From positions 310,001 to 374,000 of the forward strand of contig NZ_JAJOMA010000003.1 in the NCBI RefSeq assembly GCF_021129235.1: a stretch of 64,000 nt of DNA. Direction: 5' to 3'. Within the stretch, counting starts at the first letter, position 1. Each line of letters opens with the position of its first letter. The notes under the pieces are model-generated. The model was not told where the DNA came from. It did no database searches and saw nothing but the letters and a program-made list of their open reading frames with translations. Made by a program: the position numbers and the translations under genes. This document shows positions 1 to 64,000 of the stretch, in pieces. The stretch comes from Kineosporia mesophila (GTDB lineage: Bacteria > Actinomycetota > Actinomycetes > Actinomycetales > Kineosporiaceae).

Positions 1-756
1 CGCCCCGAGGATCCGGTGCCAGTCCTGCTTCGGCCGGCCGACCTCGTCCGCCCACCGGCTCCAGCGACCGGGGGTACGGCCCCGGCCGCGCTTGATCTGC
101 TCGGCCGTGCGGATCCGGATCACCTCGGCCTCGGCCGCACCGAGCGGATGACCGTCGTCCGGACCGAGGTCCCAGGGCGCGTCCCCTCCGTGCGCCCCGG
201 AACCGCAGTCGAGCCAGGCCAGGTAGCCGTTCACCACGGTGGCAGGCAGCTCGCGCAGATAGGACTCGAACGGGCGGCCCTCCGGCAACCCGAACTGTAT
301 GGGAACGAGACTGCCCGCCGGTAGCCGGATTCCGCCGGGACCCGGCGTCTTCTGCTCGTCGTCGTTGATCTCGCAGTCCATCGCGATGTTCATCCGCAGG
401 CGTTCCCGGCCGGGTTGGTCCGCATCGAGCCACGATCCTCCCGCCAGGCTCCTGGCGTAGGCCACAGAGGGATCGCACGAGCCGTGCCCCGCCCGCGAAC
501 GTTCCCACAGGTCGTCTCCCCGGGCATGGTGCTCGCGCAGCAGATGACCCACCTCGTGGATCCAGGCCCCGGCGAGTTCGCCCACGTCGCAGGCCTCCAC
601 GAACGAGGGCGAGACGTAGCAGCGCCAGTAGCGGTCCACCGCCATGGTGAAGAGCCGACGATCAGGGACGATGGTCAGGGCGAAGAGGGCACCGGCCAGA
701 TACGGATGGGCCTGGGCGGCCAGGAGTCTTCCCGCCAGAAGTTTCTGATGGTCCAT
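1..756 (-). CDS. DUF2201/VWA-like putative metallopeptidase, C-terminus beyond window
   Basis: Found by translating the minus strand from ATG at 756; the frame is open to the window edge, giving 252 residues with the C-terminus missing. It carries an HExxH zinc-binding signature (HEVGHLLREHH, from residue 67) and a downstream NIAMDCEIND segment, both typical of DUF2201 (VWA-like metallopeptidase) proteins. In that family a C-terminal VWA-like domain follows; here it would lie outside the window. The start overlaps the stop of the MoxR-type ATPase gene (ATGA), so the two are translationally coupled. AAA plus DUF2201 is a common pairing, but substrate and role are unknown. Confidence 0.8.
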   Translation of the reverse strand, partial: MDHQKLLAGRLLAAQAHPYLAGALFALTIVPDRRLFTMAVDRYWRCYVSPSFVEACDVGELAGAWIHEVGHLLREHHARGDDLWERSRAGHGSCDPSVAYARSLAGGSWLDADQPGRERLRMNIAMDCEINDDEQKTPGPGGIRLPAGSLVPIQFGLPEGRPFESYLRELPATVVNGYLAWLDCGSGAHGGDAPWDLGPDDGHPLGAAEAEVIRIRTAEQIKRGRGRTPGRWSRWADEVGRPKQDWHRILGA

Positions 757-1955
757 CAGGAGGCACCCGCCTCGGCCAGCGACCGCGACAGCTTCACCAG
801 ACCGGGCAGATCCGCCAGACCCCGCATCGTGGTCAGATCCACCGGGGCGGGCCAGTTCGGGGCCCGCATGGCGGAGAGCTGCAACGCGCTGGCGGCCACC
901 AGGTCGAGCGAACGCACCTGCGCCACCCGGTCCAGCACCCGCCAGGCCGCGGTCCACCGTTCCTGGCTGCTGCGCCGCGACACAGCGTCCACCACCGACT
1001 GCAGAACGGCCTGCACCCGGTCGCCACGCTCCGGTACCTCGAACGAATACGGCAGCAGAAGAACGTCTTCCGGGTCAGGAAGGTCTTGCCGATCCAGGTG
1101 GGCCAGCAGCTCCAGAGCAGCGCCGTCACCCACCGTGCCCCGCAGCGCCACCGAGATCGTCTCCCGGTCAGCCCCGCTCGCATACCCGAAAGCCAGCAGC
1201 CTCAGGGCCATCTCCCAGGTCCGTGGTGAGGGCCAGGCGCCACCCCGGCCGACGTCGTCCTTCGGCAGGCGATGGGTGTAGTCGGGGCGCACGGTGAGGA
1301 ATCCGGTCACGGCCGCCCGGGCCCTGGCCACGGACGCCTCCAGCCGGTCGGGATCCAGCTGCGGCGGGCTGACGTGCGGCCAGCAGCCCCCGAGCCCCCG
1401 GACCACCACGGCCGGGTCGTGACGCCAGGGCAGGTGCACGAAACGGTTGGCCAGCGGCGGAGTCAGCGACCAGCCGTTGGCCGCGCACTCGGGCGGGTTC
1501 GCGGCGGCGACGACACGGACCTCGCGGGGAAGAGCGAGGCTGCCCACCTTCCGTTCCAGCACGACTCTCAGCAAGGCCGCCTGCACGGCCGGGGTGGCCG
1601 AGGACAGCTCGTCGAGGAAGAGCAGGCCCCCGGCCGGGTTCCGGTGCAGACGCACGGCCCAGTCCGGCGGCGCCATCGGCACACCGTCGCGGGCGGGGTC
1701 CGCCCCGGGCACGGGCAGACCGTTGAAGTCCGTGGGGTCGTGGACGCTCGCGACGACGGTCTCCAGCGGCAGACCGAGGTCGTCGGCCAGACGTTCCAGG
1801 GTCGCGGTCTAACCGATTCCCGGTGCGCCCCAGAGCAGTACGGGCAGATCGGCCTGAACGGCCAGAGACATGGCACTGAGGTAGGGATCGGTTCCGGGTT
1901 CGCTGGAGGCTTCCCGGGTGAGGCGGATCAACGTGTCGGCAGTCTTCATCTGCAT
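756..1955 (-). pseudogene. MoxR-type AAA ATPase interrupted by TAG at the Walker A lysine
   Basis: Reading from ATG at 1955 (AAGG six bases upstream, A shared with the stop of the preceding gene), the frame gives residues 1-48 ending WGAPGIG. Then comes TAG at 1809-1811, then TATLERLADD and about 350 more residues. Codon 49 should be the Walker A lysine (GAPGIGKT); AAG to TAG is one base change. The rest looks intact: Walker B LLFLDE near residue 111, sensor region AAANPPE, C-terminal domain through to 756. A restart at ATG 1712 would make a 318-aa protein without Walker A. It is either a fresh nonsense mutation, a sequencing error or an amber read-through. It sits between two coupled partner genes that look intact. 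Confidence 0.75.
1809..1811 (-). other. In-frame amber codon replacing Walker A Lys
   Basis: The plus strand reads CTA here, so the minus strand reads GGT-TAG-ACC. It is in frame with the 756-1712 open frame (99 bases from its first codon) and with the upstream residues PVLLWGAPGIG. No frame shift is involved, only this one codon. Confidence 0.9.
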
Positions 1956-3283
1956 CACCATCCTTGGTATGAGGGTTTGAGAGGCGCTCCTTTCCGGCGT
2001 TGCGGAAGGGAGCGCCCCTTCAGGGGCTTGGTGTTACGGCGGCTGCGGCGCATCAACCAGGAATTGATCTCCTGCCCGGAAAGGGCGGCCCGGAAGGTGC
2101 CGGGCCCCTCGAAGGACACGCCGTCGGGCTCCGGCCAGGTCATGACCCCGTCGAGCGCCGCTCGGTAGCGGGGAACGATGGCGAAGCGTTCCTTCTCGGC
2201 GACCTGGGCGTGCTCGAGTTCGGCGATGACCTGATGGCATCCGACGGCCTCGGCCCCCAGACCGATCAGGAACCGCTCGGCCTCGTCCTGACGATCGTCG
2301 TGGTCCAGGGCCGTCCACCGGCCGTTCTCGCGGCGCACCCGATGGGCACGACCCCGGCAGCCGATCTGCACGGAATCCGCCGCCGCGACCGGATCACCAC
2401 GAAAGGCCTGACGCACCAGTGGATGGAGCTGCATGGGCGAGGCCAGGCCGAGCCGGATCAGATCGTGGTCGAGTGGCCGGCACCAGGCCGGACAAGGCAG
2501 GACCGGCAACCGGGCCGCCGCCATCGCCGACGTGACGTACGCGTCGACTCCCGAGGCGTACGGTCCTTTTCGGCGTGGCTGCAGAACGATGGCCAGCCCA
2601 CCACCCGGCCGTAGGGCCACCGTCTCCCGAAGGTCCAGCAGCGGTGGAAGATTCACCCGCAGATGACGCATCATCCGCGATCCCTCGCCCGGATGCAGGT
2701 CGATACCGGCCAGCCACCAGGCCGCGGCGAAGTCGCCCGCATCCTGAGCCTGGACCACCGCGTCGGGACCTACTGCAATCGCAGCATATTCACCCGACCG
2801 GTCGGCATCCCACAAATATCGATGATGGACGATGCGCCACCGGTCAGCGCGTCGGCCCGCCGGCGAGGGCTCCGCCAGTTCGAGCACCAGCCGCTCCCCC
2901 GCCGCCCAGTGCACGGCCGGCGTCCGCACGACCAGCGCTGCGGCGCCGGGATATTCGGCCAGGGTCAGCACCAGGTTCTTCTGCGGTCCGCCACCCGGAA
3001 GACTGCGCGGCAGATGCCACCGCAACAGGTCGGGCGCGAAACATCGCAGATCAGCGAGAATCTGACGGCAAACGTCGGGACCGTGCCGTTCCCGGACATC
3101 CGTCAGGTCCAGCCGCACGTCTACAGCAGCCGCCTCGCAAGCACGGCGCCAGTCACCGGCGAGCCGATGTCCGGTAGCAGCATCCACCATGGTGGAAGGC
3201 ACGCCGGTCCGGCGGGCTTCGAGATGGGCCGTGGCCCAGATCGGGTCGAGGATCGCGGAACCAGCCGCGTCCGGGTTGCTCAT
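1955..3283 (-). CDS. Unknown protein, partner of MoxR/DUF2201 pair
   Basis: A 442-residue protein with no domain I recognise. It has no signal peptide or membrane segment and is rich in Arg, Trp and His. The C-terminal 40 residues are strongly basic (RRSRRNTKPLKGRSLPQRR) and probably disordered. Its stop codon shares a base with the ATG of the MoxR-type gene, so it is the first gene of a three-gene operon with the ATPase and the metallopeptidase-like protein. The conserved order suggests it works with them. Codon use fits the neighbours apart from a slightly AT-richer patch around 2755-2830. Confidence 0.7.
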   Translation of the reverse strand: MSNPDAAGSAILDPIWATAHLEARRTGVPSTMVDAATGHRLAGDWRRACEAAAVDVRLDLTDVRERHGPDVCRQILADLRCFAPDLLRWHLPRSLPGGGPQKNLVLTLAEYPGAAALVVRTPAVHWAAGERLVLELAEPSPAGRRADRWRIVHHRYLWDADRSGEYAAIAVGPDAVVQAQDAGDFAAAWWLAGIDLHPGEGSRMMRHLRVNLPPLLDLRETVALRPGGGLAIVLQPRRKGPYASGVDAYVTSAMAAARLPVLPCPAWCRPLDHDLIRLGLASPMQLHPLVRQAFRGDPVAAADSVQIGCRGRAHRVRRENGRWTALDHDDRQDEAERFLIGLGAEAVGCHQVIAELEHAQVAEKERFAIVPRYRAALDGVMTWPEPDGVSFEGPGTFRAALSGQEINSWLMRRSRRNTKPLKGRSLPQRRKGAPLKPSYQGW

Positions 3284-3443
3284 CGAGCGGGGGAAATCTC
3301 GGCAATCACGAGAGGAAGGATCACGGGAGAATCATGAACCCTGACCGCCGTCGAGCGCAAGCCCGAACCGCCGAAGGGGACGCGCGTGGGCCCGGTGCCC
3401 CCGCGCGTCCCCCATCGATACGAGACCGGAGGCGTGAAACCCT

Positions 3444-4127
3444 CTAGCGGGCGCTCCTTCTCCCGGCATCCGTCAGGTGCACCCCGGCGGCGAACGTCGC
3501 GATGGTCGCGTCGTCCCAGCCCTGAACGGTCGGGAACTGGAAGAGCAGCGTGTCCTTACCCGTGGGCAGGAGGAGGCCAGGGGTGGAGGCCGGGCCCACC
3601 TTCGGCGTGTCGGTGGTGTTGACGACCAGGTCGGGGTCGGGGAACGTGAAGCGGGTCGCGGTGACGTCATCGACCTTCAGCGCGTGCTTCTCGGCCCGGT
3701 CGACCGCCAGTTCGTTCCGGTCGGCCACGTGGATCTCGACCTTGCCCTCGGTCTCCTGGATGTCCTGATTGGCCGCGCCCACCGGGGCGACCAGGATGTA
3801 GACCTCGTTCACCTCCTGGATCTCCCAGCCGTCCGGCACCTCGTCGACCGTGAAGCCGGCGGGCTGTTCACCGGTGTAGGCGATCAGGGAGATGCCCGAG
3901 GTTGCGTCACCGGAGCCGCCACCAGGACCGCCGAGCACCGAGACGGCGACGACGCCGGCCGCCGCGGCCGCGAGACCGACGGGGATCAGAACCCGACGGC
4001 CGAACCTGCGGGTGTGCTGCCGGGCCAGGGCTTGACGGCCGAGGGCCAGATCGGTGCGGACGACGGACTCCTCGGGGTCCGTGATGTCGCTGACCGCCTC
4101 GTACATGATGTTGCGCAGATCAGCCAC
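3444..4127 (-). CDS. Single-pass membrane protein, probable anti-sigma or sigma partner
   Basis: 227 residues: about 45 cytoplasmic residues, one hydrophobic helix at about 46-67 (VLIPVGLAAAAAGVVAVSVL), then a soluble part that would face outside. Its ATG lies 8 bases inside the end of the ECF sigma gene, so the two are co-translated. This arrangement and topology are usual for membrane anti-sigma factors, but I see no clear zinc-binding HxxxCxxC motif, so the anti-sigma role is inferred from context only. The outer domain has no recognised family. Confidence 0.65.
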   Translation of the reverse strand: MADLRNIMYEAVSDITDPEESVVRTDLALGRQALARQHTRRFGRRVLIPVGLAAAAAGVVAVSVLGGPGGGSGDATSGISLIAYTGEQPAGFTVDEVPDGWEIQEVNEVYILVAPVGAANQDIQETEGKVEIHVADRNELAVDRAEKHALKVDDVTATRFTFPDPDLVVNTTDTPKVGPASTPGLLLPTGKDTLLFQFPTVQGWDDATIATFAAGVHLTDAGRRSAR

Positions 4128-4656
4128 GGAGGGCTCCCTTCGGGTCGGTGGGGGTGAGGTGGGCGGACATCCGCCGGCGGAGCTTCTCCAGCCCGCGGGC
4201 GGCCTGGCTCTTGACGGTGCCCTGGGCGCAGTCCAGCGCCTCGGCGGTGTCCTCCACGCTCAGATCGTGGAAGTACCTCAGTACCAGCACGGCTCGTGTC
4301 CGGCGGGGCAGCTCCCGCAGCGCGGCGTACAGCGCCTCGGTCCGGGCGTCGGCCGATGCGTCGTCGAACGACATCACCTCGCTCCCCGACAGCTCCTCGG
4401 GGATGACGTCGGTGGTGCGCTCGCGTCGCCAGGGCCGGCGCTTCTCGTCGATCAGCGCGTTCACCAGGCACCGGTGCACGTAGGCAGCCGGGTTACGGGC
4501 CTGCTGGTACACCGGCCACTTCACGTACAGCGCGGTCATGGTGGTCTGCGTCAGGTCTTCGGCCAGGTGCCGGTCCCCGGCGGTCAGCAGCACCGCCGTG
4601 CGCAGCAGGTCCGCCCGGTTCCGGCGGGCGAAGTCCAGAAACGCTTCGTCCCTCAT
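4120..4656 (-). CDS. ECF (SigE-family) RNA polymerase sigma factor
   Basis: 178 residues from ATG 4656, chosen because residue 1 opens MRDEAFLDFARRNRADL, the usual N-terminus of actinobacterial SigE-type ECF factors. Upstream codons to 4755 overlap the argG terminator hairpin. Sigma region 2 spans about residues 8-75 (LLRTAVLLTAGDRHLAEDL, then AAYVHRCLVNALIDEKRR). Region 4 lies at about 105-160, with the helix-turn-helix LSVEDTAEALDCAQGTVKSQ. It would direct RNA polymerase to a small regulon, probably held in check by the membrane protein encoded next. Confidence 0.9.
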   Translation of the reverse strand: MRDEAFLDFARRNRADLLRTAVLLTAGDRHLAEDLTQTTMTALYVKWPVYQQARNPAAYVHRCLVNALIDEKRRPWRRERTTDVIPEELSGSEVMSFDDASADARTEALYAALRELPRRTRAVLVLRYFHDLSVEDTAEALDCAQGTVKSQAARGLEKLRRRMSAHLTPTDPKGALRG

Positions 4657-4724
4657 ACGAGTCCTCGTGTGCTCATACCCCAACGACGGAACGAGACCCC
4701 ACCGAGGTTCCACGCCCCACAAAA

Positions 4725-4765
4725 CCGCGCGGCGGTGGGCCCGTCCAGGGCCCACCGCCGCGCGG
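4725..4765 (-). terminator. Intrinsic terminator of argG
   Basis: Perfect 18-base inverted repeat (CCGCGCGGCGGTGGGCCC at 4725-4742, complement at 4748-4765) with a 5-base loop. Read on the minus strand it is followed by TTTT (4724-4721). It lies just after the argG stop and before the sigma gene. Confidence 0.9.
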
Positions 4766-4785
4766 TATCCGAAGATCGTTGAAAA

Positions 4786-6253
<1,468 letters not shown>

Positions 6254-6280
6254 GAAATCCTTCGGTCAAAGGCCCTCTGA

Positions 6281-7567
6281 TCAGCAGGACTTCGCGTTGT
6301 ACAGCGTGTTGAGGCCCGCGATCTCGTACCGGGTCAGCGTGGTCGGCGACCCGACGCCCGCGATCGGGTACATCAGGGCGGCCTGGTCGGTGACGTGGCC
6401 CAGACCCAGCGAGTGCGTGACCTCGTGCACGATCAGGGCGCCGCGGCCGGGCACGCCGTCGTAGCGACCGTAGCCCGGGTCGCCCACCCAGCGCGAGGCG
6501 GTGTTGAACCACACGGAGCCCTTGGTGGCGACGGTGCCGTTGCCGGTGGAGCCGCCCAGGCCGTCGGCGTCGGTCTCACCGTCCGGGAAGTGCTTCTTGC
6601 CCGCCCAGGTCAGGCCGATCGTGCCGCCTTGGGAGACCCGCTTGAACTGGATGCCCGTGGCCGCGGTGATCTGCCGGAAGCCCTCCTTGATGTCCACGAC
6701 CATGTTCTTCGCCCGGGCCGGCTCGTTCGTGGCGTTGTAGGTCCAGGTCAGCGTCTTGCAGCGGGCGAACGGCCAGTTCATCGGCGCCCAGCCGTCGGTG
6801 ACGCCGGTGGCCAGCTTCACGGTCGTGCCGCCGGCCTTCACCGCGACGGTGTAGCTGCCCGGCGTGGCCCGAGCCGGCGCCCAGGTGAAGGTGGCCTTCT
6901 TCGACTTCTTCGTGGGCAGGGTCTTGACCGGCCGGGAACCCTTCAGCACCCGCGCGCTGATGCCGGCCTTCGCTGCGGTGACCGAGACGCTGAGCGTGCG
7001 GTCGGCCTTCTTCTCCGAGGTCGGGGCGATCCAGCGGGTCACCTTGTTCACGTGCACCGGCTGGCTGATCGTCTTGTAACCGATGCCGTAGACCGGATAG
7101 CTGTTGGTCGTGGAGCAGCCGACGGCGTAGACCTTCACCCGGGTCTGGCCGGCCTTCAGATCTTTCAGCGTGACCGGGATCGTGTACGGCTTCTTCATGT
7201 CCTGCCGCGGCACGGACTGCTCGATGATGCCGCAGACCTTCGCCGAGCCCGTCACCTTGACCTGGTAGGTGGCGCTCTTCGTCATCGTCGCCGGGCCGCT
7301 GATGCGAACCTTCGCCGCGGCCGCCTGATAGTCCGGGTGGTCCGCTGCCCCCGGACCCGAGGCCGGCTGGAACACACCGCCGGGCGTGATCCGGCCGATC
7401 GCATCAGGGTCACGGGCCACGGCCGGGGCCGCCTGCTGCTCACTGGCTCCGGCGGGCGCGATCGAACCGGCCGCGACCGGGAGAACCAGCAGGCCACCGA
7501 TACTCAGGAGCCGGAGGCTCCTGGTGACTAGGCGTGAACGTCGGGCATCAGGGACGGTGCTCGGCAA
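6281..7567 (-). CDS. Secreted metzincin (matrixin-like) zinc metalloprotease
   Basis: 428 residues. The N-terminus is a signal peptide: basic residues, then LLSIGGLLVLPVAAGSIAPAGAS, cleavage likely after AGAS. The middle (about 80-265) looks like two beta-sandwich repeats (IRI or VKVTGSAKVCGI, then VTAAKAGISARVL). The C-terminal catalytic part has the full metzincin motif HEVTHSLGLGH (381-391) and a Met-turn (ALMYP, Met about 399). Cys pairs suggest an extracellular fold. A clear paralogue lies at 8611-9843. Substrate unknown. Confidence 0.88.
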   Translation of the reverse strand: MPSTVPDARRSRLVTRSLRLLSIGGLLVLPVAAGSIAPAGASEQQAAPAVARDPDAIGRITPGGVFQPASGPGAADHPDYQAAAAKVRISGPATMTKSATYQVKVTGSAKVCGIIEQSVPRQDMKKPYTIPVTLKDLKAGQTRVKVYAVGCSTTNSYPVYGIGYKTISQPVHVNKVTRWIAPTSEKKADRTLSVSVTAAKAGISARVLKGSRPVKTLPTKKSKKATFTWAPARATPGSYTVAVKAGGTTVKLATGVTDGWAPMNWPFARCKTLTWTYNATNEPARAKNMVVDIKEGFRQITAATGIQFKRVSQGGTIGLTWAGKKHFPDGETDADGLGGSTGNGTVATKGSVWFNTASRWVGDPGYGRYDGVPGRGALIVHEVTHSLGLGHVTDQAALMYPIAGVGSPTTLTRYEIAGLNTLYNAKSC

Positions 7568-7725
7568 CTGCGTCTCTCGCTCTCTTCAGCGGCGGCGACG
7601 GAAGGCTTTCAGTGACTGCGAGACCGTCGATCAGCGACTACGAATCGTGAGGTTGTGCACCGACCGTCAACCGGTCGGCGGAGGTCAACCTACCCGCTCG
7701 GCCGAACGCGAAGTGACCGATCGGG

Positions 7726-8583
7726 CTAGTTGATCACGGACTTTGCTGCCATCGCGCGCTCCAGGGAGGGGACCAGAACACCCAAAGGGGCATCAATACG
7801 AATGTCGCAGTGCGTATCGCCCCGGGTTTCCCCCTGGTTGACGATCGCCACCGGGATACCCAGCTTGCGCGCGTGCAGCACGAACCTGAACCCCGACATC
7901 ACTTTGAGTGATGATCCGAGAATGAGTAACGAGCCCGCCCGGTCGACCATGCCGAAGCAGGCCTCGACCCGGGGGCGCGGCACGGTCTCGCCGAAGAACA
8001 CCACGTCGGGCTTCAGCGGCCCCTCCCCGCAGTGCTCGCAGGCGACCATGACGAACCCGTCCAGGGCCTCCTCCGGAAGGTCCACGTCGCCGTCCGGGTT
8101 CACCGCCTCGGCGTGCGCGGTGAAGTCCGGGTTGGCCGCCCGCAGCGTCACGTCGAGGTCGGCCCGGGACACGGCCTCCCCGCAGTTCAGGCACAGCGCC
8201 CGGTCGAGGCCGCCGTGCAGCTCGATCACCCCGGTCGCGCCGGCGGCCTGGTGCAGACCGTCGACGTTCTGGGTGATGACGCCCTCGAGCAGTCCCTGGG
8301 CCTGGAGCCCGGCCACCGCCCGGTGCGCGGCGTTGGGCCGGGCCCGCTTCATCTGCCGCCACCCCAGGTAGCTGCGCGCCCAGTACCGATGGCGGGCCGA
8401 CGCGTCCTTCATGAAGGTCTGGTAGGTCATCGGGGTGTGGCGGCGCAGGGCCCCCGACGGGCCCCGGTAATCCGGGATACCCGAGTCGGTGGAGATCCCC
8501 GCACCGCTCAGCACCACCGCCCCACCGTCGGAGACCAGATCGACGAGGGACTCGAAGGCGGGGCTCAGGAGGGTGTCGTCCAC
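7726..8583 (-). CDS. Sir2-family NAD-dependent protein deacylase
   Basis: 285 residues. NAD-binding motif GAGISTDSGIPDYRG at 27-41, TQNVDGLH at 104-111, catalytic His at about 123 (ELHGG). The zinc ribbon has two CxxC pairs (Cys 131/134 and 182/185), followed by KPDVVFFGE. All catalytic residues are present. It removes acyl groups from lysines using NAD. It lies between the two metalloprotease genes on the same strand; no functional link is evident. Confidence 0.95.
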   Translation of the reverse strand: MDDTLLSPAFESLVDLVSDGGAVVLSGAGISTDSGIPDYRGPSGALRRHTPMTYQTFMKDASARHRYWARSYLGWRQMKRARPNAAHRAVAGLQAQGLLEGVITQNVDGLHQAAGATGVIELHGGLDRALCLNCGEAVSRADLDVTLRAANPDFTAHAEAVNPDGDVDLPEEALDGFVMVACEHCGEGPLKPDVVFFGETVPRPRVEACFGMVDRAGSLLILGSSLKVMSGFRFVLHARKLGIPVAIVNQGETRGDTHCDIRIDAPLGVLVPSLERAMAAKSVIN

Positions 8584-8610
8584 CCCGTCATTCTGCGCCC
8601 GGCCCGCAAA

Positions 8611-9843
8611 TCAGCAGGCCGGGTAGAGCGCCTTCAGCCCGGCCCGCTCGTACGCCGTCAGCGTGGACGGGGAACCATTGCTGGACACCGGGTACATCAG
8701 CGCCTTCTTGCTGGTCACGTGCCCCAGGCCGAGCACGTGCCCGAGCTCGTGCAGGATCAGCCCGCCCCGGGCCGGGAAGGCGTTCGCGTCGTGCCCGAAG
8801 CCCGCCGCACCCACCCAGGTGGAGGCCGTGTTCAGGGTCAGGCCGCCGGAGACGGCCCGGCCCCCGCTCACCGTGGAGCCGCCCACACCGGCCGCGTCGT
8901 TGCCGCCGTCGGGGAAGCGGGCGGCCCCGCCCCAGTCGACCGTGATCGTGCCGCCGGTCCTGACCTGCTTGAACGTCAGGCCGGTGACCTTCGACACCCG
9001 GGTGAAGGCACCGCGCAGGTCCTTCTCGATGCCGGCGGCGCGGGCCGGTTCCCCGCTCGCGTCGTAGCGCCAGGTCAGGGTTTTGCAGCGCGGGAACGGC
9101 GCCTGCATCGGCGCCCAGCCGTTCGTGATGGTCGTACGCATCTTCACCGTGCTGCCGCCCGAGGTGACCGCGAGCGTGTAGTCGCCCTGGGCCACACCGG
9201 CCGGCTTCCAGCGGTAGGTCGCGGCCTTCGTCGACCGGCTTCCCAGCGACCTGACGGTCTTCGACCCCCGCATCAGCTTCACGGTGACACCGGCCTGGGC
9301 GGTGGAGACCTTCAGGGCCAGCTTGCGGTCCGCGGCGGTGGACGAGGCCGGGGCGATCCAGCGGCTGTAGCTCTCGACGTGCACCGGCACCGTCACGGTC
9401 TTGGTGGCGCTGCCGTAGACCGGGAAACTGTTGGTGTCGGAGCAGCCGATCGCGGCGATCGAGAGCTTGTGCGGGCCCGCGGAGAGGTTCTTCGGCGAGA
9501 ACGTCAGGCGGTAGGGCTTCGTCCTGTCGATCTGGTTGGTGGTGCCCTCCATCACGCCACACACCCGGTCGTCCCCGCTGACCGTGATCTTGTACGCCTG
9601 CGTGGCGATCACGGTGGCCGGACCGGACACGGTGATCTTCAGGCCCGCGGCCGAGAGCGGGGTCGAGGCGCCCGCCGGGGAGAGCGAGTTCACCGCCACC
9701 GGCACGACGACCAGGGCGCCGAGCGCAGCGGCGAGCGCCACGCGGACCCGCCCGGACCGGAGGTTGATGCTGGGCAAGGTCGTTCTCACTCTCGTACAGG
9801 ACCGCACCATCAGGGAGGGCGAATCTAGGGGCCGGGAGTTCAA
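8611..9843 (-). CDS. Secreted metzincin metalloprotease, second paralogue
   Basis: Up to 410 residues; a start at ATG 9810 (MVRSCTRVRTTL) would also leave a good signal peptide (VALAAALGALVVVPVAVNSL...AGAST). Layout matches the 6281-7567 protein: two beta-sandwich-like repeats (ITVSGDDRVCGV, LKVSTAQAGVTVKLMRGSK), then a catalytic domain with HELGHVLGLGH at 365-375 and Met-turn ALMYP. Both share phrases such as NGWAPM and FPRCKTLTW, so they arose by duplication with the sirtuin gene now between them. The product is predicted to be extracellular. Confidence 0.88.
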   Translation of the reverse strand: MNSRPLDSPSLMVRSCTRVRTTLPSINLRSGRVRVALAAALGALVVVPVAVNSLSPAGASTPLSAAGLKITVSGPATVIATQAYKITVSGDDRVCGVMEGTTNQIDRTKPYRLTFSPKNLSAGPHKLSIAAIGCSDTNSFPVYGSATKTVTVPVHVESYSRWIAPASSTAADRKLALKVSTAQAGVTVKLMRGSKTVRSLGSRSTKAATYRWKPAGVAQGDYTLAVTSGGSTVKMRTTITNGWAPMQAPFPRCKTLTWRYDASGEPARAAGIEKDLRGAFTRVSKVTGLTFKQVRTGGTITVDWGGAARFPDGGNDAAGVGGSTVSGGRAVSGGLTLNTASTWVGAAGFGHDANAFPARGGLILHELGHVLGLGHVTSKKALMYPVSSNGSPSTLTAYERAGLKALYPAC

Positions 9844-9902
9844 GCCACCGGGAAGGGACGGTCAAGCTCATGTCATGGAAGAGCGATGAGACAATCGTGG
9901 CG

Positions 9903-10745
9903 ATGCTTCCCCCCGACAATCATGTGCACTCCCAGTTCAGCTGGGACACCCGCAGCAACGGCTCGATGGAACTGGCGTGTGCCCGGGCCGTCGAGCTCGG
10001 CCTGCCCGCCATCGCGTTCACCGAGCACGTCGACTTCACCGCGTGGGGTCACGACGACCTGCCCCCCGTCAGTACCGTCAGCGGGTCCGGGCACGTCTCG
10101 ATCGCGCACCGCGAGCGGGTCCAGCCGCTGGACATCGAGGCCTACCAGGCCTCGATCGCCCGGTGCCGCGACAAGTTCCCGCAGTTGCGCATCCTCACCG
10201 GCATCGAGACCGGCGAGCCGCACCTCTTCGCCGGCAGCGTGGCTCAGGTGCTGGGCTCGGGCGCGTTCGAGCGGGTGCTCGGCTCCCTGCACTCGGTCGT
10301 GCACGAGGGCCGCATCCTCTCCCCCGAGCGGGTCTTCGCCCTCGGGGTCGCTCCCGAGGATGCGATGCGCCGCTACTTCGAGGGCCTGCTCGACCTGATC
10401 AAGGGCTCCGACGTGTTCCAGGTGCTGGCGCATTGCGACTTCCCGCGCCGCTACTGGCCCACCGGTGCCCGGCCGTACGACGAGGCGCTCTTCGAGGAGG
10501 AGTACCGCACGGTGTTCCGGGCGCTCGCCACCAGTGGCCGGGCCCTGGAGATCAACACCCGCAGCCCGCTCTGGTCGGTCGAGCTGATGCGCTGGTGGTA
10601 CGAGGAGGGCGGTGAGGCCGTGTCGTTCGGCAGTGACGCCCACGTGCCGTACCGGGTCGGGGCTCAGTTCGAGCTCGCGGTGGACGTGGTCGAGGCCGCC
10701 GGTTTCCGGCCCGGTCGCGACCAGTTCGACTTCTGGCGCCGATGA
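9903..10745 (+). CDS. PHP-domain phosphoesterase (histidinol-phosphatase-like)
   Basis: 280 residues from ATG 9903; an in-frame ATG at 9870 would add 11 residues with no family match. The PHP metal site is visible: NHVHSQFSWDT at the start, FTEHVDF, later ETGEPHLF, SLHSVVHEG, LAHCDFPRR and FGSDAHVPYR. These His, Asp and Glu residues bind a multinuclear metal centre. The family includes HisK-type histidinol-phosphate phosphatases, so that reaction is possible, but no other his gene is here. Its stop overlaps the next start (ATGA). Confidence 0.85.
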   Translation: MLPPDNHVHSQFSWDTRSNGSMELACARAVELGLPAIAFTEHVDFTAWGHDDLPPVSTVSGSGHVSIAHRERVQPLDIEAYQASIARCRDKFPQLRILTGIETGEPHLFAGSVAQVLGSGAFERVLGSLHSVVHEGRILSPERVFALGVAPEDAMRRYFEGLLDLIKGSDVFQVLAHCDFPRRYWPTGARPYDEALFEEEYRTVFRALATSGRALEINTRSPLWSVELMRWWYEEGGEAVSFGSDAHVPYRVGAQFELAVDVVEAAGFRPGRDQFDFWRR

Positions 10746-11473
10746 GCGGCCCGCTGGGGGTGGCCACGGTGCTGAGGGTGGCCACGGTGCAGTCCGTGCC
10801 GGTGAACGGTGATGTCGAGGCGAACCTGCGCCGCACCGAGAGCATCGTGGAGCAGGCGGTGGCGGCCGGGGCGCGGCTGATCGTGTTCCCGGAGCTGTCC
10901 CTGACCGGCTACGACCTGGCCCTGGGCGACGACCCCCGGATGTGGTTCGCGCCCGGCGACGACCGGCTGGCCGGGGTCCGGCGGGCCGCGGCGGGATCGA
11001 CCGTGGTGGTCGGTGCGCTGCTGCGCTCCGGGTCCCGCCGCCACATCGCGTCGCTGGTGCTGAACGACGCGGCGCCCGACGTGGTGGCCCCGAAAACATA
11101 TCTGCACGGAGCGGAGTCAGACCTGGTCGAGCCGGGTGAGGGCCCTACGGTCGTGTCGGTCGACGGCTGGAACGTCGGGCTCGCGATCTGTTACGACACC
11201 GCCTTTCCCGAGCACGCCCGGGCCGCCCGCGCGGCGGGCGCCCAGGTGTACGCCGCCTCGGCGCTGTTCACGGCGGGCGAGGAGAGCAAGATCAGCGGGC
11301 GCATGGTCTCCGCCGCGGTCGATCACGGATTGTGGACGATCATGGCCAACCTGGGCGGTCACCAGCTGGGTGAACGCTCCGCGGGTGGCTCCGGCGCCTG
11401 GGCCCCCGACGGTTCGGTGGCCGCGAAGGCGGCCGGGTGTGACGAGGAGATTGTGACCGCCCAACTGCATTGA
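10742..11473 (+). CDS. Nitrilase-superfamily carbon-nitrogen hydrolase
   Basis: 243 residues with the complete Glu-Lys-Cys triad: Glu51 (FPELSLTGY), Lys118 (PKTYLHG) and Cys150 (ICYDTAFPE). It hydrolyses an amide or similar C-N bond through a Cys thioester; the substrate cannot be read from sequence. It is short for the superfamily but complete. It starts within the stop of the PHP gene, so the two are co-expressed, and it ends at a strong hairpin. Confidence 0.88.
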   Translation: MSGPLGVATVLRVATVQSVPVNGDVEANLRRTESIVEQAVAAGARLIVFPELSLTGYDLALGDDPRMWFAPGDDRLAGVRRAAAGSTVVVGALLRSGSRRHIASLVLNDAAPDVVAPKTYLHGAESDLVEPGEGPTVVSVDGWNVGLAICYDTAFPEHARAARAAGAQVYAASALFTAGEESKISGRMVSAAVDHGLWTIMANLGGHQLGERSAGGSGAWAPDGSVAAKAAGCDEEIVTAQLH

Positions 11474-11499
11474 GGACGCGGGGGCTCACCCGCGTCCTC
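11472..11499. terminator. Bidirectional terminator between convergent genes
   Basis: Perfect 11-base stem (GAGGACGCGGG at 11472-11482, complement at 11489-11499) with a 6-base loop. It begins at the nitrilase stop codon and precedes the end of the convergent methyltransferase gene. Confidence 0.75.
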
Positions 11500-11509
11500 C
11501 ATGCGGTGG

Positions 11510-12574
11510 TCATCGGTGCTGGTTCTGGCGTTCCAGCTCGGTGAGGTCGGCCGTGCGGGCTTCCGGGATCGTGATCGATTCGGGCTTCTTGCCTTTCGTC
11601 GTGTCTTTCGTGGCCACCGGAGCGGCCCGCAGGAAGGCACTGGTGGCCACGACCCCGGCGACCTCGAACCGGGTGCCACCGGCCAGGTGGGCCCGGGTGG
11701 CCTCCTCGACGCCCGGCCAGTTCTTGTCACCGAAGTCGTCGAGCACCACGATTCCGCCCGGTGCCACGATCTTCTCGGCGAAACGCAGGTCGTTGGCGAC
11801 GCCCTCGGCCGAGTGATCACCGTCGATGACGATGACGCCGTACTGACGGTCGCTGACCTTGGCCTGGATCTTCGGGTCTTCGGAGAAGCCCTTCACCAGC
11901 CGCACCCGCTTGCTGTCGACGCCGGCCAGGGACAGGTTCTCGCGCACCACGGTCTCGGTGACCGGGGAGCCGGAGGTGTCGGCCTTCAGCTCCGTGACCT
12001 GGAGCTGCACGTCGGCGAGCGGGTCGATGATGGTGAGCTGGTAGCTCAGGCCGATGCGGCTGATCTGCCGGGCCATTCCACCCGAAAACAAACCGAAAAG
12101 CGTCCCGATCTCCAGGATCTCGCCGTTCGGCGGGTTCAGCAGCGGTGTCGTGGCGAGCTTGCCGAGGATGTTGGGCGCTCCACCGGCGAGACGTCCCACG
12201 CCCCGCAGCTCCAGTTCGAAGAGTGTGCGGTAGGCCTGCACCACGCGCCCGTAGGCGTCGGGGGCGTTCGTCGCCTCGGCGATCTGCGAGGCCAGCTGCC
12301 GCAGACGTTCCTCACTGATGAGCCGTGTGCTGCGGCGGCCCTGCGACCCGAGCAGCAGGTCGACCGCGTAACCGGGGATGCGCACCTGGGCGCGCATCTT
12401 CTCCAGTTCGGTGCGGAGCTGCAGCATCTCGGTGCGCAGATCGAGGACCTCGGTGCTCTCGCTGAGAACCTGCCGGGCCCGTCTGCGGGCCAGGCGCTCG
12501 ATCCGCCGGTCGAGCACCGTGAGCACGGGCCTGAGGGCCCGGGCGGTCGTGTCTTGTGCCCATCTCTGCGCCAT
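11510..12574 (-). CDS. Class I SAM-dependent methyltransferase with N-terminal coiled coil
   Basis: 354 residues. Residues about 20-65 are heptad-rich and charged (LDRRIERLARRRARQV, LRTEMLQLRTELEKM), likely a coiled coil. The methyltransferase fold follows: motif I EILEIGTLFGLFSG (about 152-165), TIIDPLADV (acidic end of beta 2), VIVIDGDHSAEGV and IVVLDDF. This pattern fits the Methyltransf_24 group, often linked to cell-surface or glycan modification. The last 40 residues are charged. Substrate unknown. Confidence 0.82.
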   Translation of the reverse strand: MAQRWAQDTTARALRPVLTVLDRRIERLARRRARQVLSESTEVLDLRTEMLQLRTELEKMRAQVRIPGYAVDLLLGSQGRRSTRLISEERLRQLASQIAEATNAPDAYGRVVQAYRTLFELELRGVGRLAGGAPNILGKLATTPLLNPPNGEILEIGTLFGLFSGGMARQISRIGLSYQLTIIDPLADVQLQVTELKADTSGSPVTETVVRENLSLAGVDSKRVRLVKGFSEDPKIQAKVSDRQYGVIVIDGDHSAEGVANDLRFAEKIVAPGGIVVLDDFGDKNWPGVEEATRAHLAGGTRFEVAGVVATSAFLRAAPVATKDTTKGKKPESITIPEARTADLTELERQNQHR

Positions 12575-12656
12575 GGCCCTATGAGATCAGAGGATCACGC
12601 ACCGTCTCTCGCGACACGGTGGACACTCCACCGAAGATCCGACCCGGGCCACCCCT

Positions 12657-13178
12657 TCAGGGGACGGCCGGAGCCGTCTCGCCGTCACCGGACGTCGCCC
12701 CGGACACCACGGGCGGCTTGCTCGACCAGGGGAAGTTGATCCACCGGTCGGTCTCGCGCCAGGAGAAGTCGGGCTGAACGATCGTGCGGGGCTTGGTGTA
12801 GAGCACGGCCGAGCGCACCTGTGCGGGCTGATGGCGCCGCAACAGCTCCAGCACCAGGTCGAGCGTGCGGCCGGAGTCCGCCACATCGTCTACCACCAGC
12901 AGGTTCTTGCCCACGATGGCGTCGGTGTCGAGCAGCGGCTCCAGCACCACCGGATCGGGCAGGGTCTCCTCGATGTCGCTGTAGAACTCGACGTTGAGGG
13001 TGCCCGCGGCCTTCACACCCAGGGCGTACGAGATCGCCCCGGCCGGCAGCAGCCCGCCCCGGGCCACGGCGATCACCATGTCGGGCCGGAACCCGCTCCC
13101 GGCGATGTCCCGGGCAAGCTCCCGGCTCGCCTCGCCGAACAGGTCCCAGGTGAGGATCTCGCGTTCCGTGCTGCTCAT
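12657..13178 (-). CDS. Phosphoribosyltransferase (xanthine/hypoxanthine type)
   Basis: 173 residues. The PRPP-binding loop VVDDVADSGRT is at 95-105, with the PPi-binding region ARGGLLPAGAIS at about 39-50. It has the compact size and layout of Gpt-like purine phosphoribosyltransferases, which salvage a free purine onto PRPP in the cytoplasm. Purine specificity cannot be fixed from these motifs. Transcribed alone; the methyltransferase gene downstream may follow in the same transcript (82-base gap). Confidence 0.85.
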   Translation of the reverse strand: MSSTEREILTWDLFGEASRELARDIAGSGFRPDMVIAVARGGLLPAGAISYALGVKAAGTLNVEFYSDIEETLPDPVVLEPLLDTDAIVGKNLLVVDDVADSGRTLDLVLELLRRHQPAQVRSAVLYTKPRTIVQPDFSWRETDRWINFPWSSKPPVVSGATSGDGETAPAVP

Positions 13179-13228
13179 CCGGTCAATCTACTGGGCTTCC
13201 CGCCCGGCCCGGACAGCAGCTCCGCAGA

Positions 13229-13684
13229 TCAGGCCGACGTCGAGGCGGCGTATTCCTCGGGGCCCTTCTGGGCCGCCACCGGGTCCATCCACATGACCTG
13301 CCAGCCGTGGCCGTCGAGGTCGAAGAAGCTGCGCGAGCACATGAAACCGTAGTCTTCCAGGCCGTCCGCCTCGACCGCCCCCGCGGCCAGCGCGGCATCG
13401 GCGACCGTGTTGACCTCCTCGCGGGACGACACGCTGAAGCAGTAGAGCGCCAGCGCGTGCGTGCGGGCGTCGCCCATCGGCAGCTGGGAGAACTGGGCGA
13501 ACTTCTCGTGACTCAGCAGCATGACGCTGGCCTGCTCGCCGATCAGCATGCGGCTGGCGGTGTCGTCGCTGAAGTTCGGGTCGAAGCTGAACCCGAGCCG
13601 GGCGAAGAACGCCTTGCTGCGCTCGAGGTCCGCCACCGGAATGTTCAGGAACAGCGTGCGGCCGGGGTGTTCGGGGGTGGTCAC
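13229..13684 (-). CDS. VOC-family protein (glyoxalase/bleomycin-resistance fold)
   Basis: 151 residues. The start TTPEHPGRTLFLNIPVADLERSKAFFARLGF is typical of VOC proteins, and the second half ends with DLDGHGWQVMWMDP, the usual closing strand. It belongs to the PhnB-like or lyase group. Several likely metal-site residues are present, but I cannot tell whether it is an enzyme or a binding protein. Single gene. Confidence 0.85.
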   Translation of the reverse strand: MTTPEHPGRTLFLNIPVADLERSKAFFARLGFSFDPNFSDDTASRMLIGEQASVMLLSHEKFAQFSQLPMGDARTHALALYCFSVSSREEVNTVADAALAAGAVEADGLEDYGFMCSRSFFDLDGHGWQVMWMDPVAAQKGPEEYAASTSA

Positions 13685-13747
13685 AGGAGGTCTCCAGGTG
13701 GGGAGGGCGGCGTGTACATCCTGGTAGACCGGGCCGCCCGGCAGAAC

Positions 13748-15223
13748 TCATCGGTGAATCCGGAGCGCTTCCTCCGGCCGTTGCCAGACCGGCGGCTCCC
13801 CCGGGCTCAGGTCCGGATCGTTCACCCGAAAGGTCTTGATCGGCCCCGGACCGGTGTGAGGCCCCTCGAAACGCACCGTCACCCGGCCCAGACCCGCCCC
13901 CTGCACCCAGCCCGGCCCCCGCTCGGCATGGACGATGTCCTGCCCCGGACGCCAGTCCGGCACCTCAGAGGTGTCGGGCGGGGAGTCGTCCAGCTCGGCG
14001 GTCCAGCCGAAACCCTTGGAAGCGTGCACTTCCTGGGCCTCGACGGGATCACGCTCCACCGCTGTGGCCAGGATCGGCCCCCGGTCGGAAACCACCACCG
14101 CCTCCGGGTCCACGGGCTCGCCGGCCTCGCCCTCCGCCTCGTCCCGCTCACCGAACAGATCTGCCAGCAGGTCGGTCTGGGCGAAGTCGGTGAGGCCGGC
14201 CACGCCGACGCCGAGCAGGCGCACGCCGTCGCTGACGTCGACGGCGTCGAGGAGCTGACGGATGCTGGCCATGATCTTGCTCAGCGAGTCGGTGGGCTGA
14301 TCGAGGGTGAACGACCGGGTGATGGTGCTGAAGTCGTAGCTGCGCACCTTGATCGTGATGGTGCGGGCGCAGAGGCCGTCCTGGGTGATGCGGCCGACCA
14401 CCCGGCCGGCCATCCGGCGGGCGTGAGCCATGAGCTCGCGGCGGTCGGTGAGGTCGGTGGAGAACGTCTCCTCGGCGGAGACCGACTTGGCGTCGCGCTC
14501 GGGCTCCAGCTCACGGTTGTCGATGCCCTGGGCGTGCTGGTGCACGGCGCTGCCGTGGGCCTTGCCGAGGATGCCGATGATCTCTTTGCCGGGCACGGCG
14601 GCCACCTCGCCGATCGTGTGCATGCCGTACTTGTGCAGGCGGTCCTGGGTGGCGGGGCCGATACCGGGCAGCTTGCGCACGGGCATCGGGGCGAGCAGTT
14701 CCCGCTCGGCGCCGGGCGCGACCACGGTCAGACCGTCGGGCTTGTTCAGGTCGGACCCGATCTTGGCGATGAGCTTGCTCGTGCCGGCACCGATCGACGC
14801 GGTGAGCCCGGTGCTCTCGTGGATGCGGCGGCGGATCTCCTCGGCCAGCTCGGTGACGCCGGCCACGTCGATGCCGGGCGCGGTGGGCGTCAGATCGACG
14901 TAGGCCTCGTCGACCGACACCTGCTCGACGATCGGCGACACCTCGGCCAGATGCGCCATGACCACCCTCGACGCCGCCCGGTAGGCCTGGAACCGCGGTG
15001 TGAGATAGGCGGCATTGGGACAGCGGCGGCGAGCTTCGAAAATCGACATCGCCGAGCCGACCCCGAACGTTCGGGCCTCGTACGACGCCGTCGAGACCAC
15101 CCCCCGGCGACCGGTTCCGCCCACGATGACCGGCTTTCCCCGCAGCGAGGGCTTGTGCAGCTGCTCGACGGCGGAGAAGAAGGCGTCGAGATCCAGGTGC
15201 AGGATCACCGGCCGGGTTCTCAT
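13748..15223 (-). CDS. dinB: DNA polymerase IV (Y-family) with C-terminal extension
   Basis: 491 residues from ATG 15223 (MRTRPVILHLDLDAFFSAVE); the longer frame to 15268 adds 15 residues without family match. Catalytic motifs are intact: DLDAFF, YEARTFGV, and SVDEAYVDL. HhH region KLPGIGPATQDRLHKYG. A clamp-binding motif QTDLLADLF follows the little finger. A further ~125 residues (acidic linker, then DIVHAERGPGWVQGAGLGRVTVRF) form an extra small beta domain, seen in some actinobacterial DinB proteins. It performs error-prone translesion synthesis. Unlinked to neighbours. Confidence 0.95.
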   Translation of the reverse strand: MRTRPVILHLDLDAFFSAVEQLHKPSLRGKPVIVGGTGRRGVVSTASYEARTFGVGSAMSIFEARRRCPNAAYLTPRFQAYRAASRVVMAHLAEVSPIVEQVSVDEAYVDLTPTAPGIDVAGVTELAEEIRRRIHESTGLTASIGAGTSKLIAKIGSDLNKPDGLTVVAPGAERELLAPMPVRKLPGIGPATQDRLHKYGMHTIGEVAAVPGKEIIGILGKAHGSAVHQHAQGIDNRELEPERDAKSVSAEETFSTDLTDRRELMAHARRMAGRVVGRITQDGLCARTITIKVRSYDFSTITRSFTLDQPTDSLSKIMASIRQLLDAVDVSDGVRLLGVGVAGLTDFAQTDLLADLFGERDEAEGEAGEPVDPEAVVVSDRGPILATAVERDPVEAQEVHASKGFGWTAELDDSPPDTSEVPDWRPGQDIVHAERGPGWVQGAGLGRVTVRFEGPHTGPGPIKTFRVNDPDLSPGEPPVWQRPEEALRIHR

Positions 15224-15285
15224 ACCTACTGTTCTACCCGCCGGGTACGACATTCCTGCCCCGCCCACCCGGATAGAGTTGGGAC

Positions 15286-15756
15286 ATGTCTGGCTCGGAC
15301 ATTCCGGGCGCCCCCGGCGAGGCGTCCCCCAAGCGGCTCACCATGCTGGTCGGCGTCGACGGCTCGGAGAGTTCCCTGCGCGCCCGCGCCTACGCCGTCG
15401 GCCTGGCCCGGCGCTCCCATGCGTATCTGATCATGGTCTACGTGCGGCAGCTCAGCACGATGACGGCGTTCGCCCCCGGCCCGGGCACCGCCGCGATCGA
15501 GGAGGCGGAGGACGAGGTGGCCGCCGAGCTGCGCAAGGAGATGACCATGCTCGCCGAAGACCCCGGCCCCCCGCTCGACGCCGAGCTGATCGAGTGCACG
15601 GGCAGCCCGTTCCAGGCCCTCCACCAGATCGCCGCCGACCGCCGGGCCGACGCCATCATCGTGGGCGCCTCGAAACAGGCCGGCCACCGGTTCGTCGGAT
15701 CCCTCGCCGTACACCTGGTGCGCAACGCGACCTGCCCGGTGACCGTCGTCCCCTGA
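15286..15756 (+). CDS. Universal stress protein, UspA family
   Basis: 156 residues, one Usp domain. MLVGVDGSESSLRARAYAV opens the fold, and GASKQAGHRFVGSLAVHLVRNA holds the nucleotide-binding glycines in the G-x2-G-x9-G style (imperfect: GASKQAGHRFVGS). A 15-residue N-terminal extension precedes the domain. It is divergent from dinB with a 62-base gap that must hold both promoters. Confidence 0.88.
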   Translation: MSGSDIPGAPGEASPKRLTMLVGVDGSESSLRARAYAVGLARRSHAYLIMVYVRQLSTMTAFAPGPGTAAIEEAEDEVAAELRKEMTMLAEDPGPPLDAELIECTGSPFQALHQIAADRRADAIIVGASKQAGHRFVGSLAVHLVRNATCPVTVVP

Positions 15757-15962
15757 AACGCCCGGACGTACCTCGCCCGCGATTCCCACCCCGGGCCACT
15801 TCCGCGCGATCACGAGCAGGGGACGCGACGGTTGCCATCCGGTCCGGGCCACCCATCGCGATGTGTACACATCGCGATCTTCTCGGTCCGCGCCAGGCTT
15901 CACACCCGGGAGGTACCGCATGATCACGAACGAGGGGACACCGGCGCGGGCGAACCGCTGCC
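15757..15962. repeat. Convergent intergenic region with 24-bp perfect palindrome and flanking direct repeats
   Basis: No gene. A 24-base perfect palindrome without spacer occupies 15855-15878; its half site is ATCGCGATGTGT. Related direct repeats flank it: GATCACGAGCAGGGGAC near 15808-15824 and GATCACGAACGAGGGGAC near 15920-15937. It lies between the 3' ends of usp (plus) and mftD1 (minus), where an operator is not expected. It may be a protein-binding or cruciform site; a terminator role is possible but there is no T-tract. Confidence 0.6.
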
Positions 15963-17138
15963 TCAGGGGCTGAAACCGGGCGGTATCACCAGGTCGTCCG
16001 GGGTGAGCTCCTGCACCGACGACCGGCCCAGGCCGAGCACCGCTGAGTCGATACCGCCGCGCAGGACGTCCAGCACGTTCTCCACGCCGGCCTGCCCGTT
16101 CGCCGCGAGGCCCCACAGGTACGCGCGGCCGATCATCACCGCCCTCGCCCCCAGGGCCAGGGCCTTCACCACGTCCGACCCGCGCCGGACACCCCCGTCC
16201 AGCAGCACCTCCACCTGGTCGCCGACCGCCGCGACGACGGCGGGCAGGCTGCGCACGGAGGCCGGTTCGGTGTCGAGGTTGTTCCCGCCGTGGTTGGACA
16301 CCGAGATCGCCGTGGCGCCGGCGTCGACGGCCCGCAGCGCGTCGTCCACCCGCGTGACCCCCTTGACCATGAACTCCCCCTCCCACTGCGAGCGCAACCA
16401 GGCCACGTCGTCCCACGTCGGTGGCGGGGTCTGCTTCCAGGTGCCGTAGGCCTCGAAGAACGTGGGGACCGGGGCACCGGGTTCGGCCAGGTTCGGCACG
16501 GTCAGGTCGGGCAGTTCACCGGCGCGCACCCAGTCGAGCAGCCAGCGCGGGCGGCGCAGGACGGCGGGCGCGAGGCGGATCGCGGTGGGCAGGTCGACGC
16601 GCAGGGGGATGTGGGGTGAACCGGCGTCCCGCCCTTCGGAGAACGACCAGTTCAGAGTGAGGACGAGCCCGGCGGCGCCGGCCTGGGCGGCCCGTTCCAC
16701 CCCGGCCGCCAGGTGGTCGCGGGAGCCGGTCCAGCTGATCTGGAAGAACGTGGCGGGGTTGGCCGCGATCACGTCCTCCAGCGGCTTGCTCGCGAACGAC
16801 GAGAGCCCCATCGCGACCCCGCGGGCGGCGGCGGCCCGGGCGACCGCGATCTCACCCTGTGGGTGCACGGCCTGCACGCCGGTCGGGGAGATCAGCACCG
16901 GTATCGACAGCGGCTGCCCCATCACGGTGACGCCGAGCGAGCGGGTCGGCGCCAGGTCTGCGACGTGCGGGGCGAGTCCCAGTTCGGCGAAGGCCCGCTG
17001 GTTGTCCTGGAGGGTGAGCCCGCGCTCGGACCCGGCCAGAAGTGCCTGGTACACGGGGGCGGGCAGGCGCCGGGCAGCTCGGCGCTGAGCCTCGGCGACG
17101 CTCTCGAACCAGGGGTTGCGGGCCCAGGGGTTCAGCAC
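15963..17138 (-). CDS. mftD: MftD-like FMN alpha-hydroxy-acid oxidase paralogue with altered active site
   Basis: 391 residues, same fold and length as pre-mycofactocin synthase MftD. It shares long blocks with the 17303-18508 protein: NPWFESVAEA, SPTGVQAVHP, SNHGGNNLD (base His about 283) and GRAYLWGLAANGQAGVENV. Two positions that in the glycolate-oxidase superfamily are the active-site Tyr (FFQxY) and Asp (TxD) read Ser135 (FFQISW) and Asn163 (TLNWSFS) here, while the sister has Tyr130 and Asp158. It may have a different or weaker activity. It diverges from the second mftD and shares a 164-base promoter region. Confidence 0.85.
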   Translation of the reverse strand: MLNPWARNPWFESVAEAQRRAARRLPAPVYQALLAGSERGLTLQDNQRAFAELGLAPHVADLAPTRSLGVTVMGQPLSIPVLISPTGVQAVHPQGEIAVARAAAARGVAMGLSSFASKPLEDVIAANPATFFQISWTGSRDHLAAGVERAAQAGAAGLVLTLNWSFSEGRDAGSPHIPLRVDLPTAIRLAPAVLRRPRWLLDWVRAGELPDLTVPNLAEPGAPVPTFFEAYGTWKQTPPPTWDDVAWLRSQWEGEFMVKGVTRVDDALRAVDAGATAISVSNHGGNNLDTEPASVRSLPAVVAAVGDQVEVLLDGGVRRGSDVVKALALGARAVMIGRAYLWGLAANGQAGVENVLDVLRGGIDSAVLGLGRSSVQELTPDDLVIPPGFSP

Positions 17139-17191
17139 GCCTGAACCCTAACGGGTGAATCCGCGGGCGACCGGTGACGGATCCCGCCCGC

Positions 17192-17216
17192 TATATTGTC
17201 ACTTCGTGCCAATATA
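17192..17216. promoter_or_regulatory. Imperfect palindrome between divergent mftD genes, candidate MftR site
   Basis: Arms TATATTGTCAC (17192-17202) and GTGCCAATATA (17206-17216) match at 10 of 11 positions around a 3-base spacer. It is an AT-rich island in the divergent promoter region. Geometry (arms around 3 bases, CAC/GTG at the centre) resembles the palindrome at 34091-34113 in front of mftA. Regulation by MftR is inferred. Confidence 0.55.
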
Positions 17217-17302
17217 ACTTTCAGGGTCCGGCGGGCAGTTCCAGCGGTCGATCACCAGATCAGCGCTTTTCCGTTCCGCCTCTCGAAGAGGAGAGAACAC
17301 AG

Positions 17303-18508
17303 ATGGCCAACCCGTGGTTCGAGACGGTCGCCGAGGCGCACCGGCGCGCCAGGAAGCGGCTGCCCAGGTCCGTGTACATGGCACTGGTCGGCGGTTCCGA
17401 GCGCGGTCTGACCGTCGACGACAACATGAACGCCTTCGGCGAGCTCGGTTTCGCGCCGCACGTCGCCGGGCTGTCGCAGACCCGCGAGCTGGGCACGTCG
17501 GTCATGGGCCAGGACCTGGCCCTGCCGGTGATGATCTCCCCGACCGGCGTGCAGGCCGTGCACCCCGAGGGTGAGGTCGCGGTCGCCCGCGCCGCCGCCG
17601 CGCGGGGCATCACGATGGGGCTGAGCTCGTTCGCGAGCCGGTCGATCGAGGAGGTCGCCGCGGTCAACGACAAGACGTTCTTCCAGATGTACTGGGTCGG
17701 TACCCGGGAGGTCCTGGTGCAGCGCATGGAGCGCGCCCGGGCGGCCGGGGCCAAGGGCCTGATCCTGACCACCGACTGGTCGTTCTCGATGGGCCGCGAC
17801 TGGGGCTCCCCGGAGATCCCCTCGAAGATCGACCTGAAGACGGCGATCAAGTTCGCCCCCGAGGTGCTGATCCGGCCGAAGTGGCTGTACCAGTTCGGTC
17901 GCACCCGGACGATCCCCGACCTGACCACGCCGAACCTGGCCCCGCCGGACGGCGGCCCGGCGCCGACCTTCTTCGGCGCCTACGGCGAGTGGTACGGCAC
18001 CCCGCTGCCCACCTGGGACGACATCGCCTGGCTGCGCGAGCGGTGGGGTGGCCCGTTCATGCTCAAGGGCGTCATGCGGGTGGACGACGCGAAGCGCGCC
18101 GTCGACGCCGGGGTCACGGCGATCTCGGTCTCCAACCACGGCGGTAACAACCTGGACGCCACCCCGGCCTCGATCCGGGCGCTGCCCGCGATCGCGCAGG
18201 CCGTCGGCCACGACATCGAGGTGGTCCTCGACGGCGGCATCCGCCGCGGCTCCGACGTGGTCAAGGCCCTCGCCCTGGGTGCCCGGGCCGTGATGATCGG
18301 CCGCGCGTACCTGTGGGGCCTCGCGGCCAACGGCCAGGCCGGCGTGGAGAACGTCATCGACATCCTGCGCGGCGGTATCGACTCCGCTGTGCTGGGTCTC
18401 GGTCACTCCTCGGTCCACGACCTGACCCGCGACGACCTGATCGTCCCGGACGGTTTCACCCGCTCCCTCGGGGTGACCCCGGCGTCCAAGGCGGTCGGGC
18501 CCGCCTGA
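17303..18508 (+). CDS. mftD: Pre-mycofactocin synthase MftD (FMN-dependent)
   Basis: 401 residues from ATG 17303 (MANPWFETVAEAHRRARKRLP), with GAAGAGGAGAG upstream. In the known pathway MftD oxidises the AHDP intermediate made from the MftA Val-Tyr end to a dicarbonyl form, using FMN. Superfamily active-site residues are present: Tyr130 (FFQMYW), Asp158 (TTDWSFS), Lys255 (MLKGV) and His279 (SNHGGNNLD); phosphate-binding DGGIRRGSD and GRAYLWG follow. It lies about 14 kb from mftC rather than next to it. Followed by a terminator. Confidence 0.93.
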   Translation: MANPWFETVAEAHRRARKRLPRSVYMALVGGSERGLTVDDNMNAFGELGFAPHVAGLSQTRELGTSVMGQDLALPVMISPTGVQAVHPEGEVAVARAAAARGITMGLSSFASRSIEEVAAVNDKTFFQMYWVGTREVLVQRMERARAAGAKGLILTTDWSFSMGRDWGSPEIPSKIDLKTAIKFAPEVLIRPKWLYQFGRTRTIPDLTTPNLAPPDGGPAPTFFGAYGEWYGTPLPTWDDIAWLRERWGGPFMLKGVMRVDDAKRAVDAGVTAISVSNHGGNNLDATPASIRALPAIAQAVGHDIEVVLDGGIRRGSDVVKALALGARAVMIGRAYLWGLAANGQAGVENVIDILRGGIDSAVLGLGHSSVHDLTRDDLIVPDGFTRSLGVTPASKAVGPA

Positions 18509-18517
18509 TCCGCCGCT

Positions 18518-18557
18518 CGAACTGCCCCCGGGAGCACCGGTTTCCGGGGGCAGTTCG
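18518..18557 (+). terminator. Intrinsic terminator after mftD
   Basis: Perfect 14-base stem CGAACTGCCCCCGG (18518-18531) with its complement at 18544-18557 and a 12-base loop, 10 bases past the mftD stop. No T-run follows, as is common in high-GC actinomycetes. Confidence 0.75.
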
Positions 18558-18591
18558 CCGCCCGGACGCGTTGCGTGAACGCTGGTGACGG

Positions 18592-20598
18592 ATGGGTGAG
18601 GAAAAACCCGCGGATTTCACACCCCCGGCGGTTTCGGACAAACCCCTGCGACCCCCTAGGCTTTCGCAGGTGCCTGCCATCCCCGAGCCACCCCCGGCCG
18701 AGGCGACGCCGCCCGCCTCCCGGCCGTTCCAGGTCGACCTGCGGGGAATCGTCGACCTGCTGAGCCGCAGCATCTACTCCGGACCGCAGGTCTACCTGCG
18801 CGAACTGCTGCAGAACGGTGTCGATGCGATCACGGCGCGTGAGGGGATGCCGGGGGCCCCTCCCGGGGCCATCCGGATCACGCCGGCCCACACCCCGGGC
18901 GGCGAACTGGTCTTCACCGACAACGGAATCGGCCTCACCGCGGCGGAGGTCGGCGAGCTGCTGGCCACGGTCGGGCGCAGCTCCAAGCGCGATGTGCTCG
19001 ACCTGCCCCGCACCGACCGGCTCGGCCAGTTCGGCATCGGCCTGCTCAGCTGCTTCATGGTGAGCGACGACATCCGGGTGCTGTCCCGCAGCGCCGGCGG
19101 CGAGCCACCCGTCGAGTGGGTCGGCAGCGCCGACGGAACGTTCACGGTCAGAGAGCTTTTGGAGTCCGAGGTCGAAGCCGCGGGCGGCCTGGCGGTGGGC
19201 ACCCAGGTCCGTCTGCGCCCCCGGGCCGGTGACGGCGAGCTGACCTCGCCCACCGGCGTCCTCGATCTGGCCTCCCGCTACGGCGCCTACCTGCCGGTGC
19301 CGGTGCGGGTCTACCTGCCCGGCGGCGGTGAGCAGATCGTCAGCGGCGAACCACTCTTCGCGCAGCCCTTCACCCACGCCTCGCCCGGGCTGATGGCGCT
19401 GGGGCGGGAGCTGATCGGCGCCGACCCCCTCGACGCCATCCCCCTGCACGTGCCCGCCACCGGCACCCGGGGCACCGCGTTCGTCCTCCCGTTCGCCCCC
19501 TCCCCCGGCGCCCGCCAGGCCACCCGGGTCTACCTGCGCGGCATGCTGCTGTCGGAACGCACCGACGACCTGCTGCCCGAATGGGCGTTCTTCGCCCGCT
19601 GCGTGGTCGACACCTCCGGGCTGCGCCCCACGGCCAGCCGGGAGTCGCTGATCCAGGACGACGCGCTCGAGGAGACCCGGGCCGAGCTGGGCGCCGCGCT
19701 GCGCCGCTGGGTGGCCACCCTGGCCAACCGCGACCCGGTCCGCCTGAGCACCTTCCTGAGCGTGCACCACCTGGCGCTGCGCTCGCTGGTGCTGCACGAC
19801 GACGAGCTGGCCGGCTTCATCGTGCCCTGGCTGCCGATCGAGACCAGCAACGGCCAGACCACCTACCGCGAGCTGCTGCGCCGCGGTGCCCCCCTGCGCT
19901 TCGCCGAGACGGTGGACGAGTTCCGCCAGATCGCGGCCATCGCCCGGCCGGACGCGCCGGTGATCAACGGCGGCTACGTCTACGACTCCGACATCCTGCG
20001 GCGGCTGCCCGAGCTGATCCCCGGCACGGTGGTCGAGACCGTCACGATCACCGACGAGCTGGCCTCGCTCGACGTGCCGCCGCTGGCCGAGCGCCCCTGG
20101 GCCCAGCGCCTGCAGGCCCGGGCCGAGGCCGCGCTGAAAGATCTCGACTGCACGGTCCTCGTGCGGTCGTTCGCTCCCGACACCCTCCCCGCACTGCACA
20201 TCGCCGACGCCGGGGTTCTTCGCCGGCTGCAGCGTCAGCGGGCCAAGGAGGCCGGGAGCGGCATGTGGGCGTCGATCCTGCAGCGCATCGACGACGCTCA
20301 AGATTCACAAAAATCGCAGAACCAGCTAGATAGTGAGGGTGAGAACGTCGGAGCTGCCGGCCAGCTCTGCCTGAACTGGCGCAACCGGCTGGTTCGGGCT
20401 CTGGCCGAGAGTGACGACGAACTGCTGCTCGCCCGTACCGTACGGGTGGTACACGTGCAGGCCCTGCTGGCTGCACACCGCCCCCTCCGCGCGGTCGAGC
20501 GGGCCTCGCTCACCGACGCTCTGACCGACATCGTGCACCTGAGTGCCGGGCTGGGCGCAGATCTCGGCGACATGCCGGATGCCCCCGGGGAGAACTGA
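18592..20598 (+). CDS. HSP90-family chaperone (PRK14083-like)
   Basis: Up to 668 residues. The first 40 (PPAVSDKPLRPP..., Pro-rich) may be a leader or untranslated; GTG near 18670 is an alternative start just before FQVDLRGIVDLLSR. The GHKL ATP-binding site is clear: LLQNGVDAI (with Gly where NAVDAI is usual), FTDNGIGLTAAEVGELL, TVGRSSKR and GQFGIGLLSCF. Middle domain includes the conserved Arg region (ASRESLIQDD). This actinobacterial branch is shorter than and distinct from HtpG. It heads a run of genes with three TPR proteins, which suggests these are dedicated partners. Confidence 0.9.
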   Translation: MGEEKPADFTPPAVSDKPLRPPRLSQVPAIPEPPPAEATPPASRPFQVDLRGIVDLLSRSIYSGPQVYLRELLQNGVDAITAREGMPGAPPGAIRITPAHTPGGELVFTDNGIGLTAAEVGELLATVGRSSKRDVLDLPRTDRLGQFGIGLLSCFMVSDDIRVLSRSAGGEPPVEWVGSADGTFTVRELLESEVEAAGGLAVGTQVRLRPRAGDGELTSPTGVLDLASRYGAYLPVPVRVYLPGGGEQIVSGEPLFAQPFTHASPGLMALGRELIGADPLDAIPLHVPATGTRGTAFVLPFAPSPGARQATRVYLRGMLLSERTDDLLPEWAFFARCVVDTSGLRPTASRESLIQDDALEETRAELGAALRRWVATLANRDPVRLSTFLSVHHLALRSLVLHDDELAGFIVPWLPIETSNGQTTYRELLRRGAPLRFAETVDEFRQIAAIARPDAPVINGGYVYDSDILRRLPELIPGTVVETVTITDELASLDVPPLAERPWAQRLQARAEAALKDLDCTVLVRSFAPDTLPALHIADAGVLRRLQRQRAKEAGSGMWASILQRIDDAQDSQKSQNQLDSEGENVGAAGQLCLNWRNRLVRALAESDDELLLARTVRVVHVQALLAAHRPLRAVERASLTDALTDIVHLSAGLGADLGDMPDAPGEN

Positions 20599-20601
20599 TC
20601 A

Positions 20602-21744
20602 ATGAACACGACGCAGAGCCAGAGCCGGACCGACGGGCAGCCCGCCGGTAAGTCCGCCCGGTCCATCGACACCGACGTCCTTCTCGACCGTGTGGAGTGT
20701 CTCCTCGTCCTCGAGGAGTTCGGTCTGGCCGGGCAGCTGCTCGACCTGATCGCCACGCGGCGCATGTTGCTGAAGGCCACCTTCACCGACGAGCAGAACG
20801 AGCGCCTCACGGCCGCCCGGGCCCGCCGCGAGAGCCCTCCGGAGCTCGACGAGGCGCTCACCCCGGTGGTCTCGGTGCCCGACGACATGGAACCGCTGAA
20901 GGTGGTCCAGGTCGTCGACGACGCGCTGGCCGCCGAGGGCCTGAACCGGGGCCAGGTGGCGGCGCTGCTGCGAGCCCGGGCCTGGATCCTGGCCGGCGCC
21001 GGGCGGCTGGAAGACATGCTGAACACCGCCGAGGACGCCCTGCGCATCGGCCTGGACCTGGGCGCCCACGGGTTCTGCGTGCAGCTGTCGCGCACCGCCG
21101 CGCAGGCCACCCTGGAGCTGCACCGCTACCAGGAGGCCGCCGACCTGTACCGGCTGGCGCTGACCGAGGCCGCCGCCGGCGAGCCGATCGTCATCGTCGA
21201 GCCGCCCCGTCAGCCGCACGGTGACCTGCTCGGCCTGATCGACTCGCTGAACCGGGTGGGCCGGGCCCGGGGCCGGGCCGGTGATGTCGAGGGCGCCGAG
21301 GAGATCCTCAAGGAGGCGCTCCAGCTGTCCTCCACCCCGCCGGCTTCCGAGCACGTCGCCGTCAGCGCCGCCCGCGCCGAGGTGCTGCACGGTCTGGCCG
21401 TGCTGATCAGCGGCGCCTGGCCGGAGCGGCTGGACGAGGCGGTGGAGGCCGCGCAGAACTCCGCCGACACGTACTCCAACATCGGTGGCAAGGTCGACGC
21501 CGGCCGCTCGCTCACCCTGGGCGCGCGGCTGCTGACCTCCGCCGACCGGCCGGCCGAGGCCGTGCCCCTCCTGGAACGGGCCACCGCAGTGCTCTCCGCC
21601 GAGCCCGAGCACCTGGTGGGCTGTCTCGACATCCTGGCCGCGACCTACGCGCAGCTGGGCCGCACCGAAGACGCTAAGGCGGCCGAGGAATTGTCCGAGC
21701 AGATGCGCGGGTTCAAGGAAGCGGAGAAGCCGAAGAGCGAATAA
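20602..21744 (+). CDS. TPR-repeat protein next to HSP90
   Basis: 380 residues, almost all helical. Repeats follow the TPR pattern, e.g. LLRARAWILAGAGRLEDMLNTAEDAL, TLELHRYQEAADLYRLALTEA, ARGRAGDVEGAEEILKEAL and LAATYAQLGRTEDAKAAEEL. No enzymatic or membrane part. It starts 3 bases after the HSP90 stop, so it is co-translated. Many TPR proteins bind HSP90 C-termini in eukaryotes; a similar adaptor role is inferred here from position, not shown. Confidence 0.8.
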   Translation: MNTTQSQSRTDGQPAGKSARSIDTDVLLDRVECLLVLEEFGLAGQLLDLIATRRMLLKATFTDEQNERLTAARARRESPPELDEALTPVVSVPDDMEPLKVVQVVDDALAAEGLNRGQVAALLRARAWILAGAGRLEDMLNTAEDALRIGLDLGAHGFCVQLSRTAAQATLELHRYQEAADLYRLALTEAAAGEPIVIVEPPRQPHGDLLGLIDSLNRVGRARGRAGDVEGAEEILKEALQLSSTPPASEHVAVSAARAEVLHGLAVLISGAWPERLDEAVEAAQNSADTYSNIGGKVDAGRSLTLGARLLTSADRPAEAVPLLERATAVLSAEPEHLVGCLDILAATYAQLGRTEDAKAAEELSEQMRGFKEAEKPKSE

Positions 21745-21816
21745 CCCGCACCCCGCCGGACAGGCCAGGCCCTCTTCTTCGACGACGACGACGAATCCAC
21801 CGGGAGCGGCACGGGC

Positions 21817-24132
21817 ATGGACAGGGGTTTGCCGGAGCAGATCGCGGATCTGCTCTCAGAGATCGACTCCGCCCCGTCCGGCCCCGCCGAGCGGGTCCTG
21901 ATCGACGCGGCGATCGCGCTGGCCGACGAGTACGAGCTGGACGAACTGGGTTACGCGGCCCGGCTGCGCCTGCTGGCGTCGGCCAACCGCACCGGCGACA
22001 CCGACGCTCAGCTGTCGGCGTTCGCCTGGTGCGTGGGCCGGCACCAGGCCGACCCGCAGCGGTTCCCGCTGCGGGTCGGTGAGTTCGACCTGCTCTGGTT
22101 CCACAAGCACGTGGTCGGGGCGCTGATGGGCAGCCCGCTGTTCTCCCGCGCCGACGTGAACTTCGCGATCGAGGCGATGGAGTCCGCCTACCGCCTGGCC
22201 GGGGTGGGGCTCTCCGCGCTCTGGCAGGCCCGGTTCCAGGCCGCGACCGGGCAGGGCCGCCTGGAGCGGGCCGGTGAGCTGCTGGCCGACCTGCGGCGCA
22301 CCCCGCGCGACGCCTACAGCCACTGCGCGGCCTGTTCCCGGGCCGAGGAGGCCGAGTTCCACTACGCGTGCGGTCACGACGAGGCCGGGCTGCGGCTGGC
22401 CGACGAGATCCTCACCCGCGACCTGGTCTGTGCCTCCGAACCGGCCGGCACACTGGCCGGCGCCCTGCTGCCGATGCTGCGCTCGGGGCGCCTGAACGAC
22501 GCCCGCCGGGCCCACCTGCGCGGCTACCGGGAAGCCCGCTCCAACCCCGACAACCTCCGGATGATCGCCCAGCACCTGCGGTTCTGCGCCGTCACCGGCA
22601 ACGAGGCCCGCGGCCTGGAGATCCTCGAGCAACACCTACGCTGGCTGACCCACGACGGCCTGAACGCGCGGGGCCACCTGGACGTGCTCTCGGCGTCCGG
22701 CGTCCTGCTGGCCGCCGCCGTGCGGGCCGGCGCGGGCGACCAGATCGTGCGCACCGCGTCCGCCATCGGTCTCGTGCGCCTTCTCGGCGAACGCGAAACC
22801 GGCTGGACCGTCCGTGATCTCACCGTCACCGTGCGGGACCGGGCGGCGCGGCTGGCCGCGCAGTTCGACGCCCGCAACGGCAACGACTTCCAGACCCGGC
22901 TGCTCGCGCGCGACCTGGACCTGCTGAACACCTACTACGACGTGCCCCTGGCCACCCGGTCCGCCCCCCGGGTCAGCGCGGGGGCCCCGGTCGGCGGCGA
23001 GACCGAATTGAGGACGCGCGCGGCTCACCTGAAGTCGGAGGCCGAGCGCCTGGCCTCGGACGAGCCGGTGCTGGCCCTGGCCTGCGCCGGCGAGGCCCTG
23101 GAGATCAGCCTCGCCCTCGGTGACCGCGACCAGTCCGTCACCACGGCGCGCCTGGCGGCGCTCACGGCCACCACCCTGGGCGAGAACGACGCGGCGGTCG
23201 AGTACTGCCGCGCCGCCGTGCGTGAGGCCGCCGCCGGGGAACTGCCGGGCGAGAGCGCCTTCCGGCTCGAACTGGGGGCCGCGCTGTGCCGCGCCGGCGA
23301 GGCTGACGAGGGCACCGTGGAGATCGAGGAGGCCCTGGCCCTGCTGCGCGCCGCCGGGGCCCCGGCCGGTGAGCTGGCCGAGGCCTACTTCCTGCTCGGG
23401 CAGGCTCTGGGCGCCCAGTCCGACGGTGACGGGGCCCGCGACAGCTACCGCGACGCGGTCGCCCTGGCCTCCACCGCCGGCGACTGGGCCGCGACCACCC
23501 GCTACGGCCTGGCCCTGGGCGAGCTGCTCTTCGCCCGGCGCGACCAGGACTCGCTGAACGTGCTGGCCGGCGTGGTGGAATCGGCCCGGCAGACCCGCGG
23601 CAACCCCCTCACCCTGGTGCGGGCCGAACACCTGCTGGGCCAGGCCCTGGCCCAGATCGCCGGGGTCGAGCAGGCCGAGATGGTGCTGCGCGAGGCCCTG
23701 CGCGAGGCCTCCGACCCGTTCGCCACCCTCGACCCGGCCGTGGTCCACGAGCACGCCGAGATCCTCGACTCCCTGGCCCGCACCGTCGGCGACGCCGGAC
23801 CGGAACGGGTGGACGAGGCGGTCGGGCTGGCCCGCGAGGCGGCCTCGGCCTTCATCGCCGTGCAGGCCGCCGGGCAGGCCGGGCGCTCGCTGCTGCTGGC
23901 CGCCCACCTCCTCGACGGCGCCGCCCGCGCCGCCCAGGCCCTGCCCCTGCTGCTGGAGGCCGAGCCGCTCCTCGACGACCGGCCCCAGCTCCTGCTGGAG
24001 TGCCTGATCAGCCTGGTCTCGGTGTACGAGAGGCTCGAACGCCCGGCTGCGGCCCGGGCGGCTGCGGCCCGGGTCGGGCGGGTAAGGCAGGATCACTTCG
24101 GCGACCTGCAATTCATCGACGACCTCGGCTGA
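21817..24132 (+). CDS. Large TPR-repeat protein, paralogue 1
   Basis: 771 residues, helical repeats throughout. The first ~380 residues form a conserved block shared with the next gene: GPAERVLIDAAIALADEYELD, DTDAQLSAFAWCVGRH, LLWFHKHVV, RFQAATGQGRLERAGELL, YSHCAACSRAEEAEFHYA and MIAQHLRFCAVTGNEARGLE. The C-terminal half has ordinary TPRs. The YSHCxxCxRAEEAE segment is unusual and may bind metal. A stretch of 71 bases (22560-22630) is identical to the next gene. Function unknown. Confidence 0.82.
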   Translation: MDRGLPEQIADLLSEIDSAPSGPAERVLIDAAIALADEYELDELGYAARLRLLASANRTGDTDAQLSAFAWCVGRHQADPQRFPLRVGEFDLLWFHKHVVGALMGSPLFSRADVNFAIEAMESAYRLAGVGLSALWQARFQAATGQGRLERAGELLADLRRTPRDAYSHCAACSRAEEAEFHYACGHDEAGLRLADEILTRDLVCASEPAGTLAGALLPMLRSGRLNDARRAHLRGYREARSNPDNLRMIAQHLRFCAVTGNEARGLEILEQHLRWLTHDGLNARGHLDVLSASGVLLAAAVRAGAGDQIVRTASAIGLVRLLGERETGWTVRDLTVTVRDRAARLAAQFDARNGNDFQTRLLARDLDLLNTYYDVPLATRSAPRVSAGAPVGGETELRTRAAHLKSEAERLASDEPVLALACAGEALEISLALGDRDQSVTTARLAALTATTLGENDAAVEYCRAAVREAAAGELPGESAFRLELGAALCRAGEADEGTVEIEEALALLRAAGAPAGELAEAYFLLGQALGAQSDGDGARDSYRDAVALASTAGDWAATTRYGLALGELLFARRDQDSLNVLAGVVESARQTRGNPLTLVRAEHLLGQALAQIAGVEQAEMVLREALREASDPFATLDPAVVHEHAEILDSLARTVGDAGPERVDEAVGLAREAASAFIAVQAAGQAGRSLLLAAHLLDGAARAAQALPLLLEAEPLLDDRPQLLLECLISLVSVYERLERPAAARAAAARVGRVRQDHFGDLQFIDDLG

Positions 24133-24170
24133 TCCGGCCGGTTACTCGCAGTCAAGGAGCATCAAGGGAA

Positions 24171-26723
24171 ATGGACAGCGTCGAGGACCGCATCGAGACC
24201 CTCTTCGAGGAGATCGACGTCACGCCCTTCGGGCCGGCCGAGCGCGCCCTGATCGACGAGGCGATCGCGCTGGCCGACGAACACGGGCTGGACGAGCAGG
24301 GCTACACGGCCCGGCTGCGGCTGCTGCCCTCGGCGAGCATGCTCGGCGACACCGACGCGCAGCTGTCGGCGTTCGCCTGGTGCGTGGGCCGCAACGCTGC
24401 CGACCCGGAGAAGTTTCCCTTGCAGGTCGGCGGTTTCGACCTGCTCTGGTACCACAAGCACGTGGTCAGCTCGCTGATGGGCAGCCCGCTGTTCTCGAAC
24501 GCCGACGTCGACGCGGCGATCGAGGCGATGCAGCAGCAGTACCTGAAGGAGGGCGTCGGGCTCTCCGGCGTGCTCCAGGCCCGCTTCCAGGCCGCCGTCG
24601 GTCAGGGCCGTCTCGACGAGGCCGGCAAGTGGCTCGGCGAGCTGAAGCGCACCCCCCGCGACAACTACAGCCACTGCGAGACCTGCGTGCGGGCCGAGGA
24701 GGCGGAGTACCACTACGCCATCGGCAAGGACGCGGACGGGCTGGCGCTCGCCGACGAGATCCTCGAACAGGGCATGACCTGCGGCGACGAGCCGGAGAAC
24801 ACGATCGCCCAGGCCCTGCTGCCGGCGCTGCGCGCGGGCCGGCTGGACGAGGCCCGGCAGATGCACCTGCGCGGCTACCGGATGGCCCGCACCAACGCCG
24901 ACCACCTCACGATGATCGCCCAGCACCTGCGGTTCTGCGCCGTCACCGGCAACGAGGCCCGCGGCCTGGAGATCCTCGAGCGGCACCTGAACTGGCTGGT
25001 GCACGACGGGCTCAACGCCCAGGCCCACTTCGACGCGCTGTCCGCGGCCTCCGTCCTGCTCGGTGCGGCGCAGCGCGCCGGGGCCGGCGCCCAGACCGTC
25101 GCGGCGGCCTCCGACGCCAAACTGGTCCCGATCTTCGGGGAGCGGGCCGGGCCCTGGACCGTGACCGACCTGAAGGCCGCGACCCGCACGGCCGCCGCCG
25201 CCCTCGGCGCACAGTTCGACGAACGCAACGGCAACAACTGGTACGAGTCCCGCCTGGCCGCCGACGACGAGCTCGCCGGGATGTCGTGCGACCTGCCGAT
25301 CGGCGCCACCCGGGTCAGCACCGACGCCACGCCCGCCGCGCTGCCCGACGACCTCGACGGGCGTCTGCTCCTGGTCTCCGACCTGCTGTCGATGGACGAG
25401 CGCAGCCAGGCCCGGCAGGTGCTGACCGCCGTCGAGTCGCTCGGCGACGCCCCCGGCGGGGAGCCCCTGACGGCCGCCCAGATCGCCGAGATCGCCGGTC
25501 TGAAGGCACGTCTGGAGGCCGCGGGAGAGAGCGACGAGATCCTCGCGAGCATCTTCGAAGTGGCCGGCACCGAGGGCCTGGACGCCGCCCTGGCCCTGAC
25601 CGAGACCGCCCTCACCGACCCCGACCTGGGGCAGGGCCGCGGTCGCGGGCGGCGCGCGGCGCTGCTGCGCACCAAGGCCCAGCTGCTGGGGGCCGACGAC
25701 CAGTTCGACGCCGGTCTGGCCGCCGCCGACGCCAGCCTGGCCATCGGCCTGCGCCTGGGCGCCCGGGAGTGGGCCTCGACCACCGCGGTGCTCGGCGCCC
25801 ACCTGGCCCAGGACGCGTCCAAGGCCGACCTGGCCATCGAGCGCTGGCGGATCGCGATCCGCGAGGCCGCGCTGGCCGAGCTGCCGCAGGAACTCAGCGC
25901 CCGCCTGGAACTCGGCTCGCTGCTGCAGGCCCTGGGCCGCGCCGAGGAGGGCGTGGAAGAGGCCCGCGAGGTGCTGCGCCGCCAGATCGCCACCGGCGCC
26001 CCTGACTCCGAGCGGGCCGAGACGCTGCGCCGCATCGGCCAGGGTTGCGTGGCGATGCAGGAGTACCAGGACGCGCTGGAGGCCTACCGCGACGCGGTCG
26101 CCCTGGCCTCCCAGGGTGAGGACTGGCTCCTGGCCACCCGGGCGGCGCTGGCGCTGGGCGAGCTGATGACCGACGCCGGTGACGAGGACGGCATCGCGGT
26201 GATGGCCGGTGCGGTCGAGTCGGCCCGTCACCTCGAGGAGGAAGACCCGATGTGGCTCGTGCGGGCCATGCACATGCACGGCCGCTCACTGAGCCTCGCC
26301 GACGAGGACGACCAGGCCGCCGACGTGCTGCGCGAGGCCGCCGAACGCGCCGCCCAGGCCGCCGCCGACGACCACCCGGCCGCCGCGTTCGAGCACGCCG
26401 ACCTGCTCGACTCCCTGGCCCGCGCGATCGCCGGGGAACACCCCGACGAGGCCGTGCGGGTCGCGAAACAGGCCGCGCAGGAGTTCATCGCCATCGAGGA
26501 GGAGGTCCCGGGCGGGCGCGCGCTGATGCTGGCCGCCGGGGTCCTGTTCAACCACGACCGCCCCGCCGAGTCCCTGCCCCTGATGGAACAGGCGATCGAG
26601 GTCCTGGCCGATCACCCCGACGTGCTCGGCCAGGTGCTCAACGCCGCCGGTGACGTCTACGAGAAGCTCGGCCGCCACCACGAGGCCAAGCAGGTCCGCG
26701 ACCGCGCCGAAGAACTCAGCTGA
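24171..26723 (+). CDS. Large TPR-repeat protein, paralogue 2
   Basis: 850 residues from ATG 24171 with AAGGGA just upstream; frames reaching further upstream are overlap with the preceding gene. It repeats the N-terminal block of its neighbour (GPAERALIDEAIALADEHGLD, CVGRNAADPEKFPLQ, YSHCETCVRAEEAEYHYAIG, FCAVTGNEARGLEIL), then has a ~100-residue insertion and C-terminal TPRs ending EKLGRHHEAKQVRDRAEELS. Acidic overall. Last gene of the HSP90 run; followed by the large inverted repeat at 26770-26852. Confidence 0.82.
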   Translation: MDSVEDRIETLFEEIDVTPFGPAERALIDEAIALADEHGLDEQGYTARLRLLPSASMLGDTDAQLSAFAWCVGRNAADPEKFPLQVGGFDLLWYHKHVVSSLMGSPLFSNADVDAAIEAMQQQYLKEGVGLSGVLQARFQAAVGQGRLDEAGKWLGELKRTPRDNYSHCETCVRAEEAEYHYAIGKDADGLALADEILEQGMTCGDEPENTIAQALLPALRAGRLDEARQMHLRGYRMARTNADHLTMIAQHLRFCAVTGNEARGLEILERHLNWLVHDGLNAQAHFDALSAASVLLGAAQRAGAGAQTVAAASDAKLVPIFGERAGPWTVTDLKAATRTAAAALGAQFDERNGNNWYESRLAADDELAGMSCDLPIGATRVSTDATPAALPDDLDGRLLLVSDLLSMDERSQARQVLTAVESLGDAPGGEPLTAAQIAEIAGLKARLEAAGESDEILASIFEVAGTEGLDAALALTETALTDPDLGQGRGRGRRAALLRTKAQLLGADDQFDAGLAAADASLAIGLRLGAREWASTTAVLGAHLAQDASKADLAIERWRIAIREAALAELPQELSARLELGSLLQALGRAEEGVEEAREVLRRQIATGAPDSERAETLRRIGQGCVAMQEYQDALEAYRDAVALASQGEDWLLATRAALALGELMTDAGDEDGIAVMAGAVESARHLEEEDPMWLVRAMHMHGRSLSLADEDDQAADVLREAAERAAQAAADDHPAAAFEHADLLDSLARAIAGEHPDEAVRVAKQAAQEFIAIEEEVPGGRALMLAAGVLFNHDRPAESLPLMEQAIEVLADHPDVLGQVLNAAGDVYEKLGRHHEAKQVRDRAEELS

Positions 26724-26769
26724 CCCGGCTCCGATTCTGGGGGCGCGATCAGCAAACCAAGATCTTTGC

Positions 26770-26852
26770 CGTGATCATGCAAAACCTCCCCGGAGTTCTA
26801 GAACTGTCGACTTCAGAGTTCTAGAACGCTGGGGAGGTTTTGCATGATCACG
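26770..26852. repeat. Large palindromic element between convergent TPR gene and mftF
   Basis: Two perfect 22-base arms (26770-26791 and 26831-26852) of the type GTGATCATGCAAAACCTCCC flank a 39-base centre. The centre itself holds two copies of the small palindrome GTTCTAGAAC (about 26794-26803 and 26818-26827). The right arm overlaps the mftF stop codon. It can act as a two-way terminator and is the most complete member of a repeat family found also at 31083, 35568, 37466 and 42124. Confidence 0.85.
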
Positions 26853-28329
26853 AAGGTTTGGGGGTGACCGAACCCAGCAGGCGCCACTTCCAGCTCGGCC
26901 GCACCGCCCGCAGGTGGCGGGCCTGCGCGCTGCCGGCCCACACCCCCGCGCCGTAGGCCGCGTCGTCGAGCAGCACGGCGATGCTCCAGCGCACCGGGTC
27001 GATGCCCTCCGGACGTACCCGCAGCCACTCGCGCACCGGGGAGGCCAGCACCAGGGCCAGCGCCGCGAGCGCGCGGCCCCTGCGGTGGCAGCCGGGGAGA
27101 GCGAGCAGCAGGGGCAGGAACGGCAGGGCGAACTGCGAGGTCCAGCGGCCCATCCCGAAGAACGTCTCGCGCACGCCGATGGCCAGGGGCTTGAGCAGGT
27201 CGTCGCTGGTGGTGCCGGCCTGGGTCAGGGCCCGGTGGGCGTCGGCGTAGCCGGCGGCGAACGTGGCGGCGGCCAGCAGTGGACGACGCGCCAGCAACGC
27301 GGTCACCGTCGAGACCGGCGCGGCCACCATCACCAGCGGCGCCACCTTGCCCGGATGCCGTTCCTCCAGCTTCGCCGCCGAGGTGCCGTAGGCGAAGCGT
27401 CTGCGCAGCAGCGACTTCCACCCGGCAGGTTCTTCGTGGCCGATCTCCACGGTGGGGTCGTACCGCACCCGCCAGCCGGCCTCGAGCAGCCGCCAGACCA
27501 GGTCCACGTCTTCGCCGTACCGCAGGTCCTCGTCGAAACCCGTTGGCCCGTCGATCTCCTCGAGGGCGGCCCGGCGCAGGATGAGGGCCGCGGTGGGCAG
27601 GTAGGAGACCCGGCTGAGCGGTGCCACCCGGGCCGGGAGCCCGCCCAGGTCGAGCACCGGCCGGGCCTGCGAGAAGCGCTCGGCGAGGGTGCCGCCCGAA
27701 CGCCCGCCCGCGACGATCCGCGGTGCCACCCCGGCCAGCAGAGGATCGTCGAAATGTCCTACCAGGTCGTCGATCCAGCTCGCGGGCGGCAGGCAGTCGG
27801 AGTCCAGGAAGGCGACCAGCGGTGTGCTCACCGATTCCAGGGCGAGGTTGCGGGCCGGACCCGGGCCCCCGTTGACGGAGCGGACCAGTAGCCGGGCGCC
27901 GTGCTTACGGGCGACCGCGGCGACGGCCTGCGGGTCGTGCGAGGCGTCGTCCACCACGACCACCTCGGCCACCGCCTGCTGCGACGACGCGGACAGACCC
28001 CGCAGGCAGCGGTCGAGCTCGGCGGAACGGTCGCGGACGGGAACGATCACCGTGACCACACCGTGCCGCCCCGGGCGCCGGCCGTCGTCCTGCGGAAGTC
28101 CCTGGCGCACGGGGTGCACCACGCCGGCGTCGGCGAAGCGACGCGCCAGGGCCGAGGCCGCGGGACTTCCCACGACACCCGATCTCAGCTGCGAGAACGC
28201 TTCCTGACCGGCCGGGTTGAGGCGGAACAGGCGGGCCGGGGAACCGCCGAAAATCGTTCCGTCCGGTTTGATCACCACCTCCGGGTCGAGCTCGACCCGG
28301 AAACCCACTGGCACTCCCGTCGTCGTCAC
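26848..28329 (-). CDS. mftF: Mycofactocin glycosyltransferase MftF
   Basis: 493 residues. An N-terminal ~85 residues (GFRVELDPEVVIKPDGTIFGGSPARLFRL) match the lead domain of MftF. A GT2 domain follows: VTVIVPVRDR, VVVDDASHD, FLDSDCLPP (DxD) and the acceptor region YGEDVDLVWRLLEAG. The C-terminal third has hydrophobic stretches (LPFLPLLLALPG, ALAALALVLAS) that may associate with membrane. MftF adds a beta-1,4-glucan chain to (pre)mycofactocin in mycobacteria. It follows mftE by 10 bases. Confidence 0.93.
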   Translation of the reverse strand: MTTTGVPVGFRVELDPEVVIKPDGTIFGGSPARLFRLNPAGQEAFSQLRSGVVGSPAASALARRFADAGVVHPVRQGLPQDDGRRPGRHGVVTVIVPVRDRSAELDRCLRGLSASSQQAVAEVVVVDDASHDPQAVAAVARKHGARLLVRSVNGGPGPARNLALESVSTPLVAFLDSDCLPPASWIDDLVGHFDDPLLAGVAPRIVAGGRSGGTLAERFSQARPVLDLGGLPARVAPLSRVSYLPTAALILRRAALEEIDGPTGFDEDLRYGEDVDLVWRLLEAGWRVRYDPTVEIGHEEPAGWKSLLRRRFAYGTSAAKLEERHPGKVAPLVMVAAPVSTVTALLARRPLLAAATFAAGYADAHRALTQAGTTSDDLLKPLAIGVRETFFGMGRWTSQFALPFLPLLLALPGCHRRGRALAALALVLASPVREWLRVRPEGIDPVRWSIAVLLDDAAYGAGVWAGSAQARHLRAVRPSWKWRLLGSVTPKPS

Positions 28330-28339
28330 GGGTTCAACT

Positions 28340-29083
28340 CTAGGCTCCCAATTTGCCGTAGGGCGGGTCCCAGGCCAGGACCTGTGTGTGCAATCCGTCG
28401 ACGAGGCGCTGAATCAGCCGTTCACCCTCCTCGCCACTGGCCCCCTCCGGGTCACCGAGGACGCCGTTGGGACTGACCGCCCTCACACCGCCCGCCCGGA
28501 GCTGGTCCATCAGCTCCCGCACCGGCGTGGTGTTGCCCCGCTCGGCCAGCCGCCGGTGCACCAGGTGCGGCTGCAGGGCCAGCTGCATCGAGGTCTCGGT
28601 GCGCCCGGCGTGCGCGTCCCCGTCCCCGGTGACCATCCACAGCAGCACGTCGCGTGACTCGGCCCGCAGCGTCCGCACGGCCTTCACCGCCGGTACCGCG
28701 TTACCGCCGTGCCCGTTGACGAACACCTGACGCCGGTAGGTCTCCCCCGCCGACCGGCCCAGCTCCAGCAGCATGAACTCCAGAGCGTCCTGCCCGATCG
28801 AGATCGTGCCCGCGAACCCGGCGTGCTCCCCGCTCGACCCGTAACCGATGGCCGGAGCCAGCGCGACCTGCGGCATCCGCTCGGCCAGGCGCCGGGCGAC
28901 GGCGTACGCCACGTCCCGGTCGGTGCCCAGCGGCAGATGCGGGCCGTGCTGTTCGGTGGAGCCGATGGGGATGACCACGATGCCGTCCGCAGCCGCGTGC
29001 TCGGCAATCTGCGGGCTGGTCATGGTGGCCAGGTCGAAGTACGGCACGAATCCAGACCCTACGCCGCACCACTCCACGCACAC
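28340..29083 (-). CDS. mftE: Mycofactocin precursor peptidase MftE (creatininase family)
   Basis: 247 residues as an open frame; GTG 29047 (PYFDLATMTSPQIAEHAAAD) is an equally good start. Creatininase-fold metal residues are present: GSTEQHGPHLPLGTD, YGSSGEHAGF, NGHGGN and GDGDAHAGRTETSM. In the pathway MftE cuts the processed Val-Tyr end off the MftA peptide to release AHDP. It is directly upstream of mftF; the upstream neighbour is the VWA gene, 13 bases away, not mftD as in mycobacteria. Confidence 0.92.
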   Translation of the reverse strand: MCVEWCGVGSGFVPYFDLATMTSPQIAEHAAADGIVVIPIGSTEQHGPHLPLGTDRDVAYAVARRLAERMPQVALAPAIGYGSSGEHAGFAGTISIGQDALEFMLLELGRSAGETYRRQVFVNGHGGNAVPAVKAVRTLRAESRDVLLWMVTGDGDAHAGRTETSMQLALQPHLVHRRLAERGNTTPVRELMDQLRAGGVRAVSPNGVLGDPEGASGEEGERLIQRLVDGLHTQVLAWDPPYGKLGA

Positions 29084-29096
29084 CGACGGGGCCCAC

Positions 29097-29981
29097 CTAC
29101 GACCGGAAGATCGACGACAGCGCCGGTGCCACCTGGCGGTGGTCCCGCACCACGAACATCTTTCCCCGCCCGACCGCGGCCAGCTCCCGTCCCAGTTCCT
29201 CGTCCTTCTCCCCCGAGGCGTCGAGCAGCACGTCGAGCCGGGGCAGCAGCGCCGCCGGGCCGCGGGGGTCGGGGCCGGCGTTGTGCACGCAGTCCGACAG
29301 CAGCAGCACCCGGGCCTGCGGGTTCGGCCGGCGCGACAGTTCGGCCGCCGCCAGTTGCAGCGGGAACCCGACGTTGGTCAGCCCCCGCGCGGGCAGTTTC
29401 AGCAGGTCGTCGAGCAGGGTCTGGGCCAGGAAGGGCTTTCCCATCGGCAGCAGGATCGAGCAGTCCGACCAGAACGCGATCACGCCCACGTCGTCGTCGC
29501 CCAGTTCCCCGGCCAGCGCGCCGACCGTGGCCGCGGCCGTGCGGATGCGCTCGCCCCGCATCGAGCCGGACACGTCCACCACCAGCTCCACCGACCGCCG
29601 GCGGCGCACCCGTTCCCGCACGACGATGTCCTCGTCCTGAGGGAAAGGCTTCTCCGCCAGCACTTCCAGCGTGCGGTCGAGGTCGATGTCGTCCGCGCCC
29701 TCGCGGTAGCGCACGCTGACGAGCTCGCCGGTGCCGCGCCGCCGGCCGGTGCCGGGGGGCGGCCGGTGCAGCGACAGCCGGGCCGCGATCTGCCGGGCCC
29801 GCTGCCGGACCTCGTTCTCCACCGGGTCGCCGTCCTGCTCCAGCGGCACCACCTCGCCGGCGTCGTCCGACTCCCCCGGGCCGCCGGAACCCTGGGCGAA
29901 GGCCTTCGCCGCCGCCTTCGTCCCCCGTCCCAGGGACTGGAGCACCGGACCGCCACCGCTCTCGGCGATGCTGAACACCAT
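29097..29981 (-). CDS. VWA-domain protein, MoxR partner, within the mycofactocin locus
   Basis: 294 residues from ATG 29981, the only start codon after the MoxR stop; the ribosome site is weak. The VWA domain starts at about 129 with the MIDAS motif DVSGSM, then TNVG and LLLSDCVHNAG. The N-terminal 100 residues are charged. The region between the MoxR stop (30087-30089) and this ATG is open in the same frame and reads as a Lys/Arg/Pro-rich stretch. MoxR-VWA pairs usually remodel or activate a metalloenzyme complex; the partner here may be a mycofactocin-dependent enzyme (inference). Confidence 0.82.
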   Translation of the reverse strand: MVFSIAESGGGPVLQSLGRGTKAAAKAFAQGSGGPGESDDAGEVVPLEQDGDPVENEVRQRARQIAARLSLHRPPPGTGRRRGTGELVSVRYREGADDIDLDRTLEVLAEKPFPQDEDIVVRERVRRRRSVELVVDVSGSMRGERIRTAAATVGALAGELGDDDVGVIAFWSDCSILLPMGKPFLAQTLLDDLLKLPARGLTNVGFPLQLAAAELSRRPNPQARVLLLSDCVHNAGPDPRGPAALLPRLDVLLDASGEKDEELGRELAAVGRGKMFVVRDHRQVAPALSSIFRS

Positions 29982-30086
29982 CGGCTCGGCGTTCAGGGCT
30001 TTGGGACGCCGGCGCGCAGGACGCTTGGGGCGCGGCTTGCGGGGGTCACCGGGTTTCCCGACCGGGGAGTCCGCCGCGGCTTCTCT

Positions 30087-31037
30087 TCAACCCGGCTGGG
30101 CCGCGGCCGGGGTGAGGATGAACCGGTCTTCCCAGATCTCCCGCACGACGCGCTCGGGCGTGGTGTCGGCCGCCTCGTCGAGGTGGATCCGGCCCGACAG
30201 CGCGACCGTCATCGAGTCGAGAATCACCTGCGGGTAAGCACTCTCCGGGTCCAGGCGGGAGGTCGAGTCGGCCGCCGCGCCGACGCCGCGCAGGGCCGCC
30301 AGCTGGTTGGCCACCAGCACCACGTCGATGGCCCCGCGCACACTGCTGCCCTGGCGCAGGTGCGGGTGACGGCGCGTGGCCCGGTTCACCCAGACCGCGT
30401 CGCGCACCAGCAGGTCGCCGAGCTTGCCACCGGCCTCGGTGCGCAGGTCGACGATGCCGATCTCGGCGTCCTCGTCCTGGTAGCCGACCGCCAGACGGCA
30501 CAGCCGGTCGGTGATCGACGTGGACAGCCGCGTGGTGCCGACGTTGTCGTACGGGTTCATCGACGCGATCAGCCGGAAGGTCGGCAGGGCCTGCACCCGA
30601 CCCACCCGGGGCACCGCGATCCGCCGCTCGGCCAGCGCGGCCAGCAGCGTGTTCAGGGTGTCGTCGGGGGCCCGGTTGAACTCCTCCAGATAGAGGAACC
30701 CGCCCTGCCGCATCGCCTCGAGCAGCGGACCGGGCACGAAATTGTCTTGCGTGTAGTCCTCTTTCAGCACCCGAGCGGGGTTGTGGTGCCCCACCAGCTT
30801 GGCCGGCGTGAGGTCGGCGTTGCCCTCGACGTAGAACAGCGGAATGCCCCACTCGTCGGCGATCGCCCGCAGCAGCGTGGTCTTACCGGTGCCGGGAGGG
30901 CCCTCGAGCACGAGGTCCCGGCCGGCGGCCACGGCGGACAGGACCAGCTCGAGCTCGTGCTCGCGGCCGACCAGGTGGGACGCGACCCGGTTCCGGGTCT
31001 GCGCCACGTCGGGGGTGTCAGTGCTCACGGTCACCAT
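30087..31037 (-). CDS. MoxR-type AAA ATPase
   Basis: 316 residues from ATG 31037 (MVTVSTDTPDVAQTRNRV); the frame extends to 31112 through a repeat element, so the shorter start is preferred. Walker A GPPGTGKT, GFLYLEEFNRAP (Walker B), IASMNPYD (sensor 1) and arginine-finger region TDRLCRL are all intact. Unlike the 756-1955 ATPase its P-loop lysine is present. MoxR ATPases act as chaperones with VWA proteins, and the name comes from methanol dehydrogenase maturation. It lies between a mycofactocin-type SDR and the VWA gene. Confidence 0.9.
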   Translation of the reverse strand: MVTVSTDTPDVAQTRNRVASHLVGREHELELVLSAVAAGRDLVLEGPPGTGKTTLLRAIADEWGIPLFYVEGNADLTPAKLVGHHNPARVLKEDYTQDNFVPGPLLEAMRQGGFLYLEEFNRAPDDTLNTLLAALAERRIAVPRVGRVQALPTFRLIASMNPYDNVGTTRLSTSITDRLCRLAVGYQDEDAEIGIVDLRTEAGGKLGDLLVRDAVWVNRATRRHPHLRQGSSVRGAIDVVLVANQLAALRGVGAAADSTSRLDPESAYPQVILDSMTVALSGRIHLDEAADTTPERVVREIWEDRFILTPAAAQPG

Positions 31038-31082
31038 GGTTTCAGGGCTGATGGAGGACGATGTGGCGGGGTCCCCACGGCT

Positions 31083-31144
31083 CTCGGGGAAGGCTCGCCC
31101 GATCACCGGCAAAACCGGCCGCGATCAGGCAAACCTTCCCCGAG
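31083..31144. repeat. Palindromic repeat between SDR and MoxR genes
   Basis: Perfect arms CTCGGGGAAGG (31083-31093) and CCTTCCCCGAG (31134-31144) extend inward with mismatches toward GATCACC/GCGATCAGG. The right half (GCGATCAGGCAAACCTTCCC, 31121-31140) matches the shared element. It starts 8 bases past the SDR stop and may terminate or attenuate transcription into moxR. Confidence 0.75.
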
Positions 31145-31152
31145 GACGGGAC

Positions 31153-31962
31153 TCAGAGCTGGGTCGCGCCCGCGTCCACGGTCATCGCCAGGGCCGTCAC
31201 GTAGCGGGACTCGTCGCCGGCCAGGAAGAGCACGGCGTTCGACTGGTCCTCGGGCTGCGTGACCGCGACCGGGAGCATGTTGCCGAGCATCACCCCGGGT
31301 CCCGGATTGGCCTCCAGCGCGGGACCGAAAGCCCCGCCCATGGCGCCCATCGGGGTCTCGACGCCGGTCGGGTGCAGGCTGTTCACCCGGATGTGGTGCT
31401 GTGCCAGCTCGGCCGCGAAGGTCCGGGCCAGACCGGTGACGGCGTGCTTGCTGGCCACGTACGGGGTGAGGAAGGGAAGACCGACCAGGCCGGCGACCGA
31501 GCTGGTCAGGATGATCGAGCCGCCACCGGCCCGGATCAGGTGCGGGGCACCCGCACGCACCGTGTTCCAGGTGCCGGTGATGTTGACGTCGAGCGTGTCC
31601 TGCCACTGCTTCTGGGTGACCTTGTCCCAGGGGCCCACGTGGCAGATGCCCGCGTTGCCGACGATGATGTCGAGCCGGCCGAGCTGGGCCACGCCGTCGT
31701 CGACGGCCTTCGTCAGTGCCGCGGCATCGCGGATGTCGGTCACCGAGGCGACGATCCGGCGGTCGAGAGCCTCGACCTGCCGGACGGTCTCGGCCAGATC
31801 CGCCTGCGTCGCCGCCGGGTAGTCCAGGTCCTCGAACGGTTCGCAGATGTCGACCGCGATGATGTCGGCCCCCTCGGAGGCCAACTTGAGCGCGTGGCTG
31901 CGGCCCTGCCCGCGGGCTGCTCCGGTGATGAACGCGACCTTGCCCTCGACACGTCCTGCCAT
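31153..31962 (-). CDS. Mycofactocin-coupled SDR family oxidoreductase
   Basis: 269 residues from ATG 31962 (MAGRVEGKVAFITGAARGQG) with GGAGAGG upstream. Rossmann motif TGAARGQG (13-20), NAG (VGNAGICH) and catalytic Ser, YVASKHA (YxxxK). After the second beta strand (VDICEPF) there is an insertion of ~25 residues (DLDYPAATQADLAETVRQVEAL) that is the mark of the mycofactocin-coupled SDR family, where the nicotinamide stays bound and mycofactocin is the proposed external electron acceptor. It probably oxidises an alcohol. It likely has its own promoter at 32118-32146. Confidence 0.92.
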   Translation of the reverse strand: MAGRVEGKVAFITGAARGQGRSHALKLASEGADIIAVDICEPFEDLDYPAATQADLAETVRQVEALDRRIVASVTDIRDAAALTKAVDDGVAQLGRLDIIVGNAGICHVGPWDKVTQKQWQDTLDVNITGTWNTVRAGAPHLIRAGGGSIILTSSVAGLVGLPFLTPYVASKHAVTGLARTFAAELAQHHIRVNSLHPTGVETPMGAMGGAFGPALEANPGPGVMLGNMLPVAVTQPEDQSNAVLFLAGDESRYVTALAMTVDAGATQL

Positions 31963-32117
31963 GAGTGCACACCTCTCCAACAACATTGTCAGTGAACGGT
32001 TGCTGCATCCCCAGGACTATTAGTAGCCCGGTCAACTACCGACGCGCCTGCCCGAAAGGGACGAACGGGAGGTGACCTTTGTCTCCTCGACAGTCGTCGG
32101 TCGTCCTCAATTTTTGA

Positions 32118-32146
32118 TGTATCGCAGGGACTTTCGCCAAAATCAA
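32118..32146 (-). promoter_or_regulatory. Candidate promoter of the SDR gene
   Basis: On the minus strand TTGATT (32146-32141) and GATACA (32123-32118) are 17 bases apart. The whole 31963-32213 gap is AT-richer than its surroundings and lies downstream of the mftC terminator. A possible leader of about 150 bases would follow, containing CAACATTGTCA near 31983, which resembles half of the mftD palindrome. Weak evidence only. Confidence 0.35.
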
Positions 32147-32213
32147 GGGGGAACGACAACGGGACCCAGGAGCGCTGGGCCTCGAAAAGTGTTCACTCAT
32201 CTATGAAAACACA

Positions 32214-32251
32214 GATGCGCGGCACTTCCCGGACAGGAAGGGCCGCGCATC
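32214..32251 (-). terminator. Terminator of mftABC
   Basis: Stem GATGCGCGGC (32214-32223) with GCCGCGCATC (32242-32251), extended by inner pairing CTTCC/GGAAG. On the minus strand it is followed by TGTGTTTTCATAG. It begins 13 bases past the mftC stop, which separates mftABC from the SDR gene. Confidence 0.8.
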
Positions 32252-32264
32252 CGCGGTGTTCGTG

Positions 32265-33581
32265 TCAGCTCGCGCCGGATCCGGTCTCGATCCCGGGATC
32301 GAAGCCGGCGAGCGGATTCTCGTCGCATCCCCGGGCCGGCGGGGCGGAGACCACCCCGATGGCCGGGCGTACGCCGAGCGTCAGCGCCACCGGCTTCTTC
32401 TTGTTCTTCTGCTGGCTGCGCAGCGGGTTCTTGTGCGAGTGGTCCAGGCTCGGCTTCGGGACGACGCCCTCCACCGCACTCAGTGCGCTCTCCCCGAGAC
32501 CACGCACGCACTCGGGGTCCGGCCCGTCCAGCGGCAGGCCGGTGAAGAACTTGGCCGCCATGCAGCCACCCCGGCAGGAGTCGAAGAAGTTGCAGGACTT
32601 GCACGCACCGCCGTCCTGCGGCTGACGCAGTTCCCGGAAAAGGTCCGACGTCTGCCAGACGCCCTTGAAACCGCCCTCGTCACGGACGTTCCCGGCCTTG
32701 AACTCGTCGTGGATCGCGAACGGGCAGGCATACACGTCGCCCACCGGATCGATCAGGCAGACGACCCGGCCCGCACCACAGAGGTTCAGGCCCGGCAGGG
32801 CGTCACCGAACGCGGCGAGGTGGAAGAACGAGTCACCGGTGAGCACCTGGTCGCCGTTCGCGACCAGCCAGTCGTAGAGCTGCTTCTGCTGGGGGGCCAG
32901 CAGGTGCAGCTCGTCCCAGACGTCCGCGCCGCGGCCCGAGGGGCGCAGCCGGGTCAGCCGCAGCTGGGCCTGGTACTTGTCGGCGATCGCCTTGAACTCG
33001 TCGAGCTGGCCGACGTTCTGGCGGGTGACCACGACGGACAGCTTGAAACCGCTGAAGCCGGCCTCGTACATGTTCTGCATGGCCCGCATCGCGGTGTCGT
33101 AACTGCCGGTACCGCGCACCTGGTCGTTCACCTCGGCGGTCGCGCCGTCGAGAGAGATCTGCACGTCGACGTAGTCGGAACGGGCCAGCCGCTCGGCCAC
33201 TTCCCGGTTGATACGCACACCGTTGGTGGAGAACTTCACGCCGACGTGGTGCGCGGTCGCGTAGTCGACCAGGTGCCAGAAATCCGGTCGCACGGTCGGC
33301 TCGCCACCACCGATGTTGACGTAGAAGACCTGCATCCGCTCCAGCTCGTCGATGACCGCTTCGGCCTCGGCGGTGGACAGCTCGCGGGGGTCCCGCCGGC
33401 CGGAACTCGACAGGCAGTGCACGCAGGCGAGGTTGCAGGCGTAGGTCAGTTCCCAGGTCAGGCAGATCGGCGCGTCCAGCCCGAGGGCGAACTTGTCGAC
33501 CAGACGACCCGGTGAAGGGGGCGGGCTCGGGGGATTCGGGGTGAAACCGGCCGGGGTAGCCGGTTCGAGCACAGCTGTCAT
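32265..33581 (-). CDS. mftC: Mycofactocin radical SAM maturase MftC
   Basis: 438 residues. Radical SAM cluster motif C49-x3-C53-x2-C56 (TYACNLACVHC), SAM-binding GGGEP (91-95), and a SPASM domain in the last third with many Cys (CGAGRVVCLIDPVGDVYACPF in part, CKSCNFFDSCRGGCMAA). MftC decarboxylates the C-terminal Tyr of MftA and crosslinks it to Val, with two reactions on one peptide. The C-terminal ~45 residues (HKNPLRSQQKNKKKPVAL...) are a long variable tail. ATG overlaps the mftB stop (ATGA). Confidence 0.97.
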   Translation of the reverse strand: MTAVLEPATPAGFTPNPPSPPPSPGRLVDKFALGLDAPICLTWELTYACNLACVHCLSSSGRRDPRELSTAEAEAVIDELERMQVFYVNIGGGEPTVRPDFWHLVDYATAHHVGVKFSTNGVRINREVAERLARSDYVDVQISLDGATAEVNDQVRGTGSYDTAMRAMQNMYEAGFSGFKLSVVVTRQNVGQLDEFKAIADKYQAQLRLTRLRPSGRGADVWDELHLLAPQQKQLYDWLVANGDQVLTGDSFFHLAAFGDALPGLNLCGAGRVVCLIDPVGDVYACPFAIHDEFKAGNVRDEGGFKGVWQTSDLFRELRQPQDGGACKSCNFFDSCRGGCMAAKFFTGLPLDGPDPECVRGLGESALSAVEGVVPKPSLDHSHKNPLRSQQKNKKKPVALTLGVRPAIGVVSAPPARGCDENPLAGFDPGIETGSGAS

Positions 33582-33922
33582 GCGGTGTCCTCCGCGGGCG
33601 AGGTCGTTCTCGGGCGGATCAGGTCACCCGCCGCGAGCGAGGCCAGGGCCCGGCCCAGGACCGGGAGCTGGGCCGGGTCGACCCCCGCCGCCAGGCACGC
33701 GGACCGCGCGCTCGGGGCGGTGGCCAGAGCGTTGACGACGTCCAGTAGTTGACGGGTCTTCAGGAACGACAGGCGCCGGTTCCCGAAGTGATACATCAGG
33801 GCCCCGAAGGGTTCCGGCCGCACGGAGACGCTGGGGTGCAGCTCCCAGGCTCTGTCCAGCAGGTCGAGGCCCGGGTCCGGGGCCGGGGGCGGCACCGACA
33901 TGCGGTTGGTCTGCGTCGTCAC
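33578..33922 (-). CDS. mftB: Mycofactocin peptide chaperone MftB (RRE domain)
   Basis: 114 residues. The body (DRAWELHPSVSVRPEPFGAL, then MYHFGNRRLSFLKTRQLLDVV) is the PqqD-like RRE fold typical of MftB, which binds the MftA leader and hands it to MftC. Flanking tails are Pro/Thr-rich. It lies 13 bases after mftA and overlaps mftC by 4 bases, consistent with tight coupling. Confidence 0.95.
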   Translation of the reverse strand: MTTQTNRMSVPPPAPDPGLDLLDRAWELHPSVSVRPEPFGALMYHFGNRRLSFLKTRQLLDVVNALATAPSARSACLAAGVDPAQLPVLGRALASLAAGDLIRPRTTSPAEDTA

Positions 33923-33935
33923 GGCCTCGCGCCGA

Positions 33936-34046
33936 TCAGTAGACGCCGCACATCCCGTCGATGGAGACCTCTTCGACCAGCAGTTCCTCGACGTTCGTGG
34001 CGTCCTGGCCCTCGACGACGTCCTGGGGAGCGCTCGTGATGTTCAT
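33936..34046 (-). CDS. mftA: Mycofactocin precursor peptide MftA
   Basis: A 36-residue peptide from ATG 34046 to TGA 33936, found by translating the gap upstream of mftB. It begins MNITSAPQDV, has an acidic middle (NVEELLVEEVS) and ends in the family hallmark IDGMCGVY. The last Val-Tyr pair is the part MftC modifies and MftE releases. AGAGAGG lies about 9 bases upstream of the ATG. First gene of the mftABC operon. Confidence 0.97.
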   Translation of the reverse strand: MNITSAPQDVVEGQDATNVEELLVEEVSIDGMCGVY

Positions 34047-34090
34047 CGAAACGACCTCTCTTCCACGGTTAACGACTTTGTCCTGGCGAG

Positions 34091-34119
34091 TTTATGACAC
34101 TGCGTGTCGTAAACGTCAA
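34091..34119 (-). promoter_or_regulatory. mftA promoter overlapped by palindromic operator
   Basis: On the minus strand -35 TTGACG (34119-34114) and -10 CATAAA (34096-34091) are exactly 17 bases apart, about 45 bases before the mftA ATG. The arms TTTATGACAC (34091-34100) and GTGTCGTAAA (34104-34113), 9 of 10 matching around TGC, cover the -10 and the spacer. This is a typical repressor layout. Since mftR is divergent from here, MftR is the likely binder. Confidence 0.75.
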
Positions 34120-34185
34120 GGGTGGTTAGATGGCACCGCATGACTCGCAGGGCGGGTCACGACCACGAAGGAGTGTGCGGCACAG

Positions 34186-34800
34186 ATGTCATCGGGGTCT
34201 GCAGCACGATCTGAACCCCGTAGCGGCCGCCCCCGCGCCACGAGCCGCGACGCCCTCGAGCGCATCGCCCTGGAGCTGTTCGCCGAGCACGGTTTCGAGG
34301 CCACCACGGTCGAGCAGATCGCCGACCGGGCCGGAGTCAGCCGGCGCACCTTCTTCCGTTATTTCGACACCAAGGCCGACGTGCTCTGGTCGGAGTTCGA
34401 CGCCGAGGTGCAGACCCTGCACCGGCTGCTCGCCGAGGCCCCGGCCGGCCAGTCCCTCACCGAGGCCGTCAAGCAGGCCGTGCTGACGGCCAACCATTAC
34501 GGGGTGGACGACGTCGCGAGCCTGCGGGCCCGCATGGAGGTCGTCACCAACGTGCCCGCCCTGAACGCCGCCTCGACGATGCACTACGACAGCTGGGCCG
34601 GTGCCCTGGCCGAGTTCGCCGCCCGCCGCCTGGGCCTGCAGCCCGACGACCTGATCCCCCAGGCCATCGGGTTCAGCGCGCTCGGGGTGTGCCGGGCGGC
34701 CTTCGACCAGTGGGTCGCCCGCCGCGACGCCGATCTCATCAGCTACCTGGATCAGGCCCTCTCCGCCTGGCAGACCGGGTTCGCCGGCCTCGAGCAGTAG
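34186..34800 (+). CDS. mftR: TetR-family regulator MftR
   Basis: 204 residues from ATG 34186 (GAAGGAG about 12 bases upstream). The N-terminal helix-turn-helix is clear (LFAEHGFEATTVEQIADRAGVSRRTFFRYF); the C-terminal ligand domain is typical of MftR (VLWSEFDAEVQTLHRLL, LISYLDQALSAW). In mycobacteria MftR represses the mft operon and is released by long-chain acyl-CoA. It diverges from mftA and probably binds the 34091-34113 palindrome. Confidence 0.93.
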   Translation: MSSGSAARSEPRSGRPRATSRDALERIALELFAEHGFEATTVEQIADRAGVSRRTFFRYFDTKADVLWSEFDAEVQTLHRLLAEAPAGQSLTEAVKQAVLTANHYGVDDVASLRARMEVVTNVPALNAASTMHYDSWAGALAEFAARRLGLQPDDLIPQAIGFSALGVCRAAFDQWVARRDADLISYLDQALSAWQTGFAGLEQ

Positions 34801-35095
34801 ACACCCGAACCGGCGCTGCACCCGGTCCGGGTCCGCGGCGAGACTGCCCACCTCAGGTTTCTTGGGACTTCCTTAACGCTCTGACGGGCGGTTTCATCGT
34901 CCTGCATACGGTCCGGGTCCGCATCCATACACCTGGTTACGGCATCGCCGCTGAGGGTGAATTCCGGCTCGCCTTTCGTCAGGCCTGCCGTAATTTGGCA
35001 CAAAATCCACGTCAAGCGAGGTGTAACGCTCTTCTGACCCGCGGCGATCAATGCGGGCGACGGTCCCCAGTGCAGCCAGTGCGAAGGGTTCATTC
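34801..35095. other. Intergenic region without a recognisable gene
   Basis: A 295-base gap after mftR, AT-richer than its surroundings from about 34855 to 35040. A 14-base direct repeat CGGTCCGGGTCCGC occurs at 34823-34836 and 34909-34922. It probably holds the promoter of the next small gene; no convincing -35/-10 pair picked. Confidence 0.5.
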
Positions 35096-35440
35096 ATGTC
35101 CCTGGCCATGCCTTACCCGGCTCGACGACGCGCCACCACCCAGAACCAGACCACAACGATCACCGTGCCGGCCGAGCACGACATCTCTCCCCCCGGTACG
35201 CCCCCCGCCGTCTCCGTCGAGCAGGTGTGGCACGTCGGCCTGTCCCGCCCCGGCATGTTCCCGTTCCGCGAGGCGAGCTGCCCCTGCGCCAAGGCGGCCT
35301 GCGGTCTCGTCGTGCCCGATCCCGAGGTGGACTGCCCGCTGCACACCGACGGGGCCCCGTTCCTCCAGGTCCACTCCGCCGTGGACTGCGACTTCCCGCG
35401 CACCGGCTGGCGCCGCCGGCGCCGCCCCAACCTCCGCTGA
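35096..35440 (+). CDS. Small Cys/His-containing protein, unknown function
   Basis: 114 residues from ATG 35096 (GAAGGGT upstream). The N-terminal half is Pro/Thr-rich and likely disordered. The second half has CPCAKAACGLVVPDPEVDCPLH, four Cys and one His in zinc-binding spacing, then a Cys near VHSAVDCDFPRTGW and a basic end RRRRRPNLR. A small zinc-ribbon or nucleic-acid-binding protein is possible; I do not recognise the family. Followed by a hairpin at 35483-35525. Confidence 0.6.
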   Translation: MSLAMPYPARRRATTQNQTTTITVPAEHDISPPGTPPAVSVEQVWHVGLSRPGMFPFREASCPCAKAACGLVVPDPEVDCPLHTDGAPFLQVHSAVDCDFPRTGWRRRRRPNLR

Positions 35441-35482
35441 ACCTGAGCTGAACCGGCGCTGAGCCCTTCCCCGAACCGGTCC

Positions 35483-35525
35483 GATCGCCGGGCCCCGGAA
35501 AGCGACCCTCCGGAGCCCGGCGATC
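35483..35525 (+). terminator. Terminator after the small Cys protein gene
   Basis: Stem GATCGCCGGGC (35483-35493) with GCCCGGCGATC (35515-35525), 43 bases past the stop codon. It insulates the SMC operon start at 35664. Confidence 0.65.
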
Positions 35526-35567
35526 CGACCCTCCCCCTCCCCTTGTGTCAACCCCGGCGTCCTCCTG

Positions 35568-35591
35568 TCGTGATCAGGCAGACCTTTCCCG
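35568..35591 (+). repeat. Copy of the dispersed GATCAGGCAAACC element upstream of the SMC operon
   Basis: TCGTGATCAGGCAGACCTTT and the following CCC match the family core with one change. Single half, no matching inverted arm seen. It lies 72 bases before the first gene of the SMC operon. Confidence 0.65.
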
Positions 35592-35663
35592 CTCACCGCG
35601 CCGCACCCCCTGGTGCACAACGTGCTTTTCAGGCCCGGCCACCGCCTGCCGTAAGGTCGCACG

Positions 35664-36881
35664 GTGACTGACGGCCCCACCACACTCTCCCTGGAGGAAT
35701 TGGCTCCCGAGGCCGGTGTCCTGCGCATCTACCGTCAGGTCTTCTCCGTCCTGGCCCGTGAGCACGGGGCGATGATCAGCGACGTCGAGCTGCTCGACAT
35801 CGACGAGGCGATCCTCGCCGCGTTCGCCGATGCCGGGAACGAGGGCCTGACCCTGGAGTCGGCCGTCGCGGCCTGCCGGCGCCACGATCCCGCCTCCGTG
35901 ACCCGCCGGTTCGAGGTCCTGCGGGGCTACGGCGCGATCACCCGCGTCGTCGATCATCCGGGCGAGCGATTCCACCGCGCGGCGTTCGCGCCCTACGTGA
36001 TGCTGCTCTTCCTGCGCCGCCTGGCCGCCGCCGGTGGTCAGGGCGAGCTGCACCAGCTGCTCGCCCTGGAGGGCCTGAGCATCCGCTCGCCGGGCGCCGT
36101 GGCCGACGACGGCCGGGGCTCGGTGAACCGGCTGTCGCGGGTGTTCCGCCTGATGGCCAACCAGCTCTCCAGTCTCACCACCACCAGCCCGGTCGAGGAG
36201 CTGCGCGAGCACGCCGAGCTGCTGTGGGGCAACCGCGCCCTGATCAGCCAGGCCGAGGACGTGCACGCACAGGCCCTGCAACGCTGGCCCGAGCTCGACC
36301 GCGAGTGCGCCCAGCTGCGCACCGCCCTGGCCGCCTACGCCGACTCCAGCGAGTCCGCCGCGGCCCGGCTGATCGAACAGGCCGGTTCCACCCGGGCGCT
36401 GGGTCTGCTGCCGGTCGAGACCTGGCGCAGCTTCGCGCGGACCTCCGACGCGCAAACCCTGGCCGGGGTGCTCGACGGGCAGGTCTTCGACGCCGTCGCC
36501 CCCTGGTTCTCCCCGCAGGCCATGGCCCTGGCCGTGGAGAACGCCTCGAGCTCGGGCCCGGTCCGGATGCCCCCGCCGCGTCCCACCGGCGACACCGACG
36601 CCCCCACCGACCGGCCGGTCGCCGGGGACTGTGACCTGCGCGAGTTCACCGACCGGGTGCTCGCCCACCGCGACCGGGTCGGGGTGTCCCAGCTGCTCGA
36701 CGACGCGCAGGACTGGATGGACGGGCGCCGCACCCTGTCCCTGCTGGTCGCCTCCCACCACTCCCCCGAGGTGGACGCGGAACTGACCTGGGCGGACGGC
36801 TTCCGGGTCGATCCGCAGGCCGCGGTGCCGTGGGTGTCGGGCGGGATGTTCGGTCGGGTCGTGGGGTCGGGGAACGCGTGA
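35664..36881 (+). CDS. Kleisin-like (MukF/JetA-type) subunit of an SMC operon, tentative
   Basis: 405 residues from GTG 35664. The N-terminus looks like a winged helix (LRIYRQVFSVLAREHGAMIS... SVTRRFEVLRGYGAITRVVDH), then a helical region with heptads (SRVFRLMANQLSSLTTTSPVEELREHAELL, RCAQLRTALAAYADSS) and a second small domain at the C-terminus (FTDRVLAHRDRVGVSQLLDDAQDWM). This order is what MukF and JetA kleisins show, but sequence is too far to be sure. First of four coupled genes; its stop overlaps the next GTG. Confidence 0.55.
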   Translation: MTDGPTTLSLEELAPEAGVLRIYRQVFSVLAREHGAMISDVELLDIDEAILAAFADAGNEGLTLESAVAACRRHDPASVTRRFEVLRGYGAITRVVDHPGERFHRAAFAPYVMLLFLRRLAAAGGQGELHQLLALEGLSIRSPGAVADDGRGSVNRLSRVFRLMANQLSSLTTTSPVEELREHAELLWGNRALISQAEDVHAQALQRWPELDRECAQLRTALAAYADSSESAAARLIEQAGSTRALGLLPVETWRSFARTSDAQTLAGVLDGQVFDAVAPWFSPQAMALAVENASSSGPVRMPPPRPTGDTDAPTDRPVAGDCDLREFTDRVLAHRDRVGVSQLLDDAQDWMDGRRTLSLLVASHHSPEVDAELTWADGFRVDPQAAVPWVSGGMFGRVVGSGNA

Positions 36882-37600
36882 ACACCGCTGACACCGCCCT
36901 GTGGTGGGCGCGCGCCCGCGCGCTCGGCCCCGCCCGGCACGAGGCCGGCACGCCCGCTCCCGACGGTTTCCTGCGTCTGCTCGAGCCGCACGCCGGCGAC
37001 GTCTGGCTGCTCCCTGCCCATCCCGGCACGGCCGGACCGTGGGTGCTCGACGAAATGGGTTTCAGCGGACCCACGATTGAGCAGCCCAACGACACCGCGC
37101 GGATGCTGGCCGCCGTCGTCCGCTGCTGCTGGACCGATCCCGAAGCCCCGATCTGGCCCGGGCGGGAGGTTGACTGGGAGACCGTGCTGTCGGTCTACCG
37201 CACGTTCGGTGACCGGGAGGAATCCGTGCTGAACCGCGCCGCCACCGGCGCGATCCGCCGTCTCAACGGCGGCGGCTGGGTGCTGTGGGACGACGACCGC
37301 CGGGTCGTGCGTCTCGGCCCGCGCTGTGGCACCTGGGTCAACGCCGACCTCACCGTGCTCCGTGAGCTCTACCGCAGCCTGCCGCCCCCGGAAGAGCCGG
37401 AGGAGGACGAGGAATACGGGGAGACTCCGCCGGATCACGACCAGGGTGCCGGCTCCACCCCCGTCCGTGATCAGGCAAACCTTCCCGGGCCCCCGGCTGA
37501 TGACGATGATGCGGTGGACGCCTCCATGATGGACGCGGATGCGCACCTGCGTGAGGTCCCCGCCTCCGTGGGTGAAGAGGACCGGGGTGATCCGGCGTGA
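36878..37600 (+). CDS. Winged-helix-like (possible KITE/MukE-type) protein of the SMC operon
   Basis: 240 residues from GTG 36878 inside the previous stop (GTGA). The central part (VDWETVLSVYRTFGDREESVLNRAATGAIRRLNGGGWVLW in order) reads as a winged helix with a beta hairpin, as in KITE subunits. The C-terminal 60 residues are acidic and disordered, and contain the residues RDQANLPGPP encoded by a copy of the dispersed repeat (37466-37489). No enzyme motif. Role as SMC-kleisin partner is inferred from operon position and size. Confidence 0.5.
   Translation: MNTADTALWWARARALGPARHEAGTPAPDGFLRLLEPHAGDVWLLPAHPGTAGPWVLDEMGFSGPTIEQPNDTARMLAAVVRCCWTDPEAPIWPGREVDWETVLSVYRTFGDREESVLNRAATGAIRRLNGGGWVLWDDDRRVVRLGPRCGTWVNADLTVLRELYRSLPPPEEPEEDEEYGETPPDHDQGAGSTPVRDQANLPGPPADDDDAVDASMMDADAHLREVPASVGEEDRGDPA
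37466..37489 (+). repeat. Dispersed repeat copy inside a coding region
   Basis: CGTGATCAGGCAAACCTTCC plus CGGG matches the element at 31121-31143 nearly base for base, but here it is read in frame and encodes RDQANLPG in the acidic tail of the protein. Confidence 0.7.
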
Positions 37601-38334
37601 GCGAGATGGAGATGCATCCCGCGTTCACCGCGGCCGTGGCCGACCTGTCCGAGCGGCACCGGGACGAGGTGCTGGCCGCCTACGCCGCCGTCGAGCACAG
37701 CTGGCAGCCGCTGCACGAGTCGCAGATGCTGGCGCTGCGCGACGCCACGCTGCGCCGGGCGCTCCAGCAGATGCTGCACCCGCTGGGCCGCACGCTGGTC
37801 AAGGTCGGGCCGCACCTGTGGACGTCGGGCTACCGCGACGACATCGCGCGGGAGCTGTCCGAGGAGATGCTGGAGTCGCTGCCGCTGGTCGACCGGGCCG
37901 TGTTCGTGCTGATCCTCATCCACTCGGTGGCGATCCCGCGCAGCCAGGGCCTGATCGATCAGGACACCTGGATCTCGAACCAGCCGACCTCGGTGGAAGA
38001 ACTGAACCGCTACTCCCGGCTCCCGCGCACCGCGGTCCGCACCGGGCTGGCCCGGCTGCGGGCGTCCGGGCTGGTGCAGATCGCGCCCGACCGGCGTCCG
38101 CACCAGGCCCGCGGGAGCAGCAACACCAACGCGGGGGCGTCCTACCTGCCCGGACCACAGCTGGCGCGACTGACCCCCGCGGCCCGTCGCCGCCTGCAGG
38201 AAGAACTCATCCTCGCGGCCGGCGCGGACACCCCCCTGGCGGCCGCGATCCGGGCGCGACGGGCGCGCCCGTCGGAAGACGGCGTCCTCAAACCCTCGGC
38301 ACCGGAAGCAACTGAAACGCAGGAGAACTCGTGA
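37597..38334 (+). CDS. Second winged-helix-like (KITE/MukE-type) protein of the SMC operon
   Basis: 245 residues from GTG 37597 (overlap GTGA). Residues about 85-160 include DRAVFVLILIHSVAIP and a winged-helix segment TSVEELNRYSRLPRTAVRTG followed by LARLRASGLVQIAP. The protein is helical before that and basic/disordered at the end (AAIRARRARPS). Two small DNA-binding-fold proteins beside a kleisin-like and an SMC gene is the expected make-up of a MukBEF/Wadjet-like condensin. Family not recognised outright. Confidence 0.5.
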   Translation: MSEMEMHPAFTAAVADLSERHRDEVLAAYAAVEHSWQPLHESQMLALRDATLRRALQQMLHPLGRTLVKVGPHLWTSGYRDDIARELSEEMLESLPLVDRAVFVLILIHSVAIPRSQGLIDQDTWISNQPTSVEELNRYSRLPRTAVRTGLARLRASGLVQIAPDRRPHQARGSSNTNAGASYLPGPQLARLTPAARRRLQEELILAAGADTPLAAAIRARRARPSEDGVLKPSAPEATETQENS

Positions 38335-41300
38335 GCACGCCACCGATGATCGACCGCAACGACCCGACCGACATCGTCGGTCCGCGGGTGCTGGTCGGCG
38401 TGCAGATGGTCGACATCTCGCGACTGTCGGCGCACCCGGTACCGCTGACCAACGGCGGACTCATCACCGTGGCCGGGCAGGGGCCGAAAGACTCCAACGG
38501 CGCGGGGAAGTCGTCGTTCATCGCGGCCCTCAGCCTGCTGCACGCGGACGAGCAGTGGCGGCTGGCCGGAGGCGCCCCGGGCGCGGCCGAGCTGCTGTTC
38601 ACGGCGGAACTCGCCGCCCAGGAGGCCAAGTGGGCCAACGCCGATCACGGTTTCGTGATCGGGGTGTTCGCCGACCCGGCGTCGCAGACCCAGGAGGAGC
38701 TGGAGGCCGGCGCGCTGACGGTCTGGCTGCGGATCAACCGCAAGTCGCCGTACCTGAGCCTGCGCTGGGTGCGGGGGCTGCACGTGCCCTACGGCTCGAA
38801 CGACGCCGAGCGCGCGGCCGGGGTAGAGGGTCTGTGGAACCGGCTGCCGCACTCCAACGGGCGGGACGACTTCCACGCCGGGCGGCTGGCCCGGGTGCTG
38901 TACGGCGGCCAGGTGCGCTGTGTCTCGTTCCTGTCCACGTCCGTACGCGCGTCCCCGGCGGCCAACCTCCTGGCCCAGCCCCTGAACGAGCTGTCCCCGT
39001 GGCGGATGTTCGACGCCGTCGCGACCCTCACCGGGCTGGACCGCGAGCTGGAGCAGGAGCAGGCACTGCGCTCGGGTGAGCACGCCCGGCGCACCGACGT
39101 GGCCGAGGCCGAGCACGACCTGTCCACCTGGCAGCGCGAGATGGAGGGCGTCGAGGCCGGGATCAAGCGCCGCGACCGGGCCCGGGAGATTCTCGGCGAG
39201 GCCCGCGAGACCTGGCGCTCGCGGTCGGCCCGGCACGTGGTGGACGGCCTGGAACAGCTGGCCCAGCTGCGCACCAACCTCGGTGACGTGCGCGGTGGGC
39301 AGGCCCAGGCGCGCGCGCAGCTGGCCGAGAACGAGGCCCGGATGGAGGAACTCGGCAACGACGACGGTCTTCAGGAGACCTTCCGGGAGACCGAGCGGCT
39401 GCGCAACGAGCTGCGGGAGCGGCGCAGCAACGCCGATACCCAGGCCCGGATGAACCTGCGTTCCGTCGAAGAGCTCAGCGCGAAACTGCGCGACCTGAAA
39501 GAGGCGGCGCGCGCGGCCGACGGCCGCGACGTGACCCGGGCCCGCGAGGAGGTGGGCGCGGCGCAGGAGGCGCTGGAGGCCGTGATCTCCCGCCGCGGTG
39601 CCGCCGAGGACGCCGTGGCGTCGGCCGCCCGGCAGGTGAAGGCCGCCGAGGCCGGAGACGATGTGGCCGCGCAGCAGCTGAAACTGCTGCAGAAGGCCGG
39701 GATCCCGGTCGCCAGCGTGGTCGACGTGCTGGACCTGGGCGAGAAGGAGCGGGCGGTCTGGGAACCCCGGCTGGTGCCCTACCGTCACGCCGTCGCGGTG
39801 CCGGCCGGTCAGGCCGACGCCGCGCGCGACGCCCTGGCCGGTGAGCCCGGCTCGATGATCGTGCTGGCCGACGGTCAGCCGTCCGACGACCTCCCGCGCA
39901 GCACCACCGACGAGTTCGGTCTCGCCACGTTCCTGAAAGCCCTTGACTCGCGCGCCGGTTCACGGCACGAGCACATGGACGACGCGGCCGGCGTGATCGT
40001 CGTGGCCGGCTTCGACCGCCCGCTGACCGGGCGGGACGCCCGGGTGAAGGCCGCCCGCGAGCAGCACGTCCTGACCGTCGAGATGCTCGAGCAGATCGGC
40101 ACCGCCCTGGAACGGGCCCGGGCCAAACTGGTCACGGCCAGCTCCCGGCTGGAGGGGGCCAAGGCGGCGCAGCAGGTCGAGGACGCCGAGGTCGGCATCG
40201 AGCGGCTGCGCGAGCAGGCGGGTGAGCTGCAGGAGGCCCTGGAAGAACTCCTCGGCCCGCTGGAAGATGCCGAGGCCGCACACACCCGGGCCGCCGTCGA
40301 CCGGCAGACCCGGCTGGACAAGATCAACACGCTGCGCGGCGAGGTGACGCGCAGCCGGGCCGAGGTGAAGAAGTCCGAGGAGATCGCCGAGAAGCTGGAG
40401 GCCGAGCTGCGGGCGGTCGACGTCGACGCCCGGGCCGTGGCCTGGGGCGCCACGTCCGGCAAGGCCGAGGACCACCTGCTGACCCTGCCCGAGGACGAGC
40501 AGCGGCGCAGCACCACCGAATGGAACAACCTGGTCTCCAACCACCTGGAAGACGTTCTGCGGCGCTGCTTCCCGGACAGCACCGCGGCCCAGGAGTACCC
40601 GGCCGAGCTGCGGGAGCTGGTGTTCGAGCAGAACTGGCGGCGCAGCACGCTGGAGGCCCAGGTGCCCCTCATCCCCGACCTGATGCGGGCCCTGCGCACC
40701 CACCTGGACGTGACCGCGCAGCAGGACGCGCACGACCAGGCGATGATCGACCAGCAGCGGGCCCAGCGCCGCGCCGACCTCGAGGCCGCGCGCGCCGGTC
40801 TGTCCGAGTCCGAGCAGACCACCCGCGCCCACCGGTCCGTGCTGGCCCAGGGCATCAAGGCCAAGCTGAAGCTGGTCGCGGACGAGTTCGACCGGCTGGA
40901 CCGGGAGTACGGCGGGTACGGCGCCGGGCTGGACTATCCGGAGCCGGAGCCGCCGACCGAGCCGGACAAGCCGTGGCGCTGGAGCCTGACGCCGCGCTGG
41001 CGCCGGGCCGAGAACCAGCGCATGTCCAGCTACAACCTGCGGGCCAACACCGCGCAGATGGACGAGAAGGCCGTGAAACTGGTCTGCGCCTCGGCCCTGG
41101 CCGGCGGTAACGACCGGCCGCTGCTCCTCATCCTCGACGAACTCGGCCGCAACCTGGGCAAGCAGCACCGCCGCGAGGCCGTGGCCCTGTTCGAGCGGAT
41201 CGGCCGCGACCGCAACATCACGGTGATCGGTGCGCTGCAGGACGACATGGAGCGCTACGCCATCGAGGCGTCCAACCTCTACATCAAGCTGCGCCGCTCG

Positions 41301-41450
41301 TCCGACGCGGTGGCCTACAACGACCCGCCGATCGTGCTGGGCGACGACGCCAACCGCTCCCGCGTCGAGATGCTGCGCGAGTGGATGGCCGCCTACCGCC
41401 CGACGTCGAAGAACATCGACGTGCGGGAGGACGAGCTCGACCTGGCTTAG
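38331..41450 (+). CDS. SMC/MukB/JetC-like ATPase
   Basis: 1039 residues from GTG 38331 (overlap GTGA). Walker A GPKDSNGAGKSS at 51-62 (Lys60). Long coiled coils at about 230-440 and 570-860 (e.g. MEELGNDDGLQETFRETERL). Between them is a globular hinge-like part at about 445-560 (VWEPRLVPYRHAVAVPAGQ, GSMIVLADGQ). Walker B LLLILDE ends at Asp936/Glu937, with the following D-loop region LGRNLG. No standard LSGGQ is seen; SALAGG near 920 may stand in. It is the motor of the operon. A plasmid-defence or chromosome-organising role is possible. Confidence 0.85.
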   Translation: MSTPPMIDRNDPTDIVGPRVLVGVQMVDISRLSAHPVPLTNGGLITVAGQGPKDSNGAGKSSFIAALSLLHADEQWRLAGGAPGAAELLFTAELAAQEAKWANADHGFVIGVFADPASQTQEELEAGALTVWLRINRKSPYLSLRWVRGLHVPYGSNDAERAAGVEGLWNRLPHSNGRDDFHAGRLARVLYGGQVRCVSFLSTSVRASPAANLLAQPLNELSPWRMFDAVATLTGLDRELEQEQALRSGEHARRTDVAEAEHDLSTWQREMEGVEAGIKRRDRAREILGEARETWRSRSARHVVDGLEQLAQLRTNLGDVRGGQAQARAQLAENEARMEELGNDDGLQETFRETERLRNELRERRSNADTQARMNLRSVEELSAKLRDLKEAARAADGRDVTRAREEVGAAQEALEAVISRRGAAEDAVASAARQVKAAEAGDDVAAQQLKLLQKAGIPVASVVDVLDLGEKERAVWEPRLVPYRHAVAVPAGQADAARDALAGEPGSMIVLADGQPSDDLPRSTTDEFGLATFLKALDSRAGSRHEHMDDAAGVIVVAGFDRPLTGRDARVKAAREQHVLTVEMLEQIGTALERARAKLVTASSRLEGAKAAQQVEDAEVGIERLREQAGELQEALEELLGPLEDAEAAHTRAAVDRQTRLDKINTLRGEVTRSRAEVKKSEEIAEKLEAELRAVDVDARAVAWGATSGKAEDHLLTLPEDEQRRSTTEWNNLVSNHLEDVLRRCFPDSTAAQEYPAELRELVFEQNWRRSTLEAQVPLIPDLMRALRTHLDVTAQQDAHDQAMIDQQRAQRRADLEAARAGLSESEQTTRAHRSVLAQGIKAKLKLVADEFDRLDREYGGYGAGLDYPEPEPPTEPDKPWRWSLTPRWRRAENQRMSSYNLRANTAQMDEKAVKLVCASALAGGNDRPLLLILDELGRNLGKQHRREAVALFERIGRDRNITVIGALQDDMERYAIEASNLYIKLRRSSDAVAYNDPPIVLGDDANRSRVEMLREWMAAYRPTSKNIDVREDELDLA

Positions 41451-42046
41451 GAGCCGGACCCCAGGGCGAGGGTCAGGGACGTGTGTTCCAGCAGTCTCGG
41501 GTCGTGGGTCGAGGTGACGACCAGCGTTCCCTGACCGACCTGGTCGAGCACGGCATCGATGACGCGGCGGGCGTTCTCGTCGTCCTGGTGACCGGTCGGC
41601 TCGTCGAGGACGACGAGCTGGGCGCCGGGCAGCAGGGCCCGGGCCACCGCCACGCGCTGCTGCTCACCGATCGATCCCCCGCCGACCGGACGGCCGGCCA
41701 GCATCCCGACCCCGAGCCGGTCCAGGAGCTCGGCGGCCCGGTCGGGTGCGGCCGGATGACCGGCGGCAAGCGCGGGCAGCACCAGGTTCTCCACCCCGTC
41801 GAGCTCGGCCAGCAGGGCCAGCCGCTGGGGCACGACCGCGATCCGGGCCCAGTCGGCCAGGTCGGCCGTGGGGGTGCCGTCGAGCAGCACCCGGCCCCTC
41901 TCCGGCCGCTCGAACCCGGCGATCAGATGGCACAACGTGGACTTCCCCGAACCCGAGTGCCCGGTCAGCGCGACCAGCATCCCGGGCCCCGCCGTCAGGT
42001 CGACGCCGTCGAGCACCCCGTGCCCGACGTTCTCCACGGTCAGCAT
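41447..42046 (-). CDS. ABC transporter ATP-binding protein (LolD/MacB-like)
   Basis: 199 residues. Walker A GHSGSGKST, Q-loop VVPQ, Walker B LVVLDEPTG and H-loop STHD are all present. The signature motif reads GGGSIGEQQR instead of LSGGEQQR, a degenerate form. It ends 3 bases inside the convergent SMC gene. Directly after the second ATPase gene (42047), so both are coupled. Two different ATPases with one large FtsX-type permease suggests a heterodimer motor. Confidence 0.88.
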   Translation of the reverse strand: MLTVENVGHGVLDGVDLTAGPGMLVALTGHSGSGKSTLCHLIAGFERPERGRVLLDGTPTADLADWARIAVVPQRLALLAELDGVENLVLPALAAGHPAAPDRAAELLDRLGVGMLAGRPVGGGSIGEQQRVAVARALLPGAQLVVLDEPTGHQDDENARRVIDAVLDQVGQGTLVVTSTHDPRLLEHTSLTLALGSGS

Positions 42047-43099
42047 TTACGCCCCCTCCGCTCCGTCACCCGACACCGGCCGGGCCGGACCGATGTTCCT
42101 GTGTGCCCATCCATCACTTCGTTCGCGATCATGCAAAACCTCCCCGGAGACTCTGACCTGATCGCGATCGGAAGCCGGCGCGGCCGACGCACCGTCACCG
42201 TCCGACCTGATGGTCCCGGCCCCGGGCATGGTTCCGGCCCCGGGTACAACCGTCTCCGGCGCCTGCAGAATCACCCATCCCGCTTCGATGCGCACCCGCG
42301 CCCGCCGGCCCGGGAAGAGCTGAAGGGCCTCGGGTGGCAGCTGAAGTCGCCCGGCGCCGTCGATGACCGCGTCGGCGGTGCGCGACCGGCCCGACTCCTC
42401 GTGCAGCTCCGGGCCCGACCGCTCGGCCGAGAGCACCCCGTGCCGCAGGTGCAGCACCCGCGGGAGAAGACGCAGGGCGCGGGAGTCGTGCGTCGAGAGC
42501 ACGCAAGTGGTGCCGGCGGCGGCGATCTCGCCGAGGGCCGCGATGACCCGGCCGGCGTTGTCGTCGTCCAGCTCGGCGGTCGGCTCGTCGGCCACCACCA
42601 GGTCGGGAGCGTGGGTCAGCGCGGCGGCGACGGCCAGGCGCTGCTGCTCACCGCCGGAGAGCCGGGCCGGCCGGGCGTCGGCCCGGTGCGACAGGGCCAG
42701 CATCTCCAGCACGGCCCCCGGGGCCAGACCCTGCGTGCGGCCCCGGGTGCGCGCCACCTGCCGCAGGTTCTCCATCGCGGTCAGGTGCGGGAACAGCCCG
42801 TGCGCCGGACGTTGCGGAACCCAGGCAATACCGTTGCGGCGCAATCCGTTCAGCACCGATCCGCGAGCGCGCGTGACGTCGGTGCCGAACATCGTCACCG
42901 TGCCCGCGCTCGCCCGGTCGCGCAGGGACAGGATCGACAGCAACGTGCTCTTGCCCCCGCCGGAGGGACCGGCGATGGCGGTCACGCTGCCGCGCGGAAA
43001 GTCCACGTCGACCCCCCGCAGCGCGTGCACCTCTCCCGAGACCGCCTGGTAGATCCGCACCACACTGCGGAACCCGGCGGTGATGTCGTCACTGGTCAT
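42047..43099 (-). CDS. ABC transporter ATP-binding protein with long C-terminal tail
   Basis: 350 residues. The ABC domain (about 1-215) has Walker A GPSGGGKST, signature LSGGEQQRLA, Walker B LVVADEPTAEL and H-loop STHDS. About 135 residues follow, including a predicted small beta domain (AVIDGAGRLQLPPEALQLF, RVRIEAGWVILQAPE) and a disordered tail that contains a copy of the dispersed repeat at 42124-42148. The stop adjoins the start of the second ATPase gene. Works with the 43089-45959 permease. Confidence 0.88.
   Translation of the reverse strand: MTSDDITAGFRSVVRIYQAVSGEVHALRGVDVDFPRGSVTAIAGPSGGGKSTLLSILSLRDRASAGTVTMFGTDVTRARGSVLNGLRRNGIAWVPQRPAHGLFPHLTAMENLRQVARTRGRTQGLAPGAVLEMLALSHRADARPARLSGGEQQRLAVAAALTHAPDLVVADEPTAELDDDNAGRVIAALGEIAAAGTTCVLSTHDSRALRLLPRVLHLRHGVLSAERSGPELHEESGRSRTADAVIDGAGRLQLPPEALQLFPGRRARVRIEAGWVILQAPETVVPGAGTMPGAGTIRSDGDGASAAPASDRDQVRVSGEVLHDRERSDGWAHRNIGPARPVSGDGAEGA
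42124..42148. repeat. Dispersed repeat copy inside an ABC ATPase gene
   Basis: CGCGATCATGCAAAACCTCC plus CCGGA is the same sequence as the left arm at 26770-26791 with one base changed at the start (CGCGATC for CGTGATC). It is read on the minus strand within the C-terminal tail (SGEVLHDRERS). Confidence 0.75.
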
Positions 43100-45959
43100 C
43101 GCGCAGCACCTCGGCAGGTTTCAGGGTGGCCGAGCGCCGGGCGGCGACCACGACGGCGACCAGAGTGACGACGGCGGCCGCCAGCGCGCTGAGCGCCAGC
43201 GGCCCGAGCGGCACCTGGATGCCCAGGGCCGGGGCCAGGTCGGGCCCGGGCTCGACCAGACGGGGCAACAGCACGAGCATCAGGGCGAACGGGGGTACGA
43301 GAGCAGCCAGCGCCCCCAGGCAGGTGAGCGCGAGTTCCGTGGCCCGCAACCGGATCAGGCGGGAGCGGCGCAGGCCGAACCGCCGCAGCACCAGGTCGAC
43401 CGGGGCCGCCCGGGCGACCCGCCGGTCCACGGCCACCACGACCGACAGCCCGGCCAGGGCGGCGGCCGCGACCCCGAGCACCACCTGATAGCCCGCCGCC
43501 CAGCCGCTGGACGTGAGCACCGGCGTGGCCAGCGACTCCTCCAGCGACCGCGAGCTCGTCACGGTGATGTTCCGGTCCGCCAGATCACGATCGAGCGAGG
43601 CAGGCGACTCCTTCGACCACACCCAGGTCGCGAACGTGCCCTGCCTCTCGCTGATCCCCTTCCTCGCCGGGTCGAGGTTGGGGTTGCGGGCGTCGAACGA
43701 GGCGAACAGGGACGTGGCGTCGAAAAGGATCGTGGGCCGCCCGGTGCCGGGGAACGTCTTCACCGAACCGCGCACGCCGATCCTGATCTCGTCGGCCCCC
43801 ATGAGCACGGTGCCGCCGCTGCCCGCCGTCCCGGCGCTGTTCGCGTCCACCCCGACCAGGACAGCCGGCACCGTCGCGTTCCGCGGATCGGCGCCCGCGC
43901 TGCCACTCTCCGAAGCCCCGCCGTCCGAGCTGCCCGTACTTCCTGACCCGAGAAGGCCGAGCGCGGTCCGGGCCTGCGCCAGATCCGGCCCCTCACCCCA
44001 GCTGGCCGCCCGGCGCAGGGTGGCGGGATCGACCACGAGCACGTCGACCGTGACGTAGTCGGGCCGCAGCTGACCGGTGGCACGCCAGACCACGGAACGC
44101 CCGGCGGGCAGGTCGGGCGTGGGGCCCTCTCCCCCACCGAGATCGTAGGAGTGCGGGATGCGGGCCGCGCTGTTCGCCCCGGCCAGCACCGAGGCCTTGT
44201 CCAGCGCGGAGGCGTGCACGGTGTTCGCCGACACCAGACCGTAGGCCAGCACCCCGATCCCGATCGCGAGGATCACCACCAGGTCGGCCACCGCCACCCC
44301 GGTGTTCCGCAGACCCCGCACCACCAGCCGGTCGGGCGACGTCAGGGCACGCCCGCGGGAAGCCTGAGCCGGGGAACCGGCCCGCCACCGCCCGAAGGCC
44401 CCCGCGACCATCCCGGCGAAGCGCACCACCAGCGCACATCCGCAGGCCAGCACCAGGATCGGCAGCACGGCCGCCAGCGGGTCGGTGTACGAGCTGTTGC
44501 CGTCGCGGCTCAGCGTGGCGCCCACCGCCAGCACGGTGGCGCCGGTGAGCAGGGGCAGCCAGGGCCCTCCGCCCCGGGACACCTTCAGCCCGGCCAGGTT
44601 CCGCGCGATCGTGCGGGTCTGCAGGAGGGTCACCAGGGCGTTGGCGACCAGGGTCAGCACCGCGACGAAACCGGCCGCGAGCACCGTGGCCCGCACCGCG
44701 CCGGGGCCCAGTTCACTCTGCGGGCCGAACTGCTCGAACGCCAGCCAGGCCCCTGCCCCACCGACGGCCGCACCGAGCACGGCCGGCAGTAACAACTCCA
44801 GCGCCCCGGCCCCGATCACCACCGGCACCGGCGTGCCCAGGCCGAGCAGCAGTTCCGTCTCACGGCGGCGGCGCTGGGCCAGGGCCTGTAGCGCCACCAC
44901 CACGGCCGCCAGCCCGAGTGTCCCACCGGCGTAGGCGATGCCCCGCCCCTGATCGGCCGCGGTGCGGGCGTCGGCCTCGGCCTGGGTCTGCAACTCGGGC
45001 AGCGCCGTCTCGACCCGGCCGATCGCCCCCTCACCCGTGAGCAGCCCGGTCAGCTCGCTGCCCGGGTCGGCCCCGGCCACCTTCAGGAGCTGCGCCGCGG
45101 ACGCCGCCTGCTCCAGGTGCTGCGGGGTGCGCCCGGCGGGGACGAGCGACGCGGAGTACGTCCAGGTCGGCGTCTCCTGCGCACCGGCGAGCGCGGTCTC
45201 GACACTCTCCCGGTCACCGATCATCAGCGTGGCCGGCGTCGGGCAGCCCAGTGGGTCGCCCGGCAGCAGCGCCGCGATCGACGAGAAGTACGTGCCGCTT
45301 GGCAGCGCACCGTCGGCGCCGGTGCGGTAAGTGCCCGCCAGCTTCACCCGGGCCGAGGTGTTGGCCGCCATCCCCGGGACCTGCGCCACCGTGCCATTAC
45401 CCGCGCAGCCCACGATGTCGCCGCCCTGGATGGTCTTTCCCGCACGGAACGTGTCGCCCGGTTCCAGACCCAGACTCCTCGCCACGTTGTCGGGCAGCCA
45501 GATGCCCTTGGTACCGCGCCGGCCCTGGACCACGTCGAGGGCCTCGACCGCGCCGGTGCGGTACCAGAGCACCGCTTCGCGCCGCCTCTGGCCGACCGCC
45601 AGGAACGGCGTCGGCTGGGCGTCGTCGAGCTGCCACGCCGACGCCCGGGTCGAGGTGACCGGCTCGCCCAGCCAGGGCACCTCGTCCACCTTTTTCGTGA
45701 TCCGGGGTTCGGCCGCCGGCGCGAGCGGCCCGAGCACCGTGACCCCGAGCGCCGCCTGACGAGTGAGCTGGGTGTTCGACGGCACGGTCGCGAGCTTGCG
45801 CTCCAGCGAACCGGCCGCGGTCGAGCGGCCGAACAACGGCCCGGCCGCCACCAGCCCGGCCAGCAGCGCCACACTCACCGTGATCATCACCGCGAGCGAA
45901 CCGCTGCGCAGCATGCGCCCCGGTGCCCGGCGCAGCAGGGGCCAGCCACCGCCACCCAT
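43089..45959 (-). CDS. FtsX-family ABC transporter permease
   Basis: 956 residues with about ten hydrophobic segments: one near the N-terminus (LAVMITVSVALLAGLVAAG), a cluster around 350-470 (GIAYAGGTLGLAAVVVALQAL), a cluster at about 560-610, and three at the end (ALAGLSVVVAVD, LALTCLGALAALVPPFALMLVL, LALSALAAAVVTLVAVVVAA). Large extracytoplasmic domains lie between. This is a doubled FtsX/MacB layout in one chain. Overlaps the ATPase gene by 11 bases. Exported substrate (lipid, peptide or lipoprotein) unknown. Confidence 0.88.
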   Translation of the reverse strand: MGGGGWPLLRRAPGRMLRSGSLAVMITVSVALLAGLVAAGPLFGRSTAAGSLERKLATVPSNTQLTRQAALGVTVLGPLAPAAEPRITKKVDEVPWLGEPVTSTRASAWQLDDAQPTPFLAVGQRRREAVLWYRTGAVEALDVVQGRRGTKGIWLPDNVARSLGLEPGDTFRAGKTIQGGDIVGCAGNGTVAQVPGMAANTSARVKLAGTYRTGADGALPSGTYFSSIAALLPGDPLGCPTPATLMIGDRESVETALAGAQETPTWTYSASLVPAGRTPQHLEQAASAAQLLKVAGADPGSELTGLLTGEGAIGRVETALPELQTQAEADARTAADQGRGIAYAGGTLGLAAVVVALQALAQRRRRETELLLGLGTPVPVVIGAGALELLLPAVLGAAVGGAGAWLAFEQFGPQSELGPGAVRATVLAAGFVAVLTLVANALVTLLQTRTIARNLAGLKVSRGGGPWLPLLTGATVLAVGATLSRDGNSSYTDPLAAVLPILVLACGCALVVRFAGMVAGAFGRWRAGSPAQASRGRALTSPDRLVVRGLRNTGVAVADLVVILAIGIGVLAYGLVSANTVHASALDKASVLAGANSAARIPHSYDLGGGEGPTPDLPAGRSVVWRATGQLRPDYVTVDVLVVDPATLRRAASWGEGPDLAQARTALGLLGSGSTGSSDGGASESGSAGADPRNATVPAVLVGVDANSAGTAGSGGTVLMGADEIRIGVRGSVKTFPGTGRPTILFDATSLFASFDARNPNLDPARKGISERQGTFATWVWSKESPASLDRDLADRNITVTSSRSLEESLATPVLTSSGWAAGYQVVLGVAAAALAGLSVVVAVDRRVARAAPVDLVLRRFGLRRSRLIRLRATELALTCLGALAALVPPFALMLVLLPRLVEPGPDLAPALGIQVPLGPLALSALAAAVVTLVAVVVAARRSATLKPAEVLRDDQ

Positions 45960-46034
45960 GTGTTCACCCCTCCGAAAGAACCCCGTGTCCCGCCCGATCG
46001 ACCCCCACAGTAGGGGGCACCTCCGACAGTCTTC

Positions 46035-46739
46035 TCACGACCCCGCAATACCGGGCATCGCCCGCGCGAACGCCCCCGCCAGCACCGCGTACCCGTGTTC
46101 GTTCGGGTGGAAGCGATCGGGCGCGAGCCGGCCGCGCCAGGCCCAGCCGGTACCCGTATGCCGTAGCTCGGCCACCCGCACCCGGCCGGCGGAGGCGGCG
46201 TCGTCGACGGCCGCGTTCAGCCGGTACGCCGCCGTGCGCGGGTTCGGCAGGGTGCCCACCACCGAGCCGGCCGGCAGCAGGTCCAGCAATCGCGGGAAAT
46301 CGGTCCGCAGGGCCACCCGGAAATCGGCCCGCAGCAGGTCGTTCGATCCGATGAGCAGGGTGACCAGGCCGATCGGCAGATCGTGCGCACGCGCCACCCC
46401 GAGCGCGGCGGGCCACTGCCGACCGATCACGTCAGACGTCCGGGCACCGCTGAAAGACAGGTTGAGCAGCCGGAAGTCAGGCCGATCGGCAGCCAGCTGC
46501 CCGATGTACCCGAGTTCGGGCGAGGGTGCGCCGATCCCCTGCGTCATACTGTCGCCCAGCGCCACCCACAACGGCCCGGTCCCCCGGGCCAGCTCCCGGG
46601 CGTTGCGCTCGCCCCAGGCCCGGGCGAACGGCACCACCTGGTCCTGCACCGAGCGCACGCGCCGCGACATCCGGGCCAGCGCGGCCAGCAGCGCCCCCGG
46701 CGGCCGGCCGCTGAGGTTGTCGTAGTCGAATCCCGTCAT
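46035..46739 (-). CDS. SGNH/GDSL-type hydrolase
   Basis: 234 residues. Block I GDSMTQG with nucleophile Ser64, block III IGSNDLL, and block V DRFHPNEHG with catalytic Asp and His. No signal peptide. An esterase or lipase acting on an unknown ester. Transcribed separately from the ABC permease, 75 bases away. Confidence 0.9.
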   Translation of the reverse strand: MTGFDYDNLSGRPPGALLAALARMSRRVRSVQDQVVPFARAWGERNARELARGTGPLWVALGDSMTQGIGAPSPELGYIGQLAADRPDFRLLNLSFSGARTSDVIGRQWPAALGVARAHDLPIGLVTLLIGSNDLLRADFRVALRTDFPRLLDLLPAGSVVGTLPNPRTAAYRLNAAVDDAASAGRVRVAELRHTGTGWAWRGRLAPDRFHPNEHGYAVLAGAFARAMPGIAGS

Positions 46740-46905
46740 CCACCGGTTCTAGAGCACCGCTCCGTCCCGCGCGAGGTGGCCGTCGGCCCAGCGATTTTCG
46801 CCAGTACAGGGGCGCACCGCACGGAATCTGCACCATGCACCCAGAACCGTCAATCGGTACGGAAGCAGTACGATCCACCGATCGGGGAAGGAGCCCATAC
46901 CAATC

Positions 46906-47646
46906 GTGGTGAACAGCAATTCGACGAAGCCGCAGAAGACTGCGCTGCTCCTGGCGCAGCGCATCGTGCGGGACATCGAACAGCAGGGCCTGGGCCCTGG
47001 GGAGAAACTCCCGCCGGAGCGCCTGATGATGGACTCGTACGACGCCGGTCGCGGCACGCTGCGGGAATCCCTGAGGTTCCTCGAGTTGCAGGGGGTGCTC
47101 TCGTTCAAACCGGGTCCGGGTGGCGGGCCGGTCATCCAGAAGCCGACGGCCGAGAACCTGGCCACCACCCTGGCCCTGGTGCTGCAGTTCGACAGCGCCC
47201 GGTACCGGGTCGTGGCCGAGGCCCGTTCGTCCTTCGAGCCCCTGATGGCCCGGCTGGCGGCCGAGCGCATCACGCCCGAGCAGCTGGCGGGACTGGAACA
47301 GACACTCGCCGACATGGAGGCGGGCCTGCACGACACGGAGGCCTACCTGGACTCGAACCGCCGCTTCCATCAGGGCATCGCCTGGGCCAGCGACAACTCG
47401 CTGTTCGGGTTCCTGGTCGAGGCGATGGCCGGCTCCATGGACGCCACCCGCAGCACCGAGCAACCGCAACGGCGCCGCCAGACCGTGCTGCGCGCGCATC
47501 ACCGCATCTACGAGGCGATCGCCGGGTCCCAGCCCGACGAGGCGTCCGAGGCGATGGGTGAGCACGTGCAGGAATACCTGGTCTACGCGCAGAGAAAGCA
47601 CCCGGAGTCCCTCGACCGGCCCATCACCTGGCCGGGCGCAACCTAG
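46906..47646 (+). CDS. GntR/FadR-family regulator with FCD domain
   Basis: 246 residues from GTG 46906 (GAAGGAG upstream). Winged helix LGPGEKLPPERLMMDSYDAG followed by GTLRESLRFLELQG, then a C-terminal all-helical FCD domain with metal-type His residues (NRRFHQGIAW, RAHHRIYEAI). Probably controls metabolism of a small acid. It overlaps the convergent AAA gene by 4 bases and is divergent from the SGNH gene; its own target is not evident. Confidence 0.88.
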   Translation: MVNSNSTKPQKTALLLAQRIVRDIEQQGLGPGEKLPPERLMMDSYDAGRGTLRESLRFLELQGVLSFKPGPGGGPVIQKPTAENLATTLALVLQFDSARYRVVAEARSSFEPLMARLAAERITPEQLAGLEQTLADMEAGLHDTEAYLDSNRRFHQGIAWASDNSLFGFLVEAMAGSMDATRSTEQPQRRRQTVLRAHHRIYEAIAGSQPDEASEAMGEHVQEYLVYAQRKHPESLDRPITWPGAT

Positions 47647-48365
47647 AGCAGATGCCTCAGGTAGGCCTGCGGATCATTCAGGTACCGCCGCCAGTGATCG
47701 ACCACCATCAGGTCGTCCCAGGCCACCTCGGTCAGGCCATTCGCACCGAACTCGTAGATCCCCGCTCCCGGCGTCGAGGCCAGGATCGGCGAGTGCGTGG
47801 CGCAGACCACCTGGGCACCTGCTCGCCCCAGCCGGTGGAACAGCTCGACGAGCCGCAGTGACGAGTTGAACGACAACGCGGACTCCGGCTCGTCGAGCAC
47901 ATAGAAGCCCCGGCGGGTGAACATCGCCTCGAGCACGGTGAGAAAGCCTTCACCGTGGCTCATCTCGTCGGTCTGCCCGGACCAGTACCCGGGCACGTCG
48001 CTGTAGGTCGACATCATCGCCATCGCGGTCTCCGCCCGCAGGAAGAACCCGCTGCGGGCCCTGCGCGGGCCTGTCATCATCTGCTGCCCGGCCAGCGACG
48101 TGGTCAGCTTCAGCACCTGACCGAGCTCCGACTTCTCCCGGCTGCTGGCGTATTTCGTCCCCGCCTTACCCCCGTACGGATCCAGCCCGAACGCCTCCGC
48201 GAGTGCCTCGGCCACCGTCGACTTGCCCGAGCCGTTCTCCCCCACCAGAAACGTGATCGGTTTCCGGAACGTCAGCCCCCGCTCGGCCAGGTCGGCGACC
48301 GCCGGAATCGTGTAGGGCCACCGTTCCGGATCGGCATTCTCGACGTACGCGCGACGCACCAGCAT
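47643..48365 (-). CDS. AAA/ABC-type predicted ATPase
   Basis: 240 residues. Walker A LVGENGSGKST, signature-like MSHGEGFL, Walker B YVLDEPES, and ATHSPILA near the end. This is the small single-domain ABC-type ATPase class of unknown role (related to AAA_21/AAA_23 proteins); no nuclease domain is attached and no partner gene adjoins. Ends 4 bases inside the convergent GntR gene. Confidence 0.8.
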   Translation of the reverse strand: MLVRRAYVENADPERWPYTIPAVADLAERGLTFRKPITFLVGENGSGKSTVAEALAEAFGLDPYGGKAGTKYASSREKSELGQVLKLTTSLAGQQMMTGPRRARSGFFLRAETAMAMMSTYSDVPGYWSGQTDEMSHGEGFLTVLEAMFTRRGFYVLDEPESALSFNSSLRLVELFHRLGRAGAQVVCATHSPILASTPGAGIYEFGANGLTEVAWDDLMVVDHWRRYLNDPQAYLRHLL

Positions 48366-48383
48366 GCGGCCAGCCTAAACACC

Positions 48384-49685
48384 TCAACCGGCCCGGTGCT
48401 CGTCGTGAGCCGGCACCACCGGGATCGACAGCAACGGCGTCAACGCCACCATCGCGAACGCCACCGGGTACCCGACCAGCGCGATCAGCCCGCCGACGGC
48501 CGGCCCGACCAGGGAGGCCGCCGCGAACTGACCCGTGTTCTGAATCCCCAGAGCCCGCCCCGACCAGGCGGGCCCCGCCGCCTCCGCGACCGAGGTGAAG
48601 GCCAGACCGTTGTCGGCCACGCTCACCGCCGTCGCCGCGACCATCGCCGCCCCGGTCACGAAACCCCAGTCCCGAGAACTGCTGGCCGCCAGCGCCAGCA
48701 TCACCACGAACCCGCTCACCGCGACCACCCGTAACACCTTCACCCGGCTGCCCACCCGGTCGCTCACCGATCCGATGAGGATCCGCCCGATCGCCCCGGT
48801 GAACTGCGCCACCGCGATCAGCACCCCCGCGGCCGTCGCGTTCCAGCCCGGCCCGGCGGTCAGCCAGACCAGCCCGAAGGTCGACAGCGTGAACTGCGGC
48901 ACCACCAGCAGGATCGACACCAGATGAATCCGCGCCAGGAAGCGGCTGTTCCGGTAGGGATTGGCCAGCCGGTCGCGGTTCTCGCCGGAGCGGTGCGGCT
49001 GGGTCTCCTTGCCTGAAGACGCGTCTGCGCTCGGCTCCCGCCCGCCGACGGGTGCCGGCATCGTCCCCTGCCCGAAAGATCTCTGCTGGCGCGCCGGATT
49101 CGGCGCGTTCGCGATCCCCACCGCACACGCCACCGCCAGCCCCGCCGCGAGCACCCCGGCCAGCGTCAGAGGGGCCCAGGTGCCGTACCGCCCGGCCAGG
49201 TACGGCACGACCAGCGCGGCCACGGCCACACCCAACGGCTGCGACATCTGCCGGATGCCCATCGCCAGGCCCCGCCGCGAGCGTGGGAACCAGCCCACGA
49301 CGACCTTGCCGGTGGTCGAGTTCGTGCTCCCCGTCGCCGCCCCCGCCAGCACCAGCAGCGCCGCCAGCGACCAGAGCCCGTTCACCGGCGCCGCGGCCAG
49401 GGCGAACACCGCCGTCAGGGCCAGACCACCGGCAATCACCCAGCGTTCACCCACCCGGTCGGCCAGGGCGCCCCACAGCACCAGGGTGAGTACCAACCCG
49501 AAAGTGGGGGCGGCAGCGAGCAGTCCGGCCTGGGCCAGGGGCAGCCCACGCTCGACGTGCAACAGCGGAATCAGGTACGCGGGCGTGCTGACCAGCAGAG
49601 TTCCGGCGGCCTGCGCGGCCACGCCGAGACCGAGCATGCGCCAGGCAGCGCGGGGCACGGTGTCGGTGGGCGGGGGCGTGGCCAT
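48384..49685 (-). CDS. MFS transporter
   Basis: 433 residues with twelve hydrophobic segments and a charged central loop (about 200-235, NPARQQRSFGQG). Motif A-like GALADRVGERWV in the 2-3 loop, and GSVSDRVGSRVK in the second half. Substrate unknown; AAP and organic-acid carriers look similar. It diverges from a GntR regulator across 61 bases that hold a perfect palindrome, so it is probably controlled by that regulator. Confidence 0.9.
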   Translation of the reverse strand: MATPPPTDTVPRAAWRMLGLGVAAQAAGTLLVSTPAYLIPLLHVERGLPLAQAGLLAAAPTFGLVLTLVLWGALADRVGERWVIAGGLALTAVFALAAAPVNGLWSLAALLVLAGAATGSTNSTTGKVVVGWFPRSRRGLAMGIRQMSQPLGVAVAALVVPYLAGRYGTWAPLTLAGVLAAGLAVACAVGIANAPNPARQQRSFGQGTMPAPVGGREPSADASSGKETQPHRSGENRDRLANPYRNSRFLARIHLVSILLVVPQFTLSTFGLVWLTAGPGWNATAAGVLIAVAQFTGAIGRILIGSVSDRVGSRVKVLRVVAVSGFVVMLALAASSSRDWGFVTGAAMVAATAVSVADNGLAFTSVAEAAGPAWSGRALGIQNTGQFAAASLVGPAVGGLIALVGYPVAFAMVALTPLLSIPVVPAHDEHRAG

Positions 49686-49723
49686 CAGAACTCCTCAGTG
49701 CGGTACCGTTTAGGTGTACCCAA

Positions 49724-49735
49724 TTGGTATACCAA
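49724..49735. promoter_or_regulatory. GntR operator candidate
   Basis: TTGGTATACCAA is a perfect 12-base palindrome in the divergent region between the MFS and GntR genes, 12 bases before the GTG start. A second, similar site GGTGTACC lies 5 bases away. FadR/GntR proteins bind such TGGTATACCA-type sites. Confidence 0.75.
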
Positions 49736-49746
49736 AGGAGTTCATC

Positions 49747-50439
49747 GTGGCAACAGCCGACGCCACGCCCTACGCCACCCTGCGCGCGGCCATCCTGTCC
49801 CTGGAGCTCATGCCCGGTGAGAAGCTGAGCGAGCGGGGGCTGGAGTCGATGCTGAACGCCTCGCGCACCCCGATCCGGGCCGCCCTGATGAGCCTCGCCA
49901 ACGAGGGCCTCACCCAGCGCGCCGGCCGGGGCTGGCAGGTCACACCCATCGACCTGGCCGAGGTGCGCGCCGTGACCGAATACCGCGAGGCGGTGGAATC
50001 CGCGGCCGTGGTGCTGGCCGTCGAGCGTGCCGAGACCGAAGAGCTCGACGCACTGCGGGATCTCGCCGCCGCCCACCGCGACAACGACGACGAGGAGACC
50101 GGCCTGCGCGACGGCGGCGACTTCCACGTGGCGCTGGCCCGGCTGTCCCGCAACGCCTTCCTGGCCGAGGGCATGCGCGACGTACTCACCCGCCTCAGCC
50201 GTACCCGCTGGCTCGAGGTCCGCACCGCGCAGTCCCGTCTGCAGGCGCGCGACGAACACCTGCGAATGGTGGACGCGATGGTCGCCCGGGACGCGGAACT
50301 CGCCTCCCGGCTGGTGGTCTCCCACTCCCGCGGCACCCGTGACCGGCTGCTCACCCATCTGTCCGACGAGAAGCGGCGGCTGCGCGGCCGGGGGTTCTCG
50401 ATCATCGAGAGTTCGACCGCGCCGCCACCGCTGCCGTGA
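49747..50439 (+). CDS. GntR-family regulator (FCD domain)
   Basis: 230 residues from GTG 49747 with AAGGAG 6 bases upstream; the longer frame from 49714 starts within the operator. Winged helix LMPGEKLSERGLESMLNAS followed by TPIRAALMSLANEG; C-terminal FCD-type helical domain with NDDEETGLRDGGDFHVAL and HSRGTRDRLL. It probably represses the divergent MFS gene and the catabolic operon at 50596. Confidence 0.88.
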   Translation: MATADATPYATLRAAILSLELMPGEKLSERGLESMLNASRTPIRAALMSLANEGLTQRAGRGWQVTPIDLAEVRAVTEYREAVESAAVVLAVERAETEELDALRDLAAAHRDNDDEETGLRDGGDFHVALARLSRNAFLAEGMRDVLTRLSRTRWLEVRTAQSRLQARDEHLRMVDAMVARDAELASRLVVSHSRGTRDRLLTHLSDEKRRLRGRGFSIIESSTAPPPLP

Positions 50440-50595
50440 TCAGCGCTCCGGCACGGTCGCTGAGGTCACGCGCAGGCCGAACACCGCCGCGATCAGCCAC
50501 GTCCATCATGTGATACCAAATCCCGTCTTGTTGATGCCCTCGTGCGAGCCGTCCACTGGAAGCACCCCAACCACTGGTTCACGAGAGGGAGTCCG

Positions 50596-51564
50596 ATGAC
50601 GGCAACAGAACTCAGCCCGGCGCACACCGAGGTCACCCGGGGCGCGTCCCGGGCCCGCGCCCTGCTGCAGGAACGGGGTCTGCCCTACAGCGACGAGATC
50701 CCCCTCGAGGCGATCGGCGGCGAGTTCGAAGGCGGCGGCCACTACGGCTTCGAGGTACCGGTGGTGAACAACTTCTCGGTGATGGAGACCACCGTCCGCC
50801 TGATCCAGGACCGCGGCCTGCAGGTCACCCGGTTCAACGAGACCCTGGGCGCGTTCCTGCTGTCCGACAGCGAGGTCTCGGACATGATCGCGCTCTCCCG
50901 GGAGAGCGGCATCGGCATCCTGTTCGCGATGGGCCCGCGCCCGGAGTACGACCGCAAGGCCGCCTTCTACCGGGGCGGATTCGGCACCTCCCAGGGCCGC
51001 CGGGTCAACAACAACGACGCGCTCGCGGTGTCGGTGGAGGAGGCCATCCGGCTCACCGAGCTCGGGGCCCGGGGGCTCATCGCCTACGACCTCGGCGTCA
51101 TCCGCCTGCTGAGCGACCTGCGGTCGGAGGGTGTGCTCCCGGCGGACACGCTGATCAAGTCCTCGTCGCACTGCATCGTCTCGAACCCGCTGACGGCCAA
51201 GGTCTATGCGGAGAACGGCACCACCAGCATCACCACCACGCACGACCTGGGCCTTCCGGTGATCCAGGACATCCGCAAGCTCAACCCGGAACTCGTGATG
51301 GACGTACCGACCGACGTGTACGGCGACAAGGGAGGTTTCATCCGCTTCTACGAGATCCCGGAGCTGATCCAGATTGCCTCCCCGATCTTCCTCAAGGTCG
51401 GTGCAAGCGCGCAGGCGCACCCGGCCGACCCGGTGAACGAGAAGACCATCGCCAAGCGCATCCAGCGCATCGAGCTGGCCCAGGAGTTCGTCGCCAAGTC
51501 GGGCCTCGACATCACCTACATCAACGCGGACTCGACTCAGCGATCCCTGCCCGCGAAGGCCTGA
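50596..51564 (+). CDS. TIM-barrel-like protein, possibly U32-peptidase-related, first gene of catabolic operon
   Basis: 322 residues from ATG 50596. Alternating beta/alpha pattern (GIGILFAMGPRPEYDR, LGARGLIAYDLGVIRLL, TLIKSSSHCIVSNPL, ELVMDVPTDVYGDKGG, IFLKVGASAQ) suggests a TIM barrel; segments ARGLIAYDLG and SSSHCIVSN resemble the U32 peptidase group, but the identification is weak. It could be an enzyme of the pathway rather than a protease. Downstream genes follow with overlaps. Confidence 0.6.
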   Translation: MTATELSPAHTEVTRGASRARALLQERGLPYSDEIPLEAIGGEFEGGGHYGFEVPVVNNFSVMETTVRLIQDRGLQVTRFNETLGAFLLSDSEVSDMIALSRESGIGILFAMGPRPEYDRKAAFYRGGFGTSQGRRVNNNDALAVSVEEAIRLTELGARGLIAYDLGVIRLLSDLRSEGVLPADTLIKSSSHCIVSNPLTAKVYAENGTTSITTTHDLGLPVIQDIRKLNPELVMDVPTDVYGDKGGFIRFYEIPELIQIASPIFLKVGASAQAHPADPVNEKTIAKRIQRIELAQEFVAKSGLDITYINADSTQRSLPAKA

Positions 51565-51568
51565 GGCA

Positions 51569-52687
51569 GTGGACTTCTCGATTCCCGAGACCTCGGCGGA
51601 ACGTCGCCGGGAGGGGGCGGGAGCGGTGCACGGCACCGTTCCCGGCCCCACCCCGGCCGCCCGCCGGCGCTGGGTCGCCCAGGTGAGCGCCAACGGCGCC
51701 ACCGCATCCCGGATCCCGATCGCACTCGGCGGTCACGGCCGCGACGCCCGGGCCACCGGCTCACTGCTGAGCGGCCTCGCCGCGGCGGTTCCCGATCCGA
51801 CCGCCGCCCTCGCGGTGGCCGCGAATGGCCTGCTGGTCACCGAGTCGCTGTGGCGGCTCGGCGACCAACGTCGGCTGCCGGCGATCATCACCGGTGAGGC
51901 GATCGGCGCCATCGACCTGACCGAGGCCGACGGCGGCGCCCACCCGACCGGGGTGACAGCCCACCGCACCGGAAACGGCTGGGAGTTGACCGGTTCCAAA
52001 CGCTGGGTGGTCAACGCCGGTATCGCCGACCACTTCCTCCTCACGGCGGCCGGGGACGACGGTTCCCGCACCGCTTTCGTGATCGATGCCCGGTCGCCGG
52101 GCATCCTCACCGAGGAGGTCGCCGGACCGGGCGCGCCGTGGATCGCGCCGGTGCGCCTGGACCGGGTCCAGGTACACGACGACGCGGTGCTCGGCACCAC
52201 CGGTGCGGCCCTGACCGAGCTGGTGCCGGTGCTGGCGGCGCTGGACCGGTCGCTGATGCTGACGGTCTGGCTCGGCGCCCTGCAGGACCTCGCCGAACAG
52301 ACCCGGGTGCTCGCACTCGCCGACGGTTCGCGGTTCGGCCGGCCGGCCGGCCGTTCCCAGGCCGCGCGGTTCGGCCTGGCCGACCTGATCAGCCATCTCG
52401 ACCTGTTCAGCGGGCTGGTGCAGCGGGCGCTCTGGCAGTTCGACGCCCGCCCCGAGGCACTGCGGGCCGACGGTGCCGCGGCCCGGCTCTACCTGTCCCT
52501 GCACATCGACACCATGCTCGCCGCCGCGGGTGAGGTGGCCGGGCCCCTCCCGGGTCACCGGCTGCTGCACGTGCTCGCCGCCGCGCCGCTGCTGCGGGTG
52601 GCCTCCGGACCGCAGATCACCCGGCCGGTACTGGCCGCGGCGATGACGGGCCTGGGCGGCTCCACGATCCTCGAGGAGACACGATGA
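51569..52687 (+). CDS. Acyl-CoA dehydrogenase-like flavoprotein
   Basis: 372 residues from GTG 51569, 4 bases after the preceding stop. Acyl-CoA dehydrogenase fold: IDLTEADGGAHPTGVTA, then GNGWELTGSKRWVVNAG (FAD-binding beta domain) and a C-terminal helical bundle (LHIDTMLAAAGEVAG, GLGGSTILEE). N-terminal helical domain is short and the usual base Glu is hard to place. Its stop overlaps the next start. Confidence 0.82.
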   Translation: MDFSIPETSAERRREGAGAVHGTVPGPTPAARRRWVAQVSANGATASRIPIALGGHGRDARATGSLLSGLAAAVPDPTAALAVAANGLLVTESLWRLGDQRRLPAIITGEAIGAIDLTEADGGAHPTGVTAHRTGNGWELTGSKRWVVNAGIADHFLLTAAGDDGSRTAFVIDARSPGILTEEVAGPGAPWIAPVRLDRVQVHDDAVLGTTGAALTELVPVLAALDRSLMLTVWLGALQDLAEQTRVLALADGSRFGRPAGRSQAARFGLADLISHLDLFSGLVQRALWQFDARPEALRADGAAARLYLSLHIDTMLAAAGEVAGPLPGHRLLHVLAAAPLLRVASGPQITRPVLAAAMTGLGGSTILEETR

Positions 52688-53892
52688 ATCTGCGGTCGGA
52701 CGCCGTCGGCGAGGCGCTGCTGGCCGGACTGGAGAACGACCTGCTGCCGGTGGCGGCCCGGGCGGCCGAGGCCGACCGGACCGCCGCCCTGCCCGGTGAG
52801 AACTGGGACGAGATCCGGGAAAGTGGCTACCTGCGGCTGTTCCACCCGGCAGCGCTGGGCGGGGCCGGCATCGACGGGGTGCTGCAGGCGCGGGCGATGG
52901 AGGTGCTGGCCCGGGCCTGCGGCGGCACCTACTGGTCGGCGACCATGTCCACCCTGCTGGCCGGGAAACTCGTCACGGCGTACGGCGATCCGGCCGGGAA
53001 GCACCGGCACCTCATCGACGGGGTGCTGTCCGGCGAGCGCAAGGCCTGTTTCGCCGTGGTCGAGCCGACGTCGGGCAGCGATCCGGGCACGTACCGCACG
53101 CGGGTACGGCGTTCCGGGGCCGGGTACCTGATCAGCGGCACGAAGGCGAAGATCACCAACGCGCCGGACGCCGACCTGGCCGTGATCCTGGCCCGGCTGG
53201 ACGAGGGGTGGTGCTTCGCGTTCGTCGACCTGCGACAGCCGGGGGTCAGCCGGTTCACCACCCCGACCCTCGGCCTGAAGGCCATGCCGTGGGGCGGTTT
53301 CACGCTCGACGACGTGCCGGTCGAGGCACAGGACGTGGTGCCGGTGCCGTACACCGAGTTCGCCCGGGGCATGGCCTGGGGCTGGCTGTTCATCTCGGTG
53401 TCGTCGATCGCGACGGCCGAGAACGCCCTGGCCGCGGCCGTGCGGCACGCCACCGTGCACGAGTCCTGGGGCCGTCCTCTGGCGCACCTGGAGACGGTGG
53501 GAAGCCAGCTGGCCGACAGCCGCGCGGAGATCGACGCGGTACGGCTGCTGGCCTGGGAGACCTCGTGGCACCGGACGCAGGGGCGTGACGTGACCGGGCG
53601 GGTGGCGACCCTGAAGATCACGGCGACGGAGACGGCCGTGCGGGTGCTGAACCGCGCGGTGCAGATCCACGGCGCACAGGCCCTGGTGAGCGGTTCGGAT
53701 CTGGAACGCTGGTACCGCGACGCGCCGATGAACGTGATCGGCGGGTTCGCCTCGAACCGGCTGCGCGAGCTGGTCGCCGAGCAGGCCGGTGTCGGGCACG
53801 TGCCGTACGAGCCGTTCGACTGGCTCCAGGGAACGGGTCTGGAGCTGGACCTGGTCGCGACGGCCTCTCCCCTGGTGGGGGTGTCACGATGA
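52684..53892 (+). CDS. Acyl-CoA dehydrogenase family protein
   Basis: 402 residues. Complete fold: N-terminal helices (WDEIRESGYLRLFHPAALGG), FAVVEPTSGSD (FAD-binding), GYLISGTKAKITNAPDAD, then helical C-terminus with VLNRAVQIHGAQAL and an ER/R-type end. It resembles dibenzothiophene or nitroalkane-type monooxygenase members of the superfamily, so the chemistry may be oxygenation rather than dehydrogenation. Paired with the previous gene; a heteromer is possible. Confidence 0.85.
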   Translation: MNLRSDAVGEALLAGLENDLLPVAARAAEADRTAALPGENWDEIRESGYLRLFHPAALGGAGIDGVLQARAMEVLARACGGTYWSATMSTLLAGKLVTAYGDPAGKHRHLIDGVLSGERKACFAVVEPTSGSDPGTYRTRVRRSGAGYLISGTKAKITNAPDADLAVILARLDEGWCFAFVDLRQPGVSRFTTPTLGLKAMPWGGFTLDDVPVEAQDVVPVPYTEFARGMAWGWLFISVSSIATAENALAAAVRHATVHESWGRPLAHLETVGSQLADSRAEIDAVRLLAWETSWHRTQGRDVTGRVATLKITATETAVRVLNRAVQIHGAQALVSGSDLERWYRDAPMNVIGGFASNRLRELVAEQAGVGHVPYEPFDWLQGTGLELDLVATASPLVGVSR

Positions 53893-55070
53893 GCCCGGAG
53901 GGATATCGCCTGGCCCTGCTGCCCGGTGACGGGATCGGCGTGGAGGTGATGGAGCAGGCCCGCCGGGTTCTCGACAGCGTCGGCGATGCCACCCAGGTGC
54001 GCTGGACGTTCGACGAGATCGACTGCGGCGCGTTGTATTTCCTGGAGCACGGCCGGGACTGGGCGGAAGGCTCCGAAGAGCTCTGCCTGCGGGCCGACGC
54101 CATCCTGCTGGGGGCGATCGGCTGGCCGGCGGCGCAGGGCCGGGGCACCGTGCTGCGGCCGGACGGGAAGATGGCGGGCTGGTCGGCGATCGTCGGCAAC
54201 CGCATCAACCTCGACCTCTACGCGAATGTTCGCCCGGTGAAGCTCCTTCCGGGAGTACGCCAGCGGATCTCGGGGCGCCTGGCGCAGGTCTGGCGGCCCG
54301 AGAACGTGGACATGGTGTTCATCCGGGAGAACACCGAGGGCCTGTACAGCGGCATCGGCGGGCTACTGGCCCCCGGGGGCCGGGGCGAGGTGGCGACGGA
54401 CAACCGGGTGATCACGCGCCGGGGCAGTGAGCGGGTGATCCGGATGGCTTTCGAGACCGCCCGGGCCCGGTCCGGGGCGCCCGGCGACGGGCAGCGCCGG
54501 GTGACCGCGGTGGTGAAGGACAACATCCTGCACGGCTGCCGGTTCTTCGTCTCGGTGCTGGAGGAGATCGCGCCCGAATACCCCGACGTCGCCTACGAGA
54601 TCGTGCTGGTCGACGCGTTCAGCCAGTGGCTGCTGCGTAATCCCGAGCACTACGACGTGGTGGTGGCCACCAACATGTTCGGTGACATCGTGACCGAGGT
54701 CGGCGCGATGCTGCAGGGCGGTCTGGGGCTGGCCGCCGCGGCGAACATCGGCGACCGCCACGGCATGTTCGAGCCGGTGCACGGTTCCGCGCCGCGGCAC
54801 GCCGGACAGGGCCGGGCCAACCCGATGGCCATGATCACGGCGACGGCCCACGCGCTGGAGTGGCTGGGCACCCGTCACGACGACCATCGGCTCACCACCG
54901 CGTCGACGGCTCTGCGGGGCGCAGTCGAGGACGTCCTGGTCGAGGGCCGGGTGCTGACCTACGACCTGGTCGACGGCCGCCGGCCGGCCGGTACCACGGA
55001 GGTGACCACGGCCGTGATCGAGCGCCTGAGTGAACGTCTCGACCTGCGGTCGCTCTCGGGCGCCTGGTGA
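53889..55070 (+). CDS. Isopropylmalate/tartrate-dehydrogenase-family NAD enzyme
   Basis: 393 residues. Beta-decarboxylating dehydrogenase fold: [15 protein letters not shown] at the start, [26 protein letters not shown] (substrate and NAD region), [29 protein letters not shown] (metal-binding Asp) and [18 protein letters not shown]. It oxidises a 2-hydroxy acid and may decarboxylate it. Not leuB by context. Overlaps both neighbours by 4 bases. Confidence 0.88.
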
Positions 55071-55930
55071 CGGACGAGGTGGTCGACTCCCAGCTGCACC
55101 TCTGGGAGGCCGACCGGCCGGGACGGCGCTGGCCGGCCGGTGGGGGTGAGCCGCACGCCGGCCCGCCGCCCACCGCGGACGACCTGCTGCGGCGCATGGA
55201 CGAGGCCGGGGTGCACGCGGCCGTGCTGGTGCCGCCGTCCTGGGAGGGCGACCGCAACGACCTGGCCCTGGAGGCGGCGCGGCGTCACCCGGATCGCTTC
55301 GCCGTGACGGGCCGCATCCCCCTGGGCGACCCGCGCGCATGGCATCGGCTCGCCACCTGGCGCGAGGAGCCGGGCCTGCTGGGGGTACGACTCACCCTGC
55401 ACCGGCCGCCCTGGTCGACCTGGCTGGAAGAGAACCGGCTGGAAGGGTTCTGGGACGCGGCCGAGCAGGCCGGCGTGCCGGTGGCCCTCTACGCGCCGCA
55501 GGCTCACGACACCATCGTCCGGGTCGCCCGGGAGCACCCGGCGTTGCGTCTCACGATCGACCATCTCGGCCTGCCGCTGGGCACAGTCGGGGAGCAGGCC
55601 CTGCGCCTGCTCCCCCGGCTGCGCGAGCTGGCCCGGCTGCCGAACGTCGCGGTGAAGGCGAGCGCGGTGCCGTGCCATGCCGGTGAGCCACCCCCGTACC
55701 GCAGCTGGAGGCGTCCACTGCTGGATCTGGTGGACGCCTTCGGCTCCGACCGGGTGTTCTGGGGCTCCGACCTCACCCGCCTCCCCGGTGAGTACCGGTA
55801 CTGCGTAGATCTTTTCCGGCGGGACCTGGACTACCTCGACCCGGCCGACCGCACCAGGGTGCTCGGCGCCGGGCTGAGATCGTGGCTCGGCTGGGCCGGT
55901 GTGCCCAGCCCGGCCCGTTCCTCGGCGTAG
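55067..55930 (+). CDS. Amidohydrolase_2-family lactonase or decarboxylase
   Basis: 287 residues. Starts VVDSQLHLWE (the DxHxH metal motif appears as DSQLHLW), with LGVRLTLHRPP, LRLTIDHLGLP, NVAVKASAVP and DRVFWGSDLTRLPG, all typical of the amidohydrolase_2 family (lactonases, ACMSD-like decarboxylases). Last gene of the operon; its end overlaps the convergent LysR gene by 100 bases. Confidence 0.85.
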   Translation: MTDEVVDSQLHLWEADRPGRRWPAGGGEPHAGPPPTADDLLRRMDEAGVHAAVLVPPSWEGDRNDLALEAARRHPDRFAVTGRIPLGDPRAWHRLATWREEPGLLGVRLTLHRPPWSTWLEENRLEGFWDAAEQAGVPVALYAPQAHDTIVRVAREHPALRLTIDHLGLPLGTVGEQALRLLPRLRELARLPNVAVKASAVPCHAGEPPPYRSWRRPLLDLVDAFGSDRVFWGSDLTRLPGEYRYCVDLFRRDLDYLDPADRTRVLGAGLRSWLGWAGVPSPARSSA

Positions 55931-56790
55931 GCACAGGCCTCCAGCAACAGCAGGCTCTTCCACGCGGCGTCGGGCCGCACCGACCCGATGACGTGAACCG
56001 GGACCAGGATGCCCGGGTCGGCGGGCAACCTGGTCACCCGGGCGGTTGAGGCCACCGGCGCGTGCGGGTAGAGAACCGTCCAGCCGGTGCCCCGCCCGAT
56101 CTCGGCGAGGGTGTCCTGGATGCTCGTGAAGGGTTTGCCCATCACCGGGTCGAACCCGGCCTCCCGGCAGGCGGCCAGCACCCGGTCGTGGAACTCGGCG
56201 TTGTGCTCACGCGGCATGATGCGCATCGGCAGATCGGCCAGGTCGCGCAGCGCCACCACGGGTCCGCACGCGGCCTCCAGGTCTTGTGGCAGTGCCACCG
56301 CCAGCGGCTCCGCCCAGGCGGGAGTCATGATCAGGTCTGGCTCGCCCCGGCCCAGCCGCACCAGGGCGGCGTCGATCGTGCCCTCCCGCACCTGTCTGAC
56401 GCGCTCCCCCGACGGCACCGGTCTCAGGTCGACCAGCAGATCGGGCCGCCGCAACGCGAAGTACTCCAGGATCCAGTCGAGCCGCTCCCCCAGCGCCGTG
56501 ACCGTGCCCAGCCGGAACGTGGGCCGCTCGTCCTCCCGCTCGCGGGCCACGTGGATGGACCGGCGCACCGCGGCCAGCACCTCCCGGGCCTCCGGCAGGA
56601 ACCGCCGACCGGCCTGGGTCAGCCGCACCGGCCGGGTCGACCGGTCGAACAGCGGAGCGCCGATTTCCCGCTCCAGCCGCTGGATGTGCAACGAGATCGT
56701 GGGTTGCACGATGTGGAGCCGTTCGCTCGCCCTCCGGAAGTTCAGTTCTTCCGCCACCCCAACAAAGCATTCGAGTTGCCGCAGTTCCAT
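55831..56790 (-). CDS. LysR-family regulator
   Basis: 319 residues from ATG 56790 (MELRQLECFVGVAEELNFRRA); the frame to 56952 is upstream overreach. Helix-turn-helix RASERLHIVQPTISLHIQRLE, then a periplasmic-binding-like effector domain (FRLGTVTALGERL). It may control the convergent catabolic operon or the genes at 57111, with which it is divergent. Its 3' end is antisense to 100 bases of the amidohydrolase gene. Confidence 0.92.
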   Translation of the reverse strand: MELRQLECFVGVAEELNFRRASERLHIVQPTISLHIQRLEREIGAPLFDRSTRPVRLTQAGRRFLPEAREVLAAVRRSIHVAREREDERPTFRLGTVTALGERLDWILEYFALRRPDLLVDLRPVPSGERVRQVREGTIDAALVRLGRGEPDLIMTPAWAEPLAVALPQDLEAACGPVVALRDLADLPMRIMPREHNAEFHDRVLAACREAGFDPVMGKPFTSIQDTLAEIGRGTGWTVLYPHAPVASTARVTRLPADPGILVPVHVIGSVRPDAAWKSLLLLEACAYAEERAGLGTPAQPSHDLSPAPSTLVRSAGSR

Positions 56791-57110
56791 CCCCGCTCCA
56801 TCTCGCCCTGGCCCGGCCGGAAAAACCCCGTGGGTAGTTCTCGGACAGGTCCCCCGTGACAAATAGAGATCGACGGATCGACGGTGATCCGTGGTTCCAC
56901 ACATTCCCGCGCCACCTCGACCAACGATCTTCGGCGGCCCCGCTGTTCCCAAGAAGTTACCGGTGCGTCAAGACAACTCCATGATCGTGACACGCCGCAC
57001 GCATGATCGGGTATTGCTTCTTGTGAACATTCTTCGCCCCTGATGGACTGATGATTCACGGCTCGCGCCCTTGGGAGGTCGCGTGAGCTGCACCGGCACA
57101 GGGAGATCCG
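56791..57110. other. Divergent intergenic region LysR / oxidoreductase
   Basis: A 320-base gap without a convincing gene. It must hold the LysR promoter and that of the 57111 gene, which has CAGGGAG just upstream of its ATG. AT-richer around 56950-57060. Two ATGATC repeats (56981 and 57003) are 22 bases apart, a spacing LysR dimers can bind; no clear T-N11-A site chosen. Confidence 0.45.
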
Positions 57111-58106
57111 ATGGCGCGACAGGTGAGGTTCGAGCAGTTGGGTGGACCGGAGGTACTGCACCTGGAGGAAGTAACTCTGCCCGCACCGGCGCCCGGAGAG
57201 TGCCACATCGCGGTGTCAGCGATCGGCCTGAACCGGGCCGAGCTGGGATTCCGCCAGGGACGCTACATCGATGTGCCACAGACCTTTCCGGCCGGGCTGG
57301 GATACGAGGCGGCCGGGCGGGTGCTGCGAACCGGGGACGCCTCGGGAGACTTCGTGGAGGGGCAGGCGGTGAGTGTGCTGCCCACCTTCTCGATGAACGA
57401 CTACGCCACCTACGGCGACGAGGCGCTGGTGCCGGTGCAGGCTCTCGTGGCCCGCGATCCGGACTCCGACCCGATCACCCACGCGGCCGCCTGGATGCAG
57501 TACCTGACGGCGTACGGGGCGCTGGCCGACATCGGTGGGACCGGGGCCGGGGACACCGTCGTGGTGACGGCCGCGGCCAGCAGCGTGGGGCTCGCGGCGA
57601 TCCAGATCGCCCGCCTGCGGGGGGCGCGGGCCCTGGCCGTGCTGCGCCCCACCGACCTCCAGGATCCGGTGCTCGCGGCCGGGGCCGACGCCGTCATCGT
57701 GCAGGGGGCCGACGAGATCGCCGCGTCCGTGCTCGACCACACCGACGGCCGGGGCGCGGAACTGGTGTTCGACGCGGTGGCCGGGCCGGGGGTGCGGGAA
57801 CTGGCCCGGGCCACGGCCACCGGCGGCACGATCATCATCCACGGCACCCTGAGCGGGCAGCCCACGCCGTTCCCCGGCACCGACACGATGCGGGCCCTGT
57901 CCGTGCGCAGCTACACGCTCTTCGAGATCACCCGCGACCCCGCCCGCCTGGCCGTGGCCCGTGGCGACATCTCCGCCGGCCTCGCCGACGGCACGCTGAA
58001 ACCCCTGATCGATCGCATCTTTCCCCTGGACGACATCGTCGAGGCGCACCGGTACATGGAGTCCGGCCAGGCCCGGGCGGGCAAGGTCGTAGCCGTCGTC
58101 CAGTAA
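57111..58106 (+). CDS. Zinc-free MDR quinone oxidoreductase-like protein
   Basis: 331 residues. GroES-like N-terminus (GPEVLHLEEVTLPAPAPGE, GLNRAELGFRQG, GYEAAGRVL), Rossmann motif AAASSVGLAAIQIARLRGA, and AGKVVAVVQ end. No structural or catalytic zinc Cys are present, which places it in the QOR/NADPH-quinone-reductase group. Uses NADPH to reduce quinones or enones. The LLM gene follows after 20 bases. Confidence 0.9.
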   Translation: MARQVRFEQLGGPEVLHLEEVTLPAPAPGECHIAVSAIGLNRAELGFRQGRYIDVPQTFPAGLGYEAAGRVLRTGDASGDFVEGQAVSVLPTFSMNDYATYGDEALVPVQALVARDPDSDPITHAAAWMQYLTAYGALADIGGTGAGDTVVVTAAASSVGLAAIQIARLRGARALAVLRPTDLQDPVLAAGADAVIVQGADEIAASVLDHTDGRGAELVFDAVAGPGVRELARATATGGTIIIHGTLSGQPTPFPGTDTMRALSVRSYTLFEITRDPARLAVARGDISAGLADGTLKPLIDRIFPLDDIVEAHRYMESGQARAGKVVAVVQ

Positions 58107-58126
58107 TCACCGAGGAGACGTTCACC

Positions 58127-58963
58127 GTGAAGTTCGGCTTCATCATGTTCCCGACCGCCGAGACCATCCGGCCCGGTGAGTTCGCCCGGCTGCTCGAAGA
58201 CCGTGGTTTCGAGTCGCTGTTCTACCCCGATCACACGCACATCCCCTCGCGCACCCCCGAGGTGCTCGACGTGGCCACCCTTCCGCACGAGTTCAAGTCG
58301 GGGATGGACTGTTTCGTCGCCCTGGGCGCCGCCGCCGAGGCCACCACCACGTTGCAGCTGGGCACCGCGGTCACCCTGATCACCGAACGGGACCATTTCG
58401 TGACGGCCAAGGCGGTCGCCTCGATCGACGTGCTGTCGAACGGGCGCATGCACTTCGGCATCGGCCCGGGCTGGATTTACCAGGAACTGCGCAACCACGG
58501 GGTCAAGCCCGACGACCGCTTCCGTCTCCAGCGCGAGCGGATCGAGGCCATGCGCCGGATCTGGGTCGACGACCACGCCAGTTACCACGGTGAGTTCATC
58601 GATTTCGATCCGGTGCAGTCCTGGCCGAAGCCGGTCCGCAAGCCCCACCCACCGATCCTCGTCGCGGGCAACGGGCCGAAGGTGGCGAAGAAGGTCCTCG
58701 AGTACGGCGACGAGTGGATCCCCATGCTCCGGCCCGGCGTGCTCGACGAGATCCGGCACTTCAAGAAGACGGTGCGCAAACCCGGGTCGGACGAGCCGAT
58801 CCCGGTCACGCTCTTCGGCGGCCGCCTGGAGGAGATCGAGGCCTACGAGAAGGCCGGCGTCGACCGCTGCCTGTTCTGGCCCTCCCCGTCGTCCCCTCGG
58901 CAGATGACCGACCTGGTCGACCGCATCGCCATCGCGCTGGGGTCACGTCTGCCCGTCGGCTGA
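58127..58963 (+). CDS. LLM-class F420-dependent oxidoreductase
   Basis: 278 residues from GTG 58127 with CGAGGAG 9 bases upstream. Luciferase-like barrel: MKFGFIMFPTAET start, FESLFYPDHTHIPSR, LGTAVTLITERDHFVTAKAVASID in pieces, FGIGPGWIYQEL (cofactor phosphate region) and DRCLFWP. Pattern fits F420-type LLM enzymes such as Rv-type dehydrogenases in actinomycetes. Probably works on a product of the preceding oxidoreductase; substrate unknown. Ends at a hairpin. Confidence 0.88.
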   Translation: MKFGFIMFPTAETIRPGEFARLLEDRGFESLFYPDHTHIPSRTPEVLDVATLPHEFKSGMDCFVALGAAAEATTTLQLGTAVTLITERDHFVTAKAVASIDVLSNGRMHFGIGPGWIYQELRNHGVKPDDRFRLQRERIEAMRRIWVDDHASYHGEFIDFDPVQSWPKPVRKPHPPILVAGNGPKVAKKVLEYGDEWIPMLRPGVLDEIRHFKKTVRKPGSDEPIPVTLFGGRLEEIEAYEKAGVDRCLFWPSPSSPRQMTDLVDRIAIALGSRLPVG

Positions 58964-58964
58964 A

Positions 58965-58995
58965 CCCGAACTTTCACGGCCTTTGAAAGTTTGGG
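58965..58995 (+). terminator. Terminator after LLM gene
   Basis: Arms CCCGAACTTTCA (58965-58976) and TGAAAGTTTGGG (58984-58995), 12 pairs including one G-U. It ends one base before the iron box. Confidence 0.7.
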
Positions 58996-59014
58996 TTAGG
59001 TAAGGCTAAGCTCG
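58996..59014. promoter_or_regulatory. IdeR/DtxR-type iron box
   Basis: TTAGGTAAGGCTAAGCTCG closely follows the TTAGGTTAGGCTAACCTAA consensus of the iron repressors IdeR/DtxR. It sits 36 bases before the siderophore-binding protein gene, so the uptake operon is likely repressed when iron is plentiful. Confidence 0.85.
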
Positions 59015-59050
59015 CCTCTCACGGGGATCGTACCTTGGAGAGGAACACAC

Positions 59051-60070
59051 GTGAGAACACGCCACCGGGGCGGAATTGCGGCATTCCTGACGGCTGCCGC
59101 CCTTGTCCTGAGCGCCTGTGGTGCGGGCTCGGACAGCCAGGAGGCCGGCGCGGCGACGGGCACGAGCTTCGAGCCCGTGACCATCGAGCACGCGCTCGGC
59201 ACGGCGGAGATCACGGAGAAGCCCGAGCGCATCGTGACGCTCGGTCAGGGCTCGACCGAGACCGCGATCGCCCTGGGCACGGTGCCGGTGGGCATCGAGG
59301 AGTATCCCTGGGGCAGCGACGACACCGGGTACATGCCGTGGATCTACGAGGCGGTGACGAAGAAGGGCGCCGACCTGCCGAAGCAGTTCACGGGCAGCAC
59401 CGAGCTCGACGTCGAGGCGATCGTGGAGCTGGAGCCCGACCTGATCCTGGCGCCCTGGTCGGGTGTGACGCAGGAGCAGTACGACCTGCTCAAGGACATC
59501 GCCCCCACCATCGCTTATCCCGAGACGGCGTGGACCATCACGTGGGACGAGCAGATCCGCACCATCGGTAAGGCCATGGGACGCAGCGCCGACGCGGAGA
59601 AGCTGGTCAGCACCATCAGGACCCAGCTGTCGGAGGCCGCGCGGCCGGAGTACAAGGACATCACGTTCTCGTACATCTACAACAGCGGCCCGGGCACGCT
59701 CGGGGTGTTCTTCAAGGGTGAGCAGCGCGTGGCCATGGTCAGCGCGCTCGGCCTGACCGTCGATCCGGTGGTCGACACCCTCGATCAGTGGGAGGTCAAG
59801 GGCACCGACTCCGCGGCGATCGGCCTGGAGAACGCCGACAAGCTCAAGGACTCCGACCTGATCTTCACGTTCTACTCGGACGCGGCCAACCGCAAGGAGA
59901 TCGAGGCGCAGAAGCTGTACCGGCAGATTCCCGCGATCAAGCGCGGATCGGTGGTGGCACCGACCGAACAGCCTTTCGTCACGGCGTCTTCCATCATCAA
60001 CCCGCTCACCGTGCCCTGGGCGCTGGAGCGTTTCGTCCCCCTGATCGACGAGGCCGTCGACCAGCTGTGA
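59051..60070 (+). CDS. Iron-siderophore ABC transporter substrate-binding lipoprotein
   Basis: 339 residues. Lipoprotein signal: MRTRHRGGIAAFLTAAALVL, then LSAC as lipobox with Cys at about 24. FepB/FecB-type periplasmic-binding fold: ALGTAEITEKPERIVTLGQG, ALGTVPVGIEEYPWG, EAIVELEPDLILAPWSG and LIDEAVDQL end. Binds ferric siderophore at the cell surface. First gene of a four-gene operon behind the iron box. Confidence 0.94.
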   Translation: MRTRHRGGIAAFLTAAALVLSACGAGSDSQEAGAATGTSFEPVTIEHALGTAEITEKPERIVTLGQGSTETAIALGTVPVGIEEYPWGSDDTGYMPWIYEAVTKKGADLPKQFTGSTELDVEAIVELEPDLILAPWSGVTQEQYDLLKDIAPTIAYPETAWTITWDEQIRTIGKAMGRSADAEKLVSTIRTQLSEAARPEYKDITFSYIYNSGPGTLGVFFKGEQRVAMVSALGLTVDPVVDTLDQWEVKGTDSAAIGLENADKLKDSDLIFTFYSDAANRKEIEAQKLYRQIPAIKRGSVVAPTEQPFVTASSIINPLTVPWALERFVPLIDEAVDQL

Positions 60071-61047
60071 GGAACGGCCTGATCCTGCTGGCCGCCGTGG
60101 TGGGGCTCGCCCTCGCCACGGTGGCCAGCCTGTTTCTCGGTGGCCGGGCCACCGCGCCCGCCGAGGTCGTCAAAGTGCTCACCGGCACTCCCGACCCCTA
60201 TCTGGAAGCCGTTCTCGACTCCCGGTTCTCGCGCACCGTGATGGGTCTGCTGGTGGGTGCCGCGCTGGCCGTCGCCGGCGTCGTCATCCAGGGCATCACC
60301 CGCAACCCGCTGGGCGATCCCGGTCTGCTCGGTGTGACCGTCGGGGCGTCCGCCGCGATGGTCACCGCAGCCGCTTTCTCCGGGGCGGGTTTCGGGGCCG
60401 GCTCGGTATGGGTGGCCCTGGCCGGGGCGCTGGCCACGGTGCTGCTGGTCTCCGCCGTCGGCGGCCGCTCGGCCTCGGGCAGCGTCGTCGGTCTGCTGCT
60501 CACCGGAGCCGTGGTGTCGGCCGTGCTCAGCGCCTACATCCAGGCGATGACCCTGACCAACCCGGGGGTGTTCGACTCGTTCCGGTTCTGGGTGATCGGC
60601 GCGCTGGGTGGGCGCGACCTGTCGGTCGCGGTGTCCGTCTCACCGGCGCTCATCGGTGGCCTGGTGATCGCCGTGCTGCTGGCGCCCTCGCTCAACAATC
60701 TGGCGCTCGGGGAGGACGTGGCAGTGTCTTTGGGGACGCGCGTCGCTCTCGTCCGCGGAGCCGGAATTCTCGCGGCGGCGCTCCTCAGCGCGGCCGCCAC
60801 CGCGGCCGTCGGGCCGATCGCGTTCATCGGACTGGCCGTGCCGCACCTGACCCGGTCGCTGGCCGGCCCCGATCACCGCTGGCAGATCCCCCTGGCCGCC
60901 GTCCTGGGCGGCACGCTGCTCATCGTCGCCGACATCGTGGGCCGGGTCGTCGCCCGTCCCGAGGAGATCATGGTCGGCATCGTCACCGCCCTCATCGGGG
61001 CGCCGTTCCTGCTGCTCGCCGTGCGTCGTGGCTGGGCGGCCCGATGA
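60067..61047 (+). CDS. Iron-siderophore ABC permease (FecCD family), subunit 1
   Basis: 326 residues from GTG 60067 inside the previous stop (GTGA). About nine or ten hydrophobic helices; family marks SRTVMGLLVGAALAVAGVVIQG, RNPLGDPGLLGVT, GPIAFIGLAVPHLTR and GADLL-type end region. Forms a heterodimer with the next permease. Confidence 0.94.
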   Translation: MRNGLILLAAVVGLALATVASLFLGGRATAPAEVVKVLTGTPDPYLEAVLDSRFSRTVMGLLVGAALAVAGVVIQGITRNPLGDPGLLGVTVGASAAMVTAAAFSGAGFGAGSVWVALAGALATVLLVSAVGGRSASGSVVGLLLTGAVVSAVLSAYIQAMTLTNPGVFDSFRFWVIGALGGRDLSVAVSVSPALIGGLVIAVLLAPSLNNLALGEDVAVSLGTRVALVRGAGILAAALLSAAATAAVGPIAFIGLAVPHLTRSLAGPDHRWQIPLAAVLGGTLLIVADIVGRVVARPEEIMVGIVTALIGAPFLLLAVRRGWAAR

Positions 61048-62036
61048 TCCCGGTGCGGCGCGACGCCGTTCTCTACTGCGGCCTCACCGTTCTCGCCGTG
61101 CTGCTCGCGAGCACCGCCACCCTGTCGCTGGGCCGGCTCGGCATCCCGCTCACCGAACTGCCGTCCGCGCTGTTCGGGGGCGCGGGGGGTAAGTCGGCGT
61201 TCGTGCTGGAACGTCTGCGTGGCCCCCGCCTGGCCACGGCCGTCCTGGTCGGGGCCCTGCTCGGGCTCTCCGGCACGCTGTTCCAGAGCGTCACGCGAAA
61301 CCCGCTGGGCAGTCCCGATGTCATCGGGCTGGGCGCGGGAGCCGGTGCGGGGGTGGCGGTGACGTCGCTGATGTTCCCCGGCATCCCGGCCCCGGTCGGG
61401 GCCGGGACAGGCGCGGGTGCCGCCACGCTCATCGTCTTCTTCTGCACCGGCAAGGGTTTTCGCTCCCCGACCCGCACGATCATCGCGGGTATCGGGGTGG
61501 CCGCGATGGCCTACGCGGTCACCCAGTACGTGGTGAGCGTCAAATTGAGGGACGCGGCGGCCCAGTTGGCCGCGTACCTGGTCGGTTCGCTCAATGCGGC
61601 CAACCGGGACGATGTCCTGATCACCGGGATCGTGCTGCTGGTCGTCCTGCCCTGCGCCATGACCCTGCCCGTCAGCATGCGCCTGCTCGAGATGGGTGAC
61701 GACACCGCCGCCGGGCTCGGCGTCGATCCCGACCGCACCCGCACGGCGGCGATCGTCCTGTCCGTCATCGCCGCCGGTGCCGCCGTGGCCGCCGCCGGCC
61801 CGGTCTCGTTCGTCGCCCTCACCGCCCCCCAGATCGCCCGCCGCGTCATCCGTTCCTCCGAGATCGGTGTGATCCCGGCCGCTCTCACGGGGGCCCTGAT
61901 CATGGTCGTCGCCGACCTGGCCGCCCAGCAGATGCCTCTGGTGCGGGGACTGCCCGTGGGCGTCCTCACGCTCGGGGTCGGCGGGCTCTACCTCGGACAC
62001 CTGCTCCTGAGCGAGCACAGGAAGGGACGGCTGTGA
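61044..62036 (+). CDS. Iron-siderophore ABC permease (FecCD family), subunit 2
   Basis: 330 residues from ATG 61044 (overlap ATGA). Marks: GPRLATAVLVGALLGLSGTL, RNPLGSPDVIGLGAGA, GPVSFVALTAPQIARR. Pairs with subunit 1 and the ATPase encoded next. Confidence 0.94.
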   Translation: MIPVRRDAVLYCGLTVLAVLLASTATLSLGRLGIPLTELPSALFGGAGGKSAFVLERLRGPRLATAVLVGALLGLSGTLFQSVTRNPLGSPDVIGLGAGAGAGVAVTSLMFPGIPAPVGAGTGAGAATLIVFFCTGKGFRSPTRTIIAGIGVAAMAYAVTQYVVSVKLRDAAAQLAAYLVGSLNAANRDDVLITGIVLLVVLPCAMTLPVSMRLLEMGDDTAAGLGVDPDRTRTAAIVLSVIAAGAAVAAAGPVSFVALTAPQIARRVIRSSEIGVIPAALTGALIMVVADLAAQQMPLVRGLPVGVLTLGVGGLYLGHLLLSEHRKGRL

Positions 62037-62833
62037 GCCTGTCGCTGGAGAACGTCACCCTGGGCTACGACGGCACCGTGGTCGCCTCGGGCCTCGACTT
62101 CGTGGTGCCGGAGGGCGAATTCACCGCCGTGATCGGGCCCAACGGGTGCGGGAAGTCGACGCTGCTCAAGGCCCTCGCCCGGGTATTGCGCCCGTCCGCG
62201 GGCCGGGTGCTGCTCGACGGCGACGACCTGCGCTCGCTGCGCCCCCCAGCCGTCGCCCGGCGGGTGGCCTCGCTCCCCCAGCACCCGATCGCCCCGGAGT
62301 CGCTGCGCGTACGCGACCTGGTGGCGCGGGGCCGGCATCCCTACCACTCACTGTGGCGTCAGTGGCTGCCCGGGGACGCCGCGATCGTCGATGCAGCGAT
62401 GGTCGCCACCGGGATCACGGATCTGGCGGACCGTCTGCTGACCGATCTGTCGGGCGGTCAGCGGCAGCGGGTCTGGATCGCGATGGTGCTGGCCCAGCAG
62501 ACGAACTACGTGCTCCTGGACGAGCCGACCTCGTTCCTCGACCTGGCCCACCAGGTCGAGCTGCTGCACCTGTGCCAGGACATGCGGGCCGACGGCCGCA
62601 CGGTGCTGACCGTGCTGCACGACATCAACCAGGCCGCGCGCTACGCCTCGCACCTGGTGGTTCTCGACCGTGGCACGGTCGTGGCCTCGGGCGAACCCGC
62701 CGAGGTGCTGACCACGGAACTGCTGGCCGACGTGTTCGGGGTGGACGGGGTGATCGGGACCGACCCGGAAAGCCGCACCCCGATGGTCACCGTGCGGGCC
62801 CGCGTCCACCCTGGAGGTCTCGTTCGGCCTTGA
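62033..62833 (+). CDS. Iron-siderophore ABC ATP-binding protein (FepC type)
   Basis: 266 residues from GTG 62033 (overlap GTGA). Walker A GPNGCGKST, signature LSGGQRQRVWIAMVLAQ, Walker B LLDEPTSFLDLAHQ, H-loop VLHDI. Its 3' end overlaps the convergent regulator gene by 47 bases. Confidence 0.95.
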   Translation: MSLSLENVTLGYDGTVVASGLDFVVPEGEFTAVIGPNGCGKSTLLKALARVLRPSAGRVLLDGDDLRSLRPPAVARRVASLPQHPIAPESLRVRDLVARGRHPYHSLWRQWLPGDAAIVDAAMVATGITDLADRLLTDLSGGQRQRVWIAMVLAQQTNYVLLDEPTSFLDLAHQVELLHLCQDMRADGRTVLTVLHDINQAARYASHLVVLDRGTVVASGEPAEVLTTELLADVFGVDGVIGTDPESRTPMVTVRARVHPGGLVRP

Positions 62834-63263
62834 ACCGCGCCCATTCACTGCCCAGCCGGGAGTCGATGAGCCAGCCCATGTAGTCACGCATGTTCCGGAC
62901 CCGCTCCCACGCGCGACCCCCCTCCCGCACGAACGGCAGCGTCTCCTCGGCCAGCTTGCGCTGATCCGTCAGGTACCGCTGCTCGGTCGCGAGGAAGCCC
63001 GCCCAGACGTCCTCGTCCATCAGGAAGTAGTGCGACCGCTCGCCCGGCCGGCGCACCCGCCGCACGAACCCCCGGTCCACCAGCGCCCGGGTGTAGGACG
63101 ATACCGACCCCGCGCTGATCCCCAGCTGCTCCGCGAGCTCGGTCGGACTGACCCCGTCCGACTCGTCCACCAGCAGGTACCCCGCGATCAGCCCTTCGAT
63201 GCGCGAGGCACCGGTGGCGGACCAGGAGTCGGCAAAACGCTCCACGAACTGACGCTGGTGCAT
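62787..63263 (-). CDS. GbsR/MarR-like winged-helix regulator
   Basis: 158 residues from ATG 63263 (MHQRQFVERFADSWSATGASR), the typical start of the GbsR/MarR-like group; the frame further upstream is not coding. Winged helix GVSPTELAEQLGISAGSVSSYTR and wing RRPGERSHYFL, then a C-terminal helical dimer region. No iron-binding or metal motif seen; a role in controlling the neighbouring iron operon is not indicated. Confidence 0.88.
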   Translation of the reverse strand: MHQRQFVERFADSWSATGASRIEGLIAGYLLVDESDGVSPTELAEQLGISAGSVSSYTRALVDRGFVRRVRRPGERSHYFLMDEDVWAGFLATEQRYLTDQRKLAEETLPFVREGGRAWERVRNMRDYMGWLIDSRLGSEWARFKAERDLQGGRGPAR

Positions 63264-63672
63264 GGGAAACAGTATTTCAGGGCCGTGTAGACGGATGGGG
63301 GAAGGTCTGTGCGCTACCACCGCACCGGTCTTCCCCGGTCTTGCCTGACTCGACACCCCGGCCCGCAAGCGGACGGGCCGTGGCGTCCAGACCATGGGCG
63401 GGCTGATCCAAGCGTGGCCTGCGATCCGGCGACCGCACCCGGCCCGCAGTACAGGACAGCGCCCCACACCTTCGTCAGTTCGGGCACCGGCCCCGAATGA
63501 GTGACGTACACACATGGCGCCGAGCCCGTCGGGCAGACAGTGCCTGGCCGAGCAACTGCGACCGGGCAACCGCCCCCTGCCGAATCTCGCTCAGGGCAAC
63601 CCACGGCTCCCGCATGCCTCCAGGATGCCGGTCTCGGAGAGACTCCGGGACGGGGTGTGGACCACCGTGATC
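63264..63672. other. Intergenic region, no gene seen
   Basis: About 410 bases with no frame showing family features. It contains short G/C-rich palindromes (e.g. GGTCTTCCCCGG near 63332), and weak resemblance to the dispersed repeat near 63297. The reading frames crossing it are short or antisense. Confidence 0.5.
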
Positions 63673-63711
63673 GGGGTGGATCCGTGCGCTGTGATCGCAC
63701 GGATCCACCCC
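63673..63711 (-). terminator. Terminator of the GNAT gene
   Basis: Perfect 16-base stem GGGGTGGATCCGTGCG (63673-63688) with its complement at 63696-63711 and a 7-base loop, just after the stop of the acetyltransferase gene. No T-run. Confidence 0.8.
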
Positions 63712-63716
63712 CATCA

Positions 63717-64000
63717 TCAGCCGGCCGGCCGTTCGTCGTCCGACAGGATCGCGAACAGCAGCGAGTCCCGCCACCGGTCACGGACCTTCAGGTGCCGGCG
63801 CATGCGCCCCTCGTACTCCAGACCGACCTTCCGCAGCACGTTCTCCGAGGCCTTGTTCTCCGGATCGCAGGTCGCCGAGATTCTTTCGAGGCCGAAGCAC
63901 TCGAAGCCCCAGTGCACCAGGGCCCGCGACGCCTCGGTGGCGTAGCCCTTGCCCCACTCGTCGCGGCGCAGCACGTACCCGAACTCACCCCGCCGGTGCG
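63717..64000 (-). CDS. GNAT acetyltransferase (RimJ/RimL type), N-terminus beyond window
   Basis: The frame is open to the right edge, giving about 94 residues. GYVLRRDEWGKGYATEASRA holds the acetyl-CoA pyrophosphate-binding region (R/Q-x2-GxG/A as RRDEWGKGYA), then ISATCDPENKASENVLRKVG, typical of RimJ/RimL-like N-acetyltransferases. The N-terminal strands lie outside. Substrate unknown. Confidence 0.88.
   Translation of the reverse strand, partial: HRRGEFGYVLRRDEWGKGYATEASRALVHWGFECFGLERISATCDPENKASENVLRKVGLEYEGRMRRHLKVRDRWRDSLLFAILSDDERPAG

What the first reader, a model, noticed from the sequence alone, without database searches (positions are those of the whole stretch)
35664..41450. 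Four-gene, fully coupled SMC/condensin-like operon without a JetD nuclease
Seen: four GTG-started genes, each start lying in the previous stop (GTGA). The last encodes a 1039-aa protein with Walker A (residue 51), two coiled-coil blocks, a hinge-like globular part and Walker B near 931. The first three encode a kleisin-like protein and two small winged-helix-like proteins. Known: MukBEF, MksBEF(G) and Wadjet (JetABCD) have this make-up, Wadjet adding a TOPRIM nuclease. Inference: this is a divergent condensin-like complex with two different small subunits and no nuclease gene next to it, so either a chromosome-organising complex or an undescribed defence variant. The neighbouring gene downstream is convergent, so JetD is not simply displaced.
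Basis: partly seen in the sequence, partly recalled or inferred. Interest (0 to 1): 0.8.

Follow-up and report, generated by a model that had tools for sequence, protein, structure and literature searches.

The report
Nuclease-free cousin of Wadjet DNA-looping complex
These four genes probably encode a ring-shaped DNA-folding machine from a little-known branch related to the Wadjet anti-plasmid system; some relatives carry it with a DNA-cutting or kinase weapon attached, whereas this bacterium's genus keeps the unarmed machine as a standard chromosomal part.

Summary
In detail: four GTG-started genes, coupled by GTGA, at 35664-41450 in a Kineosporia-type genome. D (1039 aa) is an SMC-like ATPase; A is modelled, at low confidence, as a MukF-like kleisin; B as a JetB/MukE-type KITE; C is a further small protein, probably winged-helix, with no counterpart in Wadjet or MukBEF.

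The lineage does have a JetD-like TOPRIM nuclease. In the family of Amycolatopsis the operon is patchy (19 of 390 genomes), and 17 of the 19 have an intact effector gene beside it: 13 nuclease, 4 with the TOPRIM part replaced by a protein kinase. One kinase part is 81-88% identical to others although its SMC is 47-49% identical to theirs: effectors are swapped. A tree, rooted by me, makes the nuclease ancestral with several losses.

Where the operon is fixed (Kineosporia 6 of 6, Kribbella 38 of 38 genomes) no coupled nuclease was found. This genome alone of six Kineosporia encodes one, on another contig.

Most likely a disarmed Wadjet-group complex kept for DNA folding. New variant of a known kind; nuclease-lacking Wadjet-group complexes such as MukBEF are already known.

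The parts
35664..36881 (+). Gene A: MukF-like kleisin (modelled winged helix about 41-107, helical region 108-240, disordered 241-320, second winged-helix-like part 322-398)
36878..37600 (+). Gene B: KITE subunit (JetB/MukE-like tandem winged helix, residues 1-169; variable acidic tail)
37597..38334 (+). Gene C: further small subunit, probably winged-helix, extra to Wadjet/MukBEF; in the same ORF as B in 9 of 12 loci read in family f35
38331..41450 (+). Gene D: SMC-like ABC ATPase, 1039 aa
38481..38513 (+). D Walker A region, residues 51-61 (GPKDSNGAGKS)
39663..40055 (+). D hinge-like globular middle, about residues 445-575; about 43 profile columns of it are unmatched in 8 of the 9 B-C-fused loci of family f35
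41121..41141 (+). D Walker B, residues 931-937 (LLLILDE)
41447..42046 (-). Neighbour, not part of the system: convergent ABC-transporter ATPase, present in this genome and its sister G005 and not next to D in the three other Kineosporia loci compared

Best explanation
The operon encodes the core of an SMC complex of the Wadjet/MukBEF group: a D dimer as ATP-driven motor, A as kleisin bridge, B as KITE subunit, and C as an additional subunit particular to this lineage. [quoted passage not shown] In Kineosporia, Kribbella, Jiangellaceae and family f35 the nuclease was dropped from the operon and the core kept. The core most likely still entraps DNA and extrudes loops, and serves DNA folding or restraint of circular DNA without cutting, beside the ordinary Smc-ScpAB. 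Shown here: gene order, motifs, modelled folds of A (weak) and B, relatives with adjacent nucleases, the loss pattern, purifying selection. Inferred: loop extrusion, subunit contacts, the role of C, the present function.
For: Fold of B: Foldseek ranks 1-10 are all chains of JetABC, MukE-MukF or MukE structures of 176-205 residues, taken as JetB or MukE (best 8dk1_E, E 4.2e-3); VIA gives 8as8_C Z 8.6/151 residues/4.2 A, 8dk1_E Z 8.3/152/4.1 A, a chain of Nse1-Nse3-Nse4 Z 8.2/148, MukE-MukF chain 3rpu_E Z 7.9/141. Fold of A: three MukF structures (one explicitly MukF(1-287), 1t98_B) align over 193-202 residues at rmsd 6.4-6.6 in one register, Z 8.8-9.5, the longest alignments of the 50 listed; MukE-MukF chains also at Foldseek ranks 5 and 9. 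Fifth gene: JetD_C 23.0 bits (cut-off 22) in L011 and DUF2399 24.0 (23.4) in L042; JetD_C 46.9-50.4 bits in four distant members; the distant operon of G575 has A-B-C-D-N. Ancestry: in a tree of 37 D proteins all 11 rows of one of the two deepest clades carry the nuclease; the nuclease label needs at least 5 changes, 4 forced by well supported branches. N and D identities run in parallel for three pairs (84/82, 63/64, 37/37%). Retention without nuclease: D in 6 of 6 Kineosporia and in 38 of 38 genomes of the Kribbella genus; nuclease in 0 of the 5 other Kineosporia and in 5 of 41 genomes behind the fetched loci, none of these 5 a Kribbella (0 of 22 such genomes) or Jiangella; dN/dS 0.03-0.31; conserved chromosomal context. 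ScpB is present in 6 of 6 Kineosporia. No relative confirmed in viral contigs; the one 'plasmid' record with a match is 11.85 Mb long.
Against: Model A has mean pLDDT 62; neither A nor B has a Foldseek match at E 0.001 or better; VIA Z near 9 for A stands among unrelated helical and MarR rows (best row a designed repeat, Z 10.5). Profile comparison with actinobacterial JetABCD is weak (D head against JetC 24% probability; N against JetD 4%; A against JetA 0.5%, B against JetB 0.3%). C and D were not modelled. N and D of this genome do not run in parallel (47 against 56% to L011). This genome has an intact nuclease gene of the family, so it may not be disarmed. The root of the D tree is my choice: the outgroup named was not one clade, the tree was a quick one and long branches meet. 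The class-wide nuclease survey scored 4 candidates per listed genome, so nucleases elsewhere could be missed.
Confidence: 0.6

Rival explanations
1. Split Wadjet-like defence: in this strain the core in the window senses and extrudes small circular DNA, and the JetD-like nuclease encoded on contig C11 joins it in trans and cuts.
For: Intact 434-aa gene at G000 C11, E 2.4e-128, with the Glu and Asp-x-Asp motifs kept; DUF2399 24.0 bits over the cut-off 23.4. Its TOPRIM half is 54% identical to that of L011, about as D is (56%). In the nuclease tree it is sister to the nucleases of L042, L011, L012 and L175, compatible with the place of Kineosporia in the D tree.
Against: Found in 1 of 6 Kineosporia; the sister genome has about 204 unrelated bases at that site. 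Its CAP-like part, the probable docking part, is only 37% identical to that of L011, against 60% for L042 with L011. The core is kept in five congeners without it. It is not matched by JetD_C.
Confidence: 0.25
2. Ordinary MksBEF-type condensin that never had a nuclease in this branch; the nuclease-bearing relatives gained theirs.
For: Nuclease-lacking members of the Wadjet group such as MukBEF are known (passages of PMC7617805). The operon is fixed in Kineosporia and Kribbella. The rooting of the D tree is not firm.
Against: All 11 rows of the other deep D clade carry the nuclease; N and D diverge in step in three pairs; a D-N remnant survives in G173.
Confidence: 0.1
3. A Rad50/SbcC, Lamassu (LmuB) or ABC-3C type ATPase rather than an SMC-kleisin complex.
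For: Weak LmuB matches of the distant homologues L183 (E 3.5e-4) and L119 (E 3.8e-3); the NCBIfam SMC matches of D lie in coiled coil and are far under the cut-offs.
Against: No CxxC zinc hook in D; KITE-like and MukF-like partners; adjacent effectors are JetD-type.
Confidence: 0.05

Closest known systems
Wadjet (JetABCD, MksBEFG), type I
   Same: SMC-like ATPase, probable kleisin and KITE in one operon; relatives add a TOPRIM nuclease of the JetD type
   Different: one more small subunit (C) between KITE and SMC; no nuclease in cis here; almost no sequence similarity
MukBEF / MksBEF without MksG
   Same: kleisin, KITE and SMC without an adjacent nuclease; the A model is closest to MukF
   Different: extra subunit; lives beside Smc-ScpAB instead of replacing it; nuclease-bearing sister operons
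Smc5/6 with Nse1-Nse3
   Same: if C proves to be a KITE, two different KITE-type subunits; the B model also matches a chain of the Nse1-Nse3-Nse4 complex
   Different: one SMC protein, bacterial; the KITE nature of C is not shown
PD-T4-6 / mad6 / Stk2 type defence kinases (PADLOC names)
   Same: kinase half of the swapped effector (PD-T4-6, E 1e-30 and 8e-30 for two loci)
   Different: here behind the N-terminal part of the JetD-like protein and next to an SMC operon; not present in the window

Membership tests
Wadjet (JetABCD) | JetD TOPRIM nuclease encoded in the operon | tested here: not met
   none next to D in the window or in the other Kineosporia loci read; met in relatives and by a gene elsewhere in this genome
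Wadjet (JetABCD) | KITE subunit of the JetB type | tested here: met
   B model: JetABC chains taken as JetB at Foldseek ranks 1 and 2 (E 4.2e-3, 1.1e-2), VIA Z 8.6 and 8.3 over 151-152 residues; no profile match
Wadjet (JetABCD) | JetA kleisin | tested here: inconclusive
   A model matches MukF at low model confidence; no profile match to JetA
Wadjet (JetABCD) | JetC-type SMC ATPase | tested here: inconclusive
   motifs and coiled-coil-like stretches present; JetC2 profile E 0.036; hhalign D head to JetC 24%
Wadjet (JetABCD) | three core genes only (kleisin, KITE, SMC) | tested here: not met
   C is an additional conserved gene
Wadjet (JetABCD) | restricts small circular DNA | not testable with these tools
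   needs an experiment
MukBEF / MksBEF | MukF-like kleisin, MukE-like KITE, SMC, no nuclease | tested here: inconclusive
   A and B models match MukF and MukE, no nuclease in cis; D was not modelled and there is an extra subunit
MukBEF (enterobacterial) | replaces Smc-ScpAB | tested here: not met
   ScpB in 6 of 6 Kineosporia
Rad50/SbcC | zinc hook CxxC in the middle | tested here: not met
   no CxxC in D
Lamassu / ABC-3C | LmuB-type ATPase | tested here: inconclusive
   D of the window: LmuB not among its 4 PADLOC matches; distant homologues E 3.5e-4 and 3.8e-3

The most novel reading that the evidence does not exclude
A separate branch of SMC complexes with two different small winged-helix subunits (B and C acting as a KITE pair, in one chain in part of family f35) and a plug-in effector: a CAP-like adapter to which either a TOPRIM nuclease or a protein kinase is attached, exchanged by recombination at the adapter boundary. 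The unarmed core was independently domesticated several times as a fixed chromosomal complex, so that defence gave rise to housekeeping.
Probability: 0.4. Interest if true: 0.85.

Novelty: new variant of a known kind. Interest (0 to 1): 0.7.

Why it matters
Whether anti-plasmid SMC complexes arose from chromosome condensins or the reverse is an open question. Here armed and unarmed forms of one core sit in related, cultivable soil actinomycetes, with fixed unarmed operons in Kribbella and Kineosporia and patchy armed ones in the Amycolatopsis family, so both roles can be compared directly. A kinase in the nuclease's place would mean that SMC sensing of foreign DNA can trigger something other than cutting. 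No Pfam or NCBIfam model matches the four window proteins above its cut-off, and PADLOC matches are weak, so the family would be overlooked in annotation.

Tried and rejected
Pfam, NCBIfam, PADLOC and PDB-sequence searches with A-D gave nothing decisive, nor did a PDB-sequence search with the nuclease. Profile-profile comparison with JetABCD taken from 12 actinobacterial loci was on target only weakly. An apparent A-B-C single ORF in Fodinicola (L035) was rejected as a likely frameshift, since the end of B does not match the family there, and alignment A7 was not used. Repeated contig ends downstream of D in Kribbella looked like a chromosome end but are rRNA genes (5S at gathering score in 4 of 8 loci; further tails recognised from recall). 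G047 (E 8.8e-4, 62 residues) was not counted as a relative. The plasmid hit is an 11.85-Mb Nonomuraea record, presumably a chromosome. Paper searches: one search located SMC reviews; searches for a kinase-bearing or otherwise new Wadjet type (16 listed, 3 listed, 15 of 23 listed) and others showed no title or abstract start that describes one. Only listings were seen there; passages were seen of PMC10586767, PMC10123090 and PMC7617805. The library holds open-licence PMC papers only.

Rows left out: A model 36 of 40 loci with A, plus the window; B model 36 of 40, plus the window; first D tree 33 chosen rows; second D tree 37 chosen rows, the broken nuclease of L178 counted as nuclease, without the fragments L185, L190 and L191; nuclease tree 16 rows, without L178 and the kinase fusions. 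dN/dS: nine chosen pairs, simple counting on high-GC genes, so values are rough. VIA lists are second looks and do not exclude other folds. In the Amycolatopsis-family and class draws only 2 candidates per genome were scored for D, so counts are lower bounds.

Full report
What is there. Four genes A (405 aa), B (240 aa), C (245 aa) and D (1039 aa) run from 35664 to 41450, all with GTG starts and GTGA overlaps. No Pfam or NCBIfam model matches above its cut-off; PADLOC gives weak hits only (best: mad8 for D, E 2e-4).

Identity of the subunits. D has a P-loop at 51-61 (Asp54 in place of the usual first Gly, invariant in 15 rows), a Walker B at 931-937, two long low-Pro/Gly stretches with a more globular middle, and no CxxC. 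Where an LSGGQ-type signature would stand, D reads NTAQMDEK, nearly invariant except for the Gln; that this is a degenerate signature is my reading. The B model (pLDDT 75.8) hits chains of JetABC and MukE-MukF structures, taken as JetB and MukE by their length, at Foldseek ranks 1-10, best E 4.2e-3; VIA gives 8as8_C Z 8.6, 8dk1_E Z 8.3, a chain of Nse1-Nse3-Nse4 Z 8.2 and 3rpu_E Z 7.9, over 141-152 residues. The A model is poor overall (pLDDT 62), but residues 40-244 align to three MukF structures over 193-202 residues, Z 8.8-9.5, rmsd 6.4-6.6. These are the longest alignments in that list, though its top row is a designed repeat (Z 10.5) and MarR rows reach Z 9. The layout (winged helix, helices, disordered linker, second winged-helix-like part) is that of MukF as I know it. 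C has a sub-threshold MarR_2 match at 125-167 (E 7e-4) and could not be modelled. In family f35 (unnamed; my guess is Streptosporangiaceae) B and C lie in one open frame in 9 of the 12 loci read (L092-L100; separate in L085-L087), which suggests that they sit together.

Distribution of D. Own genome and 5 of 5 further Kineosporia, 1 of 7 other members of the family; 41 loci in one genome-contig scan (Kribbella, Jiangella, Amycolatopsis, Saccharothrix and others); 29 of 394 genomes of the class, counting the own genome and a remnant in G173; 3 of 396 in the phylum draw, own included; 38 of 38 genomes of the genus of Kribbella soli; 19 of 390 in the family of the Amycolatopsis genome; 1 of 35, the remnant, in the family of G173. 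In viral contigs 142 stretches matched a pattern and none encodes a relative.

The missing fifth gene. In L011, L012 and L042 a 419-421-aa gene begins at the end of D and matches JetD_C, DUF2399 or TOPRIM. A distant operon (G575, same phylum, not the same class) also has A-B-C-D-N. Of the 19 Amycolatopsis-family genomes with D, three were known (two nuclease, one kinase). Seventeen further regions were read (16 genomes, and a degenerate second copy in G798, L190): nuclease after D in 8, nuclease before A in 3, kinase fusion in 3, a broken nuclease in 1 (L178), neither in L190 nor in L191, a D fragment near a contig end. So 17 of 19 genomes keep an intact effector gene: 13 nuclease, 4 kinase. 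Not all cores are whole: in L185 D is in pieces and A-C were not found, in L187 B was not found, and D of that genome has one in-frame stop. In contrast no nuclease lay beside D in the Kineosporiaceae, Jiangellaceae and f35 loci read at length. Whole-genome searches found it in 5 of 41 genomes behind the fetched loci (three full length, two as N-terminal part with kinase; none in the 22 Kribbella-type ones) and in 2 of 394 of the class (own and the G173 remnant; 4 candidates scored per listed genome). The other 16 Kribbella genomes were not searched for it.

This genome. It has an intact nuclease gene of the family at C11:104791-106026, 434 aa, with the VMENRQ and PDAD motifs kept. The other five Kineosporia have none. 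The sister G005 (89-91% identical in the flanking pieces) has about 204 unrelated bases where this genome has about 1.37 kb with the gene. Its TOPRIM half is about as close to L011 as D is (54 against 56%), while the CAP-like half is only 37%. Whether it was gained here or lost elsewhere is open.

Effector exchange. Five loci (L014, L034, L176, L177, L185) carry the N-terminal part of the nuclease followed by a protein kinase with HRDIKPAN and a DWG in place of DFG. The kinase part of L177 is 81-88% identical to those of L014, L034 and L176, although the N-terminal parts are 45-51% and the D proteins 47-49% identical; for L185 the kinase is 81-90% identical, the N-terminal part 44-50%, and the 265 residues of D left to compare 59%. 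Exchange of the kinase half between operons at the CAP/TOPRIM boundary explains this best. The label CAP follows the description of JetD in PMC10586767 (passages); it was not modelled here.

Evolution. In a quick tree of 37 D proteins, rooted between the two deepest clades (the outgroup I named was not one clade, and long branches meet), the nuclease is in 11 of 11 rows of one clade and scattered in the other; at least 5 changes, 4 forced. An earlier tree of 33 rows with bootstrap support agrees on the main groups. I read this as an ancestral nuclease with several losses. The unarmed core is under purifying selection (dN/dS 0.03-0.31, nine pairs, four genes each) and at a conserved place: beside radical-SAM and MftR-type genes in the Kineosporia loci compared, and close to an rRNA operon in Kribbella.

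Comparison with the literature. [quoted passage not shown] its survey asked for consecutive hits to MksB, MksF and MksE profiles (passages), which an extra gene between KITE and SMC might escape; that is my inference. Wadjet types I-III, the JetD make-up and cleavage of circular DNA are from PMC10586767 (passages). Canonical JetD_C was found in 13 of 98 genomes of the class and not in this genome. One genome grouping with Jiangella (G113) has both a canonical JetD and, elsewhere, this operon.

Verdict. A real, conserved operon, most probably of an SMC-kleisin-KITE complex with one extra subunit: the unarmed form of a Wadjet-like lineage with swappable effectors. Function in Kineosporia is inferred: DNA folding or restraint without cutting most likely, a split nuclease system in this strain as the main rival.

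Noticed in passing
L081:12926-12969; window 15905, 26770-26852, 31120, 35569, 37466, 42124: A 44-base perfect palindrome (CGTGATCATGCAGAACCTCCCC and its complement) matches dozens of listed places in this genome and its sister G005; similar half-copies lie in the window, one just upstream of gene A and one inside the tail of gene B.
   Followed up: partly
L014:9221-10279, L034:14531-15565, L177:3755-4795, L185:3780-4820: A conserved 344-352-aa gene follows the kinase gene in four of five kinase loci; two of the four were scanned and match no Pfam or PADLOC family. In L176 a transposase-like ORF lies there instead.
   Followed up: partly
L091:676-1899 (G173): Decayed remnant: the last 88 residues or so of D in frame with a nuclease that lacks internal parts, the only match to D in 35 genomes of that family.
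   Followed up: yes
window 32265-34800: Radical SAM/SPASM protein and MftR-type TetR regulator upstream, as in a mycofactocin cluster (the cluster name is recalled).
   Followed up: no
L187, L188, L189: Same operon with the nuclease gene placed before A instead of after D.
   Followed up: no
L028, L037: About 1.9 kb lies between C and D in these two Kribbella-type loci, where the other loci have C and D side by side.
   Followed up: no
L027: A record titled Streptomyces sp. SID13031 falls in the Kribbella group of the D tree, and its genome was among the 38 of the Kribbella genus search; probably misnamed.
   Followed up: no
L190 (G798 C57): A second, broken copy of C and D in a genome that also has an intact operon with nuclease.
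   Followed up: no
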